Assembly: GCF_000186245.1 (NCBI RefSeq)
Contig: NC_014935.1
Location: 62,001 to 126,000 of the forward strand
DNA: 64,000 bases
Reading direction: 5' to 3'
Source: Nitratifractor salsuginis DSM 16511
GTDB taxonomy: Bacteria > Campylobacterota > Campylobacteria > Campylobacterales > Sulfurovaceae
Shown: in pieces, positions 1 to 64,000 of the stretch
How positions within the stretch are numbered: the stretch's first letter is position 1
How the letters are laid out: each line of letters opens with the position of its first letter
Position numbers and translations under genes: made by a program
The notes under the pieces: generated by a model
Seen by the model: only the letters and a program-made list of their open reading frames with translations
The model's database searches: none
What the model was told of the DNA's origin: nothing

Positions 1-509
1 TTGTGTCCCCCTTCCCGGGCATCCTCGAGGATAAGCCCCTCCTTCATCGCCTTTTCCATTTCGGGGGTAAGGGGCTTGTCGATTTTGAGATTGTAGGTCC
101 GGGGCAGTTTGCTCCCCATCAGGACATCGGCCACTTCGGGATTGTCCGTCAAGAGCAGCAAACCTTCACTGGCATAGTCGAGCCGGCCTACGGGGATGAA
201 GTGGCGGAACTTCCCCGGGAGTTTGTGGTAGATGGTGGTGCGCCCCCGGTCGTCCCTTTTGGTGACCAGGACCCCCCGCGGCTTGTTGTAGACTACCATC
301 GTCACTTCGCCCCGTTTCCTGGGATGGATCAGCTTGCCTCGGACGGCCACTTTGTCCTCGGGCCGGACTTTGTATCCGAAATCCTTGACCGGAAGGCGGT
401 TGACGGTGACAAGCCCCTCCTCGATTAGTTTGTCGGCATCCCGCCGGGAATAGGGGGTATTGTGGGATATATATTTATTGAGGCGCATGCCTTCTTCATT
501 TTGTTTCAT
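1..509 (-). CDS. RsuA/RluB-family rRNA pseudouridine synthase (3' end outside window)
   Basis: Isomerises a specific uridine in rRNA to pseudouridine during ribosome assembly. The protein begins MKQNEEGMRLNKYISHN, an S4-type RNA-binding domain (about residues 8-65). The catalytic domain follows, with the VGRLDYASEGLLLLT motif whose Asp attacks the uridine; this is the RsuA/RluB version of the motif. The frame runs off the left edge at about residue 169, so roughly the last third is missing. The start at 509 overlaps the stop of the upstream isomerase gene by 4 bases (ATGA), suggesting translational coupling. Family is clear; which rRNA position is modified (RluB, RluE, RluF or RsuA) cannot be told here. 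Confidence 0.9.
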   Translation of the reverse strand, partial: MKQNEEGMRLNKYISHNTPYSRRDADKLIEEGLVTVNRLPVKDFGYKVRPEDKVAVRGKLIHPRKRGEVTMVVYNKPRGVLVTKRDDRGRTTIYHKLPGKFRHFIPVGRLDYASEGLLLLTDNPEVADVLMGSKLPRTYNLKIDKPLTPEMEKAMKEGLILEDAREGGH

Positions 510-1501
510 ACTTTCTCCGATTTGATGCCGGCACTGACCAGGTCGTGCAGGTGGATGACCCCATGGATACGATCTTCCTCGTCCAGGACCGGCAAGAGTT
601 GGACTTTGGCCGCTTCGATGAGGGCCAGAGCGTCGCTGGCGAGCAGGGAAGTGTCCCGGATCGCTTTGGGGCCGGGGGTGGCGTAGTCGATAACGGGACG
701 TTCCATATCGAAATCCGTGCGCATCAATGCCCGTCTCAGGTCTCCATCGCTCATAATCGCCTCCAGGCGCCCCTCACGGGTGATGAGCACGTTGCCCAGC
801 TTCCCCTCGCTCATGGTGACGATCGCCTCTTTAAGCGGGGTTTGGGCTTCGACAATGGGCAAATCCTCCCGGCGCATCAGATCGGCCACCTTGACAAAGA
901 GGCGTCTTCCCAGGGAACCGCCGGGGTGAAAGGAAGCGAAATCCTCTTTTTTGAAGTTGCGTTTTTTCATCAGGGCGACGGCCAGCGCATCCCCCAAAGC
1001 CATCGTGAGGGTGGTGCTGGCGGTAGGAGCCGCCCCCAGGGGGCAGGCTTCCCGCTCGACCGAGATATCCAGGACCGTATCGGCATAGCGGGCCAGGGTG
1101 GAGCTTTTGCCGGCGGTCATCGCCAGCAGGGGGATCCCGAAGCGCCGGATATGGGGCAGAATATTGGAGAGTTCTTCACTTTCTCCGCTGTAGCTGATGG
1201 CAAGCACCCCGTCTTCGGGTCCGATCATCCCCAGATCGCCGTGGAGAGCTTCACTGGGATGGAGAAAAAAGCTCGAGGTCCCTGTACTGGCGAGGGTGGC
1301 GGCTATTTTGGCTCCTACGAGCCCCGATTTTCCGATGCCGGTGACGATCAGTTTCCCTTTGAGGGCATAAATGCTCTCCACCGCTTCGACAAAGGCGGTA
1401 TCGATCCGATCCGTCGCAGAGAGAAGGGCTTGGGCCTCTATCTGCAAAGTTTCACGGGCACTCTCGACAAGGGATTGGGTATCGGGACGGTTTGAATTCA
1501 T
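506..1501 (-). CDS. kdsD: Arabinose-5-phosphate isomerase (KdsD/KpsF)
   Basis: Interconverts ribulose-5-phosphate and arabinose-5-phosphate, the first committed step to the KDO sugar of lipopolysaccharide; cytoplasmic. The 331 residues hold an N-terminal SIS sugar-isomerase domain (about 30-165, with GIGKSGLVGAKIAATLAS and HGDLGMI) and two C-terminal CBS domains (about 195-325), the normal architecture and length. I chose the Met at 1501 over an upstream in-frame Met because MNSNRPDTQSLVE matches a typical N-terminus. An extended -10 box lies only 7 bases before it and there is no Shine-Dalgarno, so the mRNA may be leaderless. H. pylori also keeps this gene next to rnj and ksgA. Confidence 0.93.
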   Translation of the reverse strand: MNSNRPDTQSLVESARETLQIEAQALLSATDRIDTAFVEAVESIYALKGKLIVTGIGKSGLVGAKIAATLASTGTSSFFLHPSEALHGDLGMIGPEDGVLAISYSGESEELSNILPHIRRFGIPLLAMTAGKSSTLARYADTVLDISVEREACPLGAAPTASTTLTMALGDALAVALMKKRNFKKEDFASFHPGGSLGRRLFVKVADLMRREDLPIVEAQTPLKEAIVTMSEGKLGNVLITREGRLEAIMSDGDLRRALMRTDFDMERPVIDYATPGPKAIRDTSLLASDALALIEAAKVQLLPVLDEEDRIHGVIHLHDLVSAGIKSEKV

Positions 1502-1508
1502 AGGGGAG

Positions 1509-1514
1509 ATTATA
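1509..1514 (-). promoter_or_regulatory. Extended -10 box (TGCTATAAT) for kdsD
   Basis: On the minus strand TATAAT at 1514-1509 is preceded by TGC, a perfect extended -10. The ATG begins 7 bases downstream, where transcription would start. No -35 match is seen, and the intervening bases CTCCCCT are not a ribosome binding site. Confidence 0.6.
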
Positions 1515-1545
1515 GCACAGGAAGGGCCCACGGCCCCGGCCCTTT

Positions 1546-3624
1546 TTAGACCAGGAAGACCGCAGGAATGATGATGGGGTATTTTTTGTAGCGCTTGAGG
1601 ATGTGTTTGCGCACGACCCCGCGCAGGTCGTCTTCGATCACTTTGTTGCTCACAGTCGGATCGACTTTGTTGTTGACGAGGTAGCTTTCGATGAGCTGTT
1701 CGATCTCTTTGGCGAACTGCTTGTCCTCCCGGTCGGGGACCAGCCCGTAGGAGGTGACGATGGGGTGATCGACCATCCGGCCGGTCTGGGTAGAGATCTT
1801 GGCCACGATGTTGACGACCCCTTCGGTGGAGAGTTTCTGGCGGTCATCGACGACATCGGCGTAGATCTCTTTGTTGTTCTGGTTGTCGATGTAGCGTTTG
1901 CCTGTTTTGACGGTTTTGACCTTTTTGATATATTTGGTCGTGATTTCGATCTGGTCTCCGTCGCTCATCAGCAGCATATTGCGCTCGTCGACGCCGCAGC
2001 TTGCCGCAGTGCGGGCATGGGCGGCGATGTGGTTGTATTCTCCGTGTACGGGCAGGAAGAATTTGGGCTGGACCAGGCGCAGAATGAGCTTCTGTTCCTC
2101 CTGGGAAGCGTGGCCGGAGACGTGAATGTCGCTGCACTCTTTGTAACGGACGGTCACGCCGGCTTTGAGCAGGAGGTTGAGCAGCTTGGAGACGCTCGCC
2201 TCGTTGCCGGGGATGGCGCTGGCGGAGATGATGACGGTATCGGTGGGCTTGAGCTTGATATGCCGATGCTCGTCGGTGGCCATCCGCGAAAGGGCGGCCA
2301 TCGTCTCTCCCTGGCTTCCGGTGGTGACGACGAGGATTTCGCTGTCTTTGTATTTGCCGACTTCGTGGGCTTCAATGAAGTGCTTGTCGTCCACGTCGAT
2401 GTAGCCCAGGCGGCGGACCGTCTCGATGTTGCGCTCCATAGAACGCCCGATGACGCAGATCTTGCGACCGTGTTTGACACCCCGTTCGATCGCCTGGAAG
2501 ATCCGGTGGGCGTTGGAGGAGAAGGTGGACATGATCACCCGTCCCTTGGCCATTTCGAAAAGCTTGTCAAAGGTCTTGCCCACCACCGCTTCGCTCTTGG
2601 TGAAGCCGGGGTTGTGGCTGTTGGTGGAGTCGGAGAAGAGGCAGAGGACCCCCTGGGCACCGTAATGGGCGAAGCGGTGCAGATCGGCGGTATACCCGTC
2701 GATGGGGGTATGGTCGATCTTGAAGTCGGCGGTATGGATCAGGGTGCCGATAGGGGTCTGGATCGCCAGGGAGGATGAATCGACGATGGAGTGGGTCATA
2801 TGCATCCACTCGATCTTGAACTCTCCGATATCGTAGATCTTTCTTTTGACCACGTAGCGGAAGTATTTCTTGTCTGCCTGCAGGCCGTGTTCGTCAAATT
2901 TGTTCCCGATCATCGCCAGGGCGAGGGGTGTGCCGTAGATGGGGAACTTGAGCTCTTTGAAGAGATAGGGGACCGCGCCGATGTGGTCTTCGTGGGCGTG
3001 GGTGATGACAATAGCGCGGATCTTGTCTTTGATGGCATGCAGATAGCTGAAATCGGGCACCAGGATATCGACGCCGTGCATCGTTTCATCGGGGAAGCTC
3101 ATTCCCACGTCGATGATGATGGCGTCCTTCTCGGTCTCGAGTACGGCGATGTTCCCGCCGATCTCTCCCAGGCCGCCCAGGGGGGTGAAGCGCAGTTTGC
3201 CCTTGGCCCCCATATCGATCTGTTTCCAGGGATTCATCCGCTCCTGCTGAACTCTTTCGTTCTCCAGGATGGCGGCTTTCATATCGGCGGGGACGGTGGT
3301 GTCGATCTTGGGACGACGACTGCCCCGTCCACGTCCGCCGCCGTTGCCGTTGCTACGGTTTTGGTTCTGATTGCGGTTGCTTTGATTGCGGTTTCTGTTG
3401 TTATTGTTGTTGCGACGGTTGCCTTCGTTGCGGCTTTTGTTCTCGCCGCCGTTGCTGCGTTCGCCTTGATTGTTGTTCTCTTTGCGGGGTGCCTCGGACG
3501 CAGCCCCGGCACTCTTGCCTTCCGTTTTTTTGTTGTTGCGGAAGGGATTGGGTCGTCTCCGGCTTCTATTGCCGGAGTTGTTCTTGTTCTGATTTTCCGT
3601 TGATGGGTTTTGATTCTTTTCCAT
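1546..3624 (-). CDS. rnj: Ribonuclease J with Asn-rich N-terminal extension
   Basis: Metallo-beta-lactamase/beta-CASP exo- and endoribonuclease for mRNA decay and rRNA maturation. Of 692 residues the first 110 or so are low-complexity Asn/Arg/Gly/Lys (runs such as NNNNNRNRN and GGGRGRGSRR), probably disordered and RNA-binding; an N-terminal extension is also known in Helicobacter RNase J. The nuclease starts near 135, with the zinc motif THAHEDHIGA near 207-216. The beta-CASP domain and the C-terminal motifs SGHAS and PVHGEY (near 515-545) are all present. The first 59 bases overlap the 3' end of rsmA, and rsmA-rnj-kdsD is the order seen in H. pylori. Confidence 0.96.
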   Translation of the reverse strand: MEKNQNPSTENQNKNNSGNRSRRRPNPFRNNKKTEGKSAGAASEAPRKENNNQGERSNGGENKSRNEGNRRNNNNNRNRNQSNRNQNQNRSNGNGGGRGRGSRRPKIDTTVPADMKAAILENERVQQERMNPWKQIDMGAKGKLRFTPLGGLGEIGGNIAVLETEKDAIIIDVGMSFPDETMHGVDILVPDFSYLHAIKDKIRAIVITHAHEDHIGAVPYLFKELKFPIYGTPLALAMIGNKFDEHGLQADKKYFRYVVKRKIYDIGEFKIEWMHMTHSIVDSSSLAIQTPIGTLIHTADFKIDHTPIDGYTADLHRFAHYGAQGVLCLFSDSTNSHNPGFTKSEAVVGKTFDKLFEMAKGRVIMSTFSSNAHRIFQAIERGVKHGRKICVIGRSMERNIETVRRLGYIDVDDKHFIEAHEVGKYKDSEILVVTTGSQGETMAALSRMATDEHRHIKLKPTDTVIISASAIPGNEASVSKLLNLLLKAGVTVRYKECSDIHVSGHASQEEQKLILRLVQPKFFLPVHGEYNHIAAHARTAASCGVDERNMLLMSDGDQIEITTKYIKKVKTVKTGKRYIDNQNNKEIYADVVDDRQKLSTEGVVNIVAKISTQTGRMVDHPIVTSYGLVPDREDKQFAKEIEQLIESYLVNNKVDPTVSNKVIEDDLRGVVRKHILKRYKKYPIIIPAVFLV

Positions 3625-4426
3625 GGTCGGGTTCCTTTGTCAATGCTTGATAGAGTCGATGATAAAGCGTCGTCCCGACCTGATGGGGTCGTAGCGTCTT
3701 GCCCAGCTTGAGCGCCTCGAAGAGGGGCTCGAGGAGCGATTTGGGGTAGGCGGCAGAGAGGTTTTTCATCAGGGTCTTTCTCGGCTGCCTAAACGCGGCT
3801 TTGAGAAAAGCTTCGAATCCCCCATCTGTCAGGTTGTGTTCTTTACGGATCTCCAGAACGGCGGATTCGACTTTGGGGGGCGGATTGAAAGCGGAGGGAG
3901 GCACCAGGAGGCGTATTCGCGCCTCACCGACACTCCCCGCCAGGACCGAGAGAGCCGAGAAATTCCGATCACCCTCCCGGGCTGCGAACTTTTCGGCGAC
4001 CTCTTTTTGCACCATTGTGAGTGTGGATCGACAATGGGGGTCACGCAGGGCTTTCAAAATGATGTTGGTGGCGATGTAGTAGGGCAGATTGGCCACCAGC
4101 CGGTAGGGCCGGTCGATCAGGCTGCCGTTTTTCCATCGCTCCAGGACATCACCGCACTCCAGTCGGAGCCGGCCGTCGGCGATCTCCCGGGAAAAGTTTT
4201 TCCCCAGGTAGTCACACAACCGTTTGTCTACCTCGAACGCCGTCACAGGGCGGACGCGGACGAGCTCTTTGGTTAAATCACCTAACCCAGGCCCGATCTC
4301 TACCACCGGCAGATCGTCATCGGGCATCGATTGGATGATTTGTTCCACGACGCTTCGATCTTCCAAAAAGTTCTGTCCGAACCGTTTGTCAGCGATTTGG
4401 GAAGCGTCTGGCCTATAATTTTTCAT
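3566..4426 (-). CDS. rsmA: 16S rRNA adenine(1518/1519) dimethyltransferase RsmA (KsgA)
   Basis: Dimethylates two adjacent adenines in helix 45 of 16S rRNA late in 30S assembly. The 286 residues carry the KsgA N-terminus DKRFGQNFLED, SAM-binding motif VVEIGPGLGDLT (about 41-52), the adenine-binding NLPYY (about 113-117) and the C-terminal helical domain. The last 20 residues (NGKSEQEQLRQ end) are encoded in the overlap with rnj, read in another frame. No Shine-Dalgarno is visible before the ATG; the sequence there is TATAATG. Confidence 0.96.
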   Translation of the reverse strand: MKNYRPDASQIADKRFGQNFLEDRSVVEQIIQSMPDDDLPVVEIGPGLGDLTKELVRVRPVTAFEVDKRLCDYLGKNFSREIADGRLRLECGDVLERWKNGSLIDRPYRLVANLPYYIATNIILKALRDPHCRSTLTMVQKEVAEKFAAREGDRNFSALSVLAGSVGEARIRLLVPPSAFNPPPKVESAVLEIRKEHNLTDGGFEAFLKAAFRQPRKTLMKNLSAAYPKSLLEPLFEALKLGKTLRPHQVGTTLYHRLYQALTKEPDHGKESKPINGKSEQEQLRQ

Positions 4427-4475
4427 TATACACTTTTTTACTTAAATGGCAATCGCCCAATTTCCCTACTTTGGA

Positions 4476-4481
4476 TATAAT
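4476..4481 (+). promoter_or_regulatory. -10 box for hisF
   Basis: TATAAT, 37 bases before the hisF start in the 92-bp divergent gap between rsmA and hisF. No strong -35 hexamer is visible. Transcripts would have a leader of about 30 bases. Confidence 0.55.
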
Positions 4482-4518
4482 CGGACTCTCAAAAATTATA
4501 TTATATGGATAGAAAGCG

Positions 4519-5289
4519 ATGCACAAAGATTATTTCGCTAAACGGATTATACCATGTCTCGATGTCAACGCCGGCCGGGTGGTCAAAGGGGTCAATTTCG
4601 TCAACCTCCGTGATGCCGGAGATCCGGTAGAGGTGGCGAGGCGTTACAACGAGGAGGGGGCCGACGAGTTGACCTTTCTCGATATCACCGCCACACACGA
4701 AGAGCGGGGGACCATCGTCGAAGTGGTTCGGCAGGTCGCCAAAGAGGTTTTCATTCCTTTGACGGTCGGCGGGGGGATCCGGGAGTTGGAAGATATCTAT
4801 CGACTTTTGGATGCGGGATGCGACAAAGTCAGTATCAACTCAGCGGCGATCAAACGCCCCGCCTTCATCGAAGAGGGGGCCAAGCGCTTCGGCTCCCAGT
4901 GCATCGTCGTCGCCATCGATGCCAAACGGGTCGGGGAGGGGAAATGGAATATCTTCACCCACGGCGGGCGCAAAGATACCGGCATCGACGCGATCGAGTG
5001 GGCGAAGGAGGCTTACAACCGGGGAGCCGGAGAATTGCTGGTGACCTCTATGGATGCCGACGGCACCAAGGCCGGATTCGACAATGAACTCAACCAACGG
5101 ATCGGGGAAGTGGCCCCCATCCCTATCATCGCCAGTGGGGGAGCGGGAACGATGCGGCATATCGAAGAGGCCTTTACCGTGGGCAAAGCCGATGCGGCTC
5201 TCGCGGCGAGTATTTTCCACTTTCGCGAGATCGACATTATGGATCTCAAACGCTATCTCAAATCCCGCGATATTCCCGTGAGGCTCTGA
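4519..5289 (+). CDS. hisF: Imidazole glycerol phosphate synthase cyclase subunit HisF
   Basis: Cyclase half of the HisF-HisH enzyme of histidine synthesis; uses ammonia from HisH to convert PRFAR to imidazole glycerol phosphate and AICAR. A full-length 256-residue (beta/alpha)8 barrel: catalytic Asp15 in [12 protein letters not shown], the second catalytic Asp near 134 in [10 protein letters not shown], and the phosphate loops TVGGGIR and ASGGAGT. No other his genes lie nearby. It is followed after one base by the nucleoside phosphorylase gene, so the two are probably cotranscribed. Confidence 0.97.
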
Positions 5290-5290
5290 G

Positions 5291-5830
5291 ATGTTCATCT
5301 GTGCGGGCAACAATGAAAGCTTCGACTTCGCACTGCCGATCGGGGTGGGCTTGGTGGAGTCGGCGATGAACCTGACGCGCCTGGCGAGTATGGAAGCTCC
5401 GGAGTTCCTGGTCTTCGTCGGGACGGCGGGCAGCTACGGCAAGCATCGGATCTTCGACATCGTCGAATCCAAAACGGCGGCCAATGTGGAGCAGGCGCTC
5501 TTGATGGGGACAGCATATACTCCGATCAACAATGTGGTTTCGGCCGCCCAGGATGTTTCACGTGAAACAATCGTCAACTCCTCCAACTATATCACGACCG
5601 ATAAAGAGATGGCGAAAAAGTTTTTGGCCAAACGGCTGGAGTTGGAAAATATGGAGTTTTTCTCTGTCCTGGCGGTGGCCAAAATGTTCAACATCCCGGC
5701 CGGTGGAGTTTTCTGCGTCACGAATTATTGCGACGAGAATGCTCACGAGGATTTTTTGAAAAATCAAAAAGAGGCGATGCAGCGTCTCGAAAATTATCTC
5801 AGAGACAAAGGTGTCTTAAAAAATGACTAA
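5291..5830 (+). CDS. Purine nucleoside phosphorylase/nucleosidase superfamily protein
   Basis: The 179 residues have the PNP/UDP-phosphorylase fold signature: [20 protein letters not shown] at the N-terminus, FVGTAGSYG as the phosphate/ribose loop, and [30 protein letters not shown] near the C-terminus, where family members bind base and ribose. It is shorter than the usual 230-240 residues and lacks part of the N-terminal segment, a feature I associate with Campylobacterota homologues. Substrate is uncertain. Starts one base after the hisF stop and overlaps rlmN by 8 bases. A perfect parS palindrome is embedded in the frame, encoding DVSRET. Confidence 0.75.
5554..5569. other. parS: parS centromere site (ParB binding)
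   Basis: TGTTTCACGTGAAACA, a perfect 16-bp palindrome matching the widely conserved bacterial parS consensus (TGTTNCACGTGNAACA type). It lies inside the phosphorylase gene, as parS sites often do, and is one of two identical copies in the window. Confidence 0.88.
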
Positions 5831-6935
5831 TGACCAACGATCGACGACCAACGATTCCGAAAAAAGAATCATCCACGACTATACCAAAGAGGAACTGGGC
5901 CGGGAGATTCAGCCCGCCTTTAGAGCCAAACAGATCTACAACTGGATCTACCACAAACACGCCGACAGTTTCGAGGAGATGGCCAACCTTCCCAAAACGA
6001 TGCGCCAGGAGCTGGCAAAAAAATATGAACTGCATCCCCTGGAGATGGTTTCGAAACAGGAGAGCCGCGACGGGAGTATCAAGTATCTCTTCCGGCTCCA
6101 TGACGGGCACACCGTCGAAGCGGTTTTGCTGCTGATGAAAGAGGCTCAGTATCACGAAGACGGCACACTCAAACACCACCGCCGCTATACCGTTTGCATC
6201 TCTTCCCAGGTAGGATGTAAGGTAGGGTGCGCCTTTTGCCTCACGGCCAAAGGGGGATTTATCCGTAATCTCAGTGCCGGAGAGATCGTCGATCAGGTGC
6301 TGGAGATTTACAAAGATCAGAATATCCCCTCCAATCACCGTGTCAATCTGGTCTATATGGGGATGGGGGAGCCTCTTGACAATCTGGACAATGTGGCCAA
6401 GGCTGTCAAGATCTTCGCCGATATGGACGGGATGAGCATCTCCCCCAACCGTCAAACGATTTCGACATCGGGCCTCAGCTCCAAGATCGAAAAACTGGGG
6501 CGGATGGATCTGGGTGTCAATCTGGCGATCAGCCTGCACGCGGTGGATGACGAACTGCGGGAGAAGTTGATGCCGATTAACAAGGCATACAATATTGCCT
6601 CGATCATCGAAGCGGTGAGGAATTTCCCTGTCAATCAACGCAAGAAGGTTCTCTTCGAATATCTTGTCATCAAGCATGTCAACGACGATATCGCTTCGGC
6701 CAAGAAACTGGTCAAGCTCCTCAACGGACTCAAGGCGAAGGTCAATCTGATCTACTTCAATCCGTATCCGGGAACGGAGTTCGAGCGCCCCGAGCCTGAG
6801 GATATGAAGCGTTTTCAAGAGTATCTACTCAGCAAGGGCGTGCTCTGTACTATCAGGGAATCGAAGGGGCTGGATATCTCCGCGGCCTGCGGGCAACTCA
6901 GGGAACAAAAGCTTAGCGAAGGAGTGGGACGATGA
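5823..6935 (+). CDS. rlmN: 23S rRNA (adenine2503-C2)-methyltransferase RlmN
   Basis: Radical-SAM enzyme that methylates C2 of A2503 in 23S rRNA (and A37 in some tRNAs). The 370 residues show the CxxxCxxC cluster motif in [12 protein letters not shown] (about 128-139), GMGEPLDN, a SAM-binding TISTSG and the C-terminal [12 protein letters not shown] containing the methyl-carrier Cys. The N-terminus [14 protein letters not shown] is unusual: it is encoded by a direct repeat of GACCAACGAT and precedes the expected start region, so the true start may lie downstream. Overlaps the preceding stop by 8 bases and the next small gene by 4. Confidence 0.95.
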
Positions 6936-7036
6936 CCCCGGTGGATTTGGCTCTTTATATTTTGATCGGCGGGGTAGTTGTCGTCGGAGTAGTCGGTTTT
7001 ATTATTGCTGTTCGGAGTGATGATAAGAAGAGTTGA
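6932..7036 (+). CDS. 34-residue single-pass membrane peptide coupled to rlmN
   Basis: Reads [14 protein letters not shown], then a Val/Gly/Ile-rich transmembrane stretch (about residues 7-28), then a charged tail RSDDKKS. The ATG overlaps the rlmN stop (ATGA), a strong sign of real coupled translation, and GGAG lies about 8 bases before it. Predicted topology is one inner-membrane helix with a cytoplasmic basic/acidic tail. I do not recognise a family. The stop codon falls in the first unit of a heptamer repeat. Confidence 0.6.
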
Positions 7037-7071
7037 GAGTTGAGAGCTGAGCGTTGAGTGTTGAGAATTTA
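7030..7071. repeat. Degenerate heptamer array, GAGTTGA type
   Basis: Six tandem 7-bp units: GAGTTGA twice, then GAGCTGA, GCGTTGA, GTGTTGA and GAATTTA. The first unit contains the stop codon of the 34-residue peptide gene. Confidence 0.85.
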
Positions 7072-7129
7072 GTGCTTCGGGTATAGGCTTCTTCGGCGTT
7101 TATCTTCCATTCACGCCTCTCTATGTTCC

Positions 7130-7170
7130 TTTCTTTCTTCTTTGTTCCGCCACAAAGAAGAAAAGAAACG
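7130..7170. repeat. Large inverted repeat (CTTTCTTCTTTGT / ACAAAGAAGAAAAG)
   Basis: A hairpin with arms of about 13 bp and the loop TCCGCC in the convergent gap between the rlmN-side genes and the RluA-type gene. The flanks are poly-pyrimidine and poly-purine. A bidirectional terminator or a dispersed intergenic element are both possible. The rest of the 7037-7314 gap holds the two tandem arrays and no gene that I can support. Confidence 0.6.
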
Positions 7171-7280
7171 AACCCAAAGAAAGAAAAAAAGGCGAAGGAC
7201 TGACGTCAGTCAAAAACTCCCAATGTGGAATCTCTTGGATTAAACCTATTTCGTTCCTGTGAATTCCAAGGCTTTCCCTT

Positions 7281-7319
7281 CGGTTGCTCGGTTGCTCATT
7301 ACTCGGTTACTCGGTTATG
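7281..7319. repeat. Octamer array, CGGTTACT/CGGTTGCT type
   Basis: Units CGGTTGCT twice, a 7-bp CATTACT, CGGTTACT and CGGTTATG. The last unit supplies the stop codon of the minus-strand RluA-type gene. In that gene's sense the array begins ATAACCGAGTAACCGAG, and the same 17 bases recur after the Nudix gene at 60811. Confidence 0.85.
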
Positions 7320-8289
7320 ACAATACCTCGTCTGGTTTTTCACTCTCAACTTTCCATCCGTTTGTCACATTGAATTCCCGTTCCCGGGGTAGGGCGATTT
7401 CTGTTTTTGCTTGGCTGAAATCGTCGGGGCTGTAGAGTTTCCAGTGCTGTTTGTAGTGAAAGTCCAGGGAGTAGGCGTGGAGCATCAGGCGGCTGGCTCC
7501 GGTGTATTTGAGGCGCTGCTCAGAGCTTAGGCGCTCTTCAAGATAGGCTTCGGCTATCTCGTAGCTTGGGCCGTAGATGGGGTCTCCGAGTATAGGATGT
7601 TTCACGTGAAACAAATGGATGCGGATCTGGTGGGTCCGTCCGGTATGGGGGATGCATTCCAGGAGGGTGGCGTCGAGTCGCTCGTCGTACTGGATGGGGA
7701 GGAAGGTGGTGTAGGCACGTTTCCCTTCACGGTGGATAAAAACTTTGTGTTTTGTCGGCCCGTAGTCGTTATTGAGGATGATCGGCGCATCGACACTGAA
7801 GGGTTCCTCGATCCGGCCTGTAGCCCAGGCGCGGTAGCTCTTTTGGATCGCTTTACGCTCGAAGGCTCCTTTGAGAAAGCGCTCGGACTCTTTGTGCCGG
7901 CTGGCCAGGAGGAGGCCGGAGGTCTCTTTGTCGATTCGGTGGACGGCATTGGCATGCTGCCCGCCGTGGAAGCGTACCTCGTCGAGCATCGAGTAGGGAG
8001 TGGTCATTTTCTTGGGATGGACCAGGACGCCGCTGGGTTTGTCGAAGAGGTAGAAATCGGGGGTCGTGACTATCGGGGCATTACCCCGGCTTTGGGGTTC
8101 GAAATAGACCACCTCCACCTCTCCGCTGATTCGCGCCGATTTGTCCGGGAGGGTTTCCCCACGGCAGAGGAGTCGACCCCGGTCGATGATCCGTTGGGCT
8201 TCGCCCTGGGTGATGCCGAAGGTGCGCATCAGCCAGACAAAAGCGAGCTGCTCCTCCTCGAGATGAAAACGGCGTTGGACAAAGGGCAA
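7315..8289 (-). CDS. RluA-family RNA pseudouridine synthase
   Basis: Forms pseudouridine in rRNA or tRNA. The 324 residues have an S4-like N-terminal domain (about 10-75) and the RluA catalytic motif HRIDKETSGLLL (about 113-124, Asp catalytic), then GRTHQIRIH and GDPIYGP. The start is a TTG at 8289 with AAGGAG spaced normally before it. The C-terminus ends inside an octamer repeat. A parS palindrome is read here as the part of FHVKH. RluC versus RluD specificity cannot be assigned. Confidence 0.92.
   Translation of the reverse strand: MPFVQRRFHLEEEQLAFVWLMRTFGITQGEAQRIIDRGRLLCRGETLPDKSARISGEVEVVYFEPQSRGNAPIVTTPDFYLFDKPSGVLVHPKKMTTPYSMLDEVRFHGGQHANAVHRIDKETSGLLLASRHKESERFLKGAFERKAIQKSYRAWATGRIEEPFSVDAPIILNNDYGPTKHKVFIHREGKRAYTTFLPIQYDERLDATLLECIPHTGRTHQIRIHLFHVKHPILGDPIYGPSYEIAEAYLEERLSSEQRLKYTGASRLMLHAYSLDFHYKQHWKLYSPDDFSQAKTEIALPREREFNVTNGWKVESEKPDEVLS
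7598..7613. other. parS: parS centromere site, second copy
   Basis: TGTTTCACGTGAAACA again, identical to the copy at 5554, 2.04 kb away and inside the RluA-type gene. Confidence 0.88.
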
Positions 8290-8340
8290 TCAGGACTCCT
8301 TCACTGGGATTTGAGTAAAATATTAGCCAAAAAAAAGGGG

Positions 8341-8375
8341 CATTGGGCATTGGGCATTGGGCATTGGGCATTGGG
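8341..8375. repeat. Heptamer array, (CATTGGG)5
   Basis: Five perfect copies of CATTGGG in the 163-bp divergent gap between the RluA-type gene and purB, preceded by a poly-A run and GGGG. Confidence 0.95.
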
Positions 8376-8392
8376 CTGATTATTTTTCTTCT

Positions 8393-8432
8393 CCAATATA
8401 CCAATACACCAATACACCAATAGACCAATACA
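8393..8432. repeat. Octamer array, CCAATACA type
   Basis: Five tandem octamers (CCAATATA, CCAATACA twice, CCAATAGA, CCAATACA) ending 20 bases before the purB start. The array lies in the purB leader, so unit number would alter leader length. Confidence 0.93.
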
Positions 8433-8452
8433 CCCGTTCCAAAGGAACGAGA

Positions 8453-9790
8453 ATGGTCGAACGCTATGCGCGTAAAGAGATGAAAGAGAAGTGGACCCAG
8501 GAGGCGCGATATGCCGCCTGGCTCGAGGTGGAAAAGGCGGTGGTCAAGGCTTGGAACAAACTGGGTCTGATCCCTGATGAGGATGCGGAAAAGATCGTAA
8601 AAAACGCCACCTTTTCCGTAGAGCGGATCGACGAGATCGAGGCGGAGACCCGGCATGACCTGATCGCCTTTACCACAAGTGTCGCCGAGAGCCTGGGAGA
8701 GGAGAGTCGCTGGTTCCACTACGGGATGACCAGTTCGGATACCGTTGATACAGCCGTAGCACTTCAGATGCGCGATTCTCTGGAGCTCATCATCGAGGAT
8801 GTGAAAATGGTGATGGAGTCGGTCAAGAAGCGGGCGATGGAGCATAAATACACTCTGATGGTGGGCCGCAGCCACGGAATCCACGGGGAGCCCATCACCT
8901 TCGGTCTGGTCCTGGCTGTCTGGTATGACGAACTGCGCCGCCACCTGGAGAATCTGGAGCAGACGATGGAGGTGATCGCCGTGGGCCAGATCAGCGGGGC
9001 GATGGGGAACTTCGCCCACGCGCCTCTGGAGCTAGAAGAGATCGCGATGAAAGAGCTGGGGCTCAAGCCGGCTCCGGTGAGCAACCAGGTGATCCAGCGG
9101 GACCGCTATGCCCGCCTGGCTTCCGCTTTGGCACTGCTGGCGAGCTCCATCGAGAAGTTTGCCGTTCAGGTGCGCCATTGGCAGCGGACGGAAGTTTACG
9201 AGGCAGAAGAGTATTTCGCCAAAGGGCAGAAGGGAAGTTCTGCCATGCCCCACAAACGGAATCCGATCCTGACCGAGAACATCACGGGCCTGGCGCGGAT
9301 GATCCGAGCCTATGTGATCCCCGCGATGGAGAATGTAGCCCTCTGGCACGAGCGGGATATCTCCCACAGCTCTACCGAGCGTTTCTGGCTGCCTGACAGT
9401 TTCATCACCTCCGACTTTATGCTCCATCGCTTCAACAGTGTCATTGCCAACCTGACGGTGATGCCGGAGAATATGCTCAAAAACCTCAATCTCACCGGCG
9501 GACTGGTTTTCTCCCAACGTATTCTTTTGGAGCTTCCCAAAGCGGGGGTCAGCCGGGAGCAGGCCTACAAGATCGTCCAGCGCAACGCGATGAAAGTCTG
9601 GGAAGCTTTGCAGCAGGGCAAGCCTCCTGTCAACGAGAAGGGGGAGAGCCTCTTCCTTCAATATCTCCTCGCCGACGAGGAGCTGCGCAGCAAACTGAGC
9701 GAAGAGCAGATCCGCGAAGCCTTCGACTACGGTTATTACACCAAAAATGTCGACCGCATTTTTGAACGTGTCTTTGGCGAAAATGCCTAA
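8453..9790 (+). CDS. purB: Adenylosuccinate lyase
   Basis: Removes fumarate from SAICAR and from adenylosuccinate in purine synthesis; cytoplasmic homotetramer. The 445 residues have the lyase signature GSSAMPHKRNP (about 263-273, flexible Ser loop), TSSDTVDTA near 85 and the SHGIHGEP histidine region near 140. The start MVERYARKEMKEKW is chosen because AAGGA sits 6 bases upstream and the residues further upstream are encoded by microsatellite sequence. Confidence 0.97.
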   Translation: MVERYARKEMKEKWTQEARYAAWLEVEKAVVKAWNKLGLIPDEDAEKIVKNATFSVERIDEIEAETRHDLIAFTTSVAESLGEESRWFHYGMTSSDTVDTAVALQMRDSLELIIEDVKMVMESVKKRAMEHKYTLMVGRSHGIHGEPITFGLVLAVWYDELRRHLENLEQTMEVIAVGQISGAMGNFAHAPLELEEIAMKELGLKPAPVSNQVIQRDRYARLASALALLASSIEKFAVQVRHWQRTEVYEAEEYFAKGQKGSSAMPHKRNPILTENITGLARMIRAYVIPAMENVALWHERDISHSSTERFWLPDSFITSDFMLHRFNSVIANLTVMPENMLKNLNLTGGLVFSQRILLELPKAGVSREQAYKIVQRNAMKVWEALQQGKPPVNEKGESLFLQYLLADEELRSKLSEEQIREAFDYGYYTKNVDRIFERVFGENA

Positions 9791-9815
9791 AGGTCCCCAT
9801 CCCGTGGGCAACCTT
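9789..9815 (+). terminator. Hairpin after purB
   Basis: AAGGT..CCCA..TGGG..ACCTT forms a two-part stem directly after the purB stop, but no T-run follows, so intrinsic termination is uncertain. The remaining 200 bases to nrdA are AT-rich with possible -10 TAAAAT near 9892 and the leader hairpin listed next. Confidence 0.35.
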
Positions 9816-9968
9816 GAAGCCCGCTAGATTTCATAAAAAGATATAACAAAACTTCCTGTCAAATTCCTCGATTTTTTAACAAGATTTTGAGTAAAATCAT
9901 CAAACTTTAGAACTTCTCTTTGTACGAAAAGCTGCTCCGGATACCGCATACCGTGAGTGTAAAGCCAA

Positions 9969-9989
9969 GGGGAAACCACTGTTTCCCGC
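9969..9989 (+). promoter_or_regulatory. Leader palindrome upstream of nrdA
   Basis: GGGAAAC-CACT-GTTTCCC, a 7-bp-arm inverted repeat about 35-55 bases before the nrdA start. It could be an mRNA hairpin or an operator. It does not match the NrdR box I know. Confidence 0.45.
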
Positions 9990-10025
9990 TGCCGAATGCA
10001 AAGACCCAAAATTTCAGGAGAGACT

Positions 10026-12401
10026 ATGATCAAAGTTGTCAAGCGTAATGGAAGAGTCGAACCCCTGGACGTCTCCAAAATCCAGAAATATACCTCTGCG
10101 GCCGTCGAGGGACTCGACGGTGTCAGCCAGAGTGAGCTGGAGGTGGATGCCAAGCTCCAGTTCCGGGATATGATCAGCACCGAAGAGATTCAGCTGACCC
10201 TGATCAAAACCGCCGTTGACAAGATTGACATCGATCAGCCCAACTGGACCTTCGTGGCCGCCAGACTCTTCCTCTATGACATCTATCACAAGGTCTCCGG
10301 CTTTACAGGTTATATTCACCTCAGAGACTATTTCGACCGTGGGGAGAAGGAGGGCCGCATCCTCCTGGGGCTCAAAGAGAAATACGACCTGGACGATCTG
10401 AACGATTACATCAAGCCCGAGCGGGACCTGCAGTTTACCTATCTGGGGATCCGTACGCTTTACGACCGTTACCTTCTCAAAGACCGGCAGGGACAACCTA
10501 TCGAACTGCCTCAGCATCTCTTTATGGCGGTGGCAATGTTCCTGGCCCAGAATGAATTCGACTGCCAGACCTGGGCCAAGAAGTTTTACGACATCCTGAG
10601 CAAGTTCGAAGTGATGGCCGCTACCCCCACGCTTTCCAATGCCCGGACGACCCGGCATCAGCTCAGCTCCTGCTATATCGGTTCCACTCCGGACAATATC
10701 GAAGGGATCTTCGACGGTTACAAAGAGATGGCGCTGCTGAGTAAGTTCGGCGGCGGGATCGGCTGGGACTGGACCCAGGTGCGGGGGATGGGCTCCTACA
10801 TCGACGGGCACAAGCATGCCGCCGGAGGGATCGTTCCCTTCCTCAAGATCGCCAACGATGTGGCGATCGCCGTCGATCAGCTCGGAACCCGCAAGGGGGC
10901 GATCGCCGTCTATATCGAGCCCTGGCACATCGATGTGCGGGATTTCCTGGATCTGAAGAAAAACTCCGGCGAAGAGCGGCGCCGTGCCCACGATCTCTTC
11001 CCCGCCCTCTGGATCAACGATCTCTTTATGAAACGGGTTCAGGAGGATGGGATCTGGACCCTCTTCGATCCCTATGAGGTCAAGGAATTGACCGATCTTT
11101 ACGGCGAGGAGTTCGAGAAGCGCTACCTGGAACTGGAACAGGATGAAAGCATCACCAAAGAGGTGGTCTCCGCCAAGCAGCTCTGGAAGGAAGTGCTGCG
11201 AAGCTATTTCGAGACCGGCAACCCCTTCCTCTGCTTCAAAGATGCCGCCAACCGGGCCAACCCCAACCGCCACGCCGGGGTCATCCGCAGCTCCAACCTC
11301 TGCACGGAGATTTTCCAGAACACATCGCCCAACCATTACCGGATGAAGATCATCTTCGAAGATCAGAGTGTCACCTATTTCGAGGAAGAGGAGATGGTGA
11401 CGGTTGACAGCGGTGTCACCAAGCCCGCCAAGAAGATCACTGCTCTTGACACCCTGGATGGTAAGAAGATCTGGATGGTGGAGAAGGATCCGGTCGACGG
11501 AGAGACCGCCGTCTGTAACCTGGCTTCTGTCAATCTATCCAAAATCAATACCCCCGAAGATATCGCCCGGGTCGTCCCCACGGCGATCCGGATGCTTGAT
11601 AACGTGATCGATCTGAACTTCTATCCCCTCGGCAAGGTCAAAAAGACCAACGAAAAATCCCGCTCCATCGGCCTGGGAGTGATGGGTGAGGCGCAGATGC
11701 TGGCCGAGGCGGGGATCGAATGGGGAAGCAGTGAGCATTTCCACAAGATCGATGAGGTGATGGAATCGGTCAGTTATTACGCCATCAAAGCCTCCAGCGA
11801 CCTGGCCCTGGAGAAAGGGTGCTACCCCAATTTCGAAGGGTCGGACTGGTCGAAGGGGATCTTCCCCATTGACAAGGCCAATCCCGAAGCGTGTAAACTG
11901 GTGGATAGAGGAGGGCTCTTCGGCTATACCCACGATTGGGAAGCTCTGAGAGAGAAGGTCAAGAACGACGGAATGCGCAACGGCTACCTGATGGCCATCG
12001 CGCCCACCAGCTCCATCTCCATCCTCACCGGGACCACCCAGGCGATCGAGCCGGTCTACAAGCGCAAATGGTACGAAGAGAACCTCTCGGGAATGATCCC
12101 GGTGGTGGTACCCAACCTCAATCCCGATACCTGGGCCTACTATACGCCCTGCTATGAGTTGGATCAGCGGCTTCTGGTGCGTGCCGGTGCGATCCGGCAG
12201 AAATGGATCGACCAGGGGCAGAGCCTCAATATCTTTATCCGCCTCGACAAAGCCAGCGGCCGCTATCTCAACGATATCTATATGGAGGCGTGGAAATTCG
12301 GCCTCAAGTCGACCTACTATCTCCGCAGCCAGTCTCCCGAGGCGGTTGCCGCCGATGAGGGAGTCGAAGATCGCAGTATGGAGTGTGTCGGGTGCCAATA
12401 A
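10026..12401 (+). CDS. nrdA: Class I ribonucleoside-diphosphate reductase alpha subunit
   Basis: Reduces ribonucleoside diphosphates to deoxy forms, using a radical supplied by NrdB. The 791 residues begin with an ATP-cone (about 3-90, VVKRNGRVEPLD), the overall activity site. The three active-site cysteines are visible in LSSCYIGS (about 217), SNLCTEI (about 425) and AVCNLASVNLS (about 496), and PTSSISILTGTTQAIEPVYKR is the phosphate-binding region. The C-terminus ends ECVGCQ, the redox-shuttle pair. AGGAG at 10016-10020 fixes the start. nrdB is not adjacent. Confidence 0.97.
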   Translation: MIKVVKRNGRVEPLDVSKIQKYTSAAVEGLDGVSQSELEVDAKLQFRDMISTEEIQLTLIKTAVDKIDIDQPNWTFVAARLFLYDIYHKVSGFTGYIHLRDYFDRGEKEGRILLGLKEKYDLDDLNDYIKPERDLQFTYLGIRTLYDRYLLKDRQGQPIELPQHLFMAVAMFLAQNEFDCQTWAKKFYDILSKFEVMAATPTLSNARTTRHQLSSCYIGSTPDNIEGIFDGYKEMALLSKFGGGIGWDWTQVRGMGSYIDGHKHAAGGIVPFLKIANDVAIAVDQLGTRKGAIAVYIEPWHIDVRDFLDLKKNSGEERRRAHDLFPALWINDLFMKRVQEDGIWTLFDPYEVKELTDLYGEEFEKRYLELEQDESITKEVVSAKQLWKEVLRSYFETGNPFLCFKDAANRANPNRHAGVIRSSNLCTEIFQNTSPNHYRMKIIFEDQSVTYFEEEEMVTVDSGVTKPAKKITALDTLDGKKIWMVEKDPVDGETAVCNLASVNLSKINTPEDIARVVPTAIRMLDNVIDLNFYPLGKVKKTNEKSRSIGLGVMGEAQMLAEAGIEWGSSEHFHKIDEVMESVSYYAIKASSDLALEKGCYPNFEGSDWSKGIFPIDKANPEACKLVDRGGLFGYTHDWEALREKVKNDGMRNGYLMAIAPTSSISILTGTTQAIEPVYKRKWYEENLSGMIPVVVPNLNPDTWAYYTPCYELDQRLLVRAGAIRQKWIDQGQSLNIFIRLDKASGRYLNDIYMEAWKFGLKSTYYLRSQSPEAVAADEGVEDRSMECVGCQ

Positions 12402-12413
12402 GGATCCCGGGTT

Positions 12414-13634
12414 ATGCAGTATAAATACAAAGGGATTGACAAAGAAGGGCGTCGTGTCGCCGGAACGCTGAGTGCCAATTCCGAAGAGGAGGCCAAAGCC
12501 TGGCTGAAACAGGAGGGGATCTACCTCCAATCGCTTCGGGCCCGACCCGAATCGGAAAAGCTCAAAGCCCTCTTTTCCCGGCAAATGCCGATGGGACAGC
12601 TCAGTGATTTCTCCCGGGAACTCTCGAGCTATCTGGGGTCGGGGATGACGATCCTGACCGCTCTGAAGCTGATGGAGAGTCAGCACCGGGACGAAAAGCG
12701 ATACGCCGCCTTTCTCGGAGAAGTTCGCCGGAAGGTCGATGAAGGGAATTCTCTCTACAAGGCACTGGCGGAGCAGAATGTCTACCAGTTGCCGGATTTT
12801 TTCCTTCAGAGCCTTCGGGTGGCGGGAGAGAGCGGCAAAGTCTCCGAAGTTTTGACCAATATGGGGCAGTTTTTCTCCCTACAGAGCCGCATACGCAAGC
12901 AGGTCCTCAACGCTCTGGCCTATCCCCTCTTTATCTTCGTCGTCGCCATAGGGATGACCGGCTTTCTCATCACCTTCGTCGTCCCGAAGATTACCGGGAT
13001 CTTCGAGGATACGGGGCAGCAGCTGCCGGCGATTACCCGTTTTGTCCTGGGGCTGAGCGATTTTTTCACCCACCACTATCTCGCGCTTCTTCTCGGATTG
13101 ATTCTCTTCCTGGTAGGCTGGAAGCTCCTCTACCGGCTCTGGGATCCTTTTCGCTATGCGATGGATGCATTGATGCTGCGACTCCCCGTTGTCGGTACGC
13201 TGGTTCAAAATCACGAATTAGCCCGTTTCAGCTACATCCTTTCTCTGATGCTCGATTCCGGGGTCTCCTATGCCCAGGCGGTCCAGCTCGCCGGGACGAC
13301 TTTCGGCAACGAGGCGCTCAAAGCCAAGTTCGAAAAGGCGACTCAGAAGGTGGTCGAAGGGAATAAGCTCTCCAACGCTCTGCACCTCGCCGGAGGTGTC
13401 CCCCTCAAGAGAAATTTCCTCCAATCGCTGGCTTTGGGGGAAGAGTCGAGTGAAGTGGCTTCTGTCATGCGGAATGTCTCCAAGCTTTACAGCGAAGAGA
13501 ACGAAGACAAGATCAAAATCCTCCTCAGCCTGATGGAGCCGCTGATGATGCTGCTGATCGGGGGAATCGTCGGGGTGATCGTGATGGCGATGCTCCTGCC
13601 CATCTTCAGTATGAGTTTGGGGGCGAAGATTTGA
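12414..13634 (+). CDS. Type II secretion/type IV pilus inner-membrane protein, GspF/PilC family
   Basis: Polytopic platform protein of type II secretion or type IV pilus-like machines. The 406 residues have the N-terminal soluble start MQYKYKGIDKEGRRVAGTL and two T2SSF repeats (about 65-190 and 265-395). Hydrophobic segments lie near 165-190, 215-235 and 375-400. It starts 12 bases after nrdA, and no partner ATPase or pseudopilin gene is in the window, so which machine it serves is unknown. Confidence 0.88.
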   Translation: MQYKYKGIDKEGRRVAGTLSANSEEEAKAWLKQEGIYLQSLRARPESEKLKALFSRQMPMGQLSDFSRELSSYLGSGMTILTALKLMESQHRDEKRYAAFLGEVRRKVDEGNSLYKALAEQNVYQLPDFFLQSLRVAGESGKVSEVLTNMGQFFSLQSRIRKQVLNALAYPLFIFVVAIGMTGFLITFVVPKITGIFEDTGQQLPAITRFVLGLSDFFTHHYLALLLGLILFLVGWKLLYRLWDPFRYAMDALMLRLPVVGTLVQNHELARFSYILSLMLDSGVSYAQAVQLAGTTFGNEALKAKFEKATQKVVEGNKLSNALHLAGGVPLKRNFLQSLALGEESSEVASVMRNVSKLYSEENEDKIKILLSLMEPLMMLLIGGIVGVIVMAMLLPIFSMSLGAKI

Positions 13635-13710
13635 TCGATTCATTTATCGGTATGCTTAAAAAGTCGTGTCATTTTCTGTAAAATGGGTTGAACACAGGTG
13701 AAGGAAAAAT

Positions 13711-14328
13711 ATGGACGGGGAAGTGAAAAAAAAGCAGCCCGGAGAGAAAAAGGAGCGGAGGCGGCTCGAGATCATCACCGGAGCGCTCAAGCTCTTTGCC
13801 CGGAAGGGGTTTTACGCGACGACCATCCCCGATATCGCCCGCTCGATCGGGATGAGTGTGGGGAACCTCTATAACTACTTCAGCTCCAAAGAGCTTCTGG
13901 CGCAGGCGATCATCCGCCATATCTCCGCGCAGCTGGGAGCCAAGATACGTGTCGTGAATGAGAGTGACCTTTCCAGCCGGGAAAAGATCGAGAAGATCGT
14001 TACGATCTATTTCGAAACGGCGCAAAAGGAGCCGGAGATGATCGACTTTTTTTTGCGAATCTACCTCTCCAATCGGGAAGTGTTCCGTGAAGGGTGCGAG
14101 GGGATGATCTGTGTCAACGAGTTTGTCACGGAGATCATGATCTTTTTCGATGACGGCGTCGCCAGGGGAGAGCTGAGGAATCAGGACTTCTTCAGTGCCT
14201 TCGGGCTCTTTATGGGGTATCTTGGAGGGATGGTCTTCCTGGCGGGTGAAGCGATCTTGCCCAAGCCGCTGGAAGCCTATGTCGATGAGATCTCCACCAA
14301 TATCTACCGCGCCCTCAAGGCGGAATAG
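13711..14328 (+). CDS. TetR/AcrR-family transcriptional regulator, coupled to a hydrogenase
   Basis: Typical 205-residue TetR protein. The N-terminal HTH (about 15-65) reads EIITGALKLFARKGF, then TIPDIARSIGMSVGNLYNYFSSKELL. The C-terminal helical domain would bind a ligand or partner. Its stop overlaps the GTG start of the hydrogenase small subunit by one base (TAGTG), so the regulator and the two hydrogenase subunits form one operon. A TAAAAT box lies near 13679. I infer that it binds the shared palindrome TGAATGAYYATTCA upstream of hydA and nikM, but nothing here proves that. No copy of the palindrome precedes its own gene. Confidence 0.9.
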   Translation: MDGEVKKKQPGEKKERRRLEIITGALKLFARKGFYATTIPDIARSIGMSVGNLYNYFSSKELLAQAIIRHISAQLGAKIRVVNESDLSSREKIEKIVTIYFETAQKEPEMIDFFLRIYLSNREVFREGCEGMICVNEFVTEIMIFFDDGVARGELRNQDFFSAFGLFMGYLGGMVFLAGEAILPKPLEAYVDEISTNIYRALKAE

Positions 14329-15197
14329 TGCGCCTGCTCTGGCTCTCCGCACTCACTTGCAACGGCAACGCCCACTCGCTGCTCAACTACCCCAACCTCC
14401 GGAATTGGCAAAAAGATTTCGAGTGGCTCTACCATCCCCTTTTGCCCTCCCGCTATACCTTCAAGGAGATCGAAGAGGGGATCGAGGGGTGTGAGGTTCT
14501 GATCGTCGAGGGAACCTTCAGTGAGGAGCTTGTCAAATATCGTCAACCCTTCAAAGCGCTAGTGGAGCGTTACGGAGCGCAAGCGCGGCATATCGTGACG
14601 GTGGGGACCTGTGCCGCTTTCGGCGGTATTTTCGCCCAGGGAGAGGAGGGGCGCAGCGGCCTCTTCTTCCGCGGGGAGGAGCCGACGGAGACCTTCGAAG
14701 CGCTCCGCTCCAAAAGTATCAACCTGCCCGGATGCCCGATCCAGCCGGAAGTGCTGGTGGGGACCCTGGCGCTGCTCAAAGCGGGAGAGACTCTGCCCCT
14801 GGATAGGCTGCGCCGTCCCAAATACTACTACGCCTATACGGTTCACAACGGCTGCACCCGCAACGAGTATTTCGAATACAAGATCGACGAGCACCGTTTC
14901 GGAAGTCTGGAAGGGTGTATGTTTTACGAGCACGGTTGTCAGGGGACTTTTACCCACGGCAGCTGCAACAAGATCCTCTGGAACGGCCTCAACTCCAAAA
15001 CCCGCAACGGCCAACCCTGTATGGGGTGCACCGAACCCGATTTTCCCCGGATGGGCTTGTGGACAACCCAAAAACATATGGGAATCCCCGCCCGCCTGCC
15101 CGTAGGCGTGCCCAGACGGGCCTATCTCTCCCTGGCAGGCATCGCCAAAGCCTTCCGTATCGAGCGCTTTTACAAGCCGCTGATGGAGGAGGAGTGA
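14328..15197 (+). CDS. Cytosolic [NiFe] hydrogenase small subunit (group 2/HupU-like)
   Basis: Carries the FeS chain of a soluble [NiFe] hydrogenase. The 289 residues have no Tat signal and no C-terminal membrane anchor, so the protein should stay in the cytoplasm, as in group 2 (sensory or cyanobacterial-type) enzymes. Recognisable cluster regions are TCNGNAHSLL near 11-19, VGTCAAFGG, LPGCPIQP, and the distal/medial motifs around CMFYEHGCQG, GSCNKILW and CMGCTEPDFP. The residue usually Cys in CxxC of the proximal site is Asn (CNGN). The GTG start overlaps the TetR stop by one base. Sensor or enzyme is undecided. Confidence 0.88.
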   Translation: MRLLWLSALTCNGNAHSLLNYPNLRNWQKDFEWLYHPLLPSRYTFKEIEEGIEGCEVLIVEGTFSEELVKYRQPFKALVERYGAQARHIVTVGTCAAFGGIFAQGEEGRSGLFFRGEEPTETFEALRSKSINLPGCPIQPEVLVGTLALLKAGETLPLDRLRRPKYYYAYTVHNGCTRNEYFEYKIDEHRFGSLEGCMFYEHGCQGTFTHGSCNKILWNGLNSKTRNGQPCMGCTEPDFPRMGLWTTQKHMGIPARLPVGVPRRAYLSLAGIAKAFRIERFYKPLMEEE

Positions 15198-16465
15198 TGG
15201 GGCGCACACGGACACGGTTGGAATTGATCGAAAAGATCGAAGGGGAGGCGCAGGTTCTTTATGAGTATGAAGGGGACCGGATCGCCTTTGCCCAGATACG
15301 CTTCGCCAACAGCCGCCACATCGAAAAGATCCTCGTCGGGCGGGACCCGATGGATGCCCTGAGCATCAATCCGCGCGTCTGCGGGATCTGCGGGCACGCC
15401 CATCTGATCGCTACGGTGCGGGCGCTGGAAGCCTGCTATGATGAAATCCGGCTCAGCGACAAGGCAAAGGCGATCCGGGAGATGACCCTGAGCCTGGAAC
15501 TGATCCAGAACCACTTTAAATGGTTCTATTTGACGATTCTGCCCCTTTTGGGGCTCGAGGCCCCCATCGAGCGGGCGCTGGAGCCCTCCCGCCTGGCCGG
15601 GGAGATGATCGCCCTGATGGCGGGGCAGTACCCCCACAACAGCTATGCGATCCCGGGAGGGATCAGCGGAGAGATCACTCCGGTGGATCTTTTCGAATTC
15701 ACCCAAAGACTCGATCGGCTCAAAGAGCTCTTCCGGCGCTCGCTTATCGATGTGGATCTCGACACTTTCGTTCGGTGTGACCGGATCGAAGTGATGCTCG
15801 CCAAAGAGGGGGATCTCCCCCGTGCAATGCAGACCATTTTGGATAGAGGCTATGAGAGGCTGGGACAGAGTCTGGATCGCTTCATCGTCTTCGGCGGCGG
15901 CCTCTTTCAGCCGGGGAAATCGATCGGAACCCGCATTAGAGAATCGATCGATCTACGCTATCTCAAAGAAGAGGCGGTCGAAAAGAGTGCCGCAAGACGG
16001 GTGCACTATCGAAACCAATATTACGAGACAGGCCCTTTGGCCAGGGCGATGGTGATGAAAACCCCGCTGATCCGTGAAGCCCACCGCCGCTATAAAGATT
16101 CTCTCTTCAGCCGTATTCTGGCCAGGATCTGCGAAATCCCCAGGCTCCTGGACTACCTCGAAACCCTGTGTCGGAGCATCGATCTCTCCGAAGAGGCCTA
16201 TATCGATCCGGGCCCGATCCCCGCTGAAGGGCACGGCGCAGGCATTGTCGAAGCGGCGAGAGGATCGCTGGTGCATCAAATCTCCATCCGGGAGGGCAAG
16301 ATCGCCGCCTACCGGATCACCACCCCTACCCAGTGGAATCTGGGGAACGGCACCCGCGAAAATCCCTGTCCGGCCCAAAAGGCCCTGATGGGGCTTCATC
16401 GGGATGCTCCGGCAGAGCTGGTTTTCAAAGCCTTCGATGTCTGTTCCGTCTGTACGACGAAATAG
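15197..16465 (+). CDS. Cytosolic [NiFe] hydrogenase large subunit without maturation tail
   Basis: Catalytic subunit, 422 residues, short for the family. L1 motif RVCGICGHAH lies near 62-71. The L2 motif is DVCSVCTTK and the protein stops three residues after the last ligand Cys. The usual DPCxxCxxH plus cleavable peptide is absent. Family knowledge: regulatory hydrogenases such as HoxC also lack the tail and need no endopeptidase. The ATG overlaps the small-subunit stop by one base (TGATG), with GGAGGAG before it. The Pro-to-Val and His-to-Thr changes in L2 are seen directly. Confidence 0.88.
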   Translation: MGRTRTRLELIEKIEGEAQVLYEYEGDRIAFAQIRFANSRHIEKILVGRDPMDALSINPRVCGICGHAHLIATVRALEACYDEIRLSDKAKAIREMTLSLELIQNHFKWFYLTILPLLGLEAPIERALEPSRLAGEMIALMAGQYPHNSYAIPGGISGEITPVDLFEFTQRLDRLKELFRRSLIDVDLDTFVRCDRIEVMLAKEGDLPRAMQTILDRGYERLGQSLDRFIVFGGGLFQPGKSIGTRIRESIDLRYLKEEAVEKSAARRVHYRNQYYETGPLARAMVMKTPLIREAHRRYKDSLFSRILARICEIPRLLDYLETLCRSIDLSEEAYIDPGPIPAEGHGAGIVEAARGSLVHQISIREGKIAAYRITTPTQWNLGNGTRENPCPAQKALMGLHRDAPAELVFKAFDVCSVCTTK

Positions 16466-16509
16466 CTGGTCCGTTTTATAAATAGGAATTAGAAAGAATT
16501 ATCGAAAAC

Positions 16510-17555
16510 GAGCTAAAGCGGTTTTTCGGGTTGCTAAAAATCCTTTAAACCTTCGGTAATATGGTGCCTAAAAAGGACTTTTTTACAGATGGCTTGTAAA
16601 AAAGTGCCCTATCTGTGGTTCAAAAGCGACGAAAAAGAATGGTAAAAGAGCAGGAATTCAGCGCTATTTTTGCCAAAGTTGCCGGCAGAGCTTCTCTTCT
16701 CGTAGACGTCCCTCCCGCCTCAGAAAACGACTCTTTACTGCCTACTTCTATGAGCACCAAACCCTCAAAGCCTTATCCCGGACCTATCATAAGGATCGGG
16801 AGTGGATTCAACGTCAGATTCATAGCTATGAACCGCCAAAGACTTCACCACATCCCAGACCGGTCACTTTGGTTATCGATGCGACATTCTTCGGAAAACG
16901 GGGAGAGGGCTTTGGTGTTCTTGTAGCTAAAGATATCCTGAGTGGCCAACTGGTAGCGTATCGTTTCATTCAGACTGAGACGCTCAATGAATATGCGATG
17001 CTTCGGCAAAGCCTTCTGGATCAGGGCTTTATCATCCAGGCCGTCACCGTCGATGGCCGACGGGGATTGTTTGGGCTCTTTGCCGACCTTCCGGTTCAAA
17101 TGTGCCATTTCCATCAACAAGCCATTCTCACTCGTTATCTGACGCGCAGACCTACCTATCAAGCCTCTAGGGATCTCAAGCGTATCGCTTCCTATCTTGG
17201 ACAGACAACCCCCTGCCGTTTCCGCTATATGCTGGAAGCCTGGCTCCAACGGCACAAAGATTTCTATGAAGAAAAAACCCCTGACGATTCTCCACGTGGA
17301 TGGCATTACACCCATGATCGACTCCGCTCGGCCTATCGAAGTCTTGAACGCAATCTTCCTTATCTCTTCACGTATAAAACCCATCCTCATCTTGGCATAG
17401 CCAATACAACCAATACTTTGGATGGTGGACTCTTCTCTCCTATGAAAGCTTTATTGAAAATCCATCGGGGTATTGGAGACTCTATGAAGAAGAAACTCAT
17501 CACTGATTTCCTAGAAAAAGCAATGAAATAGCAACCCGAAAACCCGCTTTAAGTC
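16510..17555. mobile_element. 1046-bp insertion sequence, IS256/Mutator-like
   Basis: Ends are 27-bp terminal inverted repeats matching at 24 of 27 positions (left 16510-16536, right 17529-17555, both reading to TTTTCGGGTTGCTA inward). The element is flanked by an 8-bp direct repeat TCGAAAAC at 16502-16509 and 17556-17563, the target duplication length of IS256-type elements. It contains one transposase frame. It sits between the cytosolic hydrogenase operon and the hydA promoter, leaving that promoter intact. Confidence 0.9.
16589..17531 (+). pseudogene. IS256/Mutator-like transposase, frameshifted at an A6 run
   Basis: The start MACKK is read from 16589, but the body of the protein lies in the +1 frame. 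If the six A bases at 16598-16603 were five, one frame would run from MACKKCPICGS (zinc ribbon, CxxC..CxxC) through VIDATFFG (first Asp), TVDGRRGL (second Asp), QMCHFHQ (C..H motif) and NTTNTLDGG to the stop at 17531, about 313 residues. The body frame has no start codon of its own between its upstream stop and the zinc ribbon. It is therefore a one-base disruption, a sequencing error, or slippage-dependent expression. Confidence 0.75.
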
Positions 17556-17609
17556 TCGAAAACTAAGAAAAGTGAGCCTTATTTAAGGGATATTTCAATC
17601 GGTGCCCCA

Positions 17610-17633
17610 TAAAATAGTGAATGATTATTCACT
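17610..17633 (+). promoter_or_regulatory. hydA promoter -10 and overlapping operator palindrome
   Basis: TAAAAT at 17610-17615 is followed immediately by the palindrome AGTGAAT-GATT-ATTCACT (17616-17633), then GGAGGT at 17635-17640 and the hydA ATG at 17646. A protein bound here would cover the transcription start. The core TGAATGATTATTCA differs from the nikM site only in its two central bases. Confidence 0.75.
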
Positions 17634-17645
17634 CGGAGGTATCAA

Positions 17646-18869
17646 ATGGACAGACGAGACGCATTGGCCAAGATGTTCAGCGCCAAAGGGGTAAGGGTCA
17701 ACACCAATCGGGGTGAAGCCTATTACAACAAACTCAAAGAGACGATGGAAAAACGACTCCGGGAGCTCCGGGAATCGCCGGCAGCGACCAAAGTCGATAT
17801 TCAGAAAGTGCTTGAAGCCGAGGGCCTGAGCCGTCGGGATTTTATGAAGTGGGCCAGTGCGATCACGGCGATGCTGATGCTGCCCGCTTCCTTCACGCCC
17901 CTAGTGGCCGAAGCGGCGGAGCTGATGAACCGTGTGCCGATCATCTGGATCGAGCTGCAGGATTGCGCCGGGAACTCCGAAGCGATTCTGCGCTCCGACT
18001 CTCCCACGATCGATGAACTGATCCTGGAGACGATCGACCTGGAGTTCAATGAAACCTTGATGGCGGCAGCGGGCCATCAGGCGGAAGCCCATCTGGAAGA
18101 AGCCATCGAAACTTTCAAGGGGAAATACCTCTGTGTCGTCGAGGGCTCCATTCCTGTGGGCACCGGAAAAGAGTGGTGTACCATCGGGGCCAAAGGAGAG
18201 ACTTTTGAAGAGCATCTGATGAGAGTCTCGAAAGATGCCGCAGCGGTCGTCGCGGTAGGAACCTGCGCCACCTTCGGCGGTGTGCCGGCAGCGGCTCCCA
18301 ATCCCACCGGGGCTGTAGGGGTTCAGGATATCGTGCGAGGTAAGCCCATCATCAATATCCCCGCCTGCCCCGCCAACCCGGCCAACATTACCGGAACCAT
18401 TCTCCATTTTGTTCTGACCGGGCAGATCCCAGAGCTGGATCATCTCAATCGTCCCAAATTCGCCTTTGGATATCGGATCCACGACAACTGTGAACGCCGG
18501 GCCCACTTCGACGCCGGTGAGTTTGTCGAAGAGTGGGGCGATGAGGGGGCCCAGAACAACTGGTGCCTCTACAAGATGGGGTGTAAAGGCCCGATGACCT
18601 TCAACAACTGTTCCGTTGTCCGCTACAACAGCGGCACCAACTGGCCCATCGGCGCAGGACACGGTTGTATCGGCTGTTCCGAGCCCCAATTCTGGGACAA
18701 GTACGCCTTTGAACGCCCGATGGCCGACGCCCATATCAAAGCGCCCACCGGCGGAGTTGAAAAGACGGTAGACCAATTCGGTCTGGGGCTTTTGACCGCG
18801 GCGGGTGTGGGAATTGCCATTCACGCGGCACTCAGTGCGACTGCAGGTAAAAAAGAGGAGGATAAGTAA
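17646..18869 (+). CDS. hydA: Membrane-bound uptake [NiFe] hydrogenase small subunit
   Basis: Electron-transfer subunit of the periplasm-facing quinone-reactive hydrogenase (group 1b type). The 407 residues have an unusually long N-terminus before the twin-arginine signal SRRDFMKWASAITAMLMLP (about 62-80), as in other Campylobacterota HydA. FeS motifs are QDCAGNSE (about 105), VGTCATFGGVPAA, PACPANP, the HDNCERRAHFD region, MGCKGPM and GHGCIGCSEPQFWD. A C-terminal hydrophobic anchor is followed by KKEEDK. The CAGN motif lacks the extra cysteines of O2-tolerant group 1d enzymes. GGAGGT is a strong ribosome site. Confidence 0.96.
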   Translation: MDRRDALAKMFSAKGVRVNTNRGEAYYNKLKETMEKRLRELRESPAATKVDIQKVLEAEGLSRRDFMKWASAITAMLMLPASFTPLVAEAAELMNRVPIIWIELQDCAGNSEAILRSDSPTIDELILETIDLEFNETLMAAAGHQAEAHLEEAIETFKGKYLCVVEGSIPVGTGKEWCTIGAKGETFEEHLMRVSKDAAAVVAVGTCATFGGVPAAAPNPTGAVGVQDIVRGKPIINIPACPANPANITGTILHFVLTGQIPELDHLNRPKFAFGYRIHDNCERRAHFDAGEFVEEWGDEGAQNNWCLYKMGCKGPMTFNNCSVVRYNSGTNWPIGAGHGCIGCSEPQFWDKYAFERPMADAHIKAPTGGVEKTVDQFGLGLLTAAGVGIAIHAALSATAGKKEEDK

Positions 18870-18871
18870 TA

Positions 18872-20617
18872 ATGAGCAGCAAACATATTATTGTAGACCC
18901 TATCACCCGGATCGAGGGGCACCTTCGGATCGAAGCGGTGATCGACGAGAACAATGTCATCAAGGATGCCTACGCCAGCTCCACGATGTTCCGGGGGATC
19001 GAAACGATCCTCAAAGGACGCGACCCCAGAGACGCCGGGCTTTTGGCGATGCGGATTTGCGGTGTCTGTACCGGAACCCACTATCAGCGCTCCATTGAAG
19101 GGGTTGAGCATGCCTTTGGGGTCAAGATCCCCAAAAACGCCCGCCTGGTGCGCAACCTGATGCAAGGGGCACTCTACCTGCACGACCATACCGTTCACTT
19201 CTACCATCTGCACGGCCTGGATTGGATCGACATCACCAGCGCCCTCAAAGCCGATCCGGTCAAAGCGTCCCAGGAAGCGCTCAAGTGGACCGATACCCCC
19301 CACGGAACAGGAGTAGGGGAGCTGCGCCAAGTCCAGGAGCGCCTGCAGAAGTTCGTCAAGCAAGGGCGCCTGGGGCTCTTTGCCAACGGTTATTGGGGTA
19401 ACAAGCACTACAAACTCACACCGGAGCAGAACCTGATCGGGGTCGCCCACTACCTGGAAGCCCTGGATATGCAACGGGAGATGTCCAAGATGATGGCGAT
19501 CTACGGCGGAAAGATGCCTCACCCCCAGAGCATCGTCGTCGGGGGTGTCACCTGCGTGCAGGATATCATCAATCCCGCCCGCAATGAGGAGTTCAAATCG
19601 CTGCTTCGCAAAGCGCGTAACTTCGTCAAAAACGCCTACCTGGCCGATATCGCGATGGCGGGAGCGGTTTACTCCGATGAAGCACTGGACGGAACGGGCG
19701 GAGGGCTCAAGAACTATATGGCTTACGGCGGATTCCGCCTGGATGACAATGAGTTCTACAAAGCCAAGACGCTCTTCCCCAGCGGCGTCGTGCTCAACGG
19801 GGACCTGAGCAAGGTCTATCCTTTCGATCAGGCCAAGGTGACCGAAGATGTGACCCACAGTTGGTATGATGCCCCCGCGCCCCAGCACCCGTTTGACGGA
19901 ACGACCAACCCCCACTACACCGGTCTCGCGAAAAAATCGGACGGAATGGCCTATCTGAAGACCGATGAAAAATACAGCTGGATCAAAGCGCCGGTTTACG
20001 GTGATCAGCGTGTCGAGGTCGGGCCGCTGGCTAGGATGGTGGTCGGTGTCGCCGCCAAAGATGAACGGATCACCCGCTATGTGATGGGCTTCCTGGAGCG
20101 TCTGGGCGGTTTGCTCGGACTGGGCAAGGCGGCCCCGGCCAGCGTCCTCTTCTCCACCGTTGGACGCACTGCCGCCCGGGCCATCGAGACGGAGATGATG
20201 GCGGATGTGATGATGGAGTGGATCGACGAATTGGCTGCCAACGTGGCTGCCGGTGACCACAGCACCTGGACCGAGTTTGACTTCGACAGCGTGAGCAAAG
20301 ACGCCAAAGGGTATGGCCTCGAAGAGGCTCCCCGCGGCGCCCTGGGCCACTGGGTCAAGATCAAAGACGGAAAGATCGAGAATTATCAGGCGGTCGTCCC
20401 CTCTACCTGGAACGCTTCACCCCGGGATGGCAAAGGGCGTATGGGAGCCTATGAAGCGGCGCTCATCGGTACGAAGGTGGCCGATCCCGAGCAACCGTTG
20501 GAGATCCTGCGGACCGTGCACAGCTTCGACCCCTGTATCGCCTGTGCGGTCCATATTGTCGATACCAAGGGCAAGGAGCTCGGCAGCTTCAAGGTCAGCA
20601 CCAGCTGTTCCGTCTAA
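18872..20617 (+). CDS. hydB: Membrane-bound uptake [NiFe] hydrogenase large subunit
   Basis: Holds the Ni-Fe active site that splits H2. The 581 residues have L1 RICGVCTGTHYQ (about 62-73) and L2 DPCIACAVH (about 553-561). The 20-residue tail after the His would be removed by HydD after nickel insertion. Exported by Tat together with HydA. It starts two bases after hydA. Direct contrast with the cytosolic large subunit in the same locus, which has no tail. Confidence 0.97.
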   Translation: MSSKHIIVDPITRIEGHLRIEAVIDENNVIKDAYASSTMFRGIETILKGRDPRDAGLLAMRICGVCTGTHYQRSIEGVEHAFGVKIPKNARLVRNLMQGALYLHDHTVHFYHLHGLDWIDITSALKADPVKASQEALKWTDTPHGTGVGELRQVQERLQKFVKQGRLGLFANGYWGNKHYKLTPEQNLIGVAHYLEALDMQREMSKMMAIYGGKMPHPQSIVVGGVTCVQDIINPARNEEFKSLLRKARNFVKNAYLADIAMAGAVYSDEALDGTGGGLKNYMAYGGFRLDDNEFYKAKTLFPSGVVLNGDLSKVYPFDQAKVTEDVTHSWYDAPAPQHPFDGTTNPHYTGLAKKSDGMAYLKTDEKYSWIKAPVYGDQRVEVGPLARMVVGVAAKDERITRYVMGFLERLGGLLGLGKAAPASVLFSTVGRTAARAIETEMMADVMMEWIDELAANVAAGDHSTWTEFDFDSVSKDAKGYGLEEAPRGALGHWVKIKDGKIENYQAVVPSTWNASPRDGKGRMGAYEAALIGTKVADPEQPLEILRTVHSFDPCIACAVHIVDTKGKELGSFKVSTSCSV

Positions 20618-20629
20618 AGGAGGCAGATT

Positions 20630-21334
20630 ATGAAAACAGGGTATCGAAAAGTCAAACGTATGACTGCCGCAATGCGGATCAACCACTGGATCGTGGCGAT
20701 CTGTATGGTCGCGGCAGTGGTGACGGGCCTTTATATCGGCCACCCCTACTATCAAACCCTGATCGCCGAACCGGCAGTTGATAAGTATGTGATGGCGTGG
20801 AACCGATGGGTGCATCTGATGGCGGCGATCATCTTCGATGTGAGCTCCGTAGTGGTCTTTTACCTCTACTTCTTCAGCCGCTTCGAGAAGCCGATCCTGA
20901 AATTGCTCCCGACACCGAAGAACATTGTCGAGTTCGTTATGGTCTTTGTGAACCTGATCACTTTCAACCGGGTCAAGAAGTTCGACTCTTCCCACGCCGA
21001 CAGCTTCAATGCCGTCTACTTTTTCATTTTCCACCTGCTGCTTTTGTGGATGCTCTTCAGCGGCCTGCAGCTCTATGTGCACGGTCTGGAGAGCGGACAC
21101 AGCAGTATCGGTGACTGGTGGCCGGCGATGCTGCATTGGGCGACCGATTGGACGGTGGCCTTTACCGGCGGGACCTATATGGATGTGCGGTATTGGCACC
21201 ACGCGGCGATGTATTTTGTGATCGTCTGGGTGCTCTTCCATATCTACTATGAGGTTTGGCGCACGATCTTCTGGCAGGAGGGCGACATCGCCATCGTCTT
21301 TGGCGGCAGCAAATTCGCCAAAGAAGATCAGTAA
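20630..21334 (+). CDS. hydC: Hydrogenase cytochrome b subunit
   Basis: Di-heme membrane subunit that anchors HydAB and passes electrons to the quinone pool. The 234 residues have four hydrophobic segments (about 17-38, 62-84, 128-148, 183-206) and histidines in suitable positions, including RINHWIVAI, RWVHLMAA, WHHAAMYF and FHIYYEVWR. AAAGGAGG precedes the ATG. Third gene of hydABCDE. Confidence 0.94.
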   Translation: MKTGYRKVKRMTAAMRINHWIVAICMVAAVVTGLYIGHPYYQTLIAEPAVDKYVMAWNRWVHLMAAIIFDVSSVVVFYLYFFSRFEKPILKLLPTPKNIVEFVMVFVNLITFNRVKKFDSSHADSFNAVYFFIFHLLLLWMLFSGLQLYVHGLESGHSSIGDWWPAMLHWATDWTVAFTGGTYMDVRYWHHAAMYFVIVWVLFHIYYEVWRTIFWQEGDIAIVFGGSKFAKEDQ

Positions 21335-21357
21335 TTCTGATCGCTTAAAGGATTTTA

Positions 21358-21909
21358 TTGCGTATTGCAGTTGTCGGTGCGGGGACAGTGATCTTCCGCG
21401 ACGAAGGGGTCGGGGTCTATGCCCAGCGCTTCCTTCAGGAAAATTATGAATTTGACGGGGATGTGACGCTGGTCGACGGCGGGGTGTTGGGTTTTCAGCT
21501 GATGACCTACTACACCGACTATGACAAGGTGATCATCCTCGATACCATTACGATGAAAGAGGAGGGGCCGGGAGCCCTCTTCAACATTCCCGGCGAAGAG
21601 CTTCTGGGCTTGGGGAGCTACAAGCAGACCGCCCACGAAGTGGAGATCGTCGAAATGCTGGAGATCGCCGCACTCAACGGCAATCTGAGCGATGTCCATA
21701 TTATCGGGATCGTCCCGGAGGATATTTTGAGTGTCAAAGCGGGTTTGAGCGATACGATTAAAGAGGCTTTCCCCGCTTTTGTCACCGAAGCATTGGCGGA
21801 GCTGGAGCGCAGCGGCGTGGGCTATCGGCCCAAAAAGCCCGGGATGAGTCTCGATGAGGTGATCGAGTGCTACGCCAATCCCACGGCGCCCCGCTGCGTG
21901 CCCCAATAG
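21358..21909 (+). CDS. hydD: Hydrogenase maturation endopeptidase
   Basis: HyaD/HybD-type nickel-dependent protease expected to clip the HydB C-terminal tail. Its 183 residues start RIAVVGAGTVIFRDEGVGVYA, with the conserved Glu/Asp metal ligands in RDEGVG and LVDGGVLG. The start is a TTG at 21358 with AAAGGA upstream; there is no in-frame ATG before the conserved motif. It is the only such protease in the window, consistent with only one of the two large subunits having a tail. Confidence 0.93.
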   Translation: MRIAVVGAGTVIFRDEGVGVYAQRFLQENYEFDGDVTLVDGGVLGFQLMTYYTDYDKVIILDTITMKEEGPGALFNIPGEELLGLGSYKQTAHEVEIVEMLEIAALNGNLSDVHIIGIVPEDILSVKAGLSDTIKEAFPAFVTEALAELERSGVGYRPKKPGMSLDEVIECYANPTAPRCVPQ

Positions 21910-21954
21910 CTCTTTCAACAAAATCACTCCAAAATTTCAAATTCAAGGTTTAGT

Positions 21955-23367
21955 ATGGCTATTATCCAGAGGATAGAGTATAAAATCGAACATAAATATT
22001 TCGCCGGCTTCCTCCAACAAGCGATCGATGAGAGCGGTGTGAAGGGGAGTGTGGAGCAGGAGAATGGGGTGATCCGCCTCACTCTCGACGAGAGCGACCC
22101 CAAGGCTCTGGAGCGCTTCAGCGCCTATACCCAAAAGTATCTGCCCCATTCGATCTTTTTGGGTGAGATCACGACCGAGCGGGCGGAGGCGGAAGCGGCT
22201 CAGAGTCCTTTCCGTTCCCCCGCCTATCCCATCGCCCCCTGTCCTCTTTGCCTGGAGGAGATCACCGATCCCGCCAGTGAGCGTTATCTTGACGATACCG
22301 TCTGCTGCACCCACTATGCCAACGAAGAGTGCTACGAAGATCAGGATGCGACCTGCTTCTCACCCCACTACAACGGCAACGATACGGTGCTGCTCTGTGA
22401 CGCGAAGAAGGTAAGAGAGCTCTTTTTAGTCACCGACGAGGAGATCAAAGCCCTCTTTTCCATCGAAAAGCCCACCCTCAAAGTGACGATCAACGACCCG
22501 GAGCTTCGGGAGATCACCGGCAAAAAGTTCGTGCGCCTCAAGGCCCCCTACAATGTCAAAAGCGTCCTGGCGGCCCTCAATGCCAAAGAGAGCGGGATCA
22601 ATACCCTCTTTTTCAACGAGCGCCCCAACGAGCCCTTCGTCGTTCTGGTACAGGAGCATCTGCATATGGTCCGGGACAACCGGATCAGTGCACCGCTGAA
22701 ATCTTTGCATCCCGATCCGGCCCTCAACCGCTTTCTCAACGTGGCCGAGGAGGCGGAAGCGAGTCAGGCGATCGGTGCCTACCTGAGCCGCAGCCGCGGG
22801 ATCAGCTTCCCGGTCCTGACCGATCAGGGAGCCAAAAAGGTGATCGATTTTCCTGCTTTTGATCTGCGGGAAGTGATCGACACTATGATGAACGACGATA
22901 CCCGGCGGCGTCTGCTGGAGAATTTCACCAAAACCTTCCCCCACGAGGCCCACGCGCTCTCCGAAGCGATGGAAGGGGATCTTTTTGATGCGATCTGTGT
23001 CGTGATGGGACTCGAGGAGCGGAGCTTCGAAGCCCTGAGCGATCTCTCCCTGGAATTTCACGGCAACGGAGGACTGAAGATCGATATGAACTTCGAAGAG
23101 GAGGGCTTCGATTATGCGGCGATGCTGGGATCGATTATGAGCTTCCGGATCGCCGGGGTCGAACCCCATTATCTGGCCTACAGTATCTTTGAAGCCTTCG
23201 GGGATATGACCGTTTCGGTCCTGGGGCAGCTCAAGCGGGAGTTCAAGATCGACACCTTTTTGCTGATGGGGGACCTCTTTGAGAATTCGGTGCTCTTCAG
23301 CCGGATACTGAGCAAGTTCCAGATCTCCAAACCTTATTTCTCTTCCCGGATCGCTCTGGATGGGTAG
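21955..23367 (+). CDS. hydE: HydE, hydrogenase-operon protein with HypF-like zinc-finger region
   Basis: 470 residues, matching the last gene of hydABCDE in Wolinella and Helicobacter by position. Residues about 95-145 are rich in Cys/His (PCPLCLEEITDP..RYLDD..CCTHY..EECYEDQDATCF), resembling the HypF zinc-finger block CxxCxxEM..RRY..CT.CG in degenerate form. The later part has no HypF YrdC or Kae1 motifs that I can see. Biochemical role is unknown; a maturation accessory role is inferred from position. The adjacent hypF is full length, so this is a separate gene. Confidence 0.75.
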   Translation: MAIIQRIEYKIEHKYFAGFLQQAIDESGVKGSVEQENGVIRLTLDESDPKALERFSAYTQKYLPHSIFLGEITTERAEAEAAQSPFRSPAYPIAPCPLCLEEITDPASERYLDDTVCCTHYANEECYEDQDATCFSPHYNGNDTVLLCDAKKVRELFLVTDEEIKALFSIEKPTLKVTINDPELREITGKKFVRLKAPYNVKSVLAALNAKESGINTLFFNERPNEPFVVLVQEHLHMVRDNRISAPLKSLHPDPALNRFLNVAEEAEASQAIGAYLSRSRGISFPVLTDQGAKKVIDFPAFDLREVIDTMMNDDTRRRLLENFTKTFPHEAHALSEAMEGDLFDAICVVMGLEERSFEALSDLSLEFHGNGGLKIDMNFEEEGFDYAAMLGSIMSFRIAGVEPHYLAYSIFEAFGDMTVSVLGQLKREFKIDTFLLMGDLFENSVLFSRILSKFQISKPYFSSRIALDG

Positions 23368-23384
23368 GGCTTCTTTTTGACTTT

Positions 23385-25685
23385 ATGAGAGCAAAGATCG
23401 CCAAAACCCTTCGCATCCGGGGGATCGTCCAGGGGGTTGGTTTCCGCCCCTATCTCTACCGTCTGGCCAAAAGATACGGCCTTAATGGTTTCGTCCGAAA
23501 CGATGAGCGGGGAGTCGAGACGGTCATCGAAGGGGAAGCGGCGGCGCTCGAAGCCTTTTTGCAAGCTCTGAGCGCAGAGCTGCCTCCCCTGGCCCGTATC
23601 GACGGGATGGAAGTGCACGAAATTCCCGCTGCGGGCTATGAAAGCTTTGAGATCCTCTCCTCACACTCCTCCTCCGACAAATCTACGGCCGTCAGCCCCG
23701 ACATCGCCCTTTGCGACGCCTGCCTGGCGGAAATGCGTGACCCTTGCAATCGGCGTTTCGGGCATCCCTTCATCACCTGTACCGATTGTGGCCCCCGTTA
23801 CTCCATCATCCGCACCGTCCCCTACGACCGGCCCAATACTTCGATGGCGCGATTCCCGATGTGCGACAAATGCCGCGCCGAGTATGAAGACCCTGCCAGC
23901 CGCCGCTACCACGCCCAGCCCATTGCCTGCCCGGAATGCGGGCCGGTTTTGCAGTTTTGGCGCAAAACGGGGATGGAAAAGGGGAGATGGGAGGTGGAGG
24001 ACGGAGAGCAGGGCAGTTTAATTGAAAAAGCGGCCAAGATGATTCGGGAAGGGAAGATCGTCGCCGTCAAAGGATTGGGCGGATTCCATCTGGTCTGCGA
24101 CGCGAGCAATGCCGAGGCGGTTGCCGCTCTGCGCCGCCGCAAGCGCCGCCCCTCCAAACCCTTCGCCGTAATGGTCAAAGATCTGGCGATGGCACGTTCT
24201 CTGGCGCAGATCGATGCCGGAGAGGAGGCGCTTCTTCGCTCCAAGGAGCGCCCGATCGTTCTGCTGAAAAAGGCCGATCCTTACCTCTCCGCTATCGTCG
24301 ACGATCCGATCGCTCCGGGGATTGACCGAATCGGCTTGATGCTTCCTTATACCCCGCTGCACCATCTATTCTTTGACTTCCTGGATGTTCCGCTGATCGC
24401 TACCAGTGCCAACCTCAGCGATGAGCCGATCATCCGCGAGGGCAAAGAGCTTCGGGAAAAGCTGGGAGGGGTGATCGACGCCGTGCTTGACCACAACCGG
24501 GAGATTGTCAATGCCTGTGACGACAGCGTGGCACAGATCGTCGCCGGCAGAGTACAGTGGCTGCGGGTGGCCCGGGGGATCGCCCCCTTGACACTCCAAC
24601 TTGACAAAACGATTGACAAGCCGATGCTTGCCGTAGGGGGCAACCAGAAAAACACCCTGGCTTTGGCCTTTGAGTCGAAGATCGTTCTCAGCCCCCATAT
24701 CGGGGATCTTGGAACGCTTGAAGCGATGGAGTATTTCGACAGGACCGTAAAAACCTTCGAGCGTTTCTACGATTTCAAGCCTCAGATCATCCTCTGCGAT
24801 CTTCATCCGCGCTACGAGAGCCGCCGATGGGCGGAGCGCTATAAAGCCAAGAATCCATCCGTCGAGCTTCACAGCCTCCAGCACCACTACGCCCACGCCC
24901 TGGCCGTGATGGCGGAGCACAATTGGCGCAGCAAGGCGCTGGCGATCGTCTGGGACGGCACCGGATACGGCAGCGACGGGACGATCTGGGGCGCGGAGGC
25001 GCTGCTTTGTGATGCCGGGAGTTTCGATCGGGTGGCGTCGCTGCGCCCCTTTCGCCTCCTGGGGGGCGAGAGGGCGACCCGGGAGCCGCGGCGTGTCGCC
25101 CTGGCGATGCTTTTTGAACTCTTGAGTCTGGAGGAGGTGCTGGCGCTTGACAGTCCTACTGTGGCCGCTTTCAAACCCCGGGAGATCCGCCTGCTCCACC
25201 AAGCCTGGAAACGGGGGGCCAACGCTCCCCTGGCCAGTTCTATGGGGCGGCTCTTCGATGTGTTTGCTTCCCTGACGGGGCTCTGTCAACATCTGGGTTA
25301 TGAAGGAGAGAGCGGATTGCGCCTGGAGGCCGAGGCGACCCGGAAGTCTATGAGGGGAGACGCGGGAGAGCTTCTGACTTTGAGGGAGGGCCAGATCGAT
25401 TGGGAACCGCTCCTGAAGCGTCTGATTCGAGGAGAATCTGTCTCGGCAAGCGCCTTCATTCACGCCCTGGCGGAATCGATCGTCAAGATCGCTGAGCGCT
25501 ACCCCGATCTTCCCGTGATTCTCTCCGGCGGGGTCTTTCAAAACAAAACGCTTCTGGAGCGTGTTTTGCCCCTGCTAAAGAACCGCGAAGTCCTTTTGCC
25601 GAGGCAGGTTGCGCCCAATGACGGGGCCATCGCCCTGGGGCAGGTATGGTGGGGGGTTAGCGGCTGCGGCGCATCAACTCCATAA
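23385..25685 (+). CDS. hypF: Carbamoyltransferase HypF
   Basis: Makes the thiocarbamate on HypE from carbamoyl phosphate, the source of the cyanide ligands. The 766 residues have the expected order: acylphosphatase (about 5-90, RGIVQGVGFRPYLYRLA), two zinc fingers (CDACLAEM..CTDCGPRYS and CDKCRAEY..CPECGP, about 105-185), YrdC-like domain (about 205-390) and Kae1-like domain with HHYAHALAVM and LSGGVFQN. It begins 17 bases after hydE, with weak ribosome-site sequence. Confidence 0.97.
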   Translation: MRAKIAKTLRIRGIVQGVGFRPYLYRLAKRYGLNGFVRNDERGVETVIEGEAAALEAFLQALSAELPPLARIDGMEVHEIPAAGYESFEILSSHSSSDKSTAVSPDIALCDACLAEMRDPCNRRFGHPFITCTDCGPRYSIIRTVPYDRPNTSMARFPMCDKCRAEYEDPASRRYHAQPIACPECGPVLQFWRKTGMEKGRWEVEDGEQGSLIEKAAKMIREGKIVAVKGLGGFHLVCDASNAEAVAALRRRKRRPSKPFAVMVKDLAMARSLAQIDAGEEALLRSKERPIVLLKKADPYLSAIVDDPIAPGIDRIGLMLPYTPLHHLFFDFLDVPLIATSANLSDEPIIREGKELREKLGGVIDAVLDHNREIVNACDDSVAQIVAGRVQWLRVARGIAPLTLQLDKTIDKPMLAVGGNQKNTLALAFESKIVLSPHIGDLGTLEAMEYFDRTVKTFERFYDFKPQIILCDLHPRYESRRWAERYKAKNPSVELHSLQHHYAHALAVMAEHNWRSKALAIVWDGTGYGSDGTIWGAEALLCDAGSFDRVASLRPFRLLGGERATREPRRVALAMLFELLSLEEVLALDSPTVAAFKPREIRLLHQAWKRGANAPLASSMGRLFDVFASLTGLCQHLGYEGESGLRLEAEATRKSMRGDAGELLTLREGQIDWEPLLKRLIRGESVSASAFIHALAESIVKIAERYPDLPVILSGGVFQNKTLLERVLPLLKNREVLLPRQVAPNDGAIALGQVWWGVSGCGASTP

Positions 25686-26367
25686 GCTTTTCAAAACATT
25701 CTTCGCCGTAATTGAATTTGAACTCCGCCTCTTTGAGGTAGTAGATGAAATTCTCCCGTTTGATCCCCCGATAGTTTTTCATAAAGTGATCGAAATAGCG
25801 CCGGAAGGCTTCGATGGTATTCTCCCGGCTTTCGAGTTTCGCGATCCGGTGAAAGATGAAAAAGCGGGAGAACTCTTCCCAATACTGTTCATAGAGCCCG
25901 TCGTCGATCAGGGGCTGCTTGTAGCGCTCCAGTGAAGGCATCAGAATGTTGTAGACCCGCTCTCCGTAGGCGAAGGTGAGGAAGTTCTGCGCTTCAAAGA
26001 TGTGGCGCTTGTCGCGGCGTTTGTTGTGATCGAGGTAGAGAGTCTTTTCATACTGGCTTACCCGGTCTCTGGCCGCTTCGTAATCACTTTCGAGCACTCC
26101 AAGCAGGCGTTGGCGAAGGCGCTGGTAGAAATTGAGGGCGGTGAGATAGTTCACCCCAAGCCTTTCGGCCGCCTCTTTGGCGCTTTGGTCTCGGCAAAAG
26201 GCGTGGGCCAGGGCCAATTGACGCTTCAGTTTCCCGGGGGCGTAGCGTTTTCGGCATTTTTTACACTGCACGCGCCCGTCGCCCAATCGGTTCAACGCTG
26301 AGCCGCAGTAGAAGCATTCTTCAGAAATATTTGGTCCGTTTTCTATAGAGGAGTGCTCACTTTTCAT
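25657..26367 (-). CDS. Zinc-ribbon/HTH protein resembling a transposase N-terminus; possible regulator
   Basis: 236 residues from the Met at 26367. The N-terminus has two CxxC pairs (CFYCGS..CKKCRKRY, about 17-44), followed by a helical segment SAKEAAERLGVNYLTALNFYQRLRQ that looks like the HTH of IS1595/ISXO2-type proteins. No DDE catalytic core follows; the rest is charged helical sequence. No terminal repeats flank it. It is divergent from nikM, and the shared operator lies between them, so it may regulate or be regulated with nickel import. Convergent overlap of 29 bases with the hypF 3' end. An upstream in-frame Met at 26415 lies inside the operator and is less likely. Confidence 0.7.
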   Translation of the reverse strand: MKSEHSSIENGPNISEECFYCGSALNRLGDGRVQCKKCRKRYAPGKLKRQLALAHAFCRDQSAKEAAERLGVNYLTALNFYQRLRQRLLGVLESDYEAARDRVSQYEKTLYLDHNKRRDKRHIFEAQNFLTFAYGERVYNILMPSLERYKQPLIDDGLYEQYWEEFSRFFIFHRIAKLESRENTIEAFRRYFDHFMKNYRGIKRENFIYYLKEAEFKFNYGEECFEKLMELMRRSR

Positions 26368-26388
26368 CCTTCTTTTATCGTAGCGCGT

Positions 26389-26418
26389 TATAATAAATCG
26401 CAACTGAATGACCATTCA
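26389..26418 (+). promoter_or_regulatory. nikM promoter -10 and operator palindrome
   Basis: TATAAT at 26389-26394 and, 10 bases later, the palindrome TGAATG-AC-CATTCA (26405-26418), which with its flank matches the hydA site except for two central bases. AAGGAG at 26429-26434 precedes the ATG at 26440. The palindrome also lies upstream of the divergent zinc-ribbon gene's likely promoter. Confidence 0.75.
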
Positions 26419-26439
26419 CCAAATCAGCAAAGGAGAAGT

Positions 26440-27084
26440 ATGCATATCCCCGACGGCTATCTCTCTCCGGCAACGGTGGTGCTGACTTATGCGGTGGCTG
26501 TTCCGTTGTGGATCACGGGCTTCAAGAGACTCCGCCGGGAACTCAACGAAGAGACGCTGCCGCTTATCGGTGCTTTGGCGGCACTCAGTTTTATCATTAT
26601 GATGTTCAATATTCCGATCCCGGGAGGGACCAGCGGTCATGCGGTCGGTGCGGCGTTAATCGCCATCCTCTTCTCTCCCTGGGTCGCCTTCGTGGCCGTT
26701 TCCCTGGTCTTGCTGATCCAGGCCCTGCTCTTTGGGGATGGAGGGATCAGTACCTTCGCCGCCAATGCTCTTTCGATGGCTTTTGTGGGCTCCTTTGTCG
26801 GCTATTATGTGTTTACCTGGCTCAAAAACCGCTCCTATGCCCCGTTTGCGGCGGGCTGGAGTGCACTGGTCGCCTCGTCGGTGCTGACAGCCTTTTTGCT
26901 GGGAATCCAGCCTATCTTTTGGCATCAGGGGGCCCAGCCGCTCTATTTCCCCTTCTCTTTGCGGGTGACCTTTCCGGCTTTGGTGCTACCGCATATGCTG
27001 TTTTTCGGAGTGGCCGAAGGGATTTTCACCGCGCTGGTCTATCGCTATCTGCACCAAAAAGAGCTCGGGGAGAAGGCGGCGTGA
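26440..27084 (+). CDS. nikM: Nickel ECF transporter substrate-specificity subunit NikM
   Basis: Binds the metal for an energy-coupling-factor importer. The 214 residues begin MHIPDGYLSP, the family hallmark in which Met1-His2 forms the Ni/Co site, so the start is certain. Six or so transmembrane helices follow, with GGTSGHAVGAAL and FGDGGISTFAANALSMA, both family motifs. CbiM homologues carry cobalt, but the separate nikN gene and the adjoining hypB favour nickel. First gene of nikMNQO-hypBCDEXA. Confidence 0.93.
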   Translation: MHIPDGYLSPATVVLTYAVAVPLWITGFKRLRRELNEETLPLIGALAALSFIIMMFNIPIPGGTSGHAVGAALIAILFSPWVAFVAVSLVLLIQALLFGDGGISTFAANALSMAFVGSFVGYYVFTWLKNRSYAPFAAGWSALVASSVLTAFLLGIQPIFWHQGAQPLYFPFSLRVTFPALVLPHMLFFGVAEGIFTALVYRYLHQKELGEKAA

Positions 27085-27392
27085 AACAAAGGCTCATCCT
27101 CGTAATTTCGCTTTTGGCGGCGGCGGTTCCCCTGGGCATTTTGAGCGACGCGTCGGCCTGGGGAGAGTGGGAAAAGGACTATTATAAAAAGATTTTGGGT
27201 TTCGTCCCGGAGGGGATGAGACATTTCGGCGGGATCGATGCCCCTCTTTCGGATTATGGTGTTTCGGGTCTGGGGCAAACCGCAGGATATTATCTCTCGG
27301 CGATTGTCGGGACCGTGGCGGTCTTTGCGATGATGATGCTCATCGGAAGATGGATGCTCAGAAAGGAACGTCGCAACGATGTGGAGAGATAG
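27081..27392 (+). CDS. nikN: Nickel ECF transporter accessory subunit NikN
   Basis: 103 residues with one N-terminal and one C-terminal hydrophobic helix and a soluble segment between. The middle has SDASAWGEWEKDYYKKILGFVPEGM, the pattern of PDGLE/NikN-CbiN-like proteins, then GLGQTAGYYLSAIVGT. Starts with GTG overlapping the nikM stop (GTGA) and overlaps nikQ by 14 bases. Confidence 0.85.
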   Translation: MKQRLILVISLLAAAVPLGILSDASAWGEWEKDYYKKILGFVPEGMRHFGGIDAPLSDYGVSGLGQTAGYYLSAIVGTVAVFAMMMLIGRWMLRKERRNDVER

Positions 27393-27924
27393 GCTTTTTT
27401 TCCCGGCGGCGGTGCTGGGCCTTTTGATCCTGAACGACGCCGGAGTCCTGGCGGCACTCATCGCTCTTTTGTGGATAGTTTCGCACAACAGTTTTTTCCG
27501 AATCAACCGTCGGGTCCTCGCGGGGATTTTCTGGTTCAACGGAGTGACCTCCGCCGGCTATGCCCTGGTCGCATCACTGAAAGGGGTGCCCTTCGCGGGA
27601 TATCTGCTGCTTTTCAACCTGAAGGTTTATGCCATCAGCTATTTCGTGCTCTGGTTCTTTTCGCGTGTCGACCTGGTCAAGTTTTTCGCCTTCAGCCGCG
27701 ATCTGAGCTATCTTTTGACCATCACCCTTTTTCATATGACGACCTATAAAAAGAGTTTCGAAGATTTCCGGATGGCTTATCGTGCCCGTGTCGTGCGTAA
27801 ACTTCGCCGGCAGGAAGAGGGGTTCATTCTGCGCGTTTTTGACTTTTTCCTGAGCAAAGCGATGCGTGATGCCAAAGAACGGACATTAGCGATGAAAGCG
27901 AGGGGCTTTTTTGATACGGTGTGA
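27379..27924 (+). CDS. nikQ: ECF transporter transmembrane coupling subunit (CbiQ/NikQ-like)
   Basis: 181 residues with about four or five hydrophobic segments and a basic C-terminal cytoplasmic helix. YRARVVRKLRRQEEGF and ERTLAMKARGF occupy the place of the coupling helices with ARG-type motifs that contact the ATPase. Shorter than typical CbiQ (about 225-250), so it is a reduced or divergent version. Overlaps its neighbours on both sides, indicating one operon. Confidence 0.8.
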   Translation: MWRDRLFFPAAVLGLLILNDAGVLAALIALLWIVSHNSFFRINRRVLAGIFWFNGVTSAGYALVASLKGVPFAGYLLLFNLKVYAISYFVLWFFSRVDLVKFFAFSRDLSYLLTITLFHMTTYKKSFEDFRMAYRARVVRKLRRQEEGFILRVFDFFLSKAMRDAKERTLAMKARGFFDTV

Positions 27925-28666
27925 GTCGATGGCTTTTGCCTACGAAGAGCGACAGGTGATCGAAAGCCTGAGTTTTGGAATCGAGCCGGGAGAGAAGGTG
28001 GCGCTTCTGGGGTGCAACGGCAGCGGAAAATCGACGCTTTTGCGTCTGTTGGCCGGGCTCTATCTCCCCAAAGGGGGCCGATATTTTTTCCAAAACAAAA
28101 AGATGGACAAGAAGCGCATCGATGCCTCGATCCGTTCCCAGATAGGTATTTTGTTCCAAAATCCGGAGAGTATGCTTTTCAACCCGACGGTCTTCGATGA
28201 AATCGCCTTTTCCCTGCGGGAATTCGGATACGACGATATCGAGCGGCGTGTGGAGGAGATCGCCGAACAATTCGGCCTCGAAGAGTTGCTCGGACTCAAT
28301 CCCCTCAAACTCAGCGGCGGAGAGAAGCAGAAAGTGATGCTCGCCGCCATTCTTGTTTACGGACCGGATCTGTTGTTGCTGGATGAGCCGACGGCGGCGA
28401 TGGACCCGGCCACCACCGGATGGTTTATCGATCAGCTGCTGGAGTGGCAGACGACACTGGTGCTGGCCACCCACGATTTGAGTGTCGCTTACGAGACCTG
28501 TGAGCGGGCCTTGGTCTTGGCTCCCGGGGGACAACTGCTCTACGATGGGCCGATGGAGCCGCTTTTGAAAGATTATGACTTGCTGGTCAAAGCCAATCTC
28601 ATCCACAAGCACCGACACCGCCACAAACGGTTTATCCATTCCCATTATCATCTACACGAAGGATAG
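27911..28666 (+). CDS. nikO: Nickel ECF transporter ATPase NikO with His-rich tail
   Basis: ABC ATPase powering nickel uptake. Walker A GCNGSGKST (about 36-44), Q-loop FQNPESMLF, signature LSGGEKQKVMLA, Walker B LLLLDEPTAAMDP and H-loop THD are all intact. The TTG at 27911 is preferred because IRCESMAFAYEE forms the first strand; an ATG six codons later is the alternative. The last 20 residues, HKHRHRHKRFIHSHYHLHEG, are strikingly histidine-rich and may bind nickel at the cytoplasmic face. Confidence 0.93.
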   Translation: MIRCESMAFAYEERQVIESLSFGIEPGEKVALLGCNGSGKSTLLRLLAGLYLPKGGRYFFQNKKMDKKRIDASIRSQIGILFQNPESMLFNPTVFDEIAFSLREFGYDDIERRVEEIAEQFGLEELLGLNPLKLSGGEKQKVMLAAILVYGPDLLLLDEPTAAMDPATTGWFIDQLLEWQTTLVLATHDLSVAYETCERALVLAPGGQLLYDGPMEPLLKDYDLLVKANLIHKHRHRHKRFIHSHYHLHEG

Positions 28667-28703
28667 AAAATGTTCAAGAAAAAATCTATTATAGGAGTAA
28701 ACG

Positions 28704-29474
28704 ATGTGTAAAGACTGCGGCTGTTCCCTCACAGGACACGAACATCACGAACATCATCACGAGCACCATTCACACGAGCATCAGAAGGCCCACGAGCATC
28801 TGCACCACAATCCCCAGCTCAATGATGCCAAGACCATTTCGGTGATCCAGAAGATCCTGGACAAAAACGACCACGAAGCGGCCCACAACCGCGCCCATCT
28901 GGATGCCCACAATGTGCTAGGGATCAATCTGATGAGTTCCCCGGGCAGCGGCAAAACGACGCTTCTAGAGAAGATGGCCGAAATGGCCCCCTTCAAGTTC
29001 GGTGTGATCGAAGGGGATTTGGAGACCAACCGGGACGCCGACCGCCTGAGGGCCAAAGGGGTTCCGGCCCATCAGATCACCACGGGAAGCGCGTGCCATC
29101 TGGATGCCTTTATGGTGCACAAGGGGCTTCACGAAATGCCTCTGGATGAGCTGGATGTCTGTTTCGTGGAGAATGTAGGCAATCTGGTCTGCCCCGCCAG
29201 CTACGATGTGGGGACCCACCTCAACATCGTCCTGGTCAGCGTCCCCGAAGGGAGCGACAAGATCGAGAAGTATCCGGTGATGTTCCGCCAGGCCGACCTG
29301 GTGCTTATCACCAAAACCGATCTGCTGCCCTATTTCGATTATGACATCGAGCACGAAAAAGCCGAAGCGCGCAAGATTAAACCGGGTGTCGATATTCTGG
29401 AGGTTAACATCAAGGAGCCAGAGACAATCGAGCGGGTGATCGAGTGGATCGAATTCAAGCGCAAAATGCGTTAA
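28704..29474 (+). CDS. hypB: Hydrogenase nickel incorporation GTPase HypB
   Basis: GTPase that, with HypA, loads nickel into the large subunit. The 256 residues start MCKDCGC, the high-affinity CxxCGC nickel motif. A His-rich region follows (about 12-37, repeats of HEHH and HHEH), then the P-loop SSPGSGKTTL (about 78-87), metal-switch residues around GSACHLDA, and TKTDLLPY for guanine recognition. AGGAGTAAACG precedes the ATG. Confidence 0.97.
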   Translation: MCKDCGCSLTGHEHHEHHHEHHSHEHQKAHEHLHHNPQLNDAKTISVIQKILDKNDHEAAHNRAHLDAHNVLGINLMSSPGSGKTTLLEKMAEMAPFKFGVIEGDLETNRDADRLRAKGVPAHQITTGSACHLDAFMVHKGLHEMPLDELDVCFVENVGNLVCPASYDVGTHLNIVLVSVPEGSDKIEKYPVMFRQADLVLITKTDLLPYFDYDIEHEKAEARKIKPGVDILEVNIKEPETIERVIEWIEFKRKMR

Positions 29475-29486
29475 GGAGAGAGCGGT

Positions 29487-29777
29487 ATGTGTCTATCCAT
29501 TCCCAGTAAAGTGGTCAAGATCGACAAAGAGAAAGCCACCGCCGTCGTCGATACGATGGGGGTGCAGCGTGAAGTGGGGATCGATTTCATCGAAGACGAG
29601 GTCAAGATCGGCGATTATGTCCTCATTCACATCGGTTTCGCGATGAACATTATCAGCGAAGAGGAGGCCCTGGCCTCCATCGAAACCTACAAAGAGATTT
29701 TGGCCCTGATGGACGAGGAGGAGCGCCAAAGGGCGATTCTGGAGGGGGATCAGTGCGAGGGAGGAGGGAGCGCTTGA
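29487..29777 (+). CDS. hypC: Hydrogenase maturation chaperone HypC
   Basis: Small chaperone that shuttles the Fe(CN)2CO unit between HypD and the large subunit. The 96 residues start MCLSIPSKVV, where Cys2 after Met removal is the functional ligand; an OB-fold and DYVLIHIGFAM follow, as in the family. Slightly long at the C-terminus (acidic EEERQRAILEGDQCEGGGSA). Overlaps hypD by four bases. Confidence 0.96.
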   Translation: MCLSIPSKVVKIDKEKATAVVDTMGVQREVGIDFIEDEVKIGDYVLIHIGFAMNIISEEEALASIETYKEILALMDEEERQRAILEGDQCEGGGSA

Positions 29778-30934
29778 ACCTGACACTGAAAAACCTCTAT
29801 GACGACTTCCGGGACCCCAAAACCATCAAGGCTTTGGCGGAGCTGATCACCCAGGAGGCGGAGAAACTCGATCGACCGGTGAACATTATGGAGGTCTGCG
29901 GCGGCCATACCCACACCATTATGAAGTATGGGCTCAAGCAGCTATTGCCCGAGAAGATCCGCTTTATCCACGGCCCGGGATGCCCGGTCTGCATTATGCC
30001 CAAGGAGCGGATCGACCACGCCTACATCCTGGCGCAGCAGCCTGATGTGATCCTGGTGACCCTGGGGGATATGATCAAAGTCCCCGGCTCCAAAGGCTCT
30101 TTGCAGCAGGCGCGCAGCCAGGGGGCGGATGTGCGCTTTGTCTATTCGCCGCTGGATGCCCTCAAGATCGCCCGGGAAAATCCCGAAAAAAGGGTCATCT
30201 TCTTCGCCATCGGATTCGAGACCACCACCCCGATGACGGCGGCGCTGATCGATCGGGCGGAAAAGCTGGGAGTGACAAACCTTCTTTATCATATCAACCA
30301 TGTCACCGTGCCGGAGGTGATGCGCGAATTGATCGACAGCCGCGACGAACATATCGACAGCTACAACAACCGCATCGACGCCTTCATCGGCCCCAGCCAC
30401 GTCAGCGTGATCGCCGGCGCCAAGATTTACCGGGAGTTCCCCGAGCGCTACGGCCGGCCGGTGGTGGTCAGCGGCTTCGAACCGGTAGATGTGATGGAGG
30501 GGGTCTTGATGCTGGTGCGTCAATTCACCCAGGGGCGCTGCGAGCTGGAGATCCAATACAGGCGAAGCGTCACGATGGAGGGTAACCTCTCCGCCCAGCG
30601 CCAGATCGACAAATTTTTCGAGAAGAGAGAACTCTTCAAATGGCGGGGCCTGGGAAATATCCCCCACAGCGCCCTCAAGCTCAGAGAGGCTTACGCCCAC
30701 CTGGATGCGGAGAAGGTTTACGGCGAACAGTTACCGGTGGAGGAGATCGAGGATCACAAGCTCTGCATCTGCGGGGATATCCTACGGGGGATGGCCGAGC
30801 CTACCGAATGCCAAGTCTTCGGCACCGCCTGCACCCCCTCCAAGCCCCTGGGCAGCTGTATGGTCAGCAGCGAGGGGGCCTGTGCGGCCTACTACAAATA
30901 CGGTGATCTTCTACAACGACGGAGCGATCGATGA
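29774..30934 (+). CDS. hypD: Hydrogenase maturation FeS protein HypD
   Basis: Scaffold on which Fe(CN)2CO is assembled; has a 4Fe-4S cluster and redox thiols. The 386 residues have VCGGHTHTI, HGPGCPVCIMP, FEPVDVMEG and the C-terminal Cys motifs CICGDILRG, GTACTP and GSCMVSSEG(A)CAA. The start is taken as the TTG at 29774, which overlaps the hypC stop (TTGA) with GGAGGAG upstream; a GTG at 29753 is the alternative. Confidence 0.96.
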   Translation: MNLTLKNLYDDFRDPKTIKALAELITQEAEKLDRPVNIMEVCGGHTHTIMKYGLKQLLPEKIRFIHGPGCPVCIMPKERIDHAYILAQQPDVILVTLGDMIKVPGSKGSLQQARSQGADVRFVYSPLDALKIARENPEKRVIFFAIGFETTTPMTAALIDRAEKLGVTNLLYHINHVTVPEVMRELIDSRDEHIDSYNNRIDAFIGPSHVSVIAGAKIYREFPERYGRPVVVSGFEPVDVMEGVLMLVRQFTQGRCELEIQYRRSVTMEGNLSAQRQIDKFFEKRELFKWRGLGNIPHSALKLREAYAHLDAEKVYGEQLPVEEIEDHKLCICGDILRGMAEPTECQVFGTACTPSKPLGSCMVSSEGACAAYYKYGDLLQRRSDR

Positions 30935-31932
30935 AAAAAACAATTACCCTGGCACAGGGAAACGGCGGCGCGGAGAACCACGCCCTGATCAAAGAGATCT
31001 TCTGGCGCCATCTGGGCAACGAGATACTCGACCGCGGGGAAGATGCGGCGGTTTTGGAAGCGTTGGAACGCCCCGCCTTCACCACCGACAGCTTTACCAT
31101 CTCTCCCCTCTTTTTCCCCGGCGGGGATATCGGGAAGCTGAGTGTCTGCGGCACCTGCAACGATCTGGCGATGATGGGGGCGCAGCCGCGTTACCTTTCC
31201 CTTTCGGTCGTGATCGAAGAGGGCTTCGAGCTGCGCATGCTGGAGAAGATCGTCCGATCGATCAAAAAGGAGCTGCCCCACAACGACGCCCTTATCGTCA
31301 GCGGCGATACCAAGGTGGTGCCCCGCGGAACCGTGGATGGGCTCTTCATCACCACCAGCGGGATCGGGGAACGCCGATGCGAGGGGATCGGCATCAGCCA
31401 AATTCAGCCAGGCGACGCGATTGTCGTCAGCCGGGATATCGGACGCCACGGAGCGGCGATCTTCGCGGCCAGGGAGGGGATGGAGCTCGAGAGCGCTTTG
31501 GAGAGTGACTGCGCCTCCCTCTGGCCCCAGGTGGCCTCCCTCCTGGAGGCGGGGATCAAACCCCACGCCCTGCGCGACGCCACCCGAGGAGGGCTGGCAG
31601 CGGTGCTCAACGAGTGGGCCGAAGCCAACAATCTCTGCATCGAAGTGGAGGAAGAGGAGATCCCCGTCAGCAACGAAGTACGGGGGATCTGTGAACTTTT
31701 GGGCTTTGAACCCGCCTTCTTGGCCAATGAGGGGACCTTCGTTCTGGCGCTGGATCCTGCCGATGTGCCCCTGGCGCTGGAGATCCTCGAAGCCTTCCCC
31801 GGCGGGGAAGAAGCGATGAGGATCGGGGAAGTCAAAGGAGACTACCCCGGCAAAGTGGTCCTCAACAGCCCCTGGGGAACCCGCCGTTTCCTCGACTGGC
31901 CCACCGGGGAGCTGCTGCCGAGGATCTGCTGA
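30931..31932 (+). CDS. hypE: Hydrogenase maturation protein HypE
   Basis: Dehydrates the thiocarbamate made by HypF into thiocyanate on its C-terminal Cys. The 333 residues show the PurM-like ATPase fold (NGGAENHALIKE, GGDIGKLSVCGTCNDLAMMGAQP, SGDTKVVPRG) and the essential C-terminus PRIC. The ATG overlaps the hypD stop (ATGA). Confidence 0.97.
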   Translation: MKKTITLAQGNGGAENHALIKEIFWRHLGNEILDRGEDAAVLEALERPAFTTDSFTISPLFFPGGDIGKLSVCGTCNDLAMMGAQPRYLSLSVVIEEGFELRMLEKIVRSIKKELPHNDALIVSGDTKVVPRGTVDGLFITTSGIGERRCEGIGISQIQPGDAIVVSRDIGRHGAAIFAAREGMELESALESDCASLWPQVASLLEAGIKPHALRDATRGGLAAVLNEWAEANNLCIEVEEEEIPVSNEVRGICELLGFEPAFLANEGTFVLALDPADVPLALEILEAFPGGEEAMRIGEVKGDYPGKVVLNSPWGTRRFLDWPTGELLPRIC

Positions 31933-31934
31933 GT

Positions 31935-33620
31935 ATGCGGGTCCTTCTGCTTGTCTCCGCCTTCAACTCCCTGAGCCAGCAGGTCTTTTGCCGCCTGGAG
32001 GATCTGGACTACGAGGTGAGCGTGGAGTTTGCTCGCAGTGAAGATTTGATGGAAGAGGCGGTGAAGCTCTGGAAACCGGATCTGATCCTCTGCCCCTATC
32101 TGATGCAAAAGGTTCCCGAGACGATCTGGCAAAAGACTCCCACCATTATCGTGCATCCCGGACCGCCGGGAGATCGGGGCCCCAGCTCCCTGGATTGGGC
32201 GGTACTGCGCTGTGAGCGCTCCTGGGGAGTGACCCTTTTGCAAGCCAACGAAGAGATGGACGGGGGCGACATTTGGGCCTCGGGTACTTTCGTAATGCCC
32301 GAAGAGAGCACCAAGGGGCGTATCTATCGGCGTGAAGTGGGGGTGACGACCCTGCACCTCATCGAAGAGCTCCTTCATAAGTTCGAAAACCCCGATTTCA
32401 CACCGCAGCCCCAGGGAGTCTTGGCGCCGATGCATCCCCCCGTCCGCCAGGGGGATCGGGCAATCGACTGGGAGCGGGAAGATACCGAGACGATCCTTCG
32501 CAAGGTCAACGCTTCGGACAATCACCCCGGCGTCAAAGAAGAACTCCTGGGATTGGAGGTCTATCTCTACGGCGCCCACAGAGAGGGGGAGCTTCGGGGC
32601 GCTCCCAAGGAGATCCTTGCCAAGCGCAACGGAGCTGTCTGTCTGGGGACGATCGATGGGGCGGTATGGATCAGCCACCTCAAAGAACCTCACCGCTTCA
32701 AACTTCCGGCGACCTATGTACTCAAAGAGCGGCTCAAAGGGATCAAAGAGCGGCGCATCCCCCTCTATGTCGATCCGGTGCTGGAGACCTTCAAAGAGAT
32801 CACCTTCGTCCAAGAGGGGCGCATTGGCTATCTGGGCTTCGATTTCTACAACGGGGCAATGAGTGCCGAACAGTGCATTCGTCTCAAATATGCTGTCGAA
32901 ACTCTGTGGGATGAGGTGGATCTGCTGGTACTCACCGGCGGGCCCAACTTTTTCAGCAACGGGATCCACCTGACGATCCTCGAAGAGAGCAAGAAGCAGG
33001 GGGAGGACGGTTGGAGCAACATCAACGCGATGAACAATCTTATTGAGGCGATCCTCTTCTCCGACGATATCCTCACCGTGGCGAGCTTCGGCGCCAATGC
33101 GGGGGCCGGCGGGGTCTTCCTGGGCCTGGCCTGCGATTTTGCTGTGGCCAGAGAAGGGGTAGTGCTCAATCCCCACTACAAAACGATGGGCTTAAGCGGC
33201 AGCGAATACCACAGCTACACTCTGTCCAAGCGGGTGGGAGAGGAAAGAGCCAAAGAACTCCTGGAAGCCTGTCTTCCCGTAAGCGCCAAAAGAGCCGAAG
33301 AGCTGGGGATGATCGATGCCCTTTTGGAAGCGGAGGGATATGACGAAGCCCTTAAAATCTGGTGCCGAGAACTGCTTGCCGATGAGGACCGCTACTACGA
33401 TCTTTTGGATGAAAAACGGGAGCGTCTGGAGCGGGACCGTGAGCACATCGATGCCTGCAAAGAGGCGGAGCTGAAGCGGATGCACCCGGAGTTTTGGGAC
33501 CCCGAGAGCGATTTTCACCGCCTGCGCCACGATTTTGTCTACAAGGTCTGCCCGACGCGGGCCCCTGATAGAATCGCACGCCATAGAAGAGAGGAGAGTC
33601 AATGCACGAATACTCCATAG
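31935..33620 (+). CDS. hypX: HypX (HoxX), CO-ligand biosynthesis protein
   Basis: Family work shows HypX makes CO for the active-site iron from formyl-tetrahydrofolate, a route that helps maturation under oxygen. The 561 residues have the two expected halves. The formyltransferase-like half (about 1-270) has [17 protein letters not shown]. The enoyl-CoA-hydratase-like half (about 285-500) has [23 protein letters not shown] and [11 protein letters not shown] with SGSEYHSY. It starts two bases after hypE and overlaps hypA by 19 bases. Confidence 0.94.
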
Positions 33621-33943
33621 TCCAGGCACTGCTCGATCAGTGCGAAGAGCACGCCGCCAAACACGGGGCCGAAAAGATCGTCAAGGTCGTTACGAAAATC
33701 GGCGTACTTAGCGGGGTGGAGCCCGATCTCCTTCAGACCGCTTTCGATACCTTCAAGGAGGGGACGATCTGCGAAGAGGCGGAGTTCGTGATGAACATTC
33801 AGCCTTTGGTCATCTATTGTCGAGCGTGTCAAAAAGAGTCTACTCTGGAAGAGCTGGTGATGGCCTGTCCCGAGTGCGGGAGCCTCGAGACCAATCTGCT
33901 CGACGGGGAGGATATGTATCTGATGAGTCTGGAGATGGAGTAG
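33602..33943 (+). CDS. hypA: Hydrogenase nickel metallochaperone HypA
   Basis: Delivers nickel with HypB. The 113 residues begin MHEYSIV, where the N-terminal amine, His2 and Glu3 form the Ni site, and have the zinc site CRAC..CPEC (about 74-93). The start lies inside the end of hypX. Last gene of the nik-hyp operon; no clear terminator follows in the 89 bases before the convergent lipoprotein gene. Confidence 0.96.
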
Positions 33944-34032
33944 CAGGGATATTGTCGCTCCGGCAGGTATTTCCCTGTCGATCAGGAACACACCCTATAT
34001 GCTTGCCCAGGGGACTTTCCCTCTTTTGAAGT

Positions 34033-34284
34033 CTATTGGGCGTTTTGGCAGCCGCTGCGTCCGGCGAACCACCCCTCGTAGTAGTTCCGGTCATTCCGAA
34101 AGAGTTCACTCTCTTTTTGATACTCCCCGTGGGCAGTGGCGCAACCGTCGCTGTATCCTTTCTGATAGGCGGGGCTCTGGGTATCGGCGGTCGGGGCCGG
34201 GCTTGGCTGGGCTGACCCCATACAGCCGCTCAGGCCCAGGGCCAAGAGTGCAGCGAATGAAAGCACCATTCCTTTCTTTCCCAT
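34033..34284 (-). CDS. Small lipoprotein, Cys-containing, unknown function
   Basis: 83 residues: signal peptide MGKKGMVLSFAALLALGLSG followed by lipobox Cys21 (LGLSGC), a Pro/Ala/Thr linker, then YQKGYSDGCATAHGEY and YYEGWFAGRSGCQNAQ. The GYxDGC and GW..GRxxC patterns give two conserved-looking Cys that may form a disulfide in the periplasm. AAAGGAG precedes the ATG. Family not recognised. Confidence 0.75.
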   Translation of the reverse strand: MGKKGMVLSFAALLALGLSGCMGSAQPSPAPTADTQSPAYQKGYSDGCATAHGEYQKESELFRNDRNYYEGWFAGRSGCQNAQ

Positions 34285-34340
34285 AGCGATTCTCCTTTTT
34301 TCGCAGATTGTAACACATCGTCGGTTTCAGTCGCAGGGAT

Positions 34341-34346
34341 TATAAT
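34341..34346 (+). promoter_or_regulatory. -10 box for the L,D-transpeptidase gene
   Basis: TATAAT 27 bases before the ATG at 34374, with GAGGAG between as ribosome site. Confidence 0.55.
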
Positions 34347-34373
34347 GGAGGCATCAAAAACCGAGGAGTAGCG

Positions 34374-35069
34374 ATGAGACGGATTTTAATGGGATGGATG
34401 GTCGTGATGACGGTTTTTCTTTTTGGAGCCAATGACGGCACGCGGGTGATCCCCCTGGGTAAAACCCGATTCAAAGTGATCGACAAGGCGGGAAAAGAGA
34501 AGATCGTGGATCTCAGAGGCAAAGACTTTATCGTCATCTCTCTCCGGGAGAAGGGGGCGGACGGTGCGGCCTATGCGGTGGATGGAGACGGTGTGGTCTG
34601 GTGGGCCGCTTCGATCTCTTCGGGGGCGAAGGGGCACGAGACCCCTTCGGGGATCTTCCCGGTTCTGCGAAAAGAGCGCTACCATATGTCCAAACAGCAC
34701 CCTGACCCCAAAGGGGTGAACAATATGGATTTCTCACTCTTCTTCACCAACCGGGGGCATGCCCTGCATATGGGGAATACCAACGCCATGAGCCACGGCT
34801 GCATTCACGTGGGAGAAAAGGGAGCCTCGGCGATGTTCAAATGGGCGACCCCCGTTACCAAGGTAGTGGTGACCCGGGAGCATTATCTGCCCTATGTCTA
34901 TCACGATCTGGGCAAAGCGGGTTACCGGGTGACCAAAAAAACCCCTCAATATATCCGGAACTATCTCAAGACGATGAAACCGGTAGCCCCCAGCGTCGAA
35001 GATCAGATTCCTGTCCCGGCAAAAAAAGAGGATAATCGGTCAAAAAAGCATTCGGGAGATATGTTTTAG
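34374..35069 (+). CDS. L,D-transpeptidase catalytic-domain protein (periplasmic murein enzyme)
   Basis: 231 residues with an N-terminal signal sequence (RRILMGWMVVMTVFLFGA). The YkuD-type catalytic motif is MSHGCIHVG (near 139-147), with the upstream His in GHALHMGN. Likely cross-links or trims peptidoglycan, or attaches proteins to it. The C-terminal tail is basic and Lys-rich (KKEDNRSKKHSGDMF). Own promoter (TATAAT at 34341). Confidence 0.85.
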   Translation: MRRILMGWMVVMTVFLFGANDGTRVIPLGKTRFKVIDKAGKEKIVDLRGKDFIVISLREKGADGAAYAVDGDGVVWWAASISSGAKGHETPSGIFPVLRKERYHMSKQHPDPKGVNNMDFSLFFTNRGHALHMGNTNAMSHGCIHVGEKGASAMFKWATPVTKVVVTREHYLPYVYHDLGKAGYRVTKKTPQYIRNYLKTMKPVAPSVEDQIPVPAKKEDNRSKKHSGDMF

Positions 35070-35086
35070 AGGGAAGTTGTCCGGAT

Positions 35087-35169
35087 GGTGCGGACGGAGA
35101 GACTCGAACTCTCACACCGAAGGCACCAGATCCTAAATCTGGCGTGTCTACCAATTCCACCACGTCCGC
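35087..35169 (-). tRNA. tRNA-Leu(UAG)
   Basis: Minus-strand cloverleaf with acceptor GCGGACG/CGTCCGC, anticodon stem CCAGA-TTTAGGA-TCTGG (anticodon TAG), a long variable arm, T-loop GTTCGAGTC and encoded CCA. Last of five tRNA genes transcribed in the order Pro-His-Arg-Arg-Leu. Confidence 0.96.
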
Positions 35170-35179
35170 ATAGAAGGGG

Positions 35180-35256
35180 TGGTACGCCCGTCAGGATTCG
35201 AACCTGAGACCGCTCGCTTAGAAGGCGAGTGCTCTATCCAGCTGAGCTACGAGCGC
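35180..35256 (-). tRNA. tRNA-Arg(UCU)
   Basis: Minus-strand tRNA with acceptor GCGCTCG (two G-U pairs), anticodon loop CTTCTAA (TCT), GTTCGAATC and encoded CCA; 77 nucleotides. Confidence 0.96.
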
Positions 35257-35270
35257 ATAAACAGTAAGGG

Positions 35271-35347
35271 TGGTGCGCCAGAGAGGAGTCGAACCCCTAA
35301 CCCTCAGATCCGAAGTCTGATGCTCTATCCAATTGAGCTACTGGCGC
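35271..35347 (-). tRNA. tRNA-Arg(UCG)
   Basis: Minus-strand tRNA with acceptor GCGCCAG/CTGGCGC, anticodon loop CTTCGGA, GTTCGACTC and encoded CCA. The anticodon reads TCG in the DNA; whether A34 editing applies is irrelevant as position 34 is T. Confidence 0.93.
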
Positions 35348-35383
35348 ATATTCAAGGTTAAAATAGGGATCTCTTGTGAAAGA

Positions 35384-35461
35384 TGGGGTGGGTAATGGGT
35401 CTCGAACCCACGACCTCCAGAGCCACAATCTGGCGCTCTAACCAACTGAGCTATACCCACC
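35384..35461 (-). tRNA. tRNA-His(GUG)
   Basis: Minus-strand tRNA with anticodon loop TTGTGGC, the extra G at position -1 opposite discriminator C typical of tRNA-His, and encoded CCA. Confidence 0.96.
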
Positions 35462-35483
35462 ATCATTTCAGGAGACAGGTGTA

Positions 35484-35560
35484 TGGTCGGAGTGAAAGGA
35501 TTCGAACCTTCGACCCCCTGCTCCCAAAGCAGGTGCGCTACCAGGCTGCGCTACACTCCG
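35484..35560 (-). tRNA. tRNA-Pro(UGG)
   Basis: Minus-strand tRNA with acceptor CGGAGTG/CACTCCG, anticodon loop TTTGGGA and encoded CCA. First gene of the five-tRNA cluster in the direction of transcription. Confidence 0.96.
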
Positions 35561-35616
35561 TTTCCTGAAAAAAGGAGTGCAATTCTAACCAAAGATAGCT
35601 GTAAAGTCAATGAAAA

Positions 35617-35781
35617 TTACTTATCGATCGGAAGAAATTTCCCACAACCTTTTTCAGGGGTGCCTCCAAAGCTCTTGACCTCTCGAGCCTTGCCTTCTCT
35701 GTATATCTTCGCACGCTTGCACTCCTGGGCCCATTTGATGCAATTTTCGTTTTTGCATCCTACATCTTCGGGAACGGCCAT
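35617..35781 (-). CDS. 54-residue Cys-rich protein, unknown
   Basis: MAVPEDVGCKNENCIKWAQE, then CKRAK and a basic stretch ending GTPEKGCGKFLPIDK. Four cysteines (C-x4-C-x6-C, then a distant C) suggest a small metal site. The Met at 35781 is chosen over an upstream in-frame Met because AAGGAG lies 8 bases before it and the extended -10 TGCTATAAT lies further upstream (near 35820), so the upstream codons are leader. Stands alone between the tRNA cluster and prx. Confidence 0.7.
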   Translation of the reverse strand: MAVPEDVGCKNENCIKWAQECKRAKIYREGKAREVKSFGGTPEKGCGKFLPIDK

Positions 35782-35840
35782 TTTGACACTCCTTGTTATA
35801 AAATCGCCGGGATTATAGCACAAGAAGAGCCATTAGTCAG

Positions 35841-35856
35841 GATAATAATTATTATC
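35841..35856. promoter_or_regulatory. Fur/PerR-like palindrome upstream of peroxiredoxin
   Basis: GATAATAATTATTATC is a perfect 16-bp palindrome made of GATAAT/ATTATC half sites typical of Fur-family operators (Fur, PerR). It ends 12 bases before the -35 box of the peroxiredoxin promoter. Confidence 0.65.
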
Positions 35857-35868
35857 TCATAAAAATAC

Positions 35869-35897
35869 TTGACAATACGGGTTCGCTGTGTTATCAT
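35869..35897 (+). promoter_or_regulatory. Strong sigma70 promoter for peroxiredoxin
   Basis: Perfect -35 TTGACA (35869-35874), exact 17-bp spacer, and TATCAT -10 (35892-35897). The best promoter match in the window. Confidence 0.8.
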
Positions 35898-35953
35898 TCC
35901 GTATCTCAAATGTGTCAGAGTAGTTGAGGCACAGGAGATCAAAGGAGTCAGCA

Positions 35954-36658
35954 ATGGCATGTGATCAACCCACCCAAGCCCAAGAGGGTCAAACCCAAAC
36001 CACCAAGGAGGTTACTATGGAAGAGAATGTACAAAGCCAGGCCGGAGTTCTGGTCCTGAAGAATATGCCCGAGTTCAAGGCTGAAGCCTTCAATGCCGAG
36101 ACCGGACATTACACCGAAGTAAGCAGCGAAGATTATAAAGGCAAGTGGACAGTCGTCTGCTTCTATCCTGCAGACTTTACCTTCGTCTGCCCCACCGAGA
36201 TCGCGGCGATGAACGCTCACCTCGATATCATCAAGGGAGAGCTGGGCTGTGAAGTCCTGGCGGTCTCCACCGACACCAAGTTCAGCCACAAGCGCTTCGT
36301 CGAGACCGAGCCTCTGCTCAAAGGTCTCAAAATGACCATCGCAGCTGACCCCACCCACGATATGAGCCGCAAATTCGGCGTCCTGATCGAAGATGCCGGT
36401 ATCGCACTGCGGGGCCGCTTCCTGATCAACCCCGATGGCGTCATTGTGGCTGAGGAGGTTCAGGCTCCCCCGGTCGGCCGGAACGTCAAAGAGTTCATTC
36501 GCCAGATCCAGGCGCATCAGCATGCCTACAAGACCGGTGAAGTCTGCCCCGCAGGCTGGAGACCCGGCAAAAAGACTCTGCCTGTCAATACCGACGTCGA
36601 GCCGATGACCGGTCGGGTCGGTGACTACATCACCCTCGAAGAGATCCTGGCAGACTAA
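35954..36658 (+). CDS. 2-Cys peroxiredoxin (AhpC/Prx1 type)
   Basis: Reduces H2O2 and organic peroxides using an external reductant. Peroxidatic Cys is in FYPADFTFVCPTEI and resolving Cys in GEVCPAGWRPGKK, with GGLG/YF-like C-terminal structure not obvious. Two in-frame starts each have a strong ribosome site: 35954 (AAAGGAG) and 36017 (AAGGAGG). The 21 residues between them are Gln/Thr-rich and not part of the fold, so the shorter 213-residue form may be the main product. A Fur/PerR-like palindrome upstream suggests control by iron or peroxide. Confidence 0.94.
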   Translation: MACDQPTQAQEGQTQTTKEVTMEENVQSQAGVLVLKNMPEFKAEAFNAETGHYTEVSSEDYKGKWTVVCFYPADFTFVCPTEIAAMNAHLDIIKGELGCEVLAVSTDTKFSHKRFVETEPLLKGLKMTIAADPTHDMSRKFGVLIEDAGIALRGRFLINPDGVIVAEEVQAPPVGRNVKEFIRQIQAHQHAYKTGEVCPAGWRPGKKTLPVNTDVEPMTGRVGDYITLEEILAD

Positions 36659-36663
36659 AACCC

Positions 36664-36699
36664 CCAACCTGCCGCCATCAGGGCGGTGGGTTCTTTTTC
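36664..36699 (+). terminator. Rho-independent terminator of peroxiredoxin gene
   Basis: AACC-GCCGCC-ATCA-GGGCGG-GGGTT stem followed by CTTTTT, starting a few bases after the stop. The following sequence to 36854 is AT-rich with no gene that I can support. Confidence 0.85.
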
Positions 36700-36854
36700 C
36701 ATCTTAGTGTTCCCACTTCATTAAAACCGATCCGATTCTTACCGAAATCTAGCTATTTGAAAAAGTATTCTGTCGCAATATAGATCAGTTGTAAAAGAAA
36801 GATAAGTGCAGTATTGGAAATGATTGGGAGGAAAATATTGTAGGTCTGTTTTGA

Positions 36855-36942
36855 TGGCAGAGGGGATGGGATTCGAACCCACGGTAGCTTGCGCTACACA
36901 CGCGTTCCAGGCGTGCTCCTTCGACCGCTCGGACACCCCTCT
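36855..36942 (-). tRNA. tRNA-Ser(GGA)
   Basis: Minus-strand tRNA with acceptor AGAGGGG/CCCCTCT, anticodon loop CTGGAAC (GGA), the long variable arm of class II tRNAs, GTTCGAATC and encoded CCA. Confidence 0.95.
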
Positions 36943-37011
36943 AAATAGGAGGGCGCCATTATAACGGAAAAGATCTGAAAAAGCAATATTGCGTCACCTC
37001 TTCCTTTTTGT

Positions 37012-37017
37012 TATAAT
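37012..37017 (+). promoter_or_regulatory. -10 box for SRP RNA
   Basis: TATAAT, 7 bases before the predicted 5' end of the RNA at 37024. Confidence 0.7.
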
Positions 37018-37023
37018 GCTCCC

Positions 37024-37129
37024 GCCTCTTTCCAGACCTGTGCAACGGTTTCGGAGGACACCGGGTCAGGATGGGAACATAGCAGCCCACCCTCCGTCAC
37101 CGTGTGCCGCAGCCATCTGGGGAGAGGTT
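37024..37129 (+). ncRNA. ffs: Signal recognition particle 4.5S RNA
   Basis: Terminal arms GCCTCTTTCCAGA and TCTGGGGAGAGGT pair across about 105 bases. The apical domain has GGGTCAGGATGGGAACATAGCAGCC, matching the conserved Ffh-binding pattern (GGUCAGG..GGAA..AGCAGCC), broken here for length: GGTCAGG then AGCAGCC. The RNA works with Ffh to target membrane proteins. Confidence 0.93.
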
Positions 37130-37210
37130 CTTCTCAAGACTCCATATCTCCAAAATTTTTCCACATAAAACCGATAAACCTCTTGACAAATATCACTACT
37201 ATGTCAAAAT

Positions 37211-37357
37211 TCCTCATTCCTCATTCCTCATTCCTCATTCCTCATTCCTCATTCCTCATTCCTCATTCCTCATTCCTCATTCCTCATTCCTCATTCCTCA
37301 TTCCTCATTCCTCATTCCTCATTCCTCATTCCTCATTCCTCATTCCTCATTCCTCAT
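37211..37357. repeat. Perfect heptamer array (TCCTCAT)21
   Basis: 21 identical copies of TCCTCAT, 147 bp without a single mismatch. The last unit contains the stop codon of the minus-strand ATPase gene. Because 7 is not a multiple of 3, the plus strand is open in all three frames as the same repeating FLIPHSS heptapeptide, and the minus strand hits TGA in all frames. The apparent plus-strand reading frames here are therefore by-products. The 80 bases between ffs and the array show no gene. Confidence 0.98.
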
Positions 37358-38433
37358 TCATTGAGTATGCTCCATTCATAAAAGGGGATGGCTTCAAACT
37401 CGATCGTACCGAGACTGAATCTATATCGGTTGGAGACGGTGACGACCCAGACTTTTCCCACCTCTGTTTTTACGAATTTGGGATAGAGCTGCTGGGCGCG
37501 TTTCCAAAACTGGTCTTCCCCTTCAAAAGGAGAAGGGAGAATCAGCTCGTTCCTATCTTCCAAACGGTATCCCAACGAGCCCGCCACGGCGAAGGGGCGT
37601 TGGTGTTTGAGCAGGGCCAGGGCCACCATCGCGTCAAAGGTGGCCGGAAAGGGTTGGTACTTGTTGAGGTAACGGGTGAAGATAAAATCATACAAGATAA
37701 GCTTTTTCCCCGGCCCCTTCTCCAGATCCGGCAGAAGGTAGATCAGCTTTTCCTCTTCGAAACGCTTCAACGTGGCATAGGTCCAATCCTTGGAAATTCT
37801 GAAATACTCCCGGGCGGTCGTGTAGATCTGGTGGGCGGTGATCCGTCGGCCCTGGAAGCGGGCGAGGATGAGCAGAAGCCGACTCTCCTGATCGTCGAAT
37901 GTCGCATAGAAAAATTCCCGCATCCTCAATAGGGCGGATGCCGGGGTTTCGAGTGCGAGCGGGGGGAGGGTGCCGAGCTTGATGAACCGGTTGAAGGCCT
38001 GCACGGGTGCCGAACTCCGGTCGAAGCCGAGGAACTCTTCATAGTCGAGGGGAAAGAGTTCAAAAGAGGGCAGTGAGAGAGAAGGGGGCAAGGGGGTACG
38101 GCCGACCAGTACCAGACGGGAGACTCGGGGAAGGCGTTCGAGAAAACCTTCATACCAATGGTCGATGACCAGAAGGGAGATCCCCTCCTCTTTGAGAAAA
38201 CCCTCCAGGAGAGCGGTATCGATATCCTCCAGCGCAAAGGCCGGGTCCTGGGCATCGAGGTAGAGCCAGGATTCCGGGGTGAAGGCCTGCAGCCAATGGA
38301 GGATCAATGCGGTTTTCCCGGAGGATCTCGGCCCGTGAAGGTAAAAGGAACCCTCTTCGGGGAGTTGGAGTTTGCGGGGGTAGAAAGGGTTGGGAACCGG
38401 TTTGAGATCGTAAAAATAGTCGAGAATATCCAT
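37354..38433 (-). CDS. AAA ATPase, MoxR/DUF4143-like ATP-binding protein
   Basis: 359 residues with Walker A GPRSSGKTALI (about 34-44), Walker B LLVIDHW (about 86-92), and a C-terminal winged-helix-like region (AHQIYTTAREYF..LKRFEEEKLIYLL), the layout of archaeal-type/DUF4143 AAA proteins. Function unknown; some family members act with toxins or in DNA repair. AAGGAAAG precedes the ATG. The final residues ILNE and the stop lie at the edge of the 21-copy repeat, so the C-terminus may have been set by array growth. Confidence 0.8.
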   Translation of the reverse strand: MDILDYFYDLKPVPNPFYPRKLQLPEEGSFYLHGPRSSGKTALILHWLQAFTPESWLYLDAQDPAFALEDIDTALLEGFLKEEGISLLVIDHWYEGFLERLPRVSRLVLVGRTPLPPSLSLPSFELFPLDYEEFLGFDRSSAPVQAFNRFIKLGTLPPLALETPASALLRMREFFYATFDDQESRLLLILARFQGRRITAHQIYTTAREYFRISKDWTYATLKRFEEEKLIYLLPDLEKGPGKKLILYDFIFTRYLNKYQPFPATFDAMVALALLKHQRPFAVAGSLGYRLEDRNELILPSPFEGEDQFWKRAQQLYPKFVKTEVGKVWVVTVSNRYRFSLGTIEFEAIPFYEWSILNE

Positions 38434-38516
38434 AACTTTCCTTCCAAAAAGGAAATATTTTTGTAAATCATACCATTTTTAGCACAATTATCAAGGGGAA
38501 TAGAGGCCTCTTTCTG

Positions 38517-38522
38517 TATAAT
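38517..38522 (+). promoter_or_regulatory. -10 box of the S10 operon
   Basis: TATAAT 57 bases before rpsJ. The leader carries a small hairpin GTCGG-GCAA-CCGAC at 38542-38555, which could take part in ribosomal-protein feedback, although it is much shorter than the E. coli L4 leader. Confidence 0.6.
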
Positions 38523-38578
38523 CTGCATCCCAAAAAATTATGTCGGGCAACCGACGAGTTCTTTAGAGAAGGAAAACA

Positions 38579-38890
38579 ATGGAAAAAATCCGATTGAAGC
38601 TCAAAGCTTACGATCACCGTGTTCTCGACCGCTCCGTGGCCTCCATCGTGGATGCCGTCCGCCGCACCGGTGCCGAGCTTCGTGGCCCCATTCCGATGCC
38701 CACGAAGATCAAGCGCTACACCGTGCTGCGTTCGCCCCACATCAACAAGGACAGCCGTGAGCAGTTCGAGATCCGCATTCATTCCCGGATGATCGATATC
38801 GTCTCTGCCACCAGCGAGACCATCGATTCGCTGATGAAACTGGACCTGGCTCCCGAAGTGGAAGTCGAAATCCGGTCTATGGACAAGTAA
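38579..38890 (+). CDS. rpsJ: 30S ribosomal protein S10
   Basis: 103 residues, typical length; starts [20 protein letters not shown] and has the tRNA-binding-region motif [14 protein letters not shown]. Also NusE in transcription antitermination. First gene of the S10 operon, whose order here (S10-L3-L4-L23-L2-S19-L22-S3-L16-L29-S17) is the standard bacterial one. Confidence 0.98.
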
Positions 38891-38900
38891 GGAGTCAAGA

Positions 38901-39482
38901 ATGGAATATATCGTAGAAAAAATCGGCATGAGCCGTACGATCGACGTCCCCAGTGTTCCGGTCACTCTCCTGAAAGTCGTTGAGACCAAGGTCTGCGAAG
39001 TACGGGAAGACGGAAAGGCCCTGGTCGCCTACAACAGCGGCAAGAAGATCAACAAAGCGATCGAAGGCCAGCAGAAGAAGTACAGCGTCAGCAATGAATT
39101 CAACAAATTTATGACGCTGGAAGTGGCCGAGGGGACCGAGCCCGGTGATCTCAGCACCGCCCCCCTGGCCGAAGCCCAGGTCGTCAAGAGTTCCTTCAAC
39201 AGCAAGGGACGCGGCTTCAGCGGGGTTATGAAGCGTCATAACTTCGCCGGAGGCCCCGGGGCACACGGTAGCCGTTTCCACCGCGCTCCCGGTTCCATCG
39301 GTATGTGCGAATGGCCCGGCCGCGTTCAGCCCGGACAGAAGATGCCCGGACACTATGGTAACGCCAAGACCACCGTTAAAAACGAAGTGATCTCCTTCGA
39401 TGCCGAGAACGGCATCCTGGTGCTCAAGGGAGCCGTCCCCGGCCCCAAAGGTGCCCGTGGAGTAGTAAGGATTGTCAAATGA
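38901..39482 (+). CDS. rplC: 50S ribosomal protein L3
   Basis: 193 residues, near the peptidyl-transferase centre. [14 protein letters not shown] start; the signature [20 protein letters not shown] is present and its Gln/His loop is intact. Four-base overlap (ATGA) with rplD. Confidence 0.98.
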
Positions 39483-40072
39483 GTAACGCAACAGTAATCA
39501 AAACGACGGATCTCCCCCAGGCGTTCCTGGAGGTACATCCTCATAACCTTTACCTCTATTGCAAAGCCTATGCGGCCAACCTGCGCGCCAACACTGCCCA
39601 GACCAAGAACCGGTCCGCAGTCAGCGGCGGCGGCAAGAAACCCTTCGCGCAGAAGGGGGGCGGTCGTGCACGTCAGGGCTCCATCCGCGCTCCCCATTTC
39701 CGGGGCGGCGGTGTGGTCTTCGGTCCCACGACCGATCGCAACTACACTCAGAAGGTCAACAAAAAGCAGAAGCGCCTGGCGCTGATGCACGCGTTGGCGG
39801 AGAAAGCGGCCAACGAAAAACTTTTCGTTGTCGACAGTGTCGCGATCGAATCGGGCAAGACCAAAGACGCCAAAGCTTTTGTCGATGGCTTCGGTCAGCG
39901 GGATCTTCTGGTGGTCAAAGAGATGATCGATGAGAAGACTTTCCTGGCTTTCCGCAACCTTCAGGAGAGCTATCTCATCGAAGAGAATGAGCTCAACGGA
40001 TACCTGGCAGCTGCCTATCACGCCATCGTGATGGAAAAAGCGGTCTGGGACAAACTGATTAAAGAGAGTTAA
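39479..40072 (+). CDS. rplD: 50S ribosomal protein L4
   Basis: 197 residues; the exit-tunnel loop [20 protein letters not shown] is intact. In other bacteria L4 represses its own operon through the mRNA leader. Confidence 0.97.
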
Positions 40073-40075
40073 GCC

Positions 40076-40357
40076 ATGGCAGACATTACTGATATCAAAG
40101 CAATTATCTATACGGAAAAGACTCTGGGTCTGCAGGAAGAGGGTGTCATCGTCGTTCAGACAACCCCCCGCATGACCAAGAACGGTCTGAAAGAGGTTTT
40201 CAAAGAGTATTTCGGAATCAAGCCTCTGAAAGTCAACTCGATGAGAGTCAACGGCAAGGTGAAGCGTTTCAAGGGAGTCGAGGGCAAGCGTGCCGACAGC
40301 AAGAAGTTTTATGTCAAGCTCCCCGAAGACGCCAAGATCGAAAGCTTAGCGGTATAA
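40076..40357 (+). CDS. rplW: 50S ribosomal protein L23
   Basis: 93 residues at the tunnel exit, docking site of trigger factor and SRP. Contains [14 protein letters not shown] and the conserved [10 protein letters not shown] loop. Three bases after rplD. Confidence 0.97.
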
Positions 40358-40367
40358 GGGAATAGCG

Positions 40368-41198
40368 ATGGCAATCAAATCATTCAAACCAACCACCCCC
40401 TCCCGTCGTTTTATGACGGTCCTGGACAGCAGTGATATCACGGCGAAGGCCAGTGTCCGCTCTCTGCTGAAGAAGCTCCCCCGCAAAGCGGGACGCAACA
40501 ACAACGGCCGGATCACTTCCCGTCATAAAGAGGCCGGAGCGAAAAAGCTCTACCGGATCATCGATTTCAAGCGGAACAAGTTCGGTATCGAGGGACGGAT
40601 CGCGACGGTCGAGTACGATCCTTACCGCAACTGCCGGATCTGCCTGGTCAACTACGTCGACGGGGAGAAGCGCTACATCCTTCAGCCCAAAGGCGTGAAG
40701 GTCGGCGATACCGTCATGGCCGCCGAAGCGGGCCTGGACATCAAACCTGGCAACGCGATGAAGCTGAAAAACATCCCCGTCGGTACCCTGGTCCACAACA
40801 TCGAGATGAATCCCGGTCAGGGCGGCAAGATCGCCCGCAGCGCCGGCGGTTACGCTCAGATCATGGGCCGCGACGGCAAATATGTCTCCCTGCGGCTTCC
40901 TTCCGGAGAGATGCGCTACATCCTGGGTGAGTGTATGGCGACGGTGGGTACCATCGGCAACGAAGACTTCGCCAACATGGTCATCGGTAAAGCCGGTCGG
41001 AACCGCCACCGCGGTATCCGCCCCCAGACCCGCGGTTCCGCGATGAACCCCATCGACCACCCCCACGGTGGTGGTGAAGGTAAAACCAACTCCGGTCGCC
41101 ACCCCGTCTCCCCCTGGGGTATGCCCACCAAGGGGTACAAGACCCGTCGGAAGAAGGCCAGCGACAAGCTGATCATCTCACGCAAGAAGAAAAAGTAA
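40368..41198 (+). CDS. rplB: 50S ribosomal protein L2
   Basis: 276 residues, full length; [17 protein letters not shown] near the N-terminus and the signature [13 protein letters not shown] near 223-235, including the His essential for peptidyl transfer-centre assembly. Confidence 0.98.
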
Positions 41199-41207
41199 GG
41201 GATAAGC

Positions 41208-41486
41208 ATGGCACGTTCATTGAAAAAAGGTCCTTTCATCGACGATCATTTGATGAAAAAGGTACTCAAGGCAAAAGAAGAGGGTTCCAACAAACCCATC
41301 AAAACCTGGTCTCGCCGTTCGGTCATCTTCCCCGAGATGATCGGCCTGACCATCAACGTCCACAACGGACGTCAGTTCGTTCCCGTCTATATCACGGAGA
41401 ACCACGTGGGCTACAAACTGGGTGAATTCGCCCCCACCCGCACATTCAGAGGACACAAAGGCAGTGTCCAGAAGAAGGTAGGTTGA
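41208..41486 (+). CDS. rpsS: 30S ribosomal protein S19
   Basis: 92 residues; [19 protein letters not shown] and the signature [21 protein letters not shown] broken as [18 protein letters not shown]. Binds 16S rRNA with S13 in the head. Confidence 0.97.
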
Positions 41487-41488
41487 TC

Positions 41489-42127
41489 ATGAGCAGAGCA
41501 GTACTCAAGTATGTAAGAGTCTCCCCCACCAAGGCGAGACTGGTTGCCCGTGAAGTTCAGGGAATGAACGCCGAGCTGGCCCTGGCCGCTCTGGAGTTCA
41601 TGCCCAACAAAGCGGCGGGAATCATCTCCAAAGTGATCGCTTCCGCAGTCGCCAACGGTGATTATGAGCCCGAAGAGGTCATCATCACCGATTGCCGTGT
41701 GGACAAAGCAGCCGTAATGAAGCGCTGGCGTCCTCGCGCCCGGGGAACCGCGACGCGTATTCTCAAGCCCACTTCACACATCTATGTAGAGGTCGCGGAG
41801 GCCGCTGCCGCCGAAGCACCCAAAAAAGAGAAGGCCCCCGCCAAGAAGGCGAGCAAAAAAGAAGCTCCCGCGGAAACAGCCGCCAAAGCCGCCGCAAAAG
41901 AGGCTGCCGAGGCGACGGAAAAGAAGGGTGACGATCTGACCAAGATCAAAGGGATCGGCAAAGCCTACCAGCAGAAGCTCAACGACGAGGGAATCCATAC
42001 CTACGAAGATGTCGCCAATATGACCGACGAGCAGATCGCCATGATGGAAGAGAAATATAGCTTCAAAGGCGATTTCCGTGAGTCAGTAGCCGATGCCAAA
42101 AATATCGTCAACGGAAAGGAAGCGTAA
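41489..42127 (+). CDS. rplV: 50S ribosomal protein L22 with C-terminal helix-hairpin-helix extension
   Basis: Residues 1-110 are a normal L22 ([34 protein letters not shown]-like loop with the tunnel hairpin). The protein does not stop there. A Lys/Ala-rich linker of about 45 residues leads into [20 protein letters not shown] and [21 protein letters not shown] (about 150-212), a helix-hairpin-helix domain of the type fused to other ribosomal or nucleic-acid proteins. Total 212 residues against the usual 110-120. Start at 41489 follows the S19 stop by two bases. Confidence 0.95.
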
Positions 42128-42129
42128 CT

Positions 42130-42822
42130 ATGGGTCAGAAAGTCAATCCTATCGGTCTCAGACTGGGAATCAACCGCAACTGGGAGTCTCGATGGTATCC
42201 CGCCAAAGATCGTGCTCCCAGCTTTGTTGCGGAAGATCACAAAATCCGCAAATTCCTGAAGAAGGAGCTCTTCTTCGCCGGAGTGAGCAATATCATCATC
42301 GAACGGACCGTCAAAAAGATCCGTATCACCATCGTCACTGCACGCCCCGGTATCATTATCGGTAAGCGCGGTGCCGACATCGAAAAACTCAAAGCCAAGC
42401 TGCAAAAGATGCTGGGCAAAGATGTTGCGATCAACATCAAAGAAGAGAAACGCCCCCAGGCTTCCGCTCAGCTGGCCGCCGAAAACATCGCGACGCAGCT
42501 GGAGCGCCGGGTCGCGTTCCGCCGTGCGATGAAAAAGGCGATTCAGGGGGCACTGAAGTCCGGTGCCAAAGGAATCAAAGTTCAAGTCTCCGGCCGTCTC
42601 GGCGGTGCGGAAATGGCTCGGACCGAGTGGTATCTCGAGGGTCGTGTGCCCCTGCATACCCTGCGGGCCAAGATCGACTACGGCTTTGCCGAAGCGCTGA
42701 CAACCTACGGAAACATCGGCGTCAAAGTCTGGATCTTCAAAGGTGAAGTTCTTCAGAAAGGGATTCAGCCCGAGCCCAAAGAAGAGCGCAAGAGCCGCAA
42801 ACCCAGAAGAAGAGGTGAATAA
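42130..42822 (+). CDS. rpsC: 30S ribosomal protein S3
   Basis: 230 residues with the KH domain motif [17 protein letters not shown] (about 64-80) and the mRNA-entry-site region [12 protein letters not shown]-like [16 protein letters not shown]. Standard length and place. Confidence 0.98.
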
Positions 42823-42824
42823 TT

Positions 42825-43250
42825 ATGTTGATGCCCAAACGTACCAAGTGGAGAAAGCAGCAGAAGGGCCGCAACCGCGGTAAATCCTTCCGCGGTAACC
42901 GCATTGAATTCGGTGAATTCGCCATCAAGGCCACCGAAGCGGGTCGGATCGACTCCCGGCAGATCGAAGCGGCACGTATCGCGATGACCCGCCGGGTCAA
43001 CCGTACCGGTAAAACCTGGATCCGGGTCTTCCCCGACAAGCCTCTGACCAAGAAGCCTCTGGAAACCCGGATGGGTAAAGGTAAGGGAGCCGTTGAAAAG
43101 TGGGTAATGAATATCAAACCCGGCCGGATCATTTTCGAAATGGCGGGCGTTCAGGAAGACCTGGCTCGCGAAGCGTTGACCCTGGCCTGCCACAAGCTTC
43201 CTTTCAAGACGAAAATCATTTCAAGGGAAGAGAGCAATGAAATATACTGA
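42825..43250 (+). CDS. rplP: 50S ribosomal protein L16
   Basis: 141 residues; [19 protein letters not shown] start (an internal Met3 start is also possible), signature [13 protein letters not shown]. Binds near the A-site tRNA. Overlaps rpmC by 14 bases. Confidence 0.97.
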
Positions 43251-43428
43251 TCTGCAGGACAAGAGTGTCGAAGAACTCGAAACGATGCTCCGAGAGAAAA
43301 AAATGGAAGTCTTCACCCTCCGGGCGAAGCTCAAGACGATGCAGCTGACCAATACCAGTGAGCTGAGAGCGGCCAAAAAAGATGTCGCCAGAATTATGAC
43401 GGCGCTCAACGCCGCGAGATCCAAGTAA
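43237..43428 (+). CDS. rpmC: 50S ribosomal protein L29
   Basis: 63-residue helical protein at the tunnel exit ([33 protein letters not shown]-like C-terminus). Start overlaps rplP. Confidence 0.95.
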
Positions 43429-43438
43429 AGGGTGTAGC

Positions 43439-43687
43439 ATGCCGAAAAGAGTAATTTCAGGAACGGTCATCAAAAAGGCCGGTGATAAAACCGCTACGGT
43501 CCTGGTGGAGCGCAAGGTTTTGCACCCCCGCTACCACAAGACAGTCAAGCGTTTCAAAAAATATCTGGTTCACGACGAGCGGAACGAAGCGAATGTGGGA
43601 GATACGGTCAGCGCCATCGAGTGCCGGCCCCTTTCCAAGAACAAAGCGTTCCGTCTTCTCGAAATCGTTGAGAGAGGAGAGGGCTAA
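43439..43687 (+). CDS. rpsQ: 30S ribosomal protein S17
   Basis: 82 residues, OB-fold with [19 protein letters not shown] and [14 protein letters not shown]. One-base overlap with rplN. Confidence 0.97.
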
Positions 43688-44055
43688 TGATTCAGAGTTT
43701 TACCCGCCTGAACGTCGCGGACAACAGCGGCGCCAAGGAGATCATGTGTATCAAAGTGCTGGGTGGTTCCAAGCGCCGGTACGCCAGCGTCGGTGACGTC
43801 ATCGTCGCCTCGGTCAAAAAAGCCCTTCCCAACGGTAAAGTGAAGAAGGGTAAGGTGGTCAAAGCGGTTGTCGTTCGGACCAAAAAAGAGATCCAGCGTG
43901 AAAACGGATCCCTGATTCGTTTCGACGACAACGCCGCCGTAATCATCGATGACAAAAAAGAGCCCATCGGTACCCGTATCTTCGGGCCGGTGAGCCGTGA
44001 AACACGTTATGCGGGCTTTATGAAAATCGTATCGCTCGCGCCGGAGGTATGGTAA
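43687..44055 (+). CDS. rplN: 50S ribosomal protein L14
   Basis: 122 residues; [21 protein letters not shown] and the signature [21 protein letters not shown] (in part). First of the spc-type block (L14-L24-L5-S14-S8-L6-L18-S5-L15-SecY). Confidence 0.98.
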
Positions 44056-44288
44056 TGGCAAAGAAATTCAACATCAAAAAAGGTGATCAGGTCATGATCA
44101 TCGCCGGTGATGACAAAGGCAAGACGGGAGAGGTTCTGAAAGTTCTCCCCAAGAAAGACGCCGTCATCGTTGCCGGATGCAAGATCGCACGCAAAGCGGT
44201 CAAGCCCAGCGAAGAGAACAAAGAGGGTGGTTTCATCAACAAAGAGATGCCCATCCATATCTCCAATGTCAAGAAAGTGGAGGGCTGA
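44055..44288 (+). CDS. rplX: 50S ribosomal protein L24
   Basis: 77 residues with the KOW motif [20 protein letters not shown]. The ATG at 44055 overlaps the L14 stop by one base (TAATG); an upstream in-frame ATG at 44049 inside rplN is less likely. Shorter than the usual 100-105 residues, as common in this phylum. Confidence 0.95.
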
Positions 44289-44290
44289 TC

Positions 44291-44836
44291 ATGAGCAGAA
44301 TGAAAGAAAAATATCGCTCCATCGTTCCCGAGCTTCGCGAAGAGCTGCAGATCAAGAATGTCATGCAGACTCCCAAGCTCGAGAAGATCGTCATCAGCGT
44401 CGGAGCCGGTGAAGAGGGCAAGGACAGCAAACTGATCCAGAATATGGCCGACACCATCAGCCTGATCGCCGGTCAGCATGCCGTCATCACCCTGGCCAAG
44501 AAATCCGTCGCCGGATTCAAGGCCCGTGAAGGCGCTCCCAGCGGAATCAAAGTGACCCTCCGCGGTGAGAATATGTACAACTTCCTCGACAAGCTCATCT
44601 CCATCGCCCTTCCCCGGGTGAAGGACTTCCGGGGTGTTCCCCGCAAGGGCTTCGACGGACGCGGTAACTACAACTTCGGTCTGGACGAGCAGCTGATGTT
44701 CCCCGAGGTGGTCTATGATCAGATCATGAAGACCCACGGGATGAACATCACCATCGTCACCAGCACCGACGATGACAAAGAAGCATTTGTCCTGCTGGAG
44801 AAGCTGGGCATGCCGTTTGCGAAAGGAAGAAAGTAA
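44291..44836 (+). CDS. rplE: 50S ribosomal protein L5
   Basis: 181 residues; binds 5S r[22 protein letters not shown] start, signature [20 protein letters not shown] region and [18 protein letters not shown]. Longer upstream frame rejected because it crosses rplX. Confidence 0.97.
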
Positions 44837-45021
44837 TGGCTAAGAAATCGATGATCGCCAAGCAGAAGCGCAAGCCCAAGTTTGCGGTTCAGGCATACAC
44901 CCGCTGTAACATCTGCGGCCGTCCCCACTCTGTCTACAGAGATTTCGGGATTTGCCGGATTTGTTTGAGAAAGATGGCCTCAGAGGGTCAGATCCCCGGC
45001 ATGCGCAAAGCAAGCTGGTAA
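44836..45021 (+). CDS. rpsN: 30S ribosomal protein S14 type Z (zinc-binding)
   Basis: 61 residues with two CxxC pairs, [20 protein letters not shown], so this is the zinc-containing short form. One-base overlap with rplE. Confidence 0.97.
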
Positions 45022-45034
45022 GAAGGAGTAAAAG

Positions 45035-45430
45035 ATGATGACAGACAATATTGCAGATTCTCTTACTCGAATAAGAAATGCTGCACAACGCCGGCTGGAG
45101 ACGACCGAACTTCTCCACTCCAAGATGATTGAGGCAATCGTTTCTATTCTGGTAGACAAGGGATATCTGGAGAGTTATTCGGTCGAGGAAGATGGCAACA
45201 AAAAATCCATCAAAGTAGTGCTCAAGTACGATGACAACGGTCACAGTGTGATCAACGAGATCAAAAAGATCTCCAAGCCCGGTCGTCGGATCTACAAGAG
45301 CAAAGAGGAGATCAAGCGCTTCAAGAACGGTTACGGAACGCTGATCGTATCCACCAGCGCCGGCGTGCTTCCCAATGACGAAGCTTACAAGCAGGGCCGC
45401 GGTGGCGAAGTCATCTGCAGCATCTGGTAA
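45035..45430 (+). CDS. rpsH: 30S ribosomal protein S8
   Basis: 131 residues; [16 protein letters not shown] and the C-terminal [17 protein letters not shown]. Start could be either of two adjacent ATG codons (45035, 45038). In E. coli S8 represses the spc operon at rplE; no such site was recognised here. Confidence 0.97.
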
Positions 45431-45441
45431 GGAGGGATAGC

Positions 45442-45978
45442 ATGTCACGCGTAGGAAAAGTACCCGTCAGCATCCCTTCCGGGATCGAAGTCAAAGTCGA
45501 AGGAACCGAGTTGGTCGCCAAAAAAGGCAACCTGGAAAAGCGCCTGGAGACCCATGGCCGTGTGAATGTTGAAGTCAAAGACAATGAAGTTGTCTTTACC
45601 CGCAAGGATGAGAGCAAGGAGGCTTCCGCCTTCTGGGGAACCTACCGCTCTCTGTTTAACAACATCGTTATCGGCCTGGACAAGGGATTCAAAAAGTCCC
45701 TGGAGATCAACGGAGTCGGTTACCGTGCCAACGTCAACGGCAAGGTTCTGGAGCTTCAGCTGGGCTTCTCCCACCCCGTCAACTATGAGATTCCCGAGGG
45801 AATCGATATCAAGGTGGAGAAGAACATCATCACTGTCAGCGGAACCGACAAGCAGCAGGTCGGACAGGTCGCTGCCGAGATCCGCGGATTCCGCCCGCCT
45901 GAGCCTTACAAAGGCAAGGGTGTCAAGTATACCGACGAAGTGATCATCAGAAAAGCCGGTAAAGCGGCAGGTAAGTAA
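45442..45978 (+). CDS. rplF: 50S ribosomal protein L6
   Basis: 178 residues; [17 protein letters not shown] and the C-terminal signature [13 protein letters not shown]. Binds the sarcin-ricin loop region. Confidence 0.98.
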
Positions 45979-45989
45979 GGAGCGTTGAG

Positions 45990-46346
45990 ATGTTGAAAAG
46001 TATTCAGAAAAAAAAGAATAAAATGTACACACAGCGCAAGCGTCGTGTCCGCGGCAAGATCCATGGAACGGCCGAGTTGCCCCGTGTGACGGTTTTCCGC
46101 TCCAACAAGCACTTCTACGCTCAGGCGATCGATGATGACCGCGGGCATACGCTCGCTTATGCCGACGGACGCAAACTGGGTCTGAAGGCTACCAGAGAGG
46201 ATGCCAAGAAAGTCGCCGCGGATCTGGCCGAAAAACTCAAGGCCGCGCAGATTGAGCAGATCGTTTTCGATCGTAACGGATATCTCTATCACGGTGTTGT
46301 CGCTTCCTTCGCGGATGCGCTTCGCGACGCCGGGATCAAGTTTTAA
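45990..46346 (+). CDS. rplR: 50S ribosomal protein L18
   Basis: 118 residues; basic N-terminus ([20 protein letters not shown]) that binds 5S rRNA, and the [21 protein letters not shown]-terminus. Confidence 0.97.
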
Positions 46347-46357
46347 GGACGCGTAAT

Positions 46358-46804
46358 ATGGAAAATATCAATAGAGAAGATTTCGAAGAGGTTGTCGTCA
46401 ACATCGGACGGGTAACCAAGGTTGTCAAAGGTGGACGCCGTTTCCGTTTTACCGCCCTGGTTGTCGTCGGTGACCGTAACGGGACCATCGGATACGGATA
46501 CGGTAAAGCCAAAGAGGTTCCCGATGCGATCAAAAAGGCCGTCGATGACGCCTTCAAGAACCTGGTGAAGATCAAGGGGATCAAGGGAACGACCATCGCT
46601 CACGATATCGAGCACAAGTACAATGCCAGCCGGATCGTCCTGCGCCCGGCGAGTGAAGGTACCGGTGCCATCGCCGGTGGTGCGGCACGTCCCGTCATCG
46701 AACTCTCCGGCATCAAAGATATCATCGCCAAATCGATCGGGTCGAATAACCCCAACAACCTGGTACGCTGCACGATCGAAGCGTTGGCCAGAATCAAAGG
46801 TTAA
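46358..46804 (+). CDS. rpsE: 30S ribosomal protein S5
   Basis: 148 residues; double-stranded-RNA-binding fold with [20 protein letters not shown] and the C-terminal [19 protein letters not shown]. Shorter N-terminus than the E. coli protein. Confidence 0.98.
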
Positions 46805-46813
46805 GGAGCAGTT

Positions 46814-47212
46814 ATGGGTTTGCACAATCTACAGCCGGCCCCCGGCTCGACACACAGTAAGAAGCGCGTCGGCCGCGGTCAGGGTTCCGGTACGGGAAAA
46901 ACTGCCGGACGCGGTCAAAAGGGACAGAAGTCCCGGACCGGATACAGCCGCAAGCGCGGATTCGAGGGTGGACAGCAGCCGCTTTATAAGCGTCTGCCCA
47001 AAGTGGGCTTCGTCTCCAAAGTGGAGAAGCCCTACGTGATCAACGTCGACCGCATCAAAGCGATCGCCGAGCTCGAAGAGATCACCCTCGAAACGATCCG
47101 TGGTGTCCATAAGCTGGGCAAAAACGTCACACGCGTTAAACTTATCGGCACGGGAGCCAAAGAGCTCGCCGCCAAGATCAAGGATGATGCTGTAACTACC
47201 AGCAGGAAGTAA
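46814..47212 (+). CDS. rplO: 50S ribosomal protein L15
   Basis: 132 residues; [20 protein letters not shown] and the Gly/Arg/Lys-rich [21 protein letters not shown]30 is absent between S5 and L15, normal for Campylobacterota. Confidence 0.97.
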
Positions 47213-47214
47213 TC

Positions 47215-48477
47215 ATGGGAAATGCTTTGACTCAGAAGATCCTGATTACTCTTGGATTCCTTTTTGCTTACCGAGTTTTAGCATACATCCCCATCCCGGG
47301 CGTTGACCTGGAAGTGATCAAACACTTCTTCGATCAGAACACCAACAACGCCCTGGGCCTCGCCAACATGTTCAGCGGCAACGCTATTCGCCGTATGTCC
47401 ATCATCTCCCTCGGAATCATGCCCTACATTACTGCTGCCATTGTTATGGAACTGCTCGCCGCCACCTTCCCCGCATTGGGACAGATGAAGAAAGAGCGCG
47501 ACGGAATGCAGAAATATATGCAGATCATCCGTTACGGGACCATCTTCATTACCGTAGTCCAGGCGATCGGGGTCTCTATGGGATTGCAGGCGATGAAGGG
47601 AGCCGGGGGACAGAGTGCGATCATGATTGATCCTACTCACTTCGTGATTCTCGCGGTCTTTTCGATGTTGGCGGGAACGATGCTGCTGATGTGGTTCGGT
47701 GAACAGATCACTCAGAAGGGCGTGGGTAACGGGATCTCGCTGATCATCTTTGCGGGTATTGTCTCCGGTATTCCCGCCGCCATCGGGACTACCATCGCCG
47801 CCGTCAACTCCGGTACGATGAACTTCCTGGTGGTTCTGGCGATTCTGGCGATTATGGTTGCCACCATTCTGGTGATCATCTATGTGGAACTGGGTGAGCG
47901 TCGGATCCCCATCAGCTATTCGCGCAAGACGATTATGCAGAATCAGCACAAGCGGGTGATGAACTACATCCCCATTCGTGTCAACCTCTCGGGTGTCATT
48001 CCTCCCATCTTCGCCAGCGCGGTTTTGATGTTCCCCCTGACCCTGCTTCAGGCGAGCACCAACAAGTGGGTGACGATGGTGGCGGATCTGTTGCATCCCG
48101 GCGGCTTCCTGTTTAACGCCCTAATGTTCATCTTGATCATCTTTTTTGCATTCTTCTATGCATCGATCGCCTTCAATGCCAAGGATATTGCCGAGAACCT
48201 CAAACGCCAGGGCGGCTTCATTCCTGGAGTGCGCCCCGGAGAGCAGACGGCCGCCTTCTTGATGGATGTCGCCAGTAAATTGACCGTTTGGGGTTCGCTC
48301 TATCTGGCCATCATCTCGACGGTGCCTTTCATTTTGATCAACGCACTGGGTGCCTCCTTCTATTTCGGAGGAACGGCGGTTCTGATCGTCGTGCAGGTCG
48401 CCCTGGATACCATGCGTAAGATCGAAGCTCAGCGGACCATGGCGCAGTACGAAACCCTGGGTAACGTAGGTCTCTGA
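47215..48477 (+). CDS. secY: Protein translocase channel subunit SecY
   Basis: 420 residues with about ten transmembrane helices; the inner-membrane pore for protein export. PGVDLEVIKHFFDQ plug region, GNGISLIIFAGIVSG and the cytoplasmic loop GERRIPISYSRK, plus KRQGGFIPGVRPGEQTAAF. Start is two bases after rplO. The stop overlaps the map start by one base (TGATG). Confidence 0.98.
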   Translation: MGNALTQKILITLGFLFAYRVLAYIPIPGVDLEVIKHFFDQNTNNALGLANMFSGNAIRRMSIISLGIMPYITAAIVMELLAATFPALGQMKKERDGMQKYMQIIRYGTIFITVVQAIGVSMGLQAMKGAGGQSAIMIDPTHFVILAVFSMLAGTMLLMWFGEQITQKGVGNGISLIIFAGIVSGIPAAIGTTIAAVNSGTMNFLVVLAILAIMVATILVIIYVELGERRIPISYSRKTIMQNQHKRVMNYIPIRVNLSGVIPPIFASAVLMFPLTLLQASTNKWVTMVADLLHPGGFLFNALMFILIIFFAFFYASIAFNAKDIAENLKRQGGFIPGVRPGEQTAAFLMDVASKLTVWGSLYLAIISTVPFILINALGASFYFGGTAVLIVVQVALDTMRKIEAQRTMAQYETLGNVGL

Positions 48478-49232
48478 TGGCGATTCCTCTTCGTAAACCC
48501 CGGGAGATCGAAACGCTGCGCCGTGCGGGGGCGATTGTCGGACAGACCCTGGCATACCTCGAATCGATTGTCGAGCCCGGTATGAGTCTCAAAGAGATCG
48601 ATGCCCTGGGTGAAGAGTTTCTGCGGAAGCAGGGAGCCGAACCCTCGTTCAAAGGGCTCTACGGCTTCCCTGCCGCCGTCTGCACTTCCGTCAACGAAGT
48701 CGTTATCCACGGTATCCCCACCGACTACAAGGTCCAGGAAGGGGATATTCTCGGGCTGGATATCGGCACGAAGCTGGAAGGCTATTACGGCGATGCCGCC
48801 ATCACGATGCCCGTCGGCAAAATCTCTGAAGAGGATCAGCGTCTGATCGATTGCTCCCGTGAAGCGCTTTACGAAGCGATCGACGCGATTCGGCCCGGTA
48901 TGCGCTTCAAAGAGCTCAGTGCGATCCTGGAAGAGAGTATCACTTCCAGAGGTTACGTGCCCCTGCGAAACTACTGTGGACACGGGATCGGGACCACACC
49001 CCACGATGAGCCCAACATTCTCAATTATCTTGAAGGAAAGCCCAAACAGGGGCCCAAGATAAAAAACGGGATGGTCTTCTGTCTGGAACCGATGGTTTGT
49101 CAACAAAGCGGCGAACCGGTGGTTCTCGAAGACGGCTGGTCGGTTGTGAGTGAAGACGGACTTCGCGGAAGCCACTATGAACATCAGGTGGCGGTCGTGG
49201 ACGGGAAAGCGGTGATTCTCACCCTTCCCTGA
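48477..49232 (+). CDS. map: Methionine aminopeptidase type I
   Basis: Removes the initiator Met. The 251 residues carry the metal ligands: His in CTSVNEVVIHGIP, two Asp in DIGTKLEGYYGDAA, His in CGHGIGTTPHDEP, and Glu residues in FCLEPM and in the C-terminal segment near SHYEHQ. Place between secY and infA is typical. No adk gene here. Confidence 0.97.
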   Translation: MAIPLRKPREIETLRRAGAIVGQTLAYLESIVEPGMSLKEIDALGEEFLRKQGAEPSFKGLYGFPAAVCTSVNEVVIHGIPTDYKVQEGDILGLDIGTKLEGYYGDAAITMPVGKISEEDQRLIDCSREALYEAIDAIRPGMRFKELSAILEESITSRGYVPLRNYCGHGIGTTPHDEPNILNYLEGKPKQGPKIKNGMVFCLEPMVCQQSGEPVVLEDGWSVVSEDGLRGSHYEHQVAVVDGKAVILTLP

Positions 49233-49243
49233 TTCCTCCCGGT

Positions 49244-49277
49244 CACACCTGGCTCCGCTGCGGCGGTATCAGGTGTG
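49244..49277 (+). repeat. Nested inverted repeat between map and infA
   Basis: Arms CACACCTG and CAGGTGTG (8 bp) enclose a smaller CCGC-T-GCGG stem. It lies 40-75 bases before infA with no T-run, so it may be an mRNA processing or stability hairpin. Confidence 0.55.
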
Positions 49278-49316
49278 CCCGAAGGGCAGATAAACCAAGA
49301 AAAAAAGGATCGAAAC

Positions 49317-49535
49317 TTGGCGAAAGATGATGTAATCGAAATTGACGGCAAAGTGATCGAAGCCCTGCCCAATGCCACCTTCCGTGTGGAACTTGACAAC
49401 GGGCACGTGGTGCTCTGTCATATCGCCGGCAAGATGCGGATGCACTACATCAAGATTCTACCCGGTGATCGTGTCAAGGTAGAACTGACCCCCTACAGCC
49501 TCGACAAAGGGCGGATTACCTTCCGTTACAAATAG
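49317..49535 (+). CDS. infA: Translation initiation factor IF-1
   Basis: 72 residues in the OB-fold, from a TTG start: the frame reads (M)[20 protein letters not shown] and ends KGRITFRYK, exactly the family length. AAGGAT lies upstream. The longer upstream ATG would add 14 unrelated residues. Confidence 0.95.
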
Positions 49536-49610
49536 GCAGCTCCTCTCTGCCGTCCTGAAGGGCTTTCCGGCTTTTCGGGAAATTTAAGTCAAATCAAAAT
49601 ATAAATTTGG

Positions 49611-49771
49611 TAAAATCACGTCCCCCGAAATTCTGCATATACTATTGTAGAGTCGGTCGGGACTGCGTGAAGAACCTTTATCGAGGTGGCACCGCTTCGC
49701 TAAGGGTTGGTTCGTAGAGTTTCTCAACGGACCACGCGACATCAAGGTGCAAAACAGAACAGGAGAACCCT
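49611..49771 (+). promoter_or_regulatory. Promoter and structured leader of the alpha operon (rpmJ-rpsM-rpsK-rpsD-rpoA-rplQ)
   Basis: Possible -10 boxes TAAAAT (49611-49616) and TATACT (49638-49643) begin a leader of about 120 bases. Within it GGTC..GACC ends and an inner AACCTT..AAGGGTT stem can pair. S4 controls the alpha operon through a leader fold in other bacteria. The resemblance is only positional. Nothing else is seen between 49536 and 49771 apart from a short GGCAG/CTGCC stem after infA. Confidence 0.45.
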
Positions 49772-49885
49772 ATGAAGGTTAGACCCTCGGTCAAAAAGAT
49801 GTGCGATGATTGCAAAATCATTAAGCGCAAAGGCGTCGTCAGAGTGATTTGCAAAAATCCCAAGCATAAACAGAGACAAGGATAA
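49772..49885 (+). CDS. rpmJ: 50S ribosomal protein L36
   Basis: 37 residues: [20 protein letters not shown], then [17 protein letters not shown]. It carries the zinc ligands CxxC..C..H of the C+ form. AGGAG lies before the ATG. Too short for most gene finders, but the position before S13 is standard. Confidence 0.96.
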
Positions 49886-49887
49886 GC

Positions 49888-50250
49888 ATGGCACGTATCG
49901 CAGGTGTTGATTTGCCTAAAAACAAGCGTATGGAATATGCGCTGACCTATATCTACGGAATCGGCTTGACCAGTTCCCGCAAAATCCTGGATGCCACCGG
50001 CATCAGCTACGACAAGCGTGTCTACGAGCTGACCGATGCCGAAGCGGCAACCATCCGTAAAGAGATCCAGGAACACTATATGGTGGAAGGGGATCTTCGC
50101 AAGAAGGTCATGATGGATATCAAAACCCTGATGGACCTCGGAAACTACCGTGGTCTTCGTCACCGTAGAGGTCTGCCGGTACGCGGACAAAAGACTAAGA
50201 CAAACGCCCGGACCCGCAAGGGCAAGCGTAAAACTGTCGGTTCAGCATAA
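49888..50250 (+). CDS. rpsM: 30S ribosomal protein S13
   Basis: 120 residues; [19 protein letters not shown] and the signature [19 protein letters not shown] (part). Two bases after rpmJ. Confidence 0.98.
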
Positions 50251-50263
50251 GGAGCAGTAGAGT

Positions 50264-50638
50264 ATGGCCAAGAAAAAAATTAAAAAGAGTGTCGCTCGGG
50301 GTGTTGTCTACATCGCAGCAACGTTTAACAACACTGTGATCACCGTAACCGACGAGATGGGAAATGTCCTGACCTGGAGCAGCGCCGGTGCGCTTGGATT
50401 CAAGGGAAGCAAAAAATCGACTCCCTATGCAGCGCAGCAGGCGGTCGAAGATGCCATGAGCAAAGCCAAAGAGTACGGAATCAAAGAGGTAGGGATCAAA
50501 GTCCAGGGACCCGGTTCCGGTCGGGATACCGCTGTCAAGTCCGTCGGTGCGATCGAGGGAATCCGCGTGATCTGGTTCAAGGATATCACGCCGTTGCCTC
50601 ATAACGGATGCCGCCCTCCGAAAAAGCGCCGCGTCTAA
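50264..50638 (+). CDS. rpsK: 30S ribosomal protein S11
   Basis: 124 residues; signature region [20 protein letters not shown] and C-terminal [18 protein letters not shown]. Its Asn-Gly site is the usual isoaspartate position. Confidence 0.98.
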
Positions 50639-50703
50639 TCGGCCGTTCGGATAGAGCACACGTTTCTGATTAACACAAAAGAATAAAGTCAAAAGGTAAA
50701 GCA

Positions 50704-51330
50704 ATGGCAAGATATAGAGGTCCCAGAGAAAAACTGGAGCGAAGACTTGGAGTCGATCTCGGCCTGAAGGGCGAGCGTCGCCTGGCCGGAAAGAGTGCGC
50801 TGGAGAAGCGTCCCTATCCTCCCGGACAGCACGGACAGCGCCGCACGAAGATCAGCGAATACGGTCTGCAGCTTCGTGAGAAGCAGAAGGCCAAGTTTAT
50901 GTACGGAGTCAGCGAAAAGCAGTTCCGTTCCATTTTCCAGGAGGCGAACCGCCTCGAAGGAAACACCGGTGAGCTTTTGATCCAGCTCCTCGAGCAGCGT
51001 CTGGACAACGTGGTTTACCGCATGGGCTTCGCGACCACCCGTGCTTTTGCACGCCAGCTGGTCAACCACGGTCACGTTCTGGTCGACGGCAAGCGAGTCG
51101 ACATTCCTTCCTACCGGGTCAAACCCGGTCAGAAGATCGAGATCCGGGAGAAGAGTAAAAACAACCCCCAGATCCAACGTTCCGTCGAACTCACCAACCA
51201 GACCGGTATCGTCGAGTGGGTCGATGTCGATAAAGAGAAGCTGTTCGGAATCTTTACCCGTATTCCTGAAAGAGAAGAGATCTCTATCCCGGTTGAAGAG
51301 CGTTTGATCGTCGAGCTTTACTCCAAGTAA
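50704..51330 (+). CDS. rpsD: 30S ribosomal protein S4
   Basis: 208 residues; [19 protein letters not shown], the KQ-rich GQHGQRR-type N-terminus and the S4 RNA-binding motif [20 protein letters not shown] (about 97-116). Likely autoregulator of this operon. Confidence 0.98.
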
Positions 51331-51349
51331 AAATAGCAAAGGCTGGCTT

Positions 51350-52348
51350 ATGAGAAAAATTAAAACAGCGCCTTTTCTGCCCAGCGAGGTAGAAATCAAC
51401 GAGATCAGCGATACCCGGGCGCAGGTGATAGCCTATCCCTTCGAAAGCGGATATGCCGTCACTCTGGCGCACCCGCTTCGACGGCTTTTGCTGGGAAGCT
51501 CGATCGGTTACGCTCCCATTTCGGTCAAGATCGAAGGGGCGGCCCATGAGTTCGATTCCATTCGTGGAATGCATGAAGACATCGCCGTCTTCATCATTCA
51601 TCTCAAGAACATTCGTTTCAAGATCAAAGAGGGCCTGGACCGCGCTGTAGTCAGCTACAGTTTCAAGGGTCCCAGAGAAGTGGTTGCCGGAGATCTCAAC
51701 AATGATCAGGTCGAAGTGGTCAACCCCGACCAGCCTCTGGCTACCCTCAACGAAGACGGAGAACTCACCTTCACCCTGGAGATCGCCAAAGGGATCGGTT
51801 ATGTTCCCAGCGAAGATCTTCAAGAGGAGGTCGATGGGGACGCGATCGCTCTGGATGCCTTTTTCACTCCGGTTAGAAAGGCGAATTACGCGATCGAAAA
51901 CGTTCTGGTCGAAGACAACCCTGACTACGAAAAGATCGTCTTCGAAATCGAGACCGATGGGCAGATTTCGCCGGTTGCGGCTTTCGCCAACGCCCTGGAG
52001 ACGATGCACAAGCAGATGTCCGTCTTCGGTGAAGTGATGAACCTCGATCTGGAGCGTAGCAGCGGAAACTCCGCTGAAAACAGCGAGCTCAAACCTTTCC
52101 TGGTTCCCGTTGACGCTTTGGGACTCGGTGCCCGGAGCTTCAACTCCCTCGATCGCGCCGGGATCAAATACCTCGGCGAGCTGGTCCTCATGAGTGAGAA
52201 TGAGCTCAAAGAGATCAAAAACCTGGGGAAGAAATCCCTGGATGAGATTCAGGAAGTTCTGGCGGAGCATGGGTTCGGTCCCGATTATGAGATGGACGAA
52301 GAGACCCGTGCGGCCTTGACCAAGAAAATCGCACAATTAAAAGAATAA
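51350..52348 (+). CDS. rpoA: RNA polymerase alpha subunit
   Basis: 332 residues; N-terminal dimerisation domain with FESGYAVTLAHPLRRLLLGS and C-terminal domain (about 255-325) with LGARSFNSLDRAGIKYLGEL, the DNA UP-element/activator contact surface. Confidence 0.98.
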   Translation: MRKIKTAPFLPSEVEINEISDTRAQVIAYPFESGYAVTLAHPLRRLLLGSSIGYAPISVKIEGAAHEFDSIRGMHEDIAVFIIHLKNIRFKIKEGLDRAVVSYSFKGPREVVAGDLNNDQVEVVNPDQPLATLNEDGELTFTLEIAKGIGYVPSEDLQEEVDGDAIALDAFFTPVRKANYAIENVLVEDNPDYEKIVFEIETDGQISPVAAFANALETMHKQMSVFGEVMNLDLERSSGNSAENSELKPFLVPVDALGLGARSFNSLDRAGIKYLGELVLMSENELKEIKNLGKKSLDEIQEVLAEHGFGPDYEMDEETRAALTKKIAQLKE

Positions 52349-52360
52349 AAAAGGACAGCC

Positions 52361-52711
52361 ATGAGACATAGACATGGATATCGCAAACTGGGGCGCAAGT
52401 CTCAGCATCGTGCCGCCCTCCTGAAAAACCTGGCCATCGCGCTGACGGAGCACGGACGTATCGAGACCACACTGCCCAAAGCCAAAGAGCTGCGGAAATA
52501 TTACGAGAAGCTGATCAGCAAAGCATCTGCCGGTGACTTCAACGCTCACCGCGCGGTCTTCGCTCAGCTTCAGGATAAGCAGAGCACCAAGAAACTGGTC
52601 GAAGAGATCGCTCCCGAATACAAAGAGCGTCCGGGCGGTTACACCCGGATCATCAAGACCCGTGTCCGCCGCGGTGACGCTGCGGAAATGGCAATTATCG
52701 AACTGGTCTGA
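52361..52711 (+). CDS. rplQ: 50S ribosomal protein L17
   Basis: 116 residues; [20 protein letters not shown] and [20 protein letters not shown]. Last gene of the superoperon. Confidence 0.98.
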
Positions 52712-52718
52712 TTTTTGC

Positions 52719-52743
52719 TATAATGCCGGAGAAATTCCGGCAT
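52719..52743 (+). promoter_or_regulatory. -10 box with adjacent hairpin between rplQ and tRNA-Arg
   Basis: TATAAT at 52719-52724 overlaps the 5' arm of TGCCGGA-GAAAT-TCCGGCA (52725-52743). The hairpin could end the rplQ transcript; the TATAAT could drive the tRNA gene. Confidence 0.5.
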
Positions 52744-52756
52744 TCGCTTCACGGAT

Positions 52757-52833
52757 GCGCCCATAGCTCAGCTGGATAGAGCGTCGGATTCCGGTTCCGA
52801 AGGTCTGAGGTTCGAATCCTCATGGGCGTACCA
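52757..52833 (+). tRNA. tRNA-Arg(CCG)
   Basis: Acceptor GCGCCCA/TGGGCGT, anticodon stem TCGGA-TTCCGGT-TCCGA (CCG), GTTCGAATC and encoded CCA; 77 nucleotides. Confidence 0.96.
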
Positions 52834-52949
52834 CATTTCCAAATTTTACCTCCATTTATGCAACTTAAGTCCCATCTATTTCCCCATAAATATGCTTATA
52901 TGAATATGAGCTTATGCTACAATAATTTAATAGTGAAAAGAGAGGTACA

Positions 52950-53522
52950 ATGACAAACAAACAAGTATTATTGCAACGTGCCGAAGAACAATTTTTAAAA
53001 AGCGATTACGATAATGCATTGAAGATCTATAGTCTGCTCCTGACCGATTATCCGCAGCTCAAGGATGCCAGGATCGGAGTCTTTTTGAGCGATATGGGTC
53101 TGGAGAGCGATGAGGATGCCCAGGCGCTCTTCGACTACTACCAGGCGATCAAAGATTCCAACGAAGATGCCGACAAGCTCATCGACGAGTTGATGCAGGC
53201 GATTTACGCCACGCGTGTCGTGATCCAGGAGAAGCTTTTGGGCACCCTGGAAGAGGTCGCACTGGAAGAGGGGATCCGCTACAGTGATTTCCTTTCACTC
53301 ATCGAAGAGAAGGGAAGCTTCAAAGAGGCTTTTGAAGACATTATGTTCTCCACACGAGTCGTGATCCGCAGTCGTGAAGAGTTTATCGACTTCATCAAGC
53401 GGCTCGTCGAGGCGGGGTACCGTGAGATGGCCCTGGGCTATCTCGACTCTCTGTCGGAGAGCTTCGGGCCGGATCAGGAGATCTATGGGCTCTATCATTT
53501 GGTCAGAGAAGGAAAACAGTGA
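52950..53522 (+). CDS. TPR-like protein upstream of murE
   Basis: 190 residues, acidic and helical. The first 60 residues (AEEQFLKSDYDNALKIYSLL, LTDYPQLKDARIG) look like a tetratricopeptide repeat; the rest has two similar segments around ATRVVIQEKLL and STRVVIRSREE. No signal peptide. GTGA overlap with murE indicates coupling, so it may assist cell-wall synthesis, but its role is unknown. Confidence 0.8.
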   Translation: MTNKQVLLQRAEEQFLKSDYDNALKIYSLLLTDYPQLKDARIGVFLSDMGLESDEDAQALFDYYQAIKDSNEDADKLIDELMQAIYATRVVIQEKLLGTLEEVALEEGIRYSDFLSLIEEKGSFKEAFEDIMFSTRVVIRSREEFIDFIKRLVEAGYREMALGYLDSLSESFGPDQEIYGLYHLVREGKQ

Positions 53523-54823
53523 TTGTTCCTATCGAAGAGGAGGGGTTTGGTGAAATCACCGACAATACCCGGGAATTGAAAGAAGGCCGGGCGCTTCTGG
53601 CGACAGCACAGAATGCCCCTTATCGCGGTGAACTCACTGCCGAGATCAAAACGCTGACGCCGGAAGAGTTGATCGATCGCTGGGGCCTGAAGGATATGAA
53701 GGTGATCGGTGTCACCGGCACCAACGGCAAAACCACCACGACGGCCCTGATCTACTCTTTGCTGATCGACCTGGGGTATTCGGCGGCGCTGCAGGGGACG
53801 CGAGGGCTCTTTGTCGACGATCGTCCCATCGAAGAGAAGCATATGACCACCCCTTCGATCCTGGAGACCCTCTGGAATATGAAACGGGCCAAGGAGGCCG
53901 GAGCGGAATATTTCGTGATGGAAGTGAGCTCTCACGCCATCGACCAGGATCGGATCGAAGGATTGGATTTTGCCCTCAAGGTCCACACCAATGTCACTCG
54001 GGATCATTTGGATTACCACGGGACCCTCGAAGAGTATCGCCGGGTCAAAAGCCTTTTCTTTTCCGACGACTCCCTCAAACTCCTGAACAAAGACGAGATC
54101 AAAAGCATTACTTTCAATCCCAAGAATGCCTACACCTACGGTGTAGAGGAGCCCGCCACTTTCAAAGTCCTGGCCTATTCCCTGCAGAATGGAATCAGTG
54201 CGGTCGTTCAATTCCGGCAGGAGCAGGAAGCCTTTTTCTCAAATATGATGGGGCTTTTCAACCTCTACAACCTCCTGGCGGCCATCGCCTCGGTCAAACT
54301 CCTGACCGATCGGCCCTTGGCGGAGATCTGCGATGTGGTGGAGAATTTCGGCGGGGTCAGCGGTCGGATGGAAGTCGTAAGTGCCAAGCCGACGATCATC
54401 GTCGATTTCGCCCATACCGACGACGGGATGTATCGGGTCCTCGACAGTCTCAAGGATAAGGATCTAGTCGTTGTCTTCGGTGCGGGAGGAGACCGGGACC
54501 GTGGCAAGCGCCCCCGGATGGGAGCCGTGGCCGGGCGTTTTGCCAAGAAAATCTACGTCACCAGTGACAATCCCCGCAGTGAAGATCCCGAAGCGATCAT
54601 CGCCGAGATCCTCCAGGGCCTCAAAGGCAAAGAAGGCGTCCGGGCCATCGTGGATCGACGTGAAGCGATTGAACGTGCCATCGATGAGCTCCAGGAGGAT
54701 GAGATCCTTTTGATCCTGGGCAAAGGGGATGAGAGTACCCAGGAGATCGCCGGGGTCAAGCACCCTTTCGACGATAGGGAAGTGGTGCGACAGATTCTTG
54801 AAAAGCAAGGGACACAACGCTAG
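53519..54823 (+). CDS. murE: UDP-MurNAc-tripeptide synthetase MurE (meso-DAP adding)
   Basis: ATP-dependent ligase adding meso-diaminopimelate to UDP-MurNAc-Ala-Glu. 434 residues from a GTG start; P-loop GVTGTNGKTTT (about 62-72), carbamylated-Lys region VKSLFFS, and the DAP-recognising DNPRSEDP (about 356-363). Slightly short relative to E. coli, as in Helicobacter. Confidence 0.96.
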   Translation: MIVPIEEEGFGEITDNTRELKEGRALLATAQNAPYRGELTAEIKTLTPEELIDRWGLKDMKVIGVTGTNGKTTTTALIYSLLIDLGYSAALQGTRGLFVDDRPIEEKHMTTPSILETLWNMKRAKEAGAEYFVMEVSSHAIDQDRIEGLDFALKVHTNVTRDHLDYHGTLEEYRRVKSLFFSDDSLKLLNKDEIKSITFNPKNAYTYGVEEPATFKVLAYSLQNGISAVVQFRQEQEAFFSNMMGLFNLYNLLAAIASVKLLTDRPLAEICDVVENFGGVSGRMEVVSAKPTIIVDFAHTDDGMYRVLDSLKDKDLVVVFGAGGDRDRGKRPRMGAVAGRFAKKIYVTSDNPRSEDPEAIIAEILQGLKGKEGVRAIVDRREAIERAIDELQEDEILLILGKGDESTQEIAGVKHPFDDREVVRQILEKQGTQR

Positions 54824-54889
54824 GTTACACTAATGCTCCTGTAGGTTTGCCTGCGATAAAATCTACTCAGATTAATACGCGGAGCCTCT

Positions 54890-57800
54890 ATGCTGAAAAT
54901 CAAATGCCTCAAACCTCGTCAATACCTCTCACCGCTTTACTCCAAACAAACTATTACAAGTTCTGAACTTGAAAAGTTTGAAAATGCTCTTCATAATTAT
55001 CTGGAAAAAACGAAACAACAGTTGACGGCTCAGCAGTCCGAGCCCAATATTGTTTCCAATGCGCTCAAACCGTTCTTCGAGTCCCTGGGTTATGTGGCGC
55101 AGAGCTATTCGCAGAAGGGCCAAAGCGGTATAGATTTGGCTTTGATCCAGGAGAATAAGCCTGCGGTTATTATCGAAGCGAAGGCTCCCGGTTCTTCCGG
55201 GATGATTAGCCCCTTAGAGATTAACAGAAAAGCTTTTCACGAGGCGGTGCTCTATTTTATGCGGGAGCGGGCACAGGGTAATCGAGCTATTTACCATATT
55301 GTCATCACAGACTTTTACCGCTGGTTCGTTTTCGATGCCAAAGAGTTTGAGCGGCTTTTTTGGCAAAACAAAAGGGTAAGGAAGATTTTCAAAAGCGTTG
55401 AAAATTCTTCTCTTTTGGGGAGCAGGACGGAGGATTTCTATCAGATGCTTTCAGAAGAGATCATTTCTATGCAGAAGAATCTGGTAGAGGATCAGGAGAT
55501 CGAGGCGGCCTGCTTTGATTTGAGAGATCCGAGAAGCGAAAGGCAAAACGCCGCTCTGTATAAACTCTTCTCCAAAGAGATGCTCTTAAAGAGTTTCAAT
55601 CCCAATGACGCCAATACCCTCAATAAAGAGTTTTACAACGAATTGCTCTATATTATGGGGCTCGAAGAGCACAAAGAGAAAGGCAAAAAGATTATCTCCC
55701 GGGCTCGGCATCCCCAAATGGCCTCTTTGTATGAAAATACGGCCCGCAATCTCAAATATGCCGGATACCCCTCGGATTTTGAAACTGTGCTTCGGCTCAA
55801 TATTATCTGGATCAACCGGATTTTGTTTTTGAAGCTTCTGGAGGCTCAGCTTCTACGGTGGAATGGCGGCGAAGAGCGTTATAGATTTCTTAATATCCAT
55901 ACTATCGAAGACTTCGACCGCCTGAAGATCTTCTTTTTCGATATTCTCGCTCGCCCACAAGAGAAGAGGAGTCACAAAGAGTATCCGCAGATTCCCTTTC
56001 TCAATTCGTCACTCTTTGAAATCTCGCCTGTAGAGAAGCGCTATATCGACATATCCACCCTCGAAGACCACTGCGAACTGCCCTACTATCCGAAGACGGT
56101 GCTCAAAGATACAGACGGAAGGCGCAGAAAGGGTACTGCCGATATGCTTCAGTATCTTTTCGAGTTTCTCGATGCCTACGATTTCGCAAGCGAAGGAGGC
56201 GAAGAGATTGTCACACAGAACAAGACACTCATCAACGCCGCGGTATTGGGGCTGATCTTCGAAAAGCTCAACGGTTATCGTGAGGGAAGCTACTACACAC
56301 CGAGCTTTGTGACAATGTATATGTCCCGCGAAACGATCGAAAGAGCGGTGATTGAGAAATTCAACCGTTTGAAGGGGTGGTCGTGCAAGAATCTGGATGA
56401 GCTTGACGACAGGATCGAAGACAAAAAAGAGGCCAACGAGATTATCGACAGTTTGACGATCTGCGATCCGGCGGTGGGAAGCGGCCATTTCCTCGTTTCC
56501 GTACTCAATACGATTCTCGAGATCAAAAGCAGGCTGCGTATTCTCTTCGATGCCGAGGGACGGCGGATCAAAGACTATACGCTGGAGGTGAAAAACGACG
56601 AGCTGATTATCAGGGATGATGAGGGGGAGCTCTTTGGGTATCGAAGTAACTCCCGGGAAAAGGGGCGGATACAGAAGGCCATTTTCGAAGAGAAGAAAAA
56701 GATTATCGAAAACTCCCTCTTTGGTGTCGATATCAACCCCAACGCCGCGCAGATTGCGCGGCTGCGTCTCTGGATCGAGCTGCTCAAACACAGCTATTAC
56801 GACCGCAACGGACGATTGGTGACGATGCCCAATATCGATATCAATATCAAAGTGGGCAACTCGCTGGTGAGCCGATACGGCCTGCACGACGAGATCACGA
56901 TCCCCAATATCCGCCACAAGATCGAAGAGTACAAGGCGCTGGTGCGCGAATACAAGGAAGGAGCCTTCGAGACCACCAAGGCGCAGATGCAGCAGGTCAT
57001 CGAAGAGATCAAAGCGATGTTCGGCCTGACGCTTCAGGAGCAGTGGAAGCAGACGAAGCGATATAAAAAGCTTCTCTACGAGTATGTCAGGGAATTCGGG
57101 TTCGAAGGGTTGAGCCGAGAGATGCAGTTGGACGCTTTGGATTTCAACTTTGGGCGGCACGGGCGGCTCTTCGACGATGAGATCGACTCAGAAGGAATCG
57201 AAAAGCGCGAAGAGATGCTCAAAGAGCTCAAAGATGCCTATGCCCTGATCGAGGAGATCCGTGCGGGACGCATCTATGAAAACGCTTTCGAGTGGCGCTT
57301 CGAGTTTCCCGAAGTTTTGGATGAAGAGGGGAACTTTTTGGGATTCGATGCGATACTTGCGAACCCACCCTATATTCTTGAAGATGAAAATAAAAAAGTT
57401 TTCGAAGGGCTTCATAAGACCGAATGTTATCAAGGGAAAACGGATATATGGCATTTGTTTGCCTGCCGTGCGGTTGACTTGATTCGTGATGATGGTTATA
57501 TCAGCTTTATCGCCAAAAACCAGTGGCTTGAGAGTAGCGCGGCTTCGAAGATGCGCCGTAAAATCTATGACAATACTGAGATATTGAATATCATTGATTT
57601 CGGTCCCAATATGGTTTTTGAAGAAGCCAGTCAACAGACGATGATATTTTTATTGCAAAAACATAAAGTCGAAAAACATCAAATACACTTTATAAAATTT
57701 ACAAAAAGCTTACCCCTTGAACGGATAGCTTCAATCTTGAATGAGGGGTTACCTCAAGATCATCAAGGAGAAGTTGCCTATGGCATCAAAGAGATCCCAA

Positions 57801-58642
57801 GAGTATTCAATGAAAACGAGAATCTCAAATTTTCATCCGATCTTCACGAAAAGATACTGAATAAAATCGATGCACATAAAAATTTTGAATTCGAGCCCAA
57901 AAAGGAGATCATTCAAGGCATCATAGGTGGGCCGGACAAAGCCTTTATCGTTGATGAGGGCATGCTTGATAACTTTTCTGGTGACGAAAAGTCCTATTTG
58001 AGAAACTTTCATACCAACACACAAAGATACTATACGCCACCGAGTGAGAAGTATATTTTTTATATTAGCGCAAAAAATTTTTATGGAACGATTGATGATT
58101 ACCCAAATATTAAGGCCTTCTTTGAGAAAAATAAGACACTTTTAAAAGAAAAAAAAGAAAAATACAAAACTCCTAACAAACCATATTTTTTTCTTCATAG
58201 AGAAAGGGATGAGTCTTTCTTCATGAAAGGTCCTAAAATTGCATTCGCCGCCCGCACACATGGAAGAAATTTTACATACACTGAAGAGTCTTTTTATGGT
58301 TCCAGAAACCTTTTCTTTATCAAATCAGAACGGGTGGATCTCAAATATATAGCAGCACTACTCAACTCCAAATTGATCTATTTCTATATGCAGGAACGAC
58401 TTAAACACAATGGAGAGCTGTTGCAGATTGACAAAAATCAATTTATGAAAGTGCCTCTATTTGTGCCGGAAGATACGCAGGTATTCGATAAATTGGTCAA
58501 TCAGATCATCGAAAAGAAAAAATCCGGCGAAGCCACGGATGAGCTCGAAGCTCGGATCGACCGGATGGTTTATGAGCTGTATGGGCTGAGCGATGAGGAG
58601 ATCGGGATCGTTGAACGTAGTTTGCAAGAGGAAGGAAGATAG
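54890..58642 (+). CDS. Type IIG (Eco57I-like) restriction-modification enzyme
   Basis: A single 1250-residue polypeptide with both activities. The N-terminal PD-(D/E)xK nuclease has Asp82 (GIDLALI) and Glu96-x-Lys98 (VIIEAKAP). A helical connector follows. The gamma-class N6-adenine methyltransferase has SAM motif DPAVGSGHFLV (about 525) and catalytic NPPY (about 825). The target-recognition region lies at about 860-1200. The region from about 57400 to 58450 is visibly AT-richer than the front half, as if the recognition domain had been exchanged. Recognition sequence cannot be read from this. Confidence 0.9.
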   Translation: MLKIKCLKPRQYLSPLYSKQTITSSELEKFENALHNYLEKTKQQLTAQQSEPNIVSNALKPFFESLGYVAQSYSQKGQSGIDLALIQENKPAVIIEAKAPGSSGMISPLEINRKAFHEAVLYFMRERAQGNRAIYHIVITDFYRWFVFDAKEFERLFWQNKRVRKIFKSVENSSLLGSRTEDFYQMLSEEIISMQKNLVEDQEIEAACFDLRDPRSERQNAALYKLFSKEMLLKSFNPNDANTLNKEFYNELLYIMGLEEHKEKGKKIISRARHPQMASLYENTARNLKYAGYPSDFETVLRLNIIWINRILFLKLLEAQLLRWNGGEERYRFLNIHTIEDFDRLKIFFFDILARPQEKRSHKEYPQIPFLNSSLFEISPVEKRYIDISTLEDHCELPYYPKTVLKDTDGRRRKGTADMLQYLFEFLDAYDFASEGGEEIVTQNKTLINAAVLGLIFEKLNGYREGSYYTPSFVTMYMSRETIERAVIEKFNRLKGWSCKNLDELDDRIEDKKEANEIIDSLTICDPAVGSGHFLVSVLNTILEIKSRLRILFDAEGRRIKDYTLEVKNDELIIRDDEGELFGYRSNSREKGRIQKAIFEEKKKIIENSLFGVDINPNAAQIARLRLWIELLKHSYYDRNGRLVTMPNIDINIKVGNSLVSRYGLHDEITIPNIRHKIEEYKALVREYKEGAFETTKAQMQQVIEEIKAMFGLTLQEQWKQTKRYKKLLYEYVREFGFEGLSREMQLDALDFNFGRHGRLFDDEIDSEGIEKREEMLKELKDAYALIEEIRAGRIYENAFEWRFEFPEVLDEEGNFLGFDAILANPPYILEDENKKVFEGLHKTECYQGKTDIWHLFACRAVDLIRDDGYISFIAKNQWLESSAASKMRRKIYDNTEILNIIDFGPNMVFEEASQQTMIFLLQKHKVEKHQIHFIKFTKSLPLERIASILNEGLPQDHQGEVAYGIKEIPRVFNENENLKFSSDLHEKILNKIDAHKNFEFEPKKEIIQGIIGGPDKAFIVDEGMLDNFSGDEKSYLRNFHTNTQRYYTPPSEKYIFYISAKNFYGTIDDYPNIKAFFEKNKTLLKEKKEKYKTPNKPYFFLHRERDESFFMKGPKIAFAARTHGRNFTYTEESFYGSRNLFFIKSERVDLKYIAALLNSKLIYFYMQERLKHNGELLQIDKNQFMKVPLFVPEDTQVFDKLVNQIIEKKKSGEATDELEARIDRMVYELYGLSDEEIGIVERSLQEEGR

Positions 58643-58645
58643 CGG

Positions 58646-60340
58646 ATGAATGAAACGGAACTCCTGGCTTATCTAAAACAGCTCTGCGGAACGGAAGACG
58701 AAAAATGTGAGCACAAAGAGTTCAGTCGTCTGCGCCATGCGCTGGCCAACAATGCGGGGAAAGATATAGTCAGTTATGTTTCGGCCTTGGCCAATATGGA
58801 AGGGGGGATTTTGCTAATCGGCGTCAAAGACGGGCTCTCACAAATCGTGGGAATCGACGATACGAGCGATTTGACTCCCCAACGGCTCCCTCAGCGCCTC
58901 TGCGAACTTTGCACCAATCTGAGTACGGAGAGGCTTTCGGTTGATGAATATATCACTTCCGATACAGAAAAAAAGGTCTGGGTGCTTCATGTCCCGCGGC
59001 ATTGTCCCCGCAAACCGGTCTATGCGCATAAAAAGGCGTGGCAGCGCAATGGAGAGAGTCTCATCGGACTGACACAGGAACGGGAGCGGGTTATTCTCGC
59101 TGAACCGATGGGCATTGCGGACGATTGGAGTATGGCGATTGTGGAAGAAGCATCCATCGATGACCTTTCACAAGAAGCGATTACAGTGGCACGGGAAGAG
59201 TACAAAACGAAACATCCCGGACTTGCTTTGGAAGTAGAAGGGTGGGATGATGCAACCTTTCTCAACAAAGCGAAACTGGCGATCGGCGGTCGATTGACCC
59301 GGGCGGCATTGCTGCTGCTTGGAAAAGAGGAGTCGAGCCACCTTTTGGCTCCGGCAGTCCCGCAGATTAGCTGGGTTTTGAAAGATGAAGAGGGGGTCGA
59401 ACAGGGATATGAGCATTTTGGGTTACCGATTCTGCTCAGTGCGAGGAAGGTCCACGAGAAGATCAGAAATCACCGTATCCGCTATATGTCCGAGTCGAAA
59501 CTTTTTCCCGAAGAAGTGCAAAAATACGATCCGTGGGTTATTTATGAAGCATTGCATAACTGTATAGCTCACCAGGATTATGAACTGGGCGGTCGGATCA
59601 ATGTGGTTGAGTTCCCCGACAGATTGGTGATTTCCAATCTGGGTTCGTTTATTCCCGGCAGCGTGGAAAATGTTATTCGGCAGGATGCCCCGCCTGAGAG
59701 GTATCGCAATCCTTTTCTGTCCAGGGCGATGGTTGAAATAAACATGATCGATACGATCGGAAGTGGCATTCGTCGAATTTTTTCCAAAATGAAGCAGCGT
59801 TATTTCCCTATGCCGGACTATCGGATTTCGCCTGAACGTGTAGAGGTCACTATCTATGGACGAATTTTGGATGAGCGTTATTCAGAATTACTGGCCCGTG
59901 ACAACTCATTGACTCTGGAAGCCGTCATTGCCCTTGATCGTATTGCTAAAAAACTTCCGGTAGATCGAGAGACAATCAAAGAGCTGCGTTCTGCCGGGCT
60001 GGTAGAAGGGAGAGTCCCCAATCTGTATATTTCCGCCAAAGTGGCACAGGCGACAGGCGAAAAAGCGAAATATACACGTTATCGGGGAATGGACAAACAA
60101 TATTACTTTGACCTGATCGTTAAGGGTATCCAACAGCATGGTTTTCTGACGAGAAAGGATATTGATGATTTGTTGACAGATAAATTGCCGGATTATATGA
60201 ATGAGAAGCAAAGGAGGACGAAAATTAGTAATTTAATCAACGAATTATCAAATAAATTAGAAAAAATTTGCAATGAAGGATCCGACAGGTCCCCAAAATG
60301 GGTGCTTTGTGAGGATCGAGACATTACTAATAACTATTGA
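58646..60340 (+). CDS. AlbA_2/Schlafen-type ATP-binding protein paired with the type IIG enzyme
   Basis: 564 residues. Residues about 15-140 are an AlbA_2 (Schlafen AAA_4) domain with CEHKEFSRL and ANMEGGILLIGVKDG. Residues about 300-400 are a HATPase_c_4-like segment with EALHNCIAHQDYELGGRINV and DTIGSGIRRIFSKMKQRYFPMP. The C-terminus is winged-helix-like. Such proteins are often labelled RecG-like regulators and are common beside restriction systems. Starts 3 bases after the RM gene, so the two form one operon. Could be a regulator, an anti-phage effector or an RM cofactor. Confidence 0.85.
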   Translation: MNETELLAYLKQLCGTEDEKCEHKEFSRLRHALANNAGKDIVSYVSALANMEGGILLIGVKDGLSQIVGIDDTSDLTPQRLPQRLCELCTNLSTERLSVDEYITSDTEKKVWVLHVPRHCPRKPVYAHKKAWQRNGESLIGLTQERERVILAEPMGIADDWSMAIVEEASIDDLSQEAITVAREEYKTKHPGLALEVEGWDDATFLNKAKLAIGGRLTRAALLLLGKEESSHLLAPAVPQISWVLKDEEGVEQGYEHFGLPILLSARKVHEKIRNHRIRYMSESKLFPEEVQKYDPWVIYEALHNCIAHQDYELGGRINVVEFPDRLVISNLGSFIPGSVENVIRQDAPPERYRNPFLSRAMVEINMIDTIGSGIRRIFSKMKQRYFPMPDYRISPERVEVTIYGRILDERYSELLARDNSLTLEAVIALDRIAKKLPVDRETIKELRSAGLVEGRVPNLYISAKVAQATGEKAKYTRYRGMDKQYYFDLIVKGIQQHGFLTRKDIDDLLTDKLPDYMNEKQRRTKISNLINELSNKLEKICNEGSDRSPKWVLCEDRDITNNY

Positions 60341-60351
60341 TTTATTAGTAA
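60324..60351 (+). repeat. Inverted repeat spanning the stop of the AlbA_2 gene
   Basis: Arms TTACTAATAA and TTATTAGTAA (10 bp, perfect) with the loop CTATTGAT, which contains the stop. A further partial copy TTAATTAGTAA follows at 60353. AT-rich, unlike its surroundings; possible operator or weak terminator at the end of the acquired block. Confidence 0.7.
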
Positions 60352-60400
60352 GTTAATTAGTAAATTGGAATGTGAAAATTTCATTTTTGAGGAACGAGTC

Positions 60401-60805
60401 ATGATTCAAACTCCATTTTTGGCCACCGACGGTATCATCGAGATTTACGACGGAGAAGTCCTGAAAGGCATTGTTCTCATCGAGCGTAAAAATGAGCCGA
60501 AAGGGCTGGCGCTTCCCGGTGGTTTCGTGGAAATTGGGGAGCGTGTGGAGGATGCCTGCGTGCGGGAGATGCGGGAGGAGACGGGCCTGGAGGTAAGGAT
60601 CCGTCGTCTTCTGGGTATCTATTCCGATCCGAAGCGGGACCCGAGATTCCATACCGCCAGCGCGGTCTTTGTCTGTGAAGCTTCCGGGCTTCCCCGGGGT
60701 GGAGATGATGCCAAAGAGGCTCATATTTACACTCTGGAGTCGATCCCTTTCGAAAGGCTCTGTTTTGATCACGCCCGGATCTTGAGGGATTATCTAAGAC
60801 GATAG
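60401..60805 (+). CDS. Nudix hydrolase
   Basis: 134 residues with an intact Nudix box GGFVEIGERVEDACVREM..EETGLE (about 43-69; G-x5-E-x7-REUxEExGU). Substrate uncertain; the fold resembles ADP-ribose or nucleotide pyrophosphatases. The start at 60401 has GAGGA upstream; the upstream in-frame Met lies in AT-rich sequence from the RM block. Confidence 0.9.
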   Translation: MIQTPFLATDGIIEIYDGEVLKGIVLIERKNEPKGLALPGGFVEIGERVEDACVREMREETGLEVRIRRLLGIYSDPKRDPRFHTASAVFVCEASGLPRGGDDAKEAHIYTLESIPFERLCFDHARILRDYLRR

Positions 60806-60810
60806 ATTTG

Positions 60811-60867
60811 ATAACCGAGTAACCGAGAAATCTATTCGTAACACGTAACACATAGCACGTAGCACGA
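60811..60867. repeat. Short-unit repeats after the Nudix gene
   Basis: ATAACCGAGTAACCGAG (60811-60827), the same 17 bases and orientation as after the RluA-type gene, then CGTAACACGTAACACATAG and CACGTAGCACG. Further on, GGGGCGAAGCCCC and repeated CTTGCGA flank the convergent gene end. Confidence 0.8.
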
Positions 60868-60931
60868 CTCTATTCTTGCGACGTGAGGGGCGAAGCCCCG
60901 TGCTTGCGATTTGAGACTACAATCCTCCTCG

Positions 60932-62218
60932 CTACATCTTCGGAAATTCAAACCTTTCCCCGCTTGCCTGAACCTCCATATATTTGTGCCAGGCGCGGTA
61001 GATGGCCAGAGCTATCCAGGCGAAGGAGAGGGTTAGTAGTGCTCCGGATAGTTGCCAAAGTTCCCCGACTGACCAGGGGGCGACCAGGGCGACGAAAAGT
61101 GCGCTCAGGTGAATGGCGAGATGGCGCATGGCATAGCGCGGGTGGATCACTTCGTGCATCATCGGGGCGTTGAAGTAGCCCTGGGCATTGAGATGGAACC
61201 AGGTCAGAAAAGGGACGATCTTGTAGGCCATCGCGAAGACTACGCTCAGGGCAAAAGCGGTGTAAAGCACATAGCTTGATTGCCTGAACGGGGTTGACAG
61301 GTCTGTAAAATTGCCGACAAGCACCAGGAGCATCGCCAGGGCGAGGGAGGCCATTCCGATTCTCCAGAACCAGACCGTGGCATCGGCCAAAGGGCGCTGC
61401 CGCTGGGAGAGACGGCGGAGTGTCAAGAGGGCGTGAACCGTCAAGCCCAAAGCGACAAGAGTTTCACACCAGGGGATCAGTCCCGGTGCGTAGAGTGCGG
61501 CGATCAGCTCGAGGACCAGCACCCCGCTGATGAGTGCCGGGAGTATCCGGGCGTAGGCTTTGGGATAGGGTGGGGTGACGTAGAACATTTCGATCACCTG
61601 GAAGCTTACTGAGACGATCAGCAGGGCGATCCATCCGAAAAGCCCCAGTCCCAGATGGGCTTGACGCAGAGCGCCCAGCTCTCCCCTCTGGGTCCAACCG
61701 GCAAAGATCGCCACCATCCAGAGGCCGACCACGAAGAGCAGCAGGAGATCGAAGAGGGCGAAGCCCATCCCTCGGGAAGAGGGAGAGTGGCTGCGAAGCT
61801 CCAGGAGGCGGCGAAGCATTCGCCAGGAGACGGGGAGCAACCCCGCTCCCAAAAGCAGGATCGCCAGGAGATAGAGCGGTGGCGACATCGTCCCGAAGGC
61901 GACGAGCAGGAGAACAGTCCCGAAAAGGATCGGCCATTGGCTGCGCAGCGCCAGCTTCACCGGATCGTGAAAGGCGATCCCCGCGAGCACCGGGAGCATT
62001 TGAAAGAGCGCCCCCAGCATAAAGGAGAGCATCACGCCCAGGGTAAAGAGATGGGTCAGGATCAGCGCGGTCGGAGCGGCGGGATCGAGGGCTTCGGCTC
62101 CCCGGGTGAGGAGCCAGAACCCTGCGGCGATCCCCCAGAGCGATCCGGCCAGGAAAAAGCGTAGCACCACCGAGATGGGTGGAGCCTGATCCAGAGAAAG
62201 CCCGCTGTTTTGAAACAT
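60932..62218 (-). CDS. NnrS-like multi-pass membrane protein
   Basis: 428 residues (from MFQNSG; an adjacent upstream ATG gives 429) with about 12 hydrophobic segments. Conserved-looking His residues, e.g. LTHLFTLGVMLSF, RQAHLGLGLFGW and LTWFHLNAQGYF, recall the heme-Cu-binding NnrS family linked to nitric-oxide metabolism. The soluble neighbours (DUF2249, hemerythrin) are typical NnrS companions. I am confident of the topology and less so of the family name. Confidence 0.7.
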   Translation of the reverse strand: MFQNSGLSLDQAPPISVVLRFFLAGSLWGIAAGFWLLTRGAEALDPAAPTALILTHLFTLGVMLSFMLGALFQMLPVLAGIAFHDPVKLALRSQWPILFGTVLLLVAFGTMSPPLYLLAILLLGAGLLPVSWRMLRRLLELRSHSPSSRGMGFALFDLLLLFVVGLWMVAIFAGWTQRGELGALRQAHLGLGLFGWIALLIVSVSFQVIEMFYVTPPYPKAYARILPALISGVLVLELIAALYAPGLIPWCETLVALGLTVHALLTLRRLSQRQRPLADATVWFWRIGMASLALAMLLVLVGNFTDLSTPFRQSSYVLYTAFALSVVFAMAYKIVPFLTWFHLNAQGYFNAPMMHEVIHPRYAMRHLAIHLSALFVALVAPWSVGELWQLSGALLTLSFAWIALAIYRAWHKYMEVQASGERFEFPKM

Positions 62219-62243
62219 CACATCTTCCTATCCGTCGTATGGG

Positions 62244-62534
62244 TTATGAAAGCGATTCTGCGGCCACAAGGGCCCGGTCGAGTTCGGGATCCAGCAGCTT
62301 CTCCAAATCCGCCGAATTGTCCGGGGTGATGAGAATATGCCATACCCCCTCTTCGCTGCACCGGCTCAGATGGTTGAGCCGGTGCTCCTTGGCCAGGGCC
62401 AGCAGGGGCACCGGCTCTTTGCGGTGGAGCATATAGAGGTATTGCCCCCGTTCCAACTCCCGCAATATGGCGATGGCTTTTTCCAGGGGCTCGGGGTGCT
62501 CCATCCTGCGGGCATCGAGCAGTTCCCGTTTCAC
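62244..62534 (-). CDS. DUF2249 domain protein
   Basis: 96 residues from a GTG start at 62534 overlapping the hemerythrin stop (GTGA). Sequence LLDARRMEHPEPLEKAIAIL and RGQYLYMLHRKEPVPLLALA matches the DUF2249 pattern (small TusA-like fold), then EEGVWHILITP. DUF2249 proteins co-occur with hemerythrin and NO-reducing systems. Function unproven. Confidence 0.85.
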   Translation of the reverse strand: MKRELLDARRMEHPEPLEKAIAILRELERGQYLYMLHRKEPVPLLALAKEHRLNHLSRCSEEGVWHILITPDNSADLEKLLDPELDRALVAAESLS

Positions 62535-62971
62535 AGTTCGACCTTCTCCATCGCCTCGATGATTTGCCCTTTGTCTTCGGGCGGCAGTACCCGGTCGCAC
62601 ATGGCGTAGAGCATCTGCTCCTCTTTCATATTGTGCTGCTGGAGCAGGATCATCATCGACTCCGCCAGAGAGAGATAAGTGTCACGCTCCTGCTTTTCGA
62701 CCGCTTCGCCCATTTTGCCCAGCAGGCCGCGTACCTGCTCGTGTTCGAATCGCATGACCTGTGTGGGGCCCTCGGTCGAACCGGTTTTGGCTTCGAAGGC
62801 GGGGAAGAGTTCCTCTTCCTCTTTTTTGAAGTGGGTGAGGGTTTCGTTGGCGAACTGCAGGAGTTTTTGTTCCGCTTCGGCCCAGTCTCCGGCCGCGACG
62901 GCTTTTTCCGCTTCGGCGAAGATCGTGTCACAGGCACGATGTTCATGGGTCATATAGTTGGAAATCTGCAT
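62531..62971 (-). CDS. Hemerythrin-like domain protein
   Basis: 146 residues with the di-iron ligand set of the family: THEHRACD, THFKKEEEELFP, RFEHEQVRG and HNMKEEQMLY. Likely cytoplasmic sensor or scavenger of O2 or NO. Upstream of and coupled to the DUF2249 gene. Confidence 0.92.
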   Translation of the reverse strand: MQISNYMTHEHRACDTIFAEAEKAVAAGDWAEAEQKLLQFANETLTHFKKEEEELFPAFEAKTGSTEGPTQVMRFEHEQVRGLLGKMGEAVEKQERDTYLSLAESMMILLQQHNMKEEQMLYAMCDRVLPPEDKGQIIEAMEKVEL

Positions 62972-62981
62972 GGCTCCTCCT

Positions 62982-63599
62982 TTAGCGTGTTTCGGTGATC
63001 CGGGCGATTTTGTCCCAGAGTTCCGGAGTGGTGAGCATCGCTTCGACCCTGGCTTGCCAGAGCTCTTTGAACTTTTGCTGCTCTTCGGGGAGGGCTTCGC
63101 CTTTGAGAGACTTTTGCATCAGGGGCATCATCTCGGGGGAGCCTCCGACAACCGAAGTATCCAGCTGCAGGGTGACCGAGGCACCCGTATCCAGGCGGGT
63201 CAGGCGCAGGTCCCCCGCCACATCTCCCACACCGTAGTGCAGAAGGCCCTGCCGATTGAAGCGGCCGCCGATCCCGGTGAAGCCCCCTTCATCCCCGGCG
63301 CCGCAGATAAAGGCGGCTACGTTGCCGATGACCCCGGTCACCCCCTCACTCTTGGCTTCACGGAGCTCGATGCGGATTTCGCTCCGTGTCGGGAGTGCTT
63401 CGGTCCCGTAAAGGGCTTCGATCCCACGGTAGGTCATCAGAAAAGCCCCGGCGACCGTCGGGCAGGAGTGGCCGGCCAGCTTGACGCAGTCGAGATAGAG
63501 GATCTCCACGATCCCCTCCTCAAACGCTCCGAGAAAATCCCCGAGGGGATCGTAGAGGCGGAAAGCGGGTGCACGGTCAAAAAAAGCGGGATAGTTCAT
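62982..63599 (-). CDS. FmdE-like protein
   Basis: 205 residues with the FmdE (formylmethanofuran dehydrogenase subunit E-like) core CVKLAGHSCPTVAGAFLMTY (His and Cys metal ligands) and FICGAGDEGGFTGIGGRFNR. No C-terminal zinc ribbon. Found with nitrogen-oxide genes in other bacteria; biochemical role unknown. Starts the minus-strand operon FmdE-hemerythrin-DUF2249-(NnrS-like). Confidence 0.85.
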   Translation of the reverse strand: MNYPAFFDRAPAFRLYDPLGDFLGAFEEGIVEILYLDCVKLAGHSCPTVAGAFLMTYRGIEALYGTEALPTRSEIRIELREAKSEGVTGVIGNVAAFICGAGDEGGFTGIGGRFNRQGLLHYGVGDVAGDLRLTRLDTGASVTLQLDTSVVGGSPEMMPLMQKSLKGEALPEEQQKFKELWQARVEAMLTTPELWDKIARITETR

Positions 63600-63628
63600 T
63601 CTTTCATCCTTTTAATCATTGATACTAT

Positions 63629-63646
63629 TGTAACATCGGTGTTACA
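63629..63646. promoter_or_regulatory. CRP/FNR-type palindrome between FmdE and ferredoxin genes
   Basis: TGTAACA-TCGG-TGTTACA, 7-bp perfect arms with a 4-bp spacer, in the 138-bp divergent gap. The layout fits a CRP/FNR-superfamily dimer site, as for NO-responsive members. Confidence 0.65.
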
Positions 63647-63737
63647 TCCGAGGAGATGATGCGGATCAATGTCTCAGTATTTTATGATAAAATTCCTTTG
63701 AAACCAGAGTAAAATACTCAGATTTAAAGGAGTCCAA

Positions 63738-64000
63738 ATGACCACACCCGGTATGCCTCAACCCGCCTACTACATCTTCAAGTGCCAGCAGAGTGCCCCT
63801 CCGGGGATGCCCAAGCCCAGCTGCGTGCGCCAGGATGACCCCGAGAGCCAGCAGCTCTTCCAATACCTTGCCCAGCAGCTGATGATGAAAGGGATCATCG
63901 GGACGGTCCAGCCGGTGCAGACCGGATGCCTCGGCCGATGCCAGCAGGGCCCGGTGATGCTGGTCGAACCCGGCCATACGATGTATGTCAACCTCAACAA
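63738..64000 (+). CDS. Thioredoxin-like [2Fe-2S] ferredoxin (3' end outside window)
   Basis: The first 87 residues start MTTPGMPQPAYYIFKCQQSA, with cysteines spaced C-x11-C near the start and C-x3-C later (TGCLGRCQQGPVMLVEPG), the ligand pattern of thioredoxin-fold ferredoxins. AAAGGAG precedes the ATG. Divergent from FmdE. Confidence 0.85.
   Translation, partial: MTTPGMPQPAYYIFKCQQSAPPGMPKPSCVRQDDPESQQLFQYLAQQLMMKGIIGTVQPVQTGCLGRCQQGPVMLVEPGHTMYVNLN

Follow-up and report, generated by a model that had tools for sequence, protein, structure and literature searches.

A domesticated IS1595-type transposase as a candidate regulator of nickel uptake in Campylobacterota

Transcription factors derived from DDE transposases exist in eukaryotes. 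Nickel is required by the hydrogenases of the hydrogen-oxidising Campylobacterota that live at vents and in aquifers and sediments. In bacteria, the TldR proteins are RNA-guided transcription factors exapted from TnpB (PMC13418256), and the recruitment of mobile-element transcription factors by their hosts has been reviewed, with examples from Xre/Ner and antitoxin helix-turn-helix (HTH) proteins, none of these being derived from a DDE transposase; the words 'DDE' and 'IS1595' are absent from the main text of that review (PMC8987985). NikR has been reported in Sulfurospirillum multivorans, for which the paper names no regulatory proteins of the membrane hydrogenase besides NikR and describes a TetR-like repressor upstream of hupSL (PMC5357620). 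The literature searched, which included few subscription journals, contained no bacterial regulator of nickel or hydrogenase genes derived from IS1595 or another transposase, and no description of nickel-uptake control in hydrogen-oxidising Campylobacterota without NikR.

The window, the whole stretch of 64,000 nucleotides analysed here, belongs to the genome of Nitratifractor salsuginis, a single contig of 2,101,285 bases with one copy of the gene under study. The gene lies in a NiFe-hydrogenase cluster between hypF and nikMNQO-hypBCDE-hoxX and is transcribed away from nikM, and the promoter gap that the two had been said to share was confirmed as a divergent one. The names of cluster genes other than nikM and nikO (hypF, hypBCDE and hoxX, for example) were assigned from position, with nikN and nikQ named from position and from homologues in relatives. 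The open reading frame described earlier is present on the minus strand at 25657-26415, and the forward-strand reading of this interval is interrupted by stops. Translation from the first possible ATG (26413-26415) would give 252 aa. However, the ATG corresponding to M17 of this long frame is preceded by the ribosome-binding sequence AAGAAGG and orthologue alignments begin at about that position, therefore the protein probably starts at M17 and has 236 aa. The features of the locus are collected in the table.

Table. Features of the regulator candidate, its proposed target and the associated hydrogenase region, in window coordinates.
Feature	Position	Strand	Basis or remark
TetR-family regulator, likely owner of the palindrome	13711..14328	+	Pfam TetR_N 5.5e-16
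Second copy of the 25-bp element	16465..16489	-	Second-best position in the window; hydS copy
Insertion sequence with IS256 Zn-variant transposase and imperfect terminal inverted repeats	16499..17562	+	
Second palindrome, TGAATGATTATTCA, directly before hydS	17618..17631	.	
IS1595-derived regulator candidate, 236 aa	25657..26367	-	Probable start ATG 26365-26367
Degenerate IS1595 DDE/RNase-H core	25705..26058	-	hhalign; Pfam DDE_Tnp_IS1595
HTH and linking helix	26074..26238	-	AlphaFold helices 44-58, 63-70, 74-98; NCBIfam IS1595 match
Zinc ribbon, C18-C21...C35-C38	26254..26316	-	All four Cys kept in 38/38 aligned sequences
25-bp element, proposed binding site	26330..26354	-	34 bp before the nikM -10; best-scoring position
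TATAAT, likely nikM -10	26389..26394	+	Sequence; 34-bp spacing
Palindrome TGAATGACCATTCA at the start of nikM, probable TetR operator	26405..26418	.	
nikM, CbiM-type nickel/cobalt carrier, proposed target	26440..27084	+	Pfam CbiM 1.2e-60
nikN, nikQ, nikO	27081..28666	+	Operon order; nikO is the ABC ATPase

The sequence-only reading had described a zinc-ribbon/HTH protein resembling the N-terminus of a domesticated transposase and without a catalytic core. Its CxxC..CxxC motif corresponds to four cysteines that are invariant among the 38 aligned orthologues, along with G201, Y210, K212, E213, E215 and N219. Likewise, its HTH is well formed in an AlphaFold model (mean pLDDT 89) and is covered by the IS1595 match. 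In a Pfam search nothing above cut-off was found for the window protein, and against the NCBIfam IS1595 transposase model it scores 25.9 bits, below the curated cut-off of 75 bits. The same NCBIfam model matches 35 of the 38 orthologues (E up to 0.1, the best 1.6e-9), while Pfam DDE_Tnp_IS1595 matches 23 and Zn_ribbon_IS1595 seven (again with E up to 0.1). When the orthologue profile was compared by hhalign with that of eight genuine IS1595 transposases found in this bacterial family, the probability was 99.4 and the E value 1.2e-21 over 184 columns (A1 columns 55-240 against 18-226). Since the HTH, the core and the C-terminus all align with the genuine copies, the protein corresponds to a whole transposase and not to an N-terminus alone; the proposed transposase origin therefore stands, but the core said to be missing is present in degenerate form.

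This core is approximately 30 residues shorter than that of genuine IS1595 transposases, and in the alignment with them the catalytic stretch containing the second Asp is missing. At the first catalytic position of the IS1595 core there is D in 32 orthologues, E in four (including the window protein) and N in two, and at the third there is N in 21, S in 13 and T in four. A complete DDE/DDN set was found neither in the window protein nor in the family alignment; judged from its sequence, the protein is a catalytically dead IS1595-type transposase that has lost its catalytic set. Foldseek gave no match to solved structures at E 0.001, and a PHROGs search gave weak, nameless matches alone. VIA-align returned HTH-only matches of up to Z 7.1 and a weak, broad match of about 130 residues to Hermes transposase (Z 5.3-5.9). 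As no decisive structural relative emerged, the RNase-H core is argued from the sequence profiles.

Among 175 genomes of the family, 60 gave a match, of which 48 were counted as orthologues; the remaining 12 were weak and represent genuine IS1595 transposases, whole or in part. Searching species genomes gave 106 confirmed loci, of which 80 were kept. The titles of these 80 include Nitratifractor, Hydrogenimonas, Sulfuricurvum, Nitratiruptor, Sulfurospirillum, Sulfurimonas, Arcobacter and Nautiliaceae, and nearly all are Campylobacterota (one record is titled Proteobacteria only). Two genuine IS1595 transposases (L040 and L041) were excluded from the orthologue counts, and entries present in both genome sources were counted once for the 102 loci and 77 promoters given below but not for the 100 promoters.

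A nickel-carrier or hyp gene lies within 6 kb at 100 of the 102 distinct loci, a nickel carrier at 80 and a hyp gene at 92, and the two exceptions are on contigs of just 6.2 and 3.4 kb. The divergent neighbour is a NiCoT-like carrier with the HAFGPDH motif in most orthologue loci, NikM in some, a NikK-like protein with NikM in a few and HupE in one, so that the gene adjoins four different kinds of nickel carrier across the phylum; in the Sulfurospirillum loci, the divergent neighbour is hypB itself. In agreement with the sequence-only reading, no inverted repeats bracket the gene, both of the reported inverted pairs having one arm inside it. The gene is present in a single copy with a conserved neighbourhood, an intact frame and no mobility signals, which supports the earlier view of a domesticated protein tied to nickel and hydrogenase genes; the orthologues are not mostly found beside unrelated genes or in mobile elements. 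Descent from IS1595 followed by domestication is regarded as almost certain.

A block, TTCTACTCTATTTTARGGACTAAA, stands before the -10 upstream of Sulfurovum-like orthologues, and in many of these TATAAT is separated from the ATG by a few bases, as would be expected of a leaderless mRNA. Searching for this plain pattern with up to three mismatches and no matrix gave 33 sites in 29 of the 175 genomes, 30 at the regulator gene's own promoter and three elsewhere. The three other sites all precede a nikK-nikL-...-nikM operon (NikL assigned by NCBIfam), and this NikK is present in just those three of the 175 genomes. A 25-bp matrix was grown from the plain-pattern sites and trained on gene-bearing loci, the first set leaving out L035, L032 and L071, which are truncated or 5′-incomplete, and repeats of the family genomes. 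It places 83 of 100 gene-proximal regions above the 99 % level of shuffled controls, including regions from Sulfuricurvum, Sulfurospirillum, Nitratiruptor, Arcobacter and Nautiliaceae. The resulting element, with the consensus TTTCTTATATATTTTAAGGACTAAA, is found at nickel-carrier promoters. In the window, its copy beside nikM has the top matrix score of all 64 kb and is still first, narrowly (8.1 vs 7.0), when the matrix is built without the window's genus. Here the element falls among the first codons of the regulator itself (the ENGPN stretch), the reading frame having grown over it. A relic of an IS1595 terminal repeat was considered as its source and rejected: genuine copies have GGGTC-like ends, which resemble TTTTAGGGAC over too few bases to support this.

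The element is present at 70 of 77 distinct NikM/NiCoT promoters in gene-bearing genomes and at none of 18 in gene-less genomes (91 of 100 against 0 of 18 before duplicate removal), the 18 being those with a match when NiCoT was searched in 50 chosen from the 127 gene-less genomes. A conserved target-promoter site thus tracks the gene. A scoring element is missing from seven of the 77, and at 9.8 the closest gene-less promoter (G121) falls just below the threshold of 9.9. With the -10 taken as the best TATAAT match 25-45 bp past the element, the distance between the two is 34 bp in 48 and 37 bp in 12 of the 70 element-bearing promoters. Where the gene is 0.9-4.3 kb from the carrier, in Sulfuricurvum and others, it is the carrier promoter that has the element (L252, L254, L255, L260, L262, L264, L274 and L259). 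In a tree of NiCoT, the gene undergoes at least six independent changes on supported branches, and the element follows it in 5.1 of six pairs on average and goes against it in none; the paired test of element against gene has a median p of 0.0625, with six pairs only. For the TetR palindrome described below, the equivalent figures are 3.0 pairs following and 0.4 against. At loci with a divergent gene and carrier, however, a deletion that removes the gene can physically take the element with it.

The hydS promoters lay outside the matrix training. The element is present in three of the 27 scanned, all in the window's genus, and in five of six further hydS stretches at the palindrome: G036, G040, G038, G045 (already among the three) and G028 (another genus), with G047 lacking it. 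Relatives in the window's genus have the element next to hydS, and in the window an insertion sequence separates the second copy from the hydS promoter. This insertion between element and hydrogenase promoter is a natural experiment.

On this evidence, the protein is probably a DNA-binding regulator of nickel uptake that acts through the 25-bp element. The HTH, aided by the zinc ribbon, would most likely recognise the element, which precedes the -10 by approximately 34 bp, at promoters of NikM-, NiCoT-, HupE- and NikK-type carriers, or of hypB directly, and in the window's genus also before the uptake hydrogenase operon. Because the element is upstream of the -10 at a fixed spacing, an activator touching RNA polymerase at carrier promoters is suggested, and this is somewhat favoured over a repressor. 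In most genera, the element overlaps the regulator's own promoter, which suggests that the protein may also regulate itself; the outcome would be a classic divergent regulator-target arrangement. We infer that the protein binds the element and activates, with nickel shortage or hydrogenase demand as the signal. Direct sensing of nickel by the protein is rather doubtful: the four zinc-ribbon cysteines are the sole invariant soft-metal ligands, and there are no other obvious ligands for nickel.

The gap also contains a palindrome, which the sequence-only reading had taken for the protein's operator. A repressor acting on TGAATRNNYATTCA would fit its exact occurrence in 46 of 48 gene-bearing against 51 of 127 gene-less genomes, and the presence of just two exact copies in the 2.1-Mb N. 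salsuginis genome (17618 and 26405; none for the reversed control), both at nickel or hydrogenase promoters. However, the same palindrome is found without the gene, at eight of the 18 gene-less NiCoT promoters, four of which (G121, G162, G015 and G167) have hypF adjoining and no gene between, and before hydS in genomes that lack the regulator. It is also missing from the gap in two gene-bearing genomes (G029 and G140), neither of which has a match to the TetR-family protein encoded beside the second hydrogenase gene pair and hydS. Orthologues of this TetR protein are present in 73 of the 175 genomes, and matches to it were found in six of the genomes with the eight gene-less palindrome promoters (G162, G121, G174, G167, G015 and G170), but not in G120 and G116. 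The shape of the palindrome suits TetR proteins. It probably belongs to the TetR protein, which is the better candidate, and was rejected as the operator of the IS1595-derived protein on account of the gene-less occurrences and the TetR gene beside hydS; that the protein is a repressor on the palindrome is very unlikely.

More weight, while still improbable, is given to the 25-bp element being owned by another regulator, with the transposase-like protein a neighbour or partner gained and lost together with it. Gene and element physically overlap in most genera, so that they could be lost jointly, and one genome (G106, an assembly that is 87 % complete) has the element at nikK and no detected regulator gene. 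Against this, element and gene are coupled even when kilobases apart and over several independent changes, and the TetR palindrome, which is equally close, is retained at the gene-less promoters counted above. The position among hyp genes and the four invariant cysteines might also suit a hydrogenase or nickel accessory protein, a HypA-like zinc-ribbon metal handler and not a DNA-binding regulator, but the full-length transposase homology, the well-formed HTH and a promoter element that tracks the gene make this a shade less credible even than a repressor on the palindrome. The IS1595 homology taken by itself could mean a mobile or decaying transposase that is there by chance; the likelihood of this is negligible for a single-copy gene with unbroken frames, a place conserved across many genera, no repeats on either side and a lost catalytic set.

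The preferred reading, in which nickel uptake is controlled via the 25-bp element, can be set beside NikR. The NikR C-terminal domain (PF08753) exceeded its curated cut-off in none of the 175 family genomes and gave no match in the window protein, and in the positive control five of 14 named genomes matched. As S. multivorans is reported to have NikR, the idea of a regulator used instead of NikR cannot hold phylum-wide. A broader scenario is speculative and, if anything, less likely than direct nickel sensing on its own: a phylum-wide family of metalloregulators derived from a DDE transposase, sensing nickel through the ribbon cysteines or the emptied catalytic pocket, that replaced NikR in much of the Campylobacterota and whose element descended from an ancestral terminal repeat. 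The family provides a regulator candidate together with a defined DNA site and a set of targets.

The regulator candidate resembles NikR in its proposed role, control of nickel uptake and, in some species, of hydrogenase too, but NikR is a nickel-responsive repressor/activator of the ribbon-helix-helix type, unrelated in fold and sequence. With IS1595 transposases (ISXO2-like; NF033547, PF12762/PF12760) it shares the order of zinc ribbon, HTH and core and the C-terminal KE.EF.FN block, and it differs from them in scoring far below the cut-off, in lacking the stretch around the second catalytic acid, and in being single-copy, without terminal repeats and with fixed neighbours. The eukaryotic DDE-derived factors are likewise dead DDE transposases, although from other transposase families and in eukaryotes. 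In common with TldR, a transposon protein without nuclease activity would have become a bacterial transcription factor; however, TldR is a phage-encoded relative of RNA-guided nucleases, whereas the regulator candidate comes from a DDE transposase and has an HTH of its own. As in the reviewed cases, a DNA-binding protein of a mobile element would have been recruited for host regulation (PMC8987985). Exapted mobile-element transcription factors are therefore already known in bacteria, from TldR and Xre/Ner; if the reading is true, this would be a bacterial DDE transposase turned transcription factor, unusual both in its DDE source and in its nickel job.

The rare operon nikK-nikL-(outer-membrane-like protein)-nikM occurs in three of the 175 family genomes, each time with the 25-bp element, the proposed binding site of the IS1595-derived regulator candidate. 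A separate copy of this element is present at a porin-like gene adjoining nikM (L255 5930; L052/L285), which is a candidate nickel porin. In two genomes without the regulator gene, the gene for a small protein, assigned by eye as a CDGSH-like iron-sulfur protein, separates hypF from the nickel carrier or from hypB.

In the insertion sequence before hydS, which heads the main uptake hydrogenase operon, the front part of the transposase is in a different reading frame (16615-16926). Directly 5′ of this operon, 13711-16465 holds a TetR gene and, after it, the small and large subunit genes of a second NiFe hydrogenase (HupSL-like). Together these may form a repressor system that responds to hydrogen, its operators being those at 17618 and 26405. 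In many relatives, the TetR palindrome occurs in tandem upstream of hydS, the copies being 44-45 bp apart.

Features in the window and in stretches from related genomes (L-numbers)
Feature	Location	Remark
nikK-nikL-(outer-membrane-like protein)-nikM operon	L236 563-2627; L234 482-3172; L235 552-4582	
Small CDGSH-like iron-sulfur protein	L151 5183-5431; L163 10955-11203	Genomes without regulator gene
Tandem TetR palindromes before hydS	L096, L099, L100, L102, L149, L150, L153, L172	
Insertion sequence, IS256 Zn-variant transposase	Window 16499-17562	Separates 25-bp element from hydS promoter

Genuine IS1595-type transposases in related genomes (L130, L131, and L041) have GGGTC-like ends and are without the zinc ribbon.
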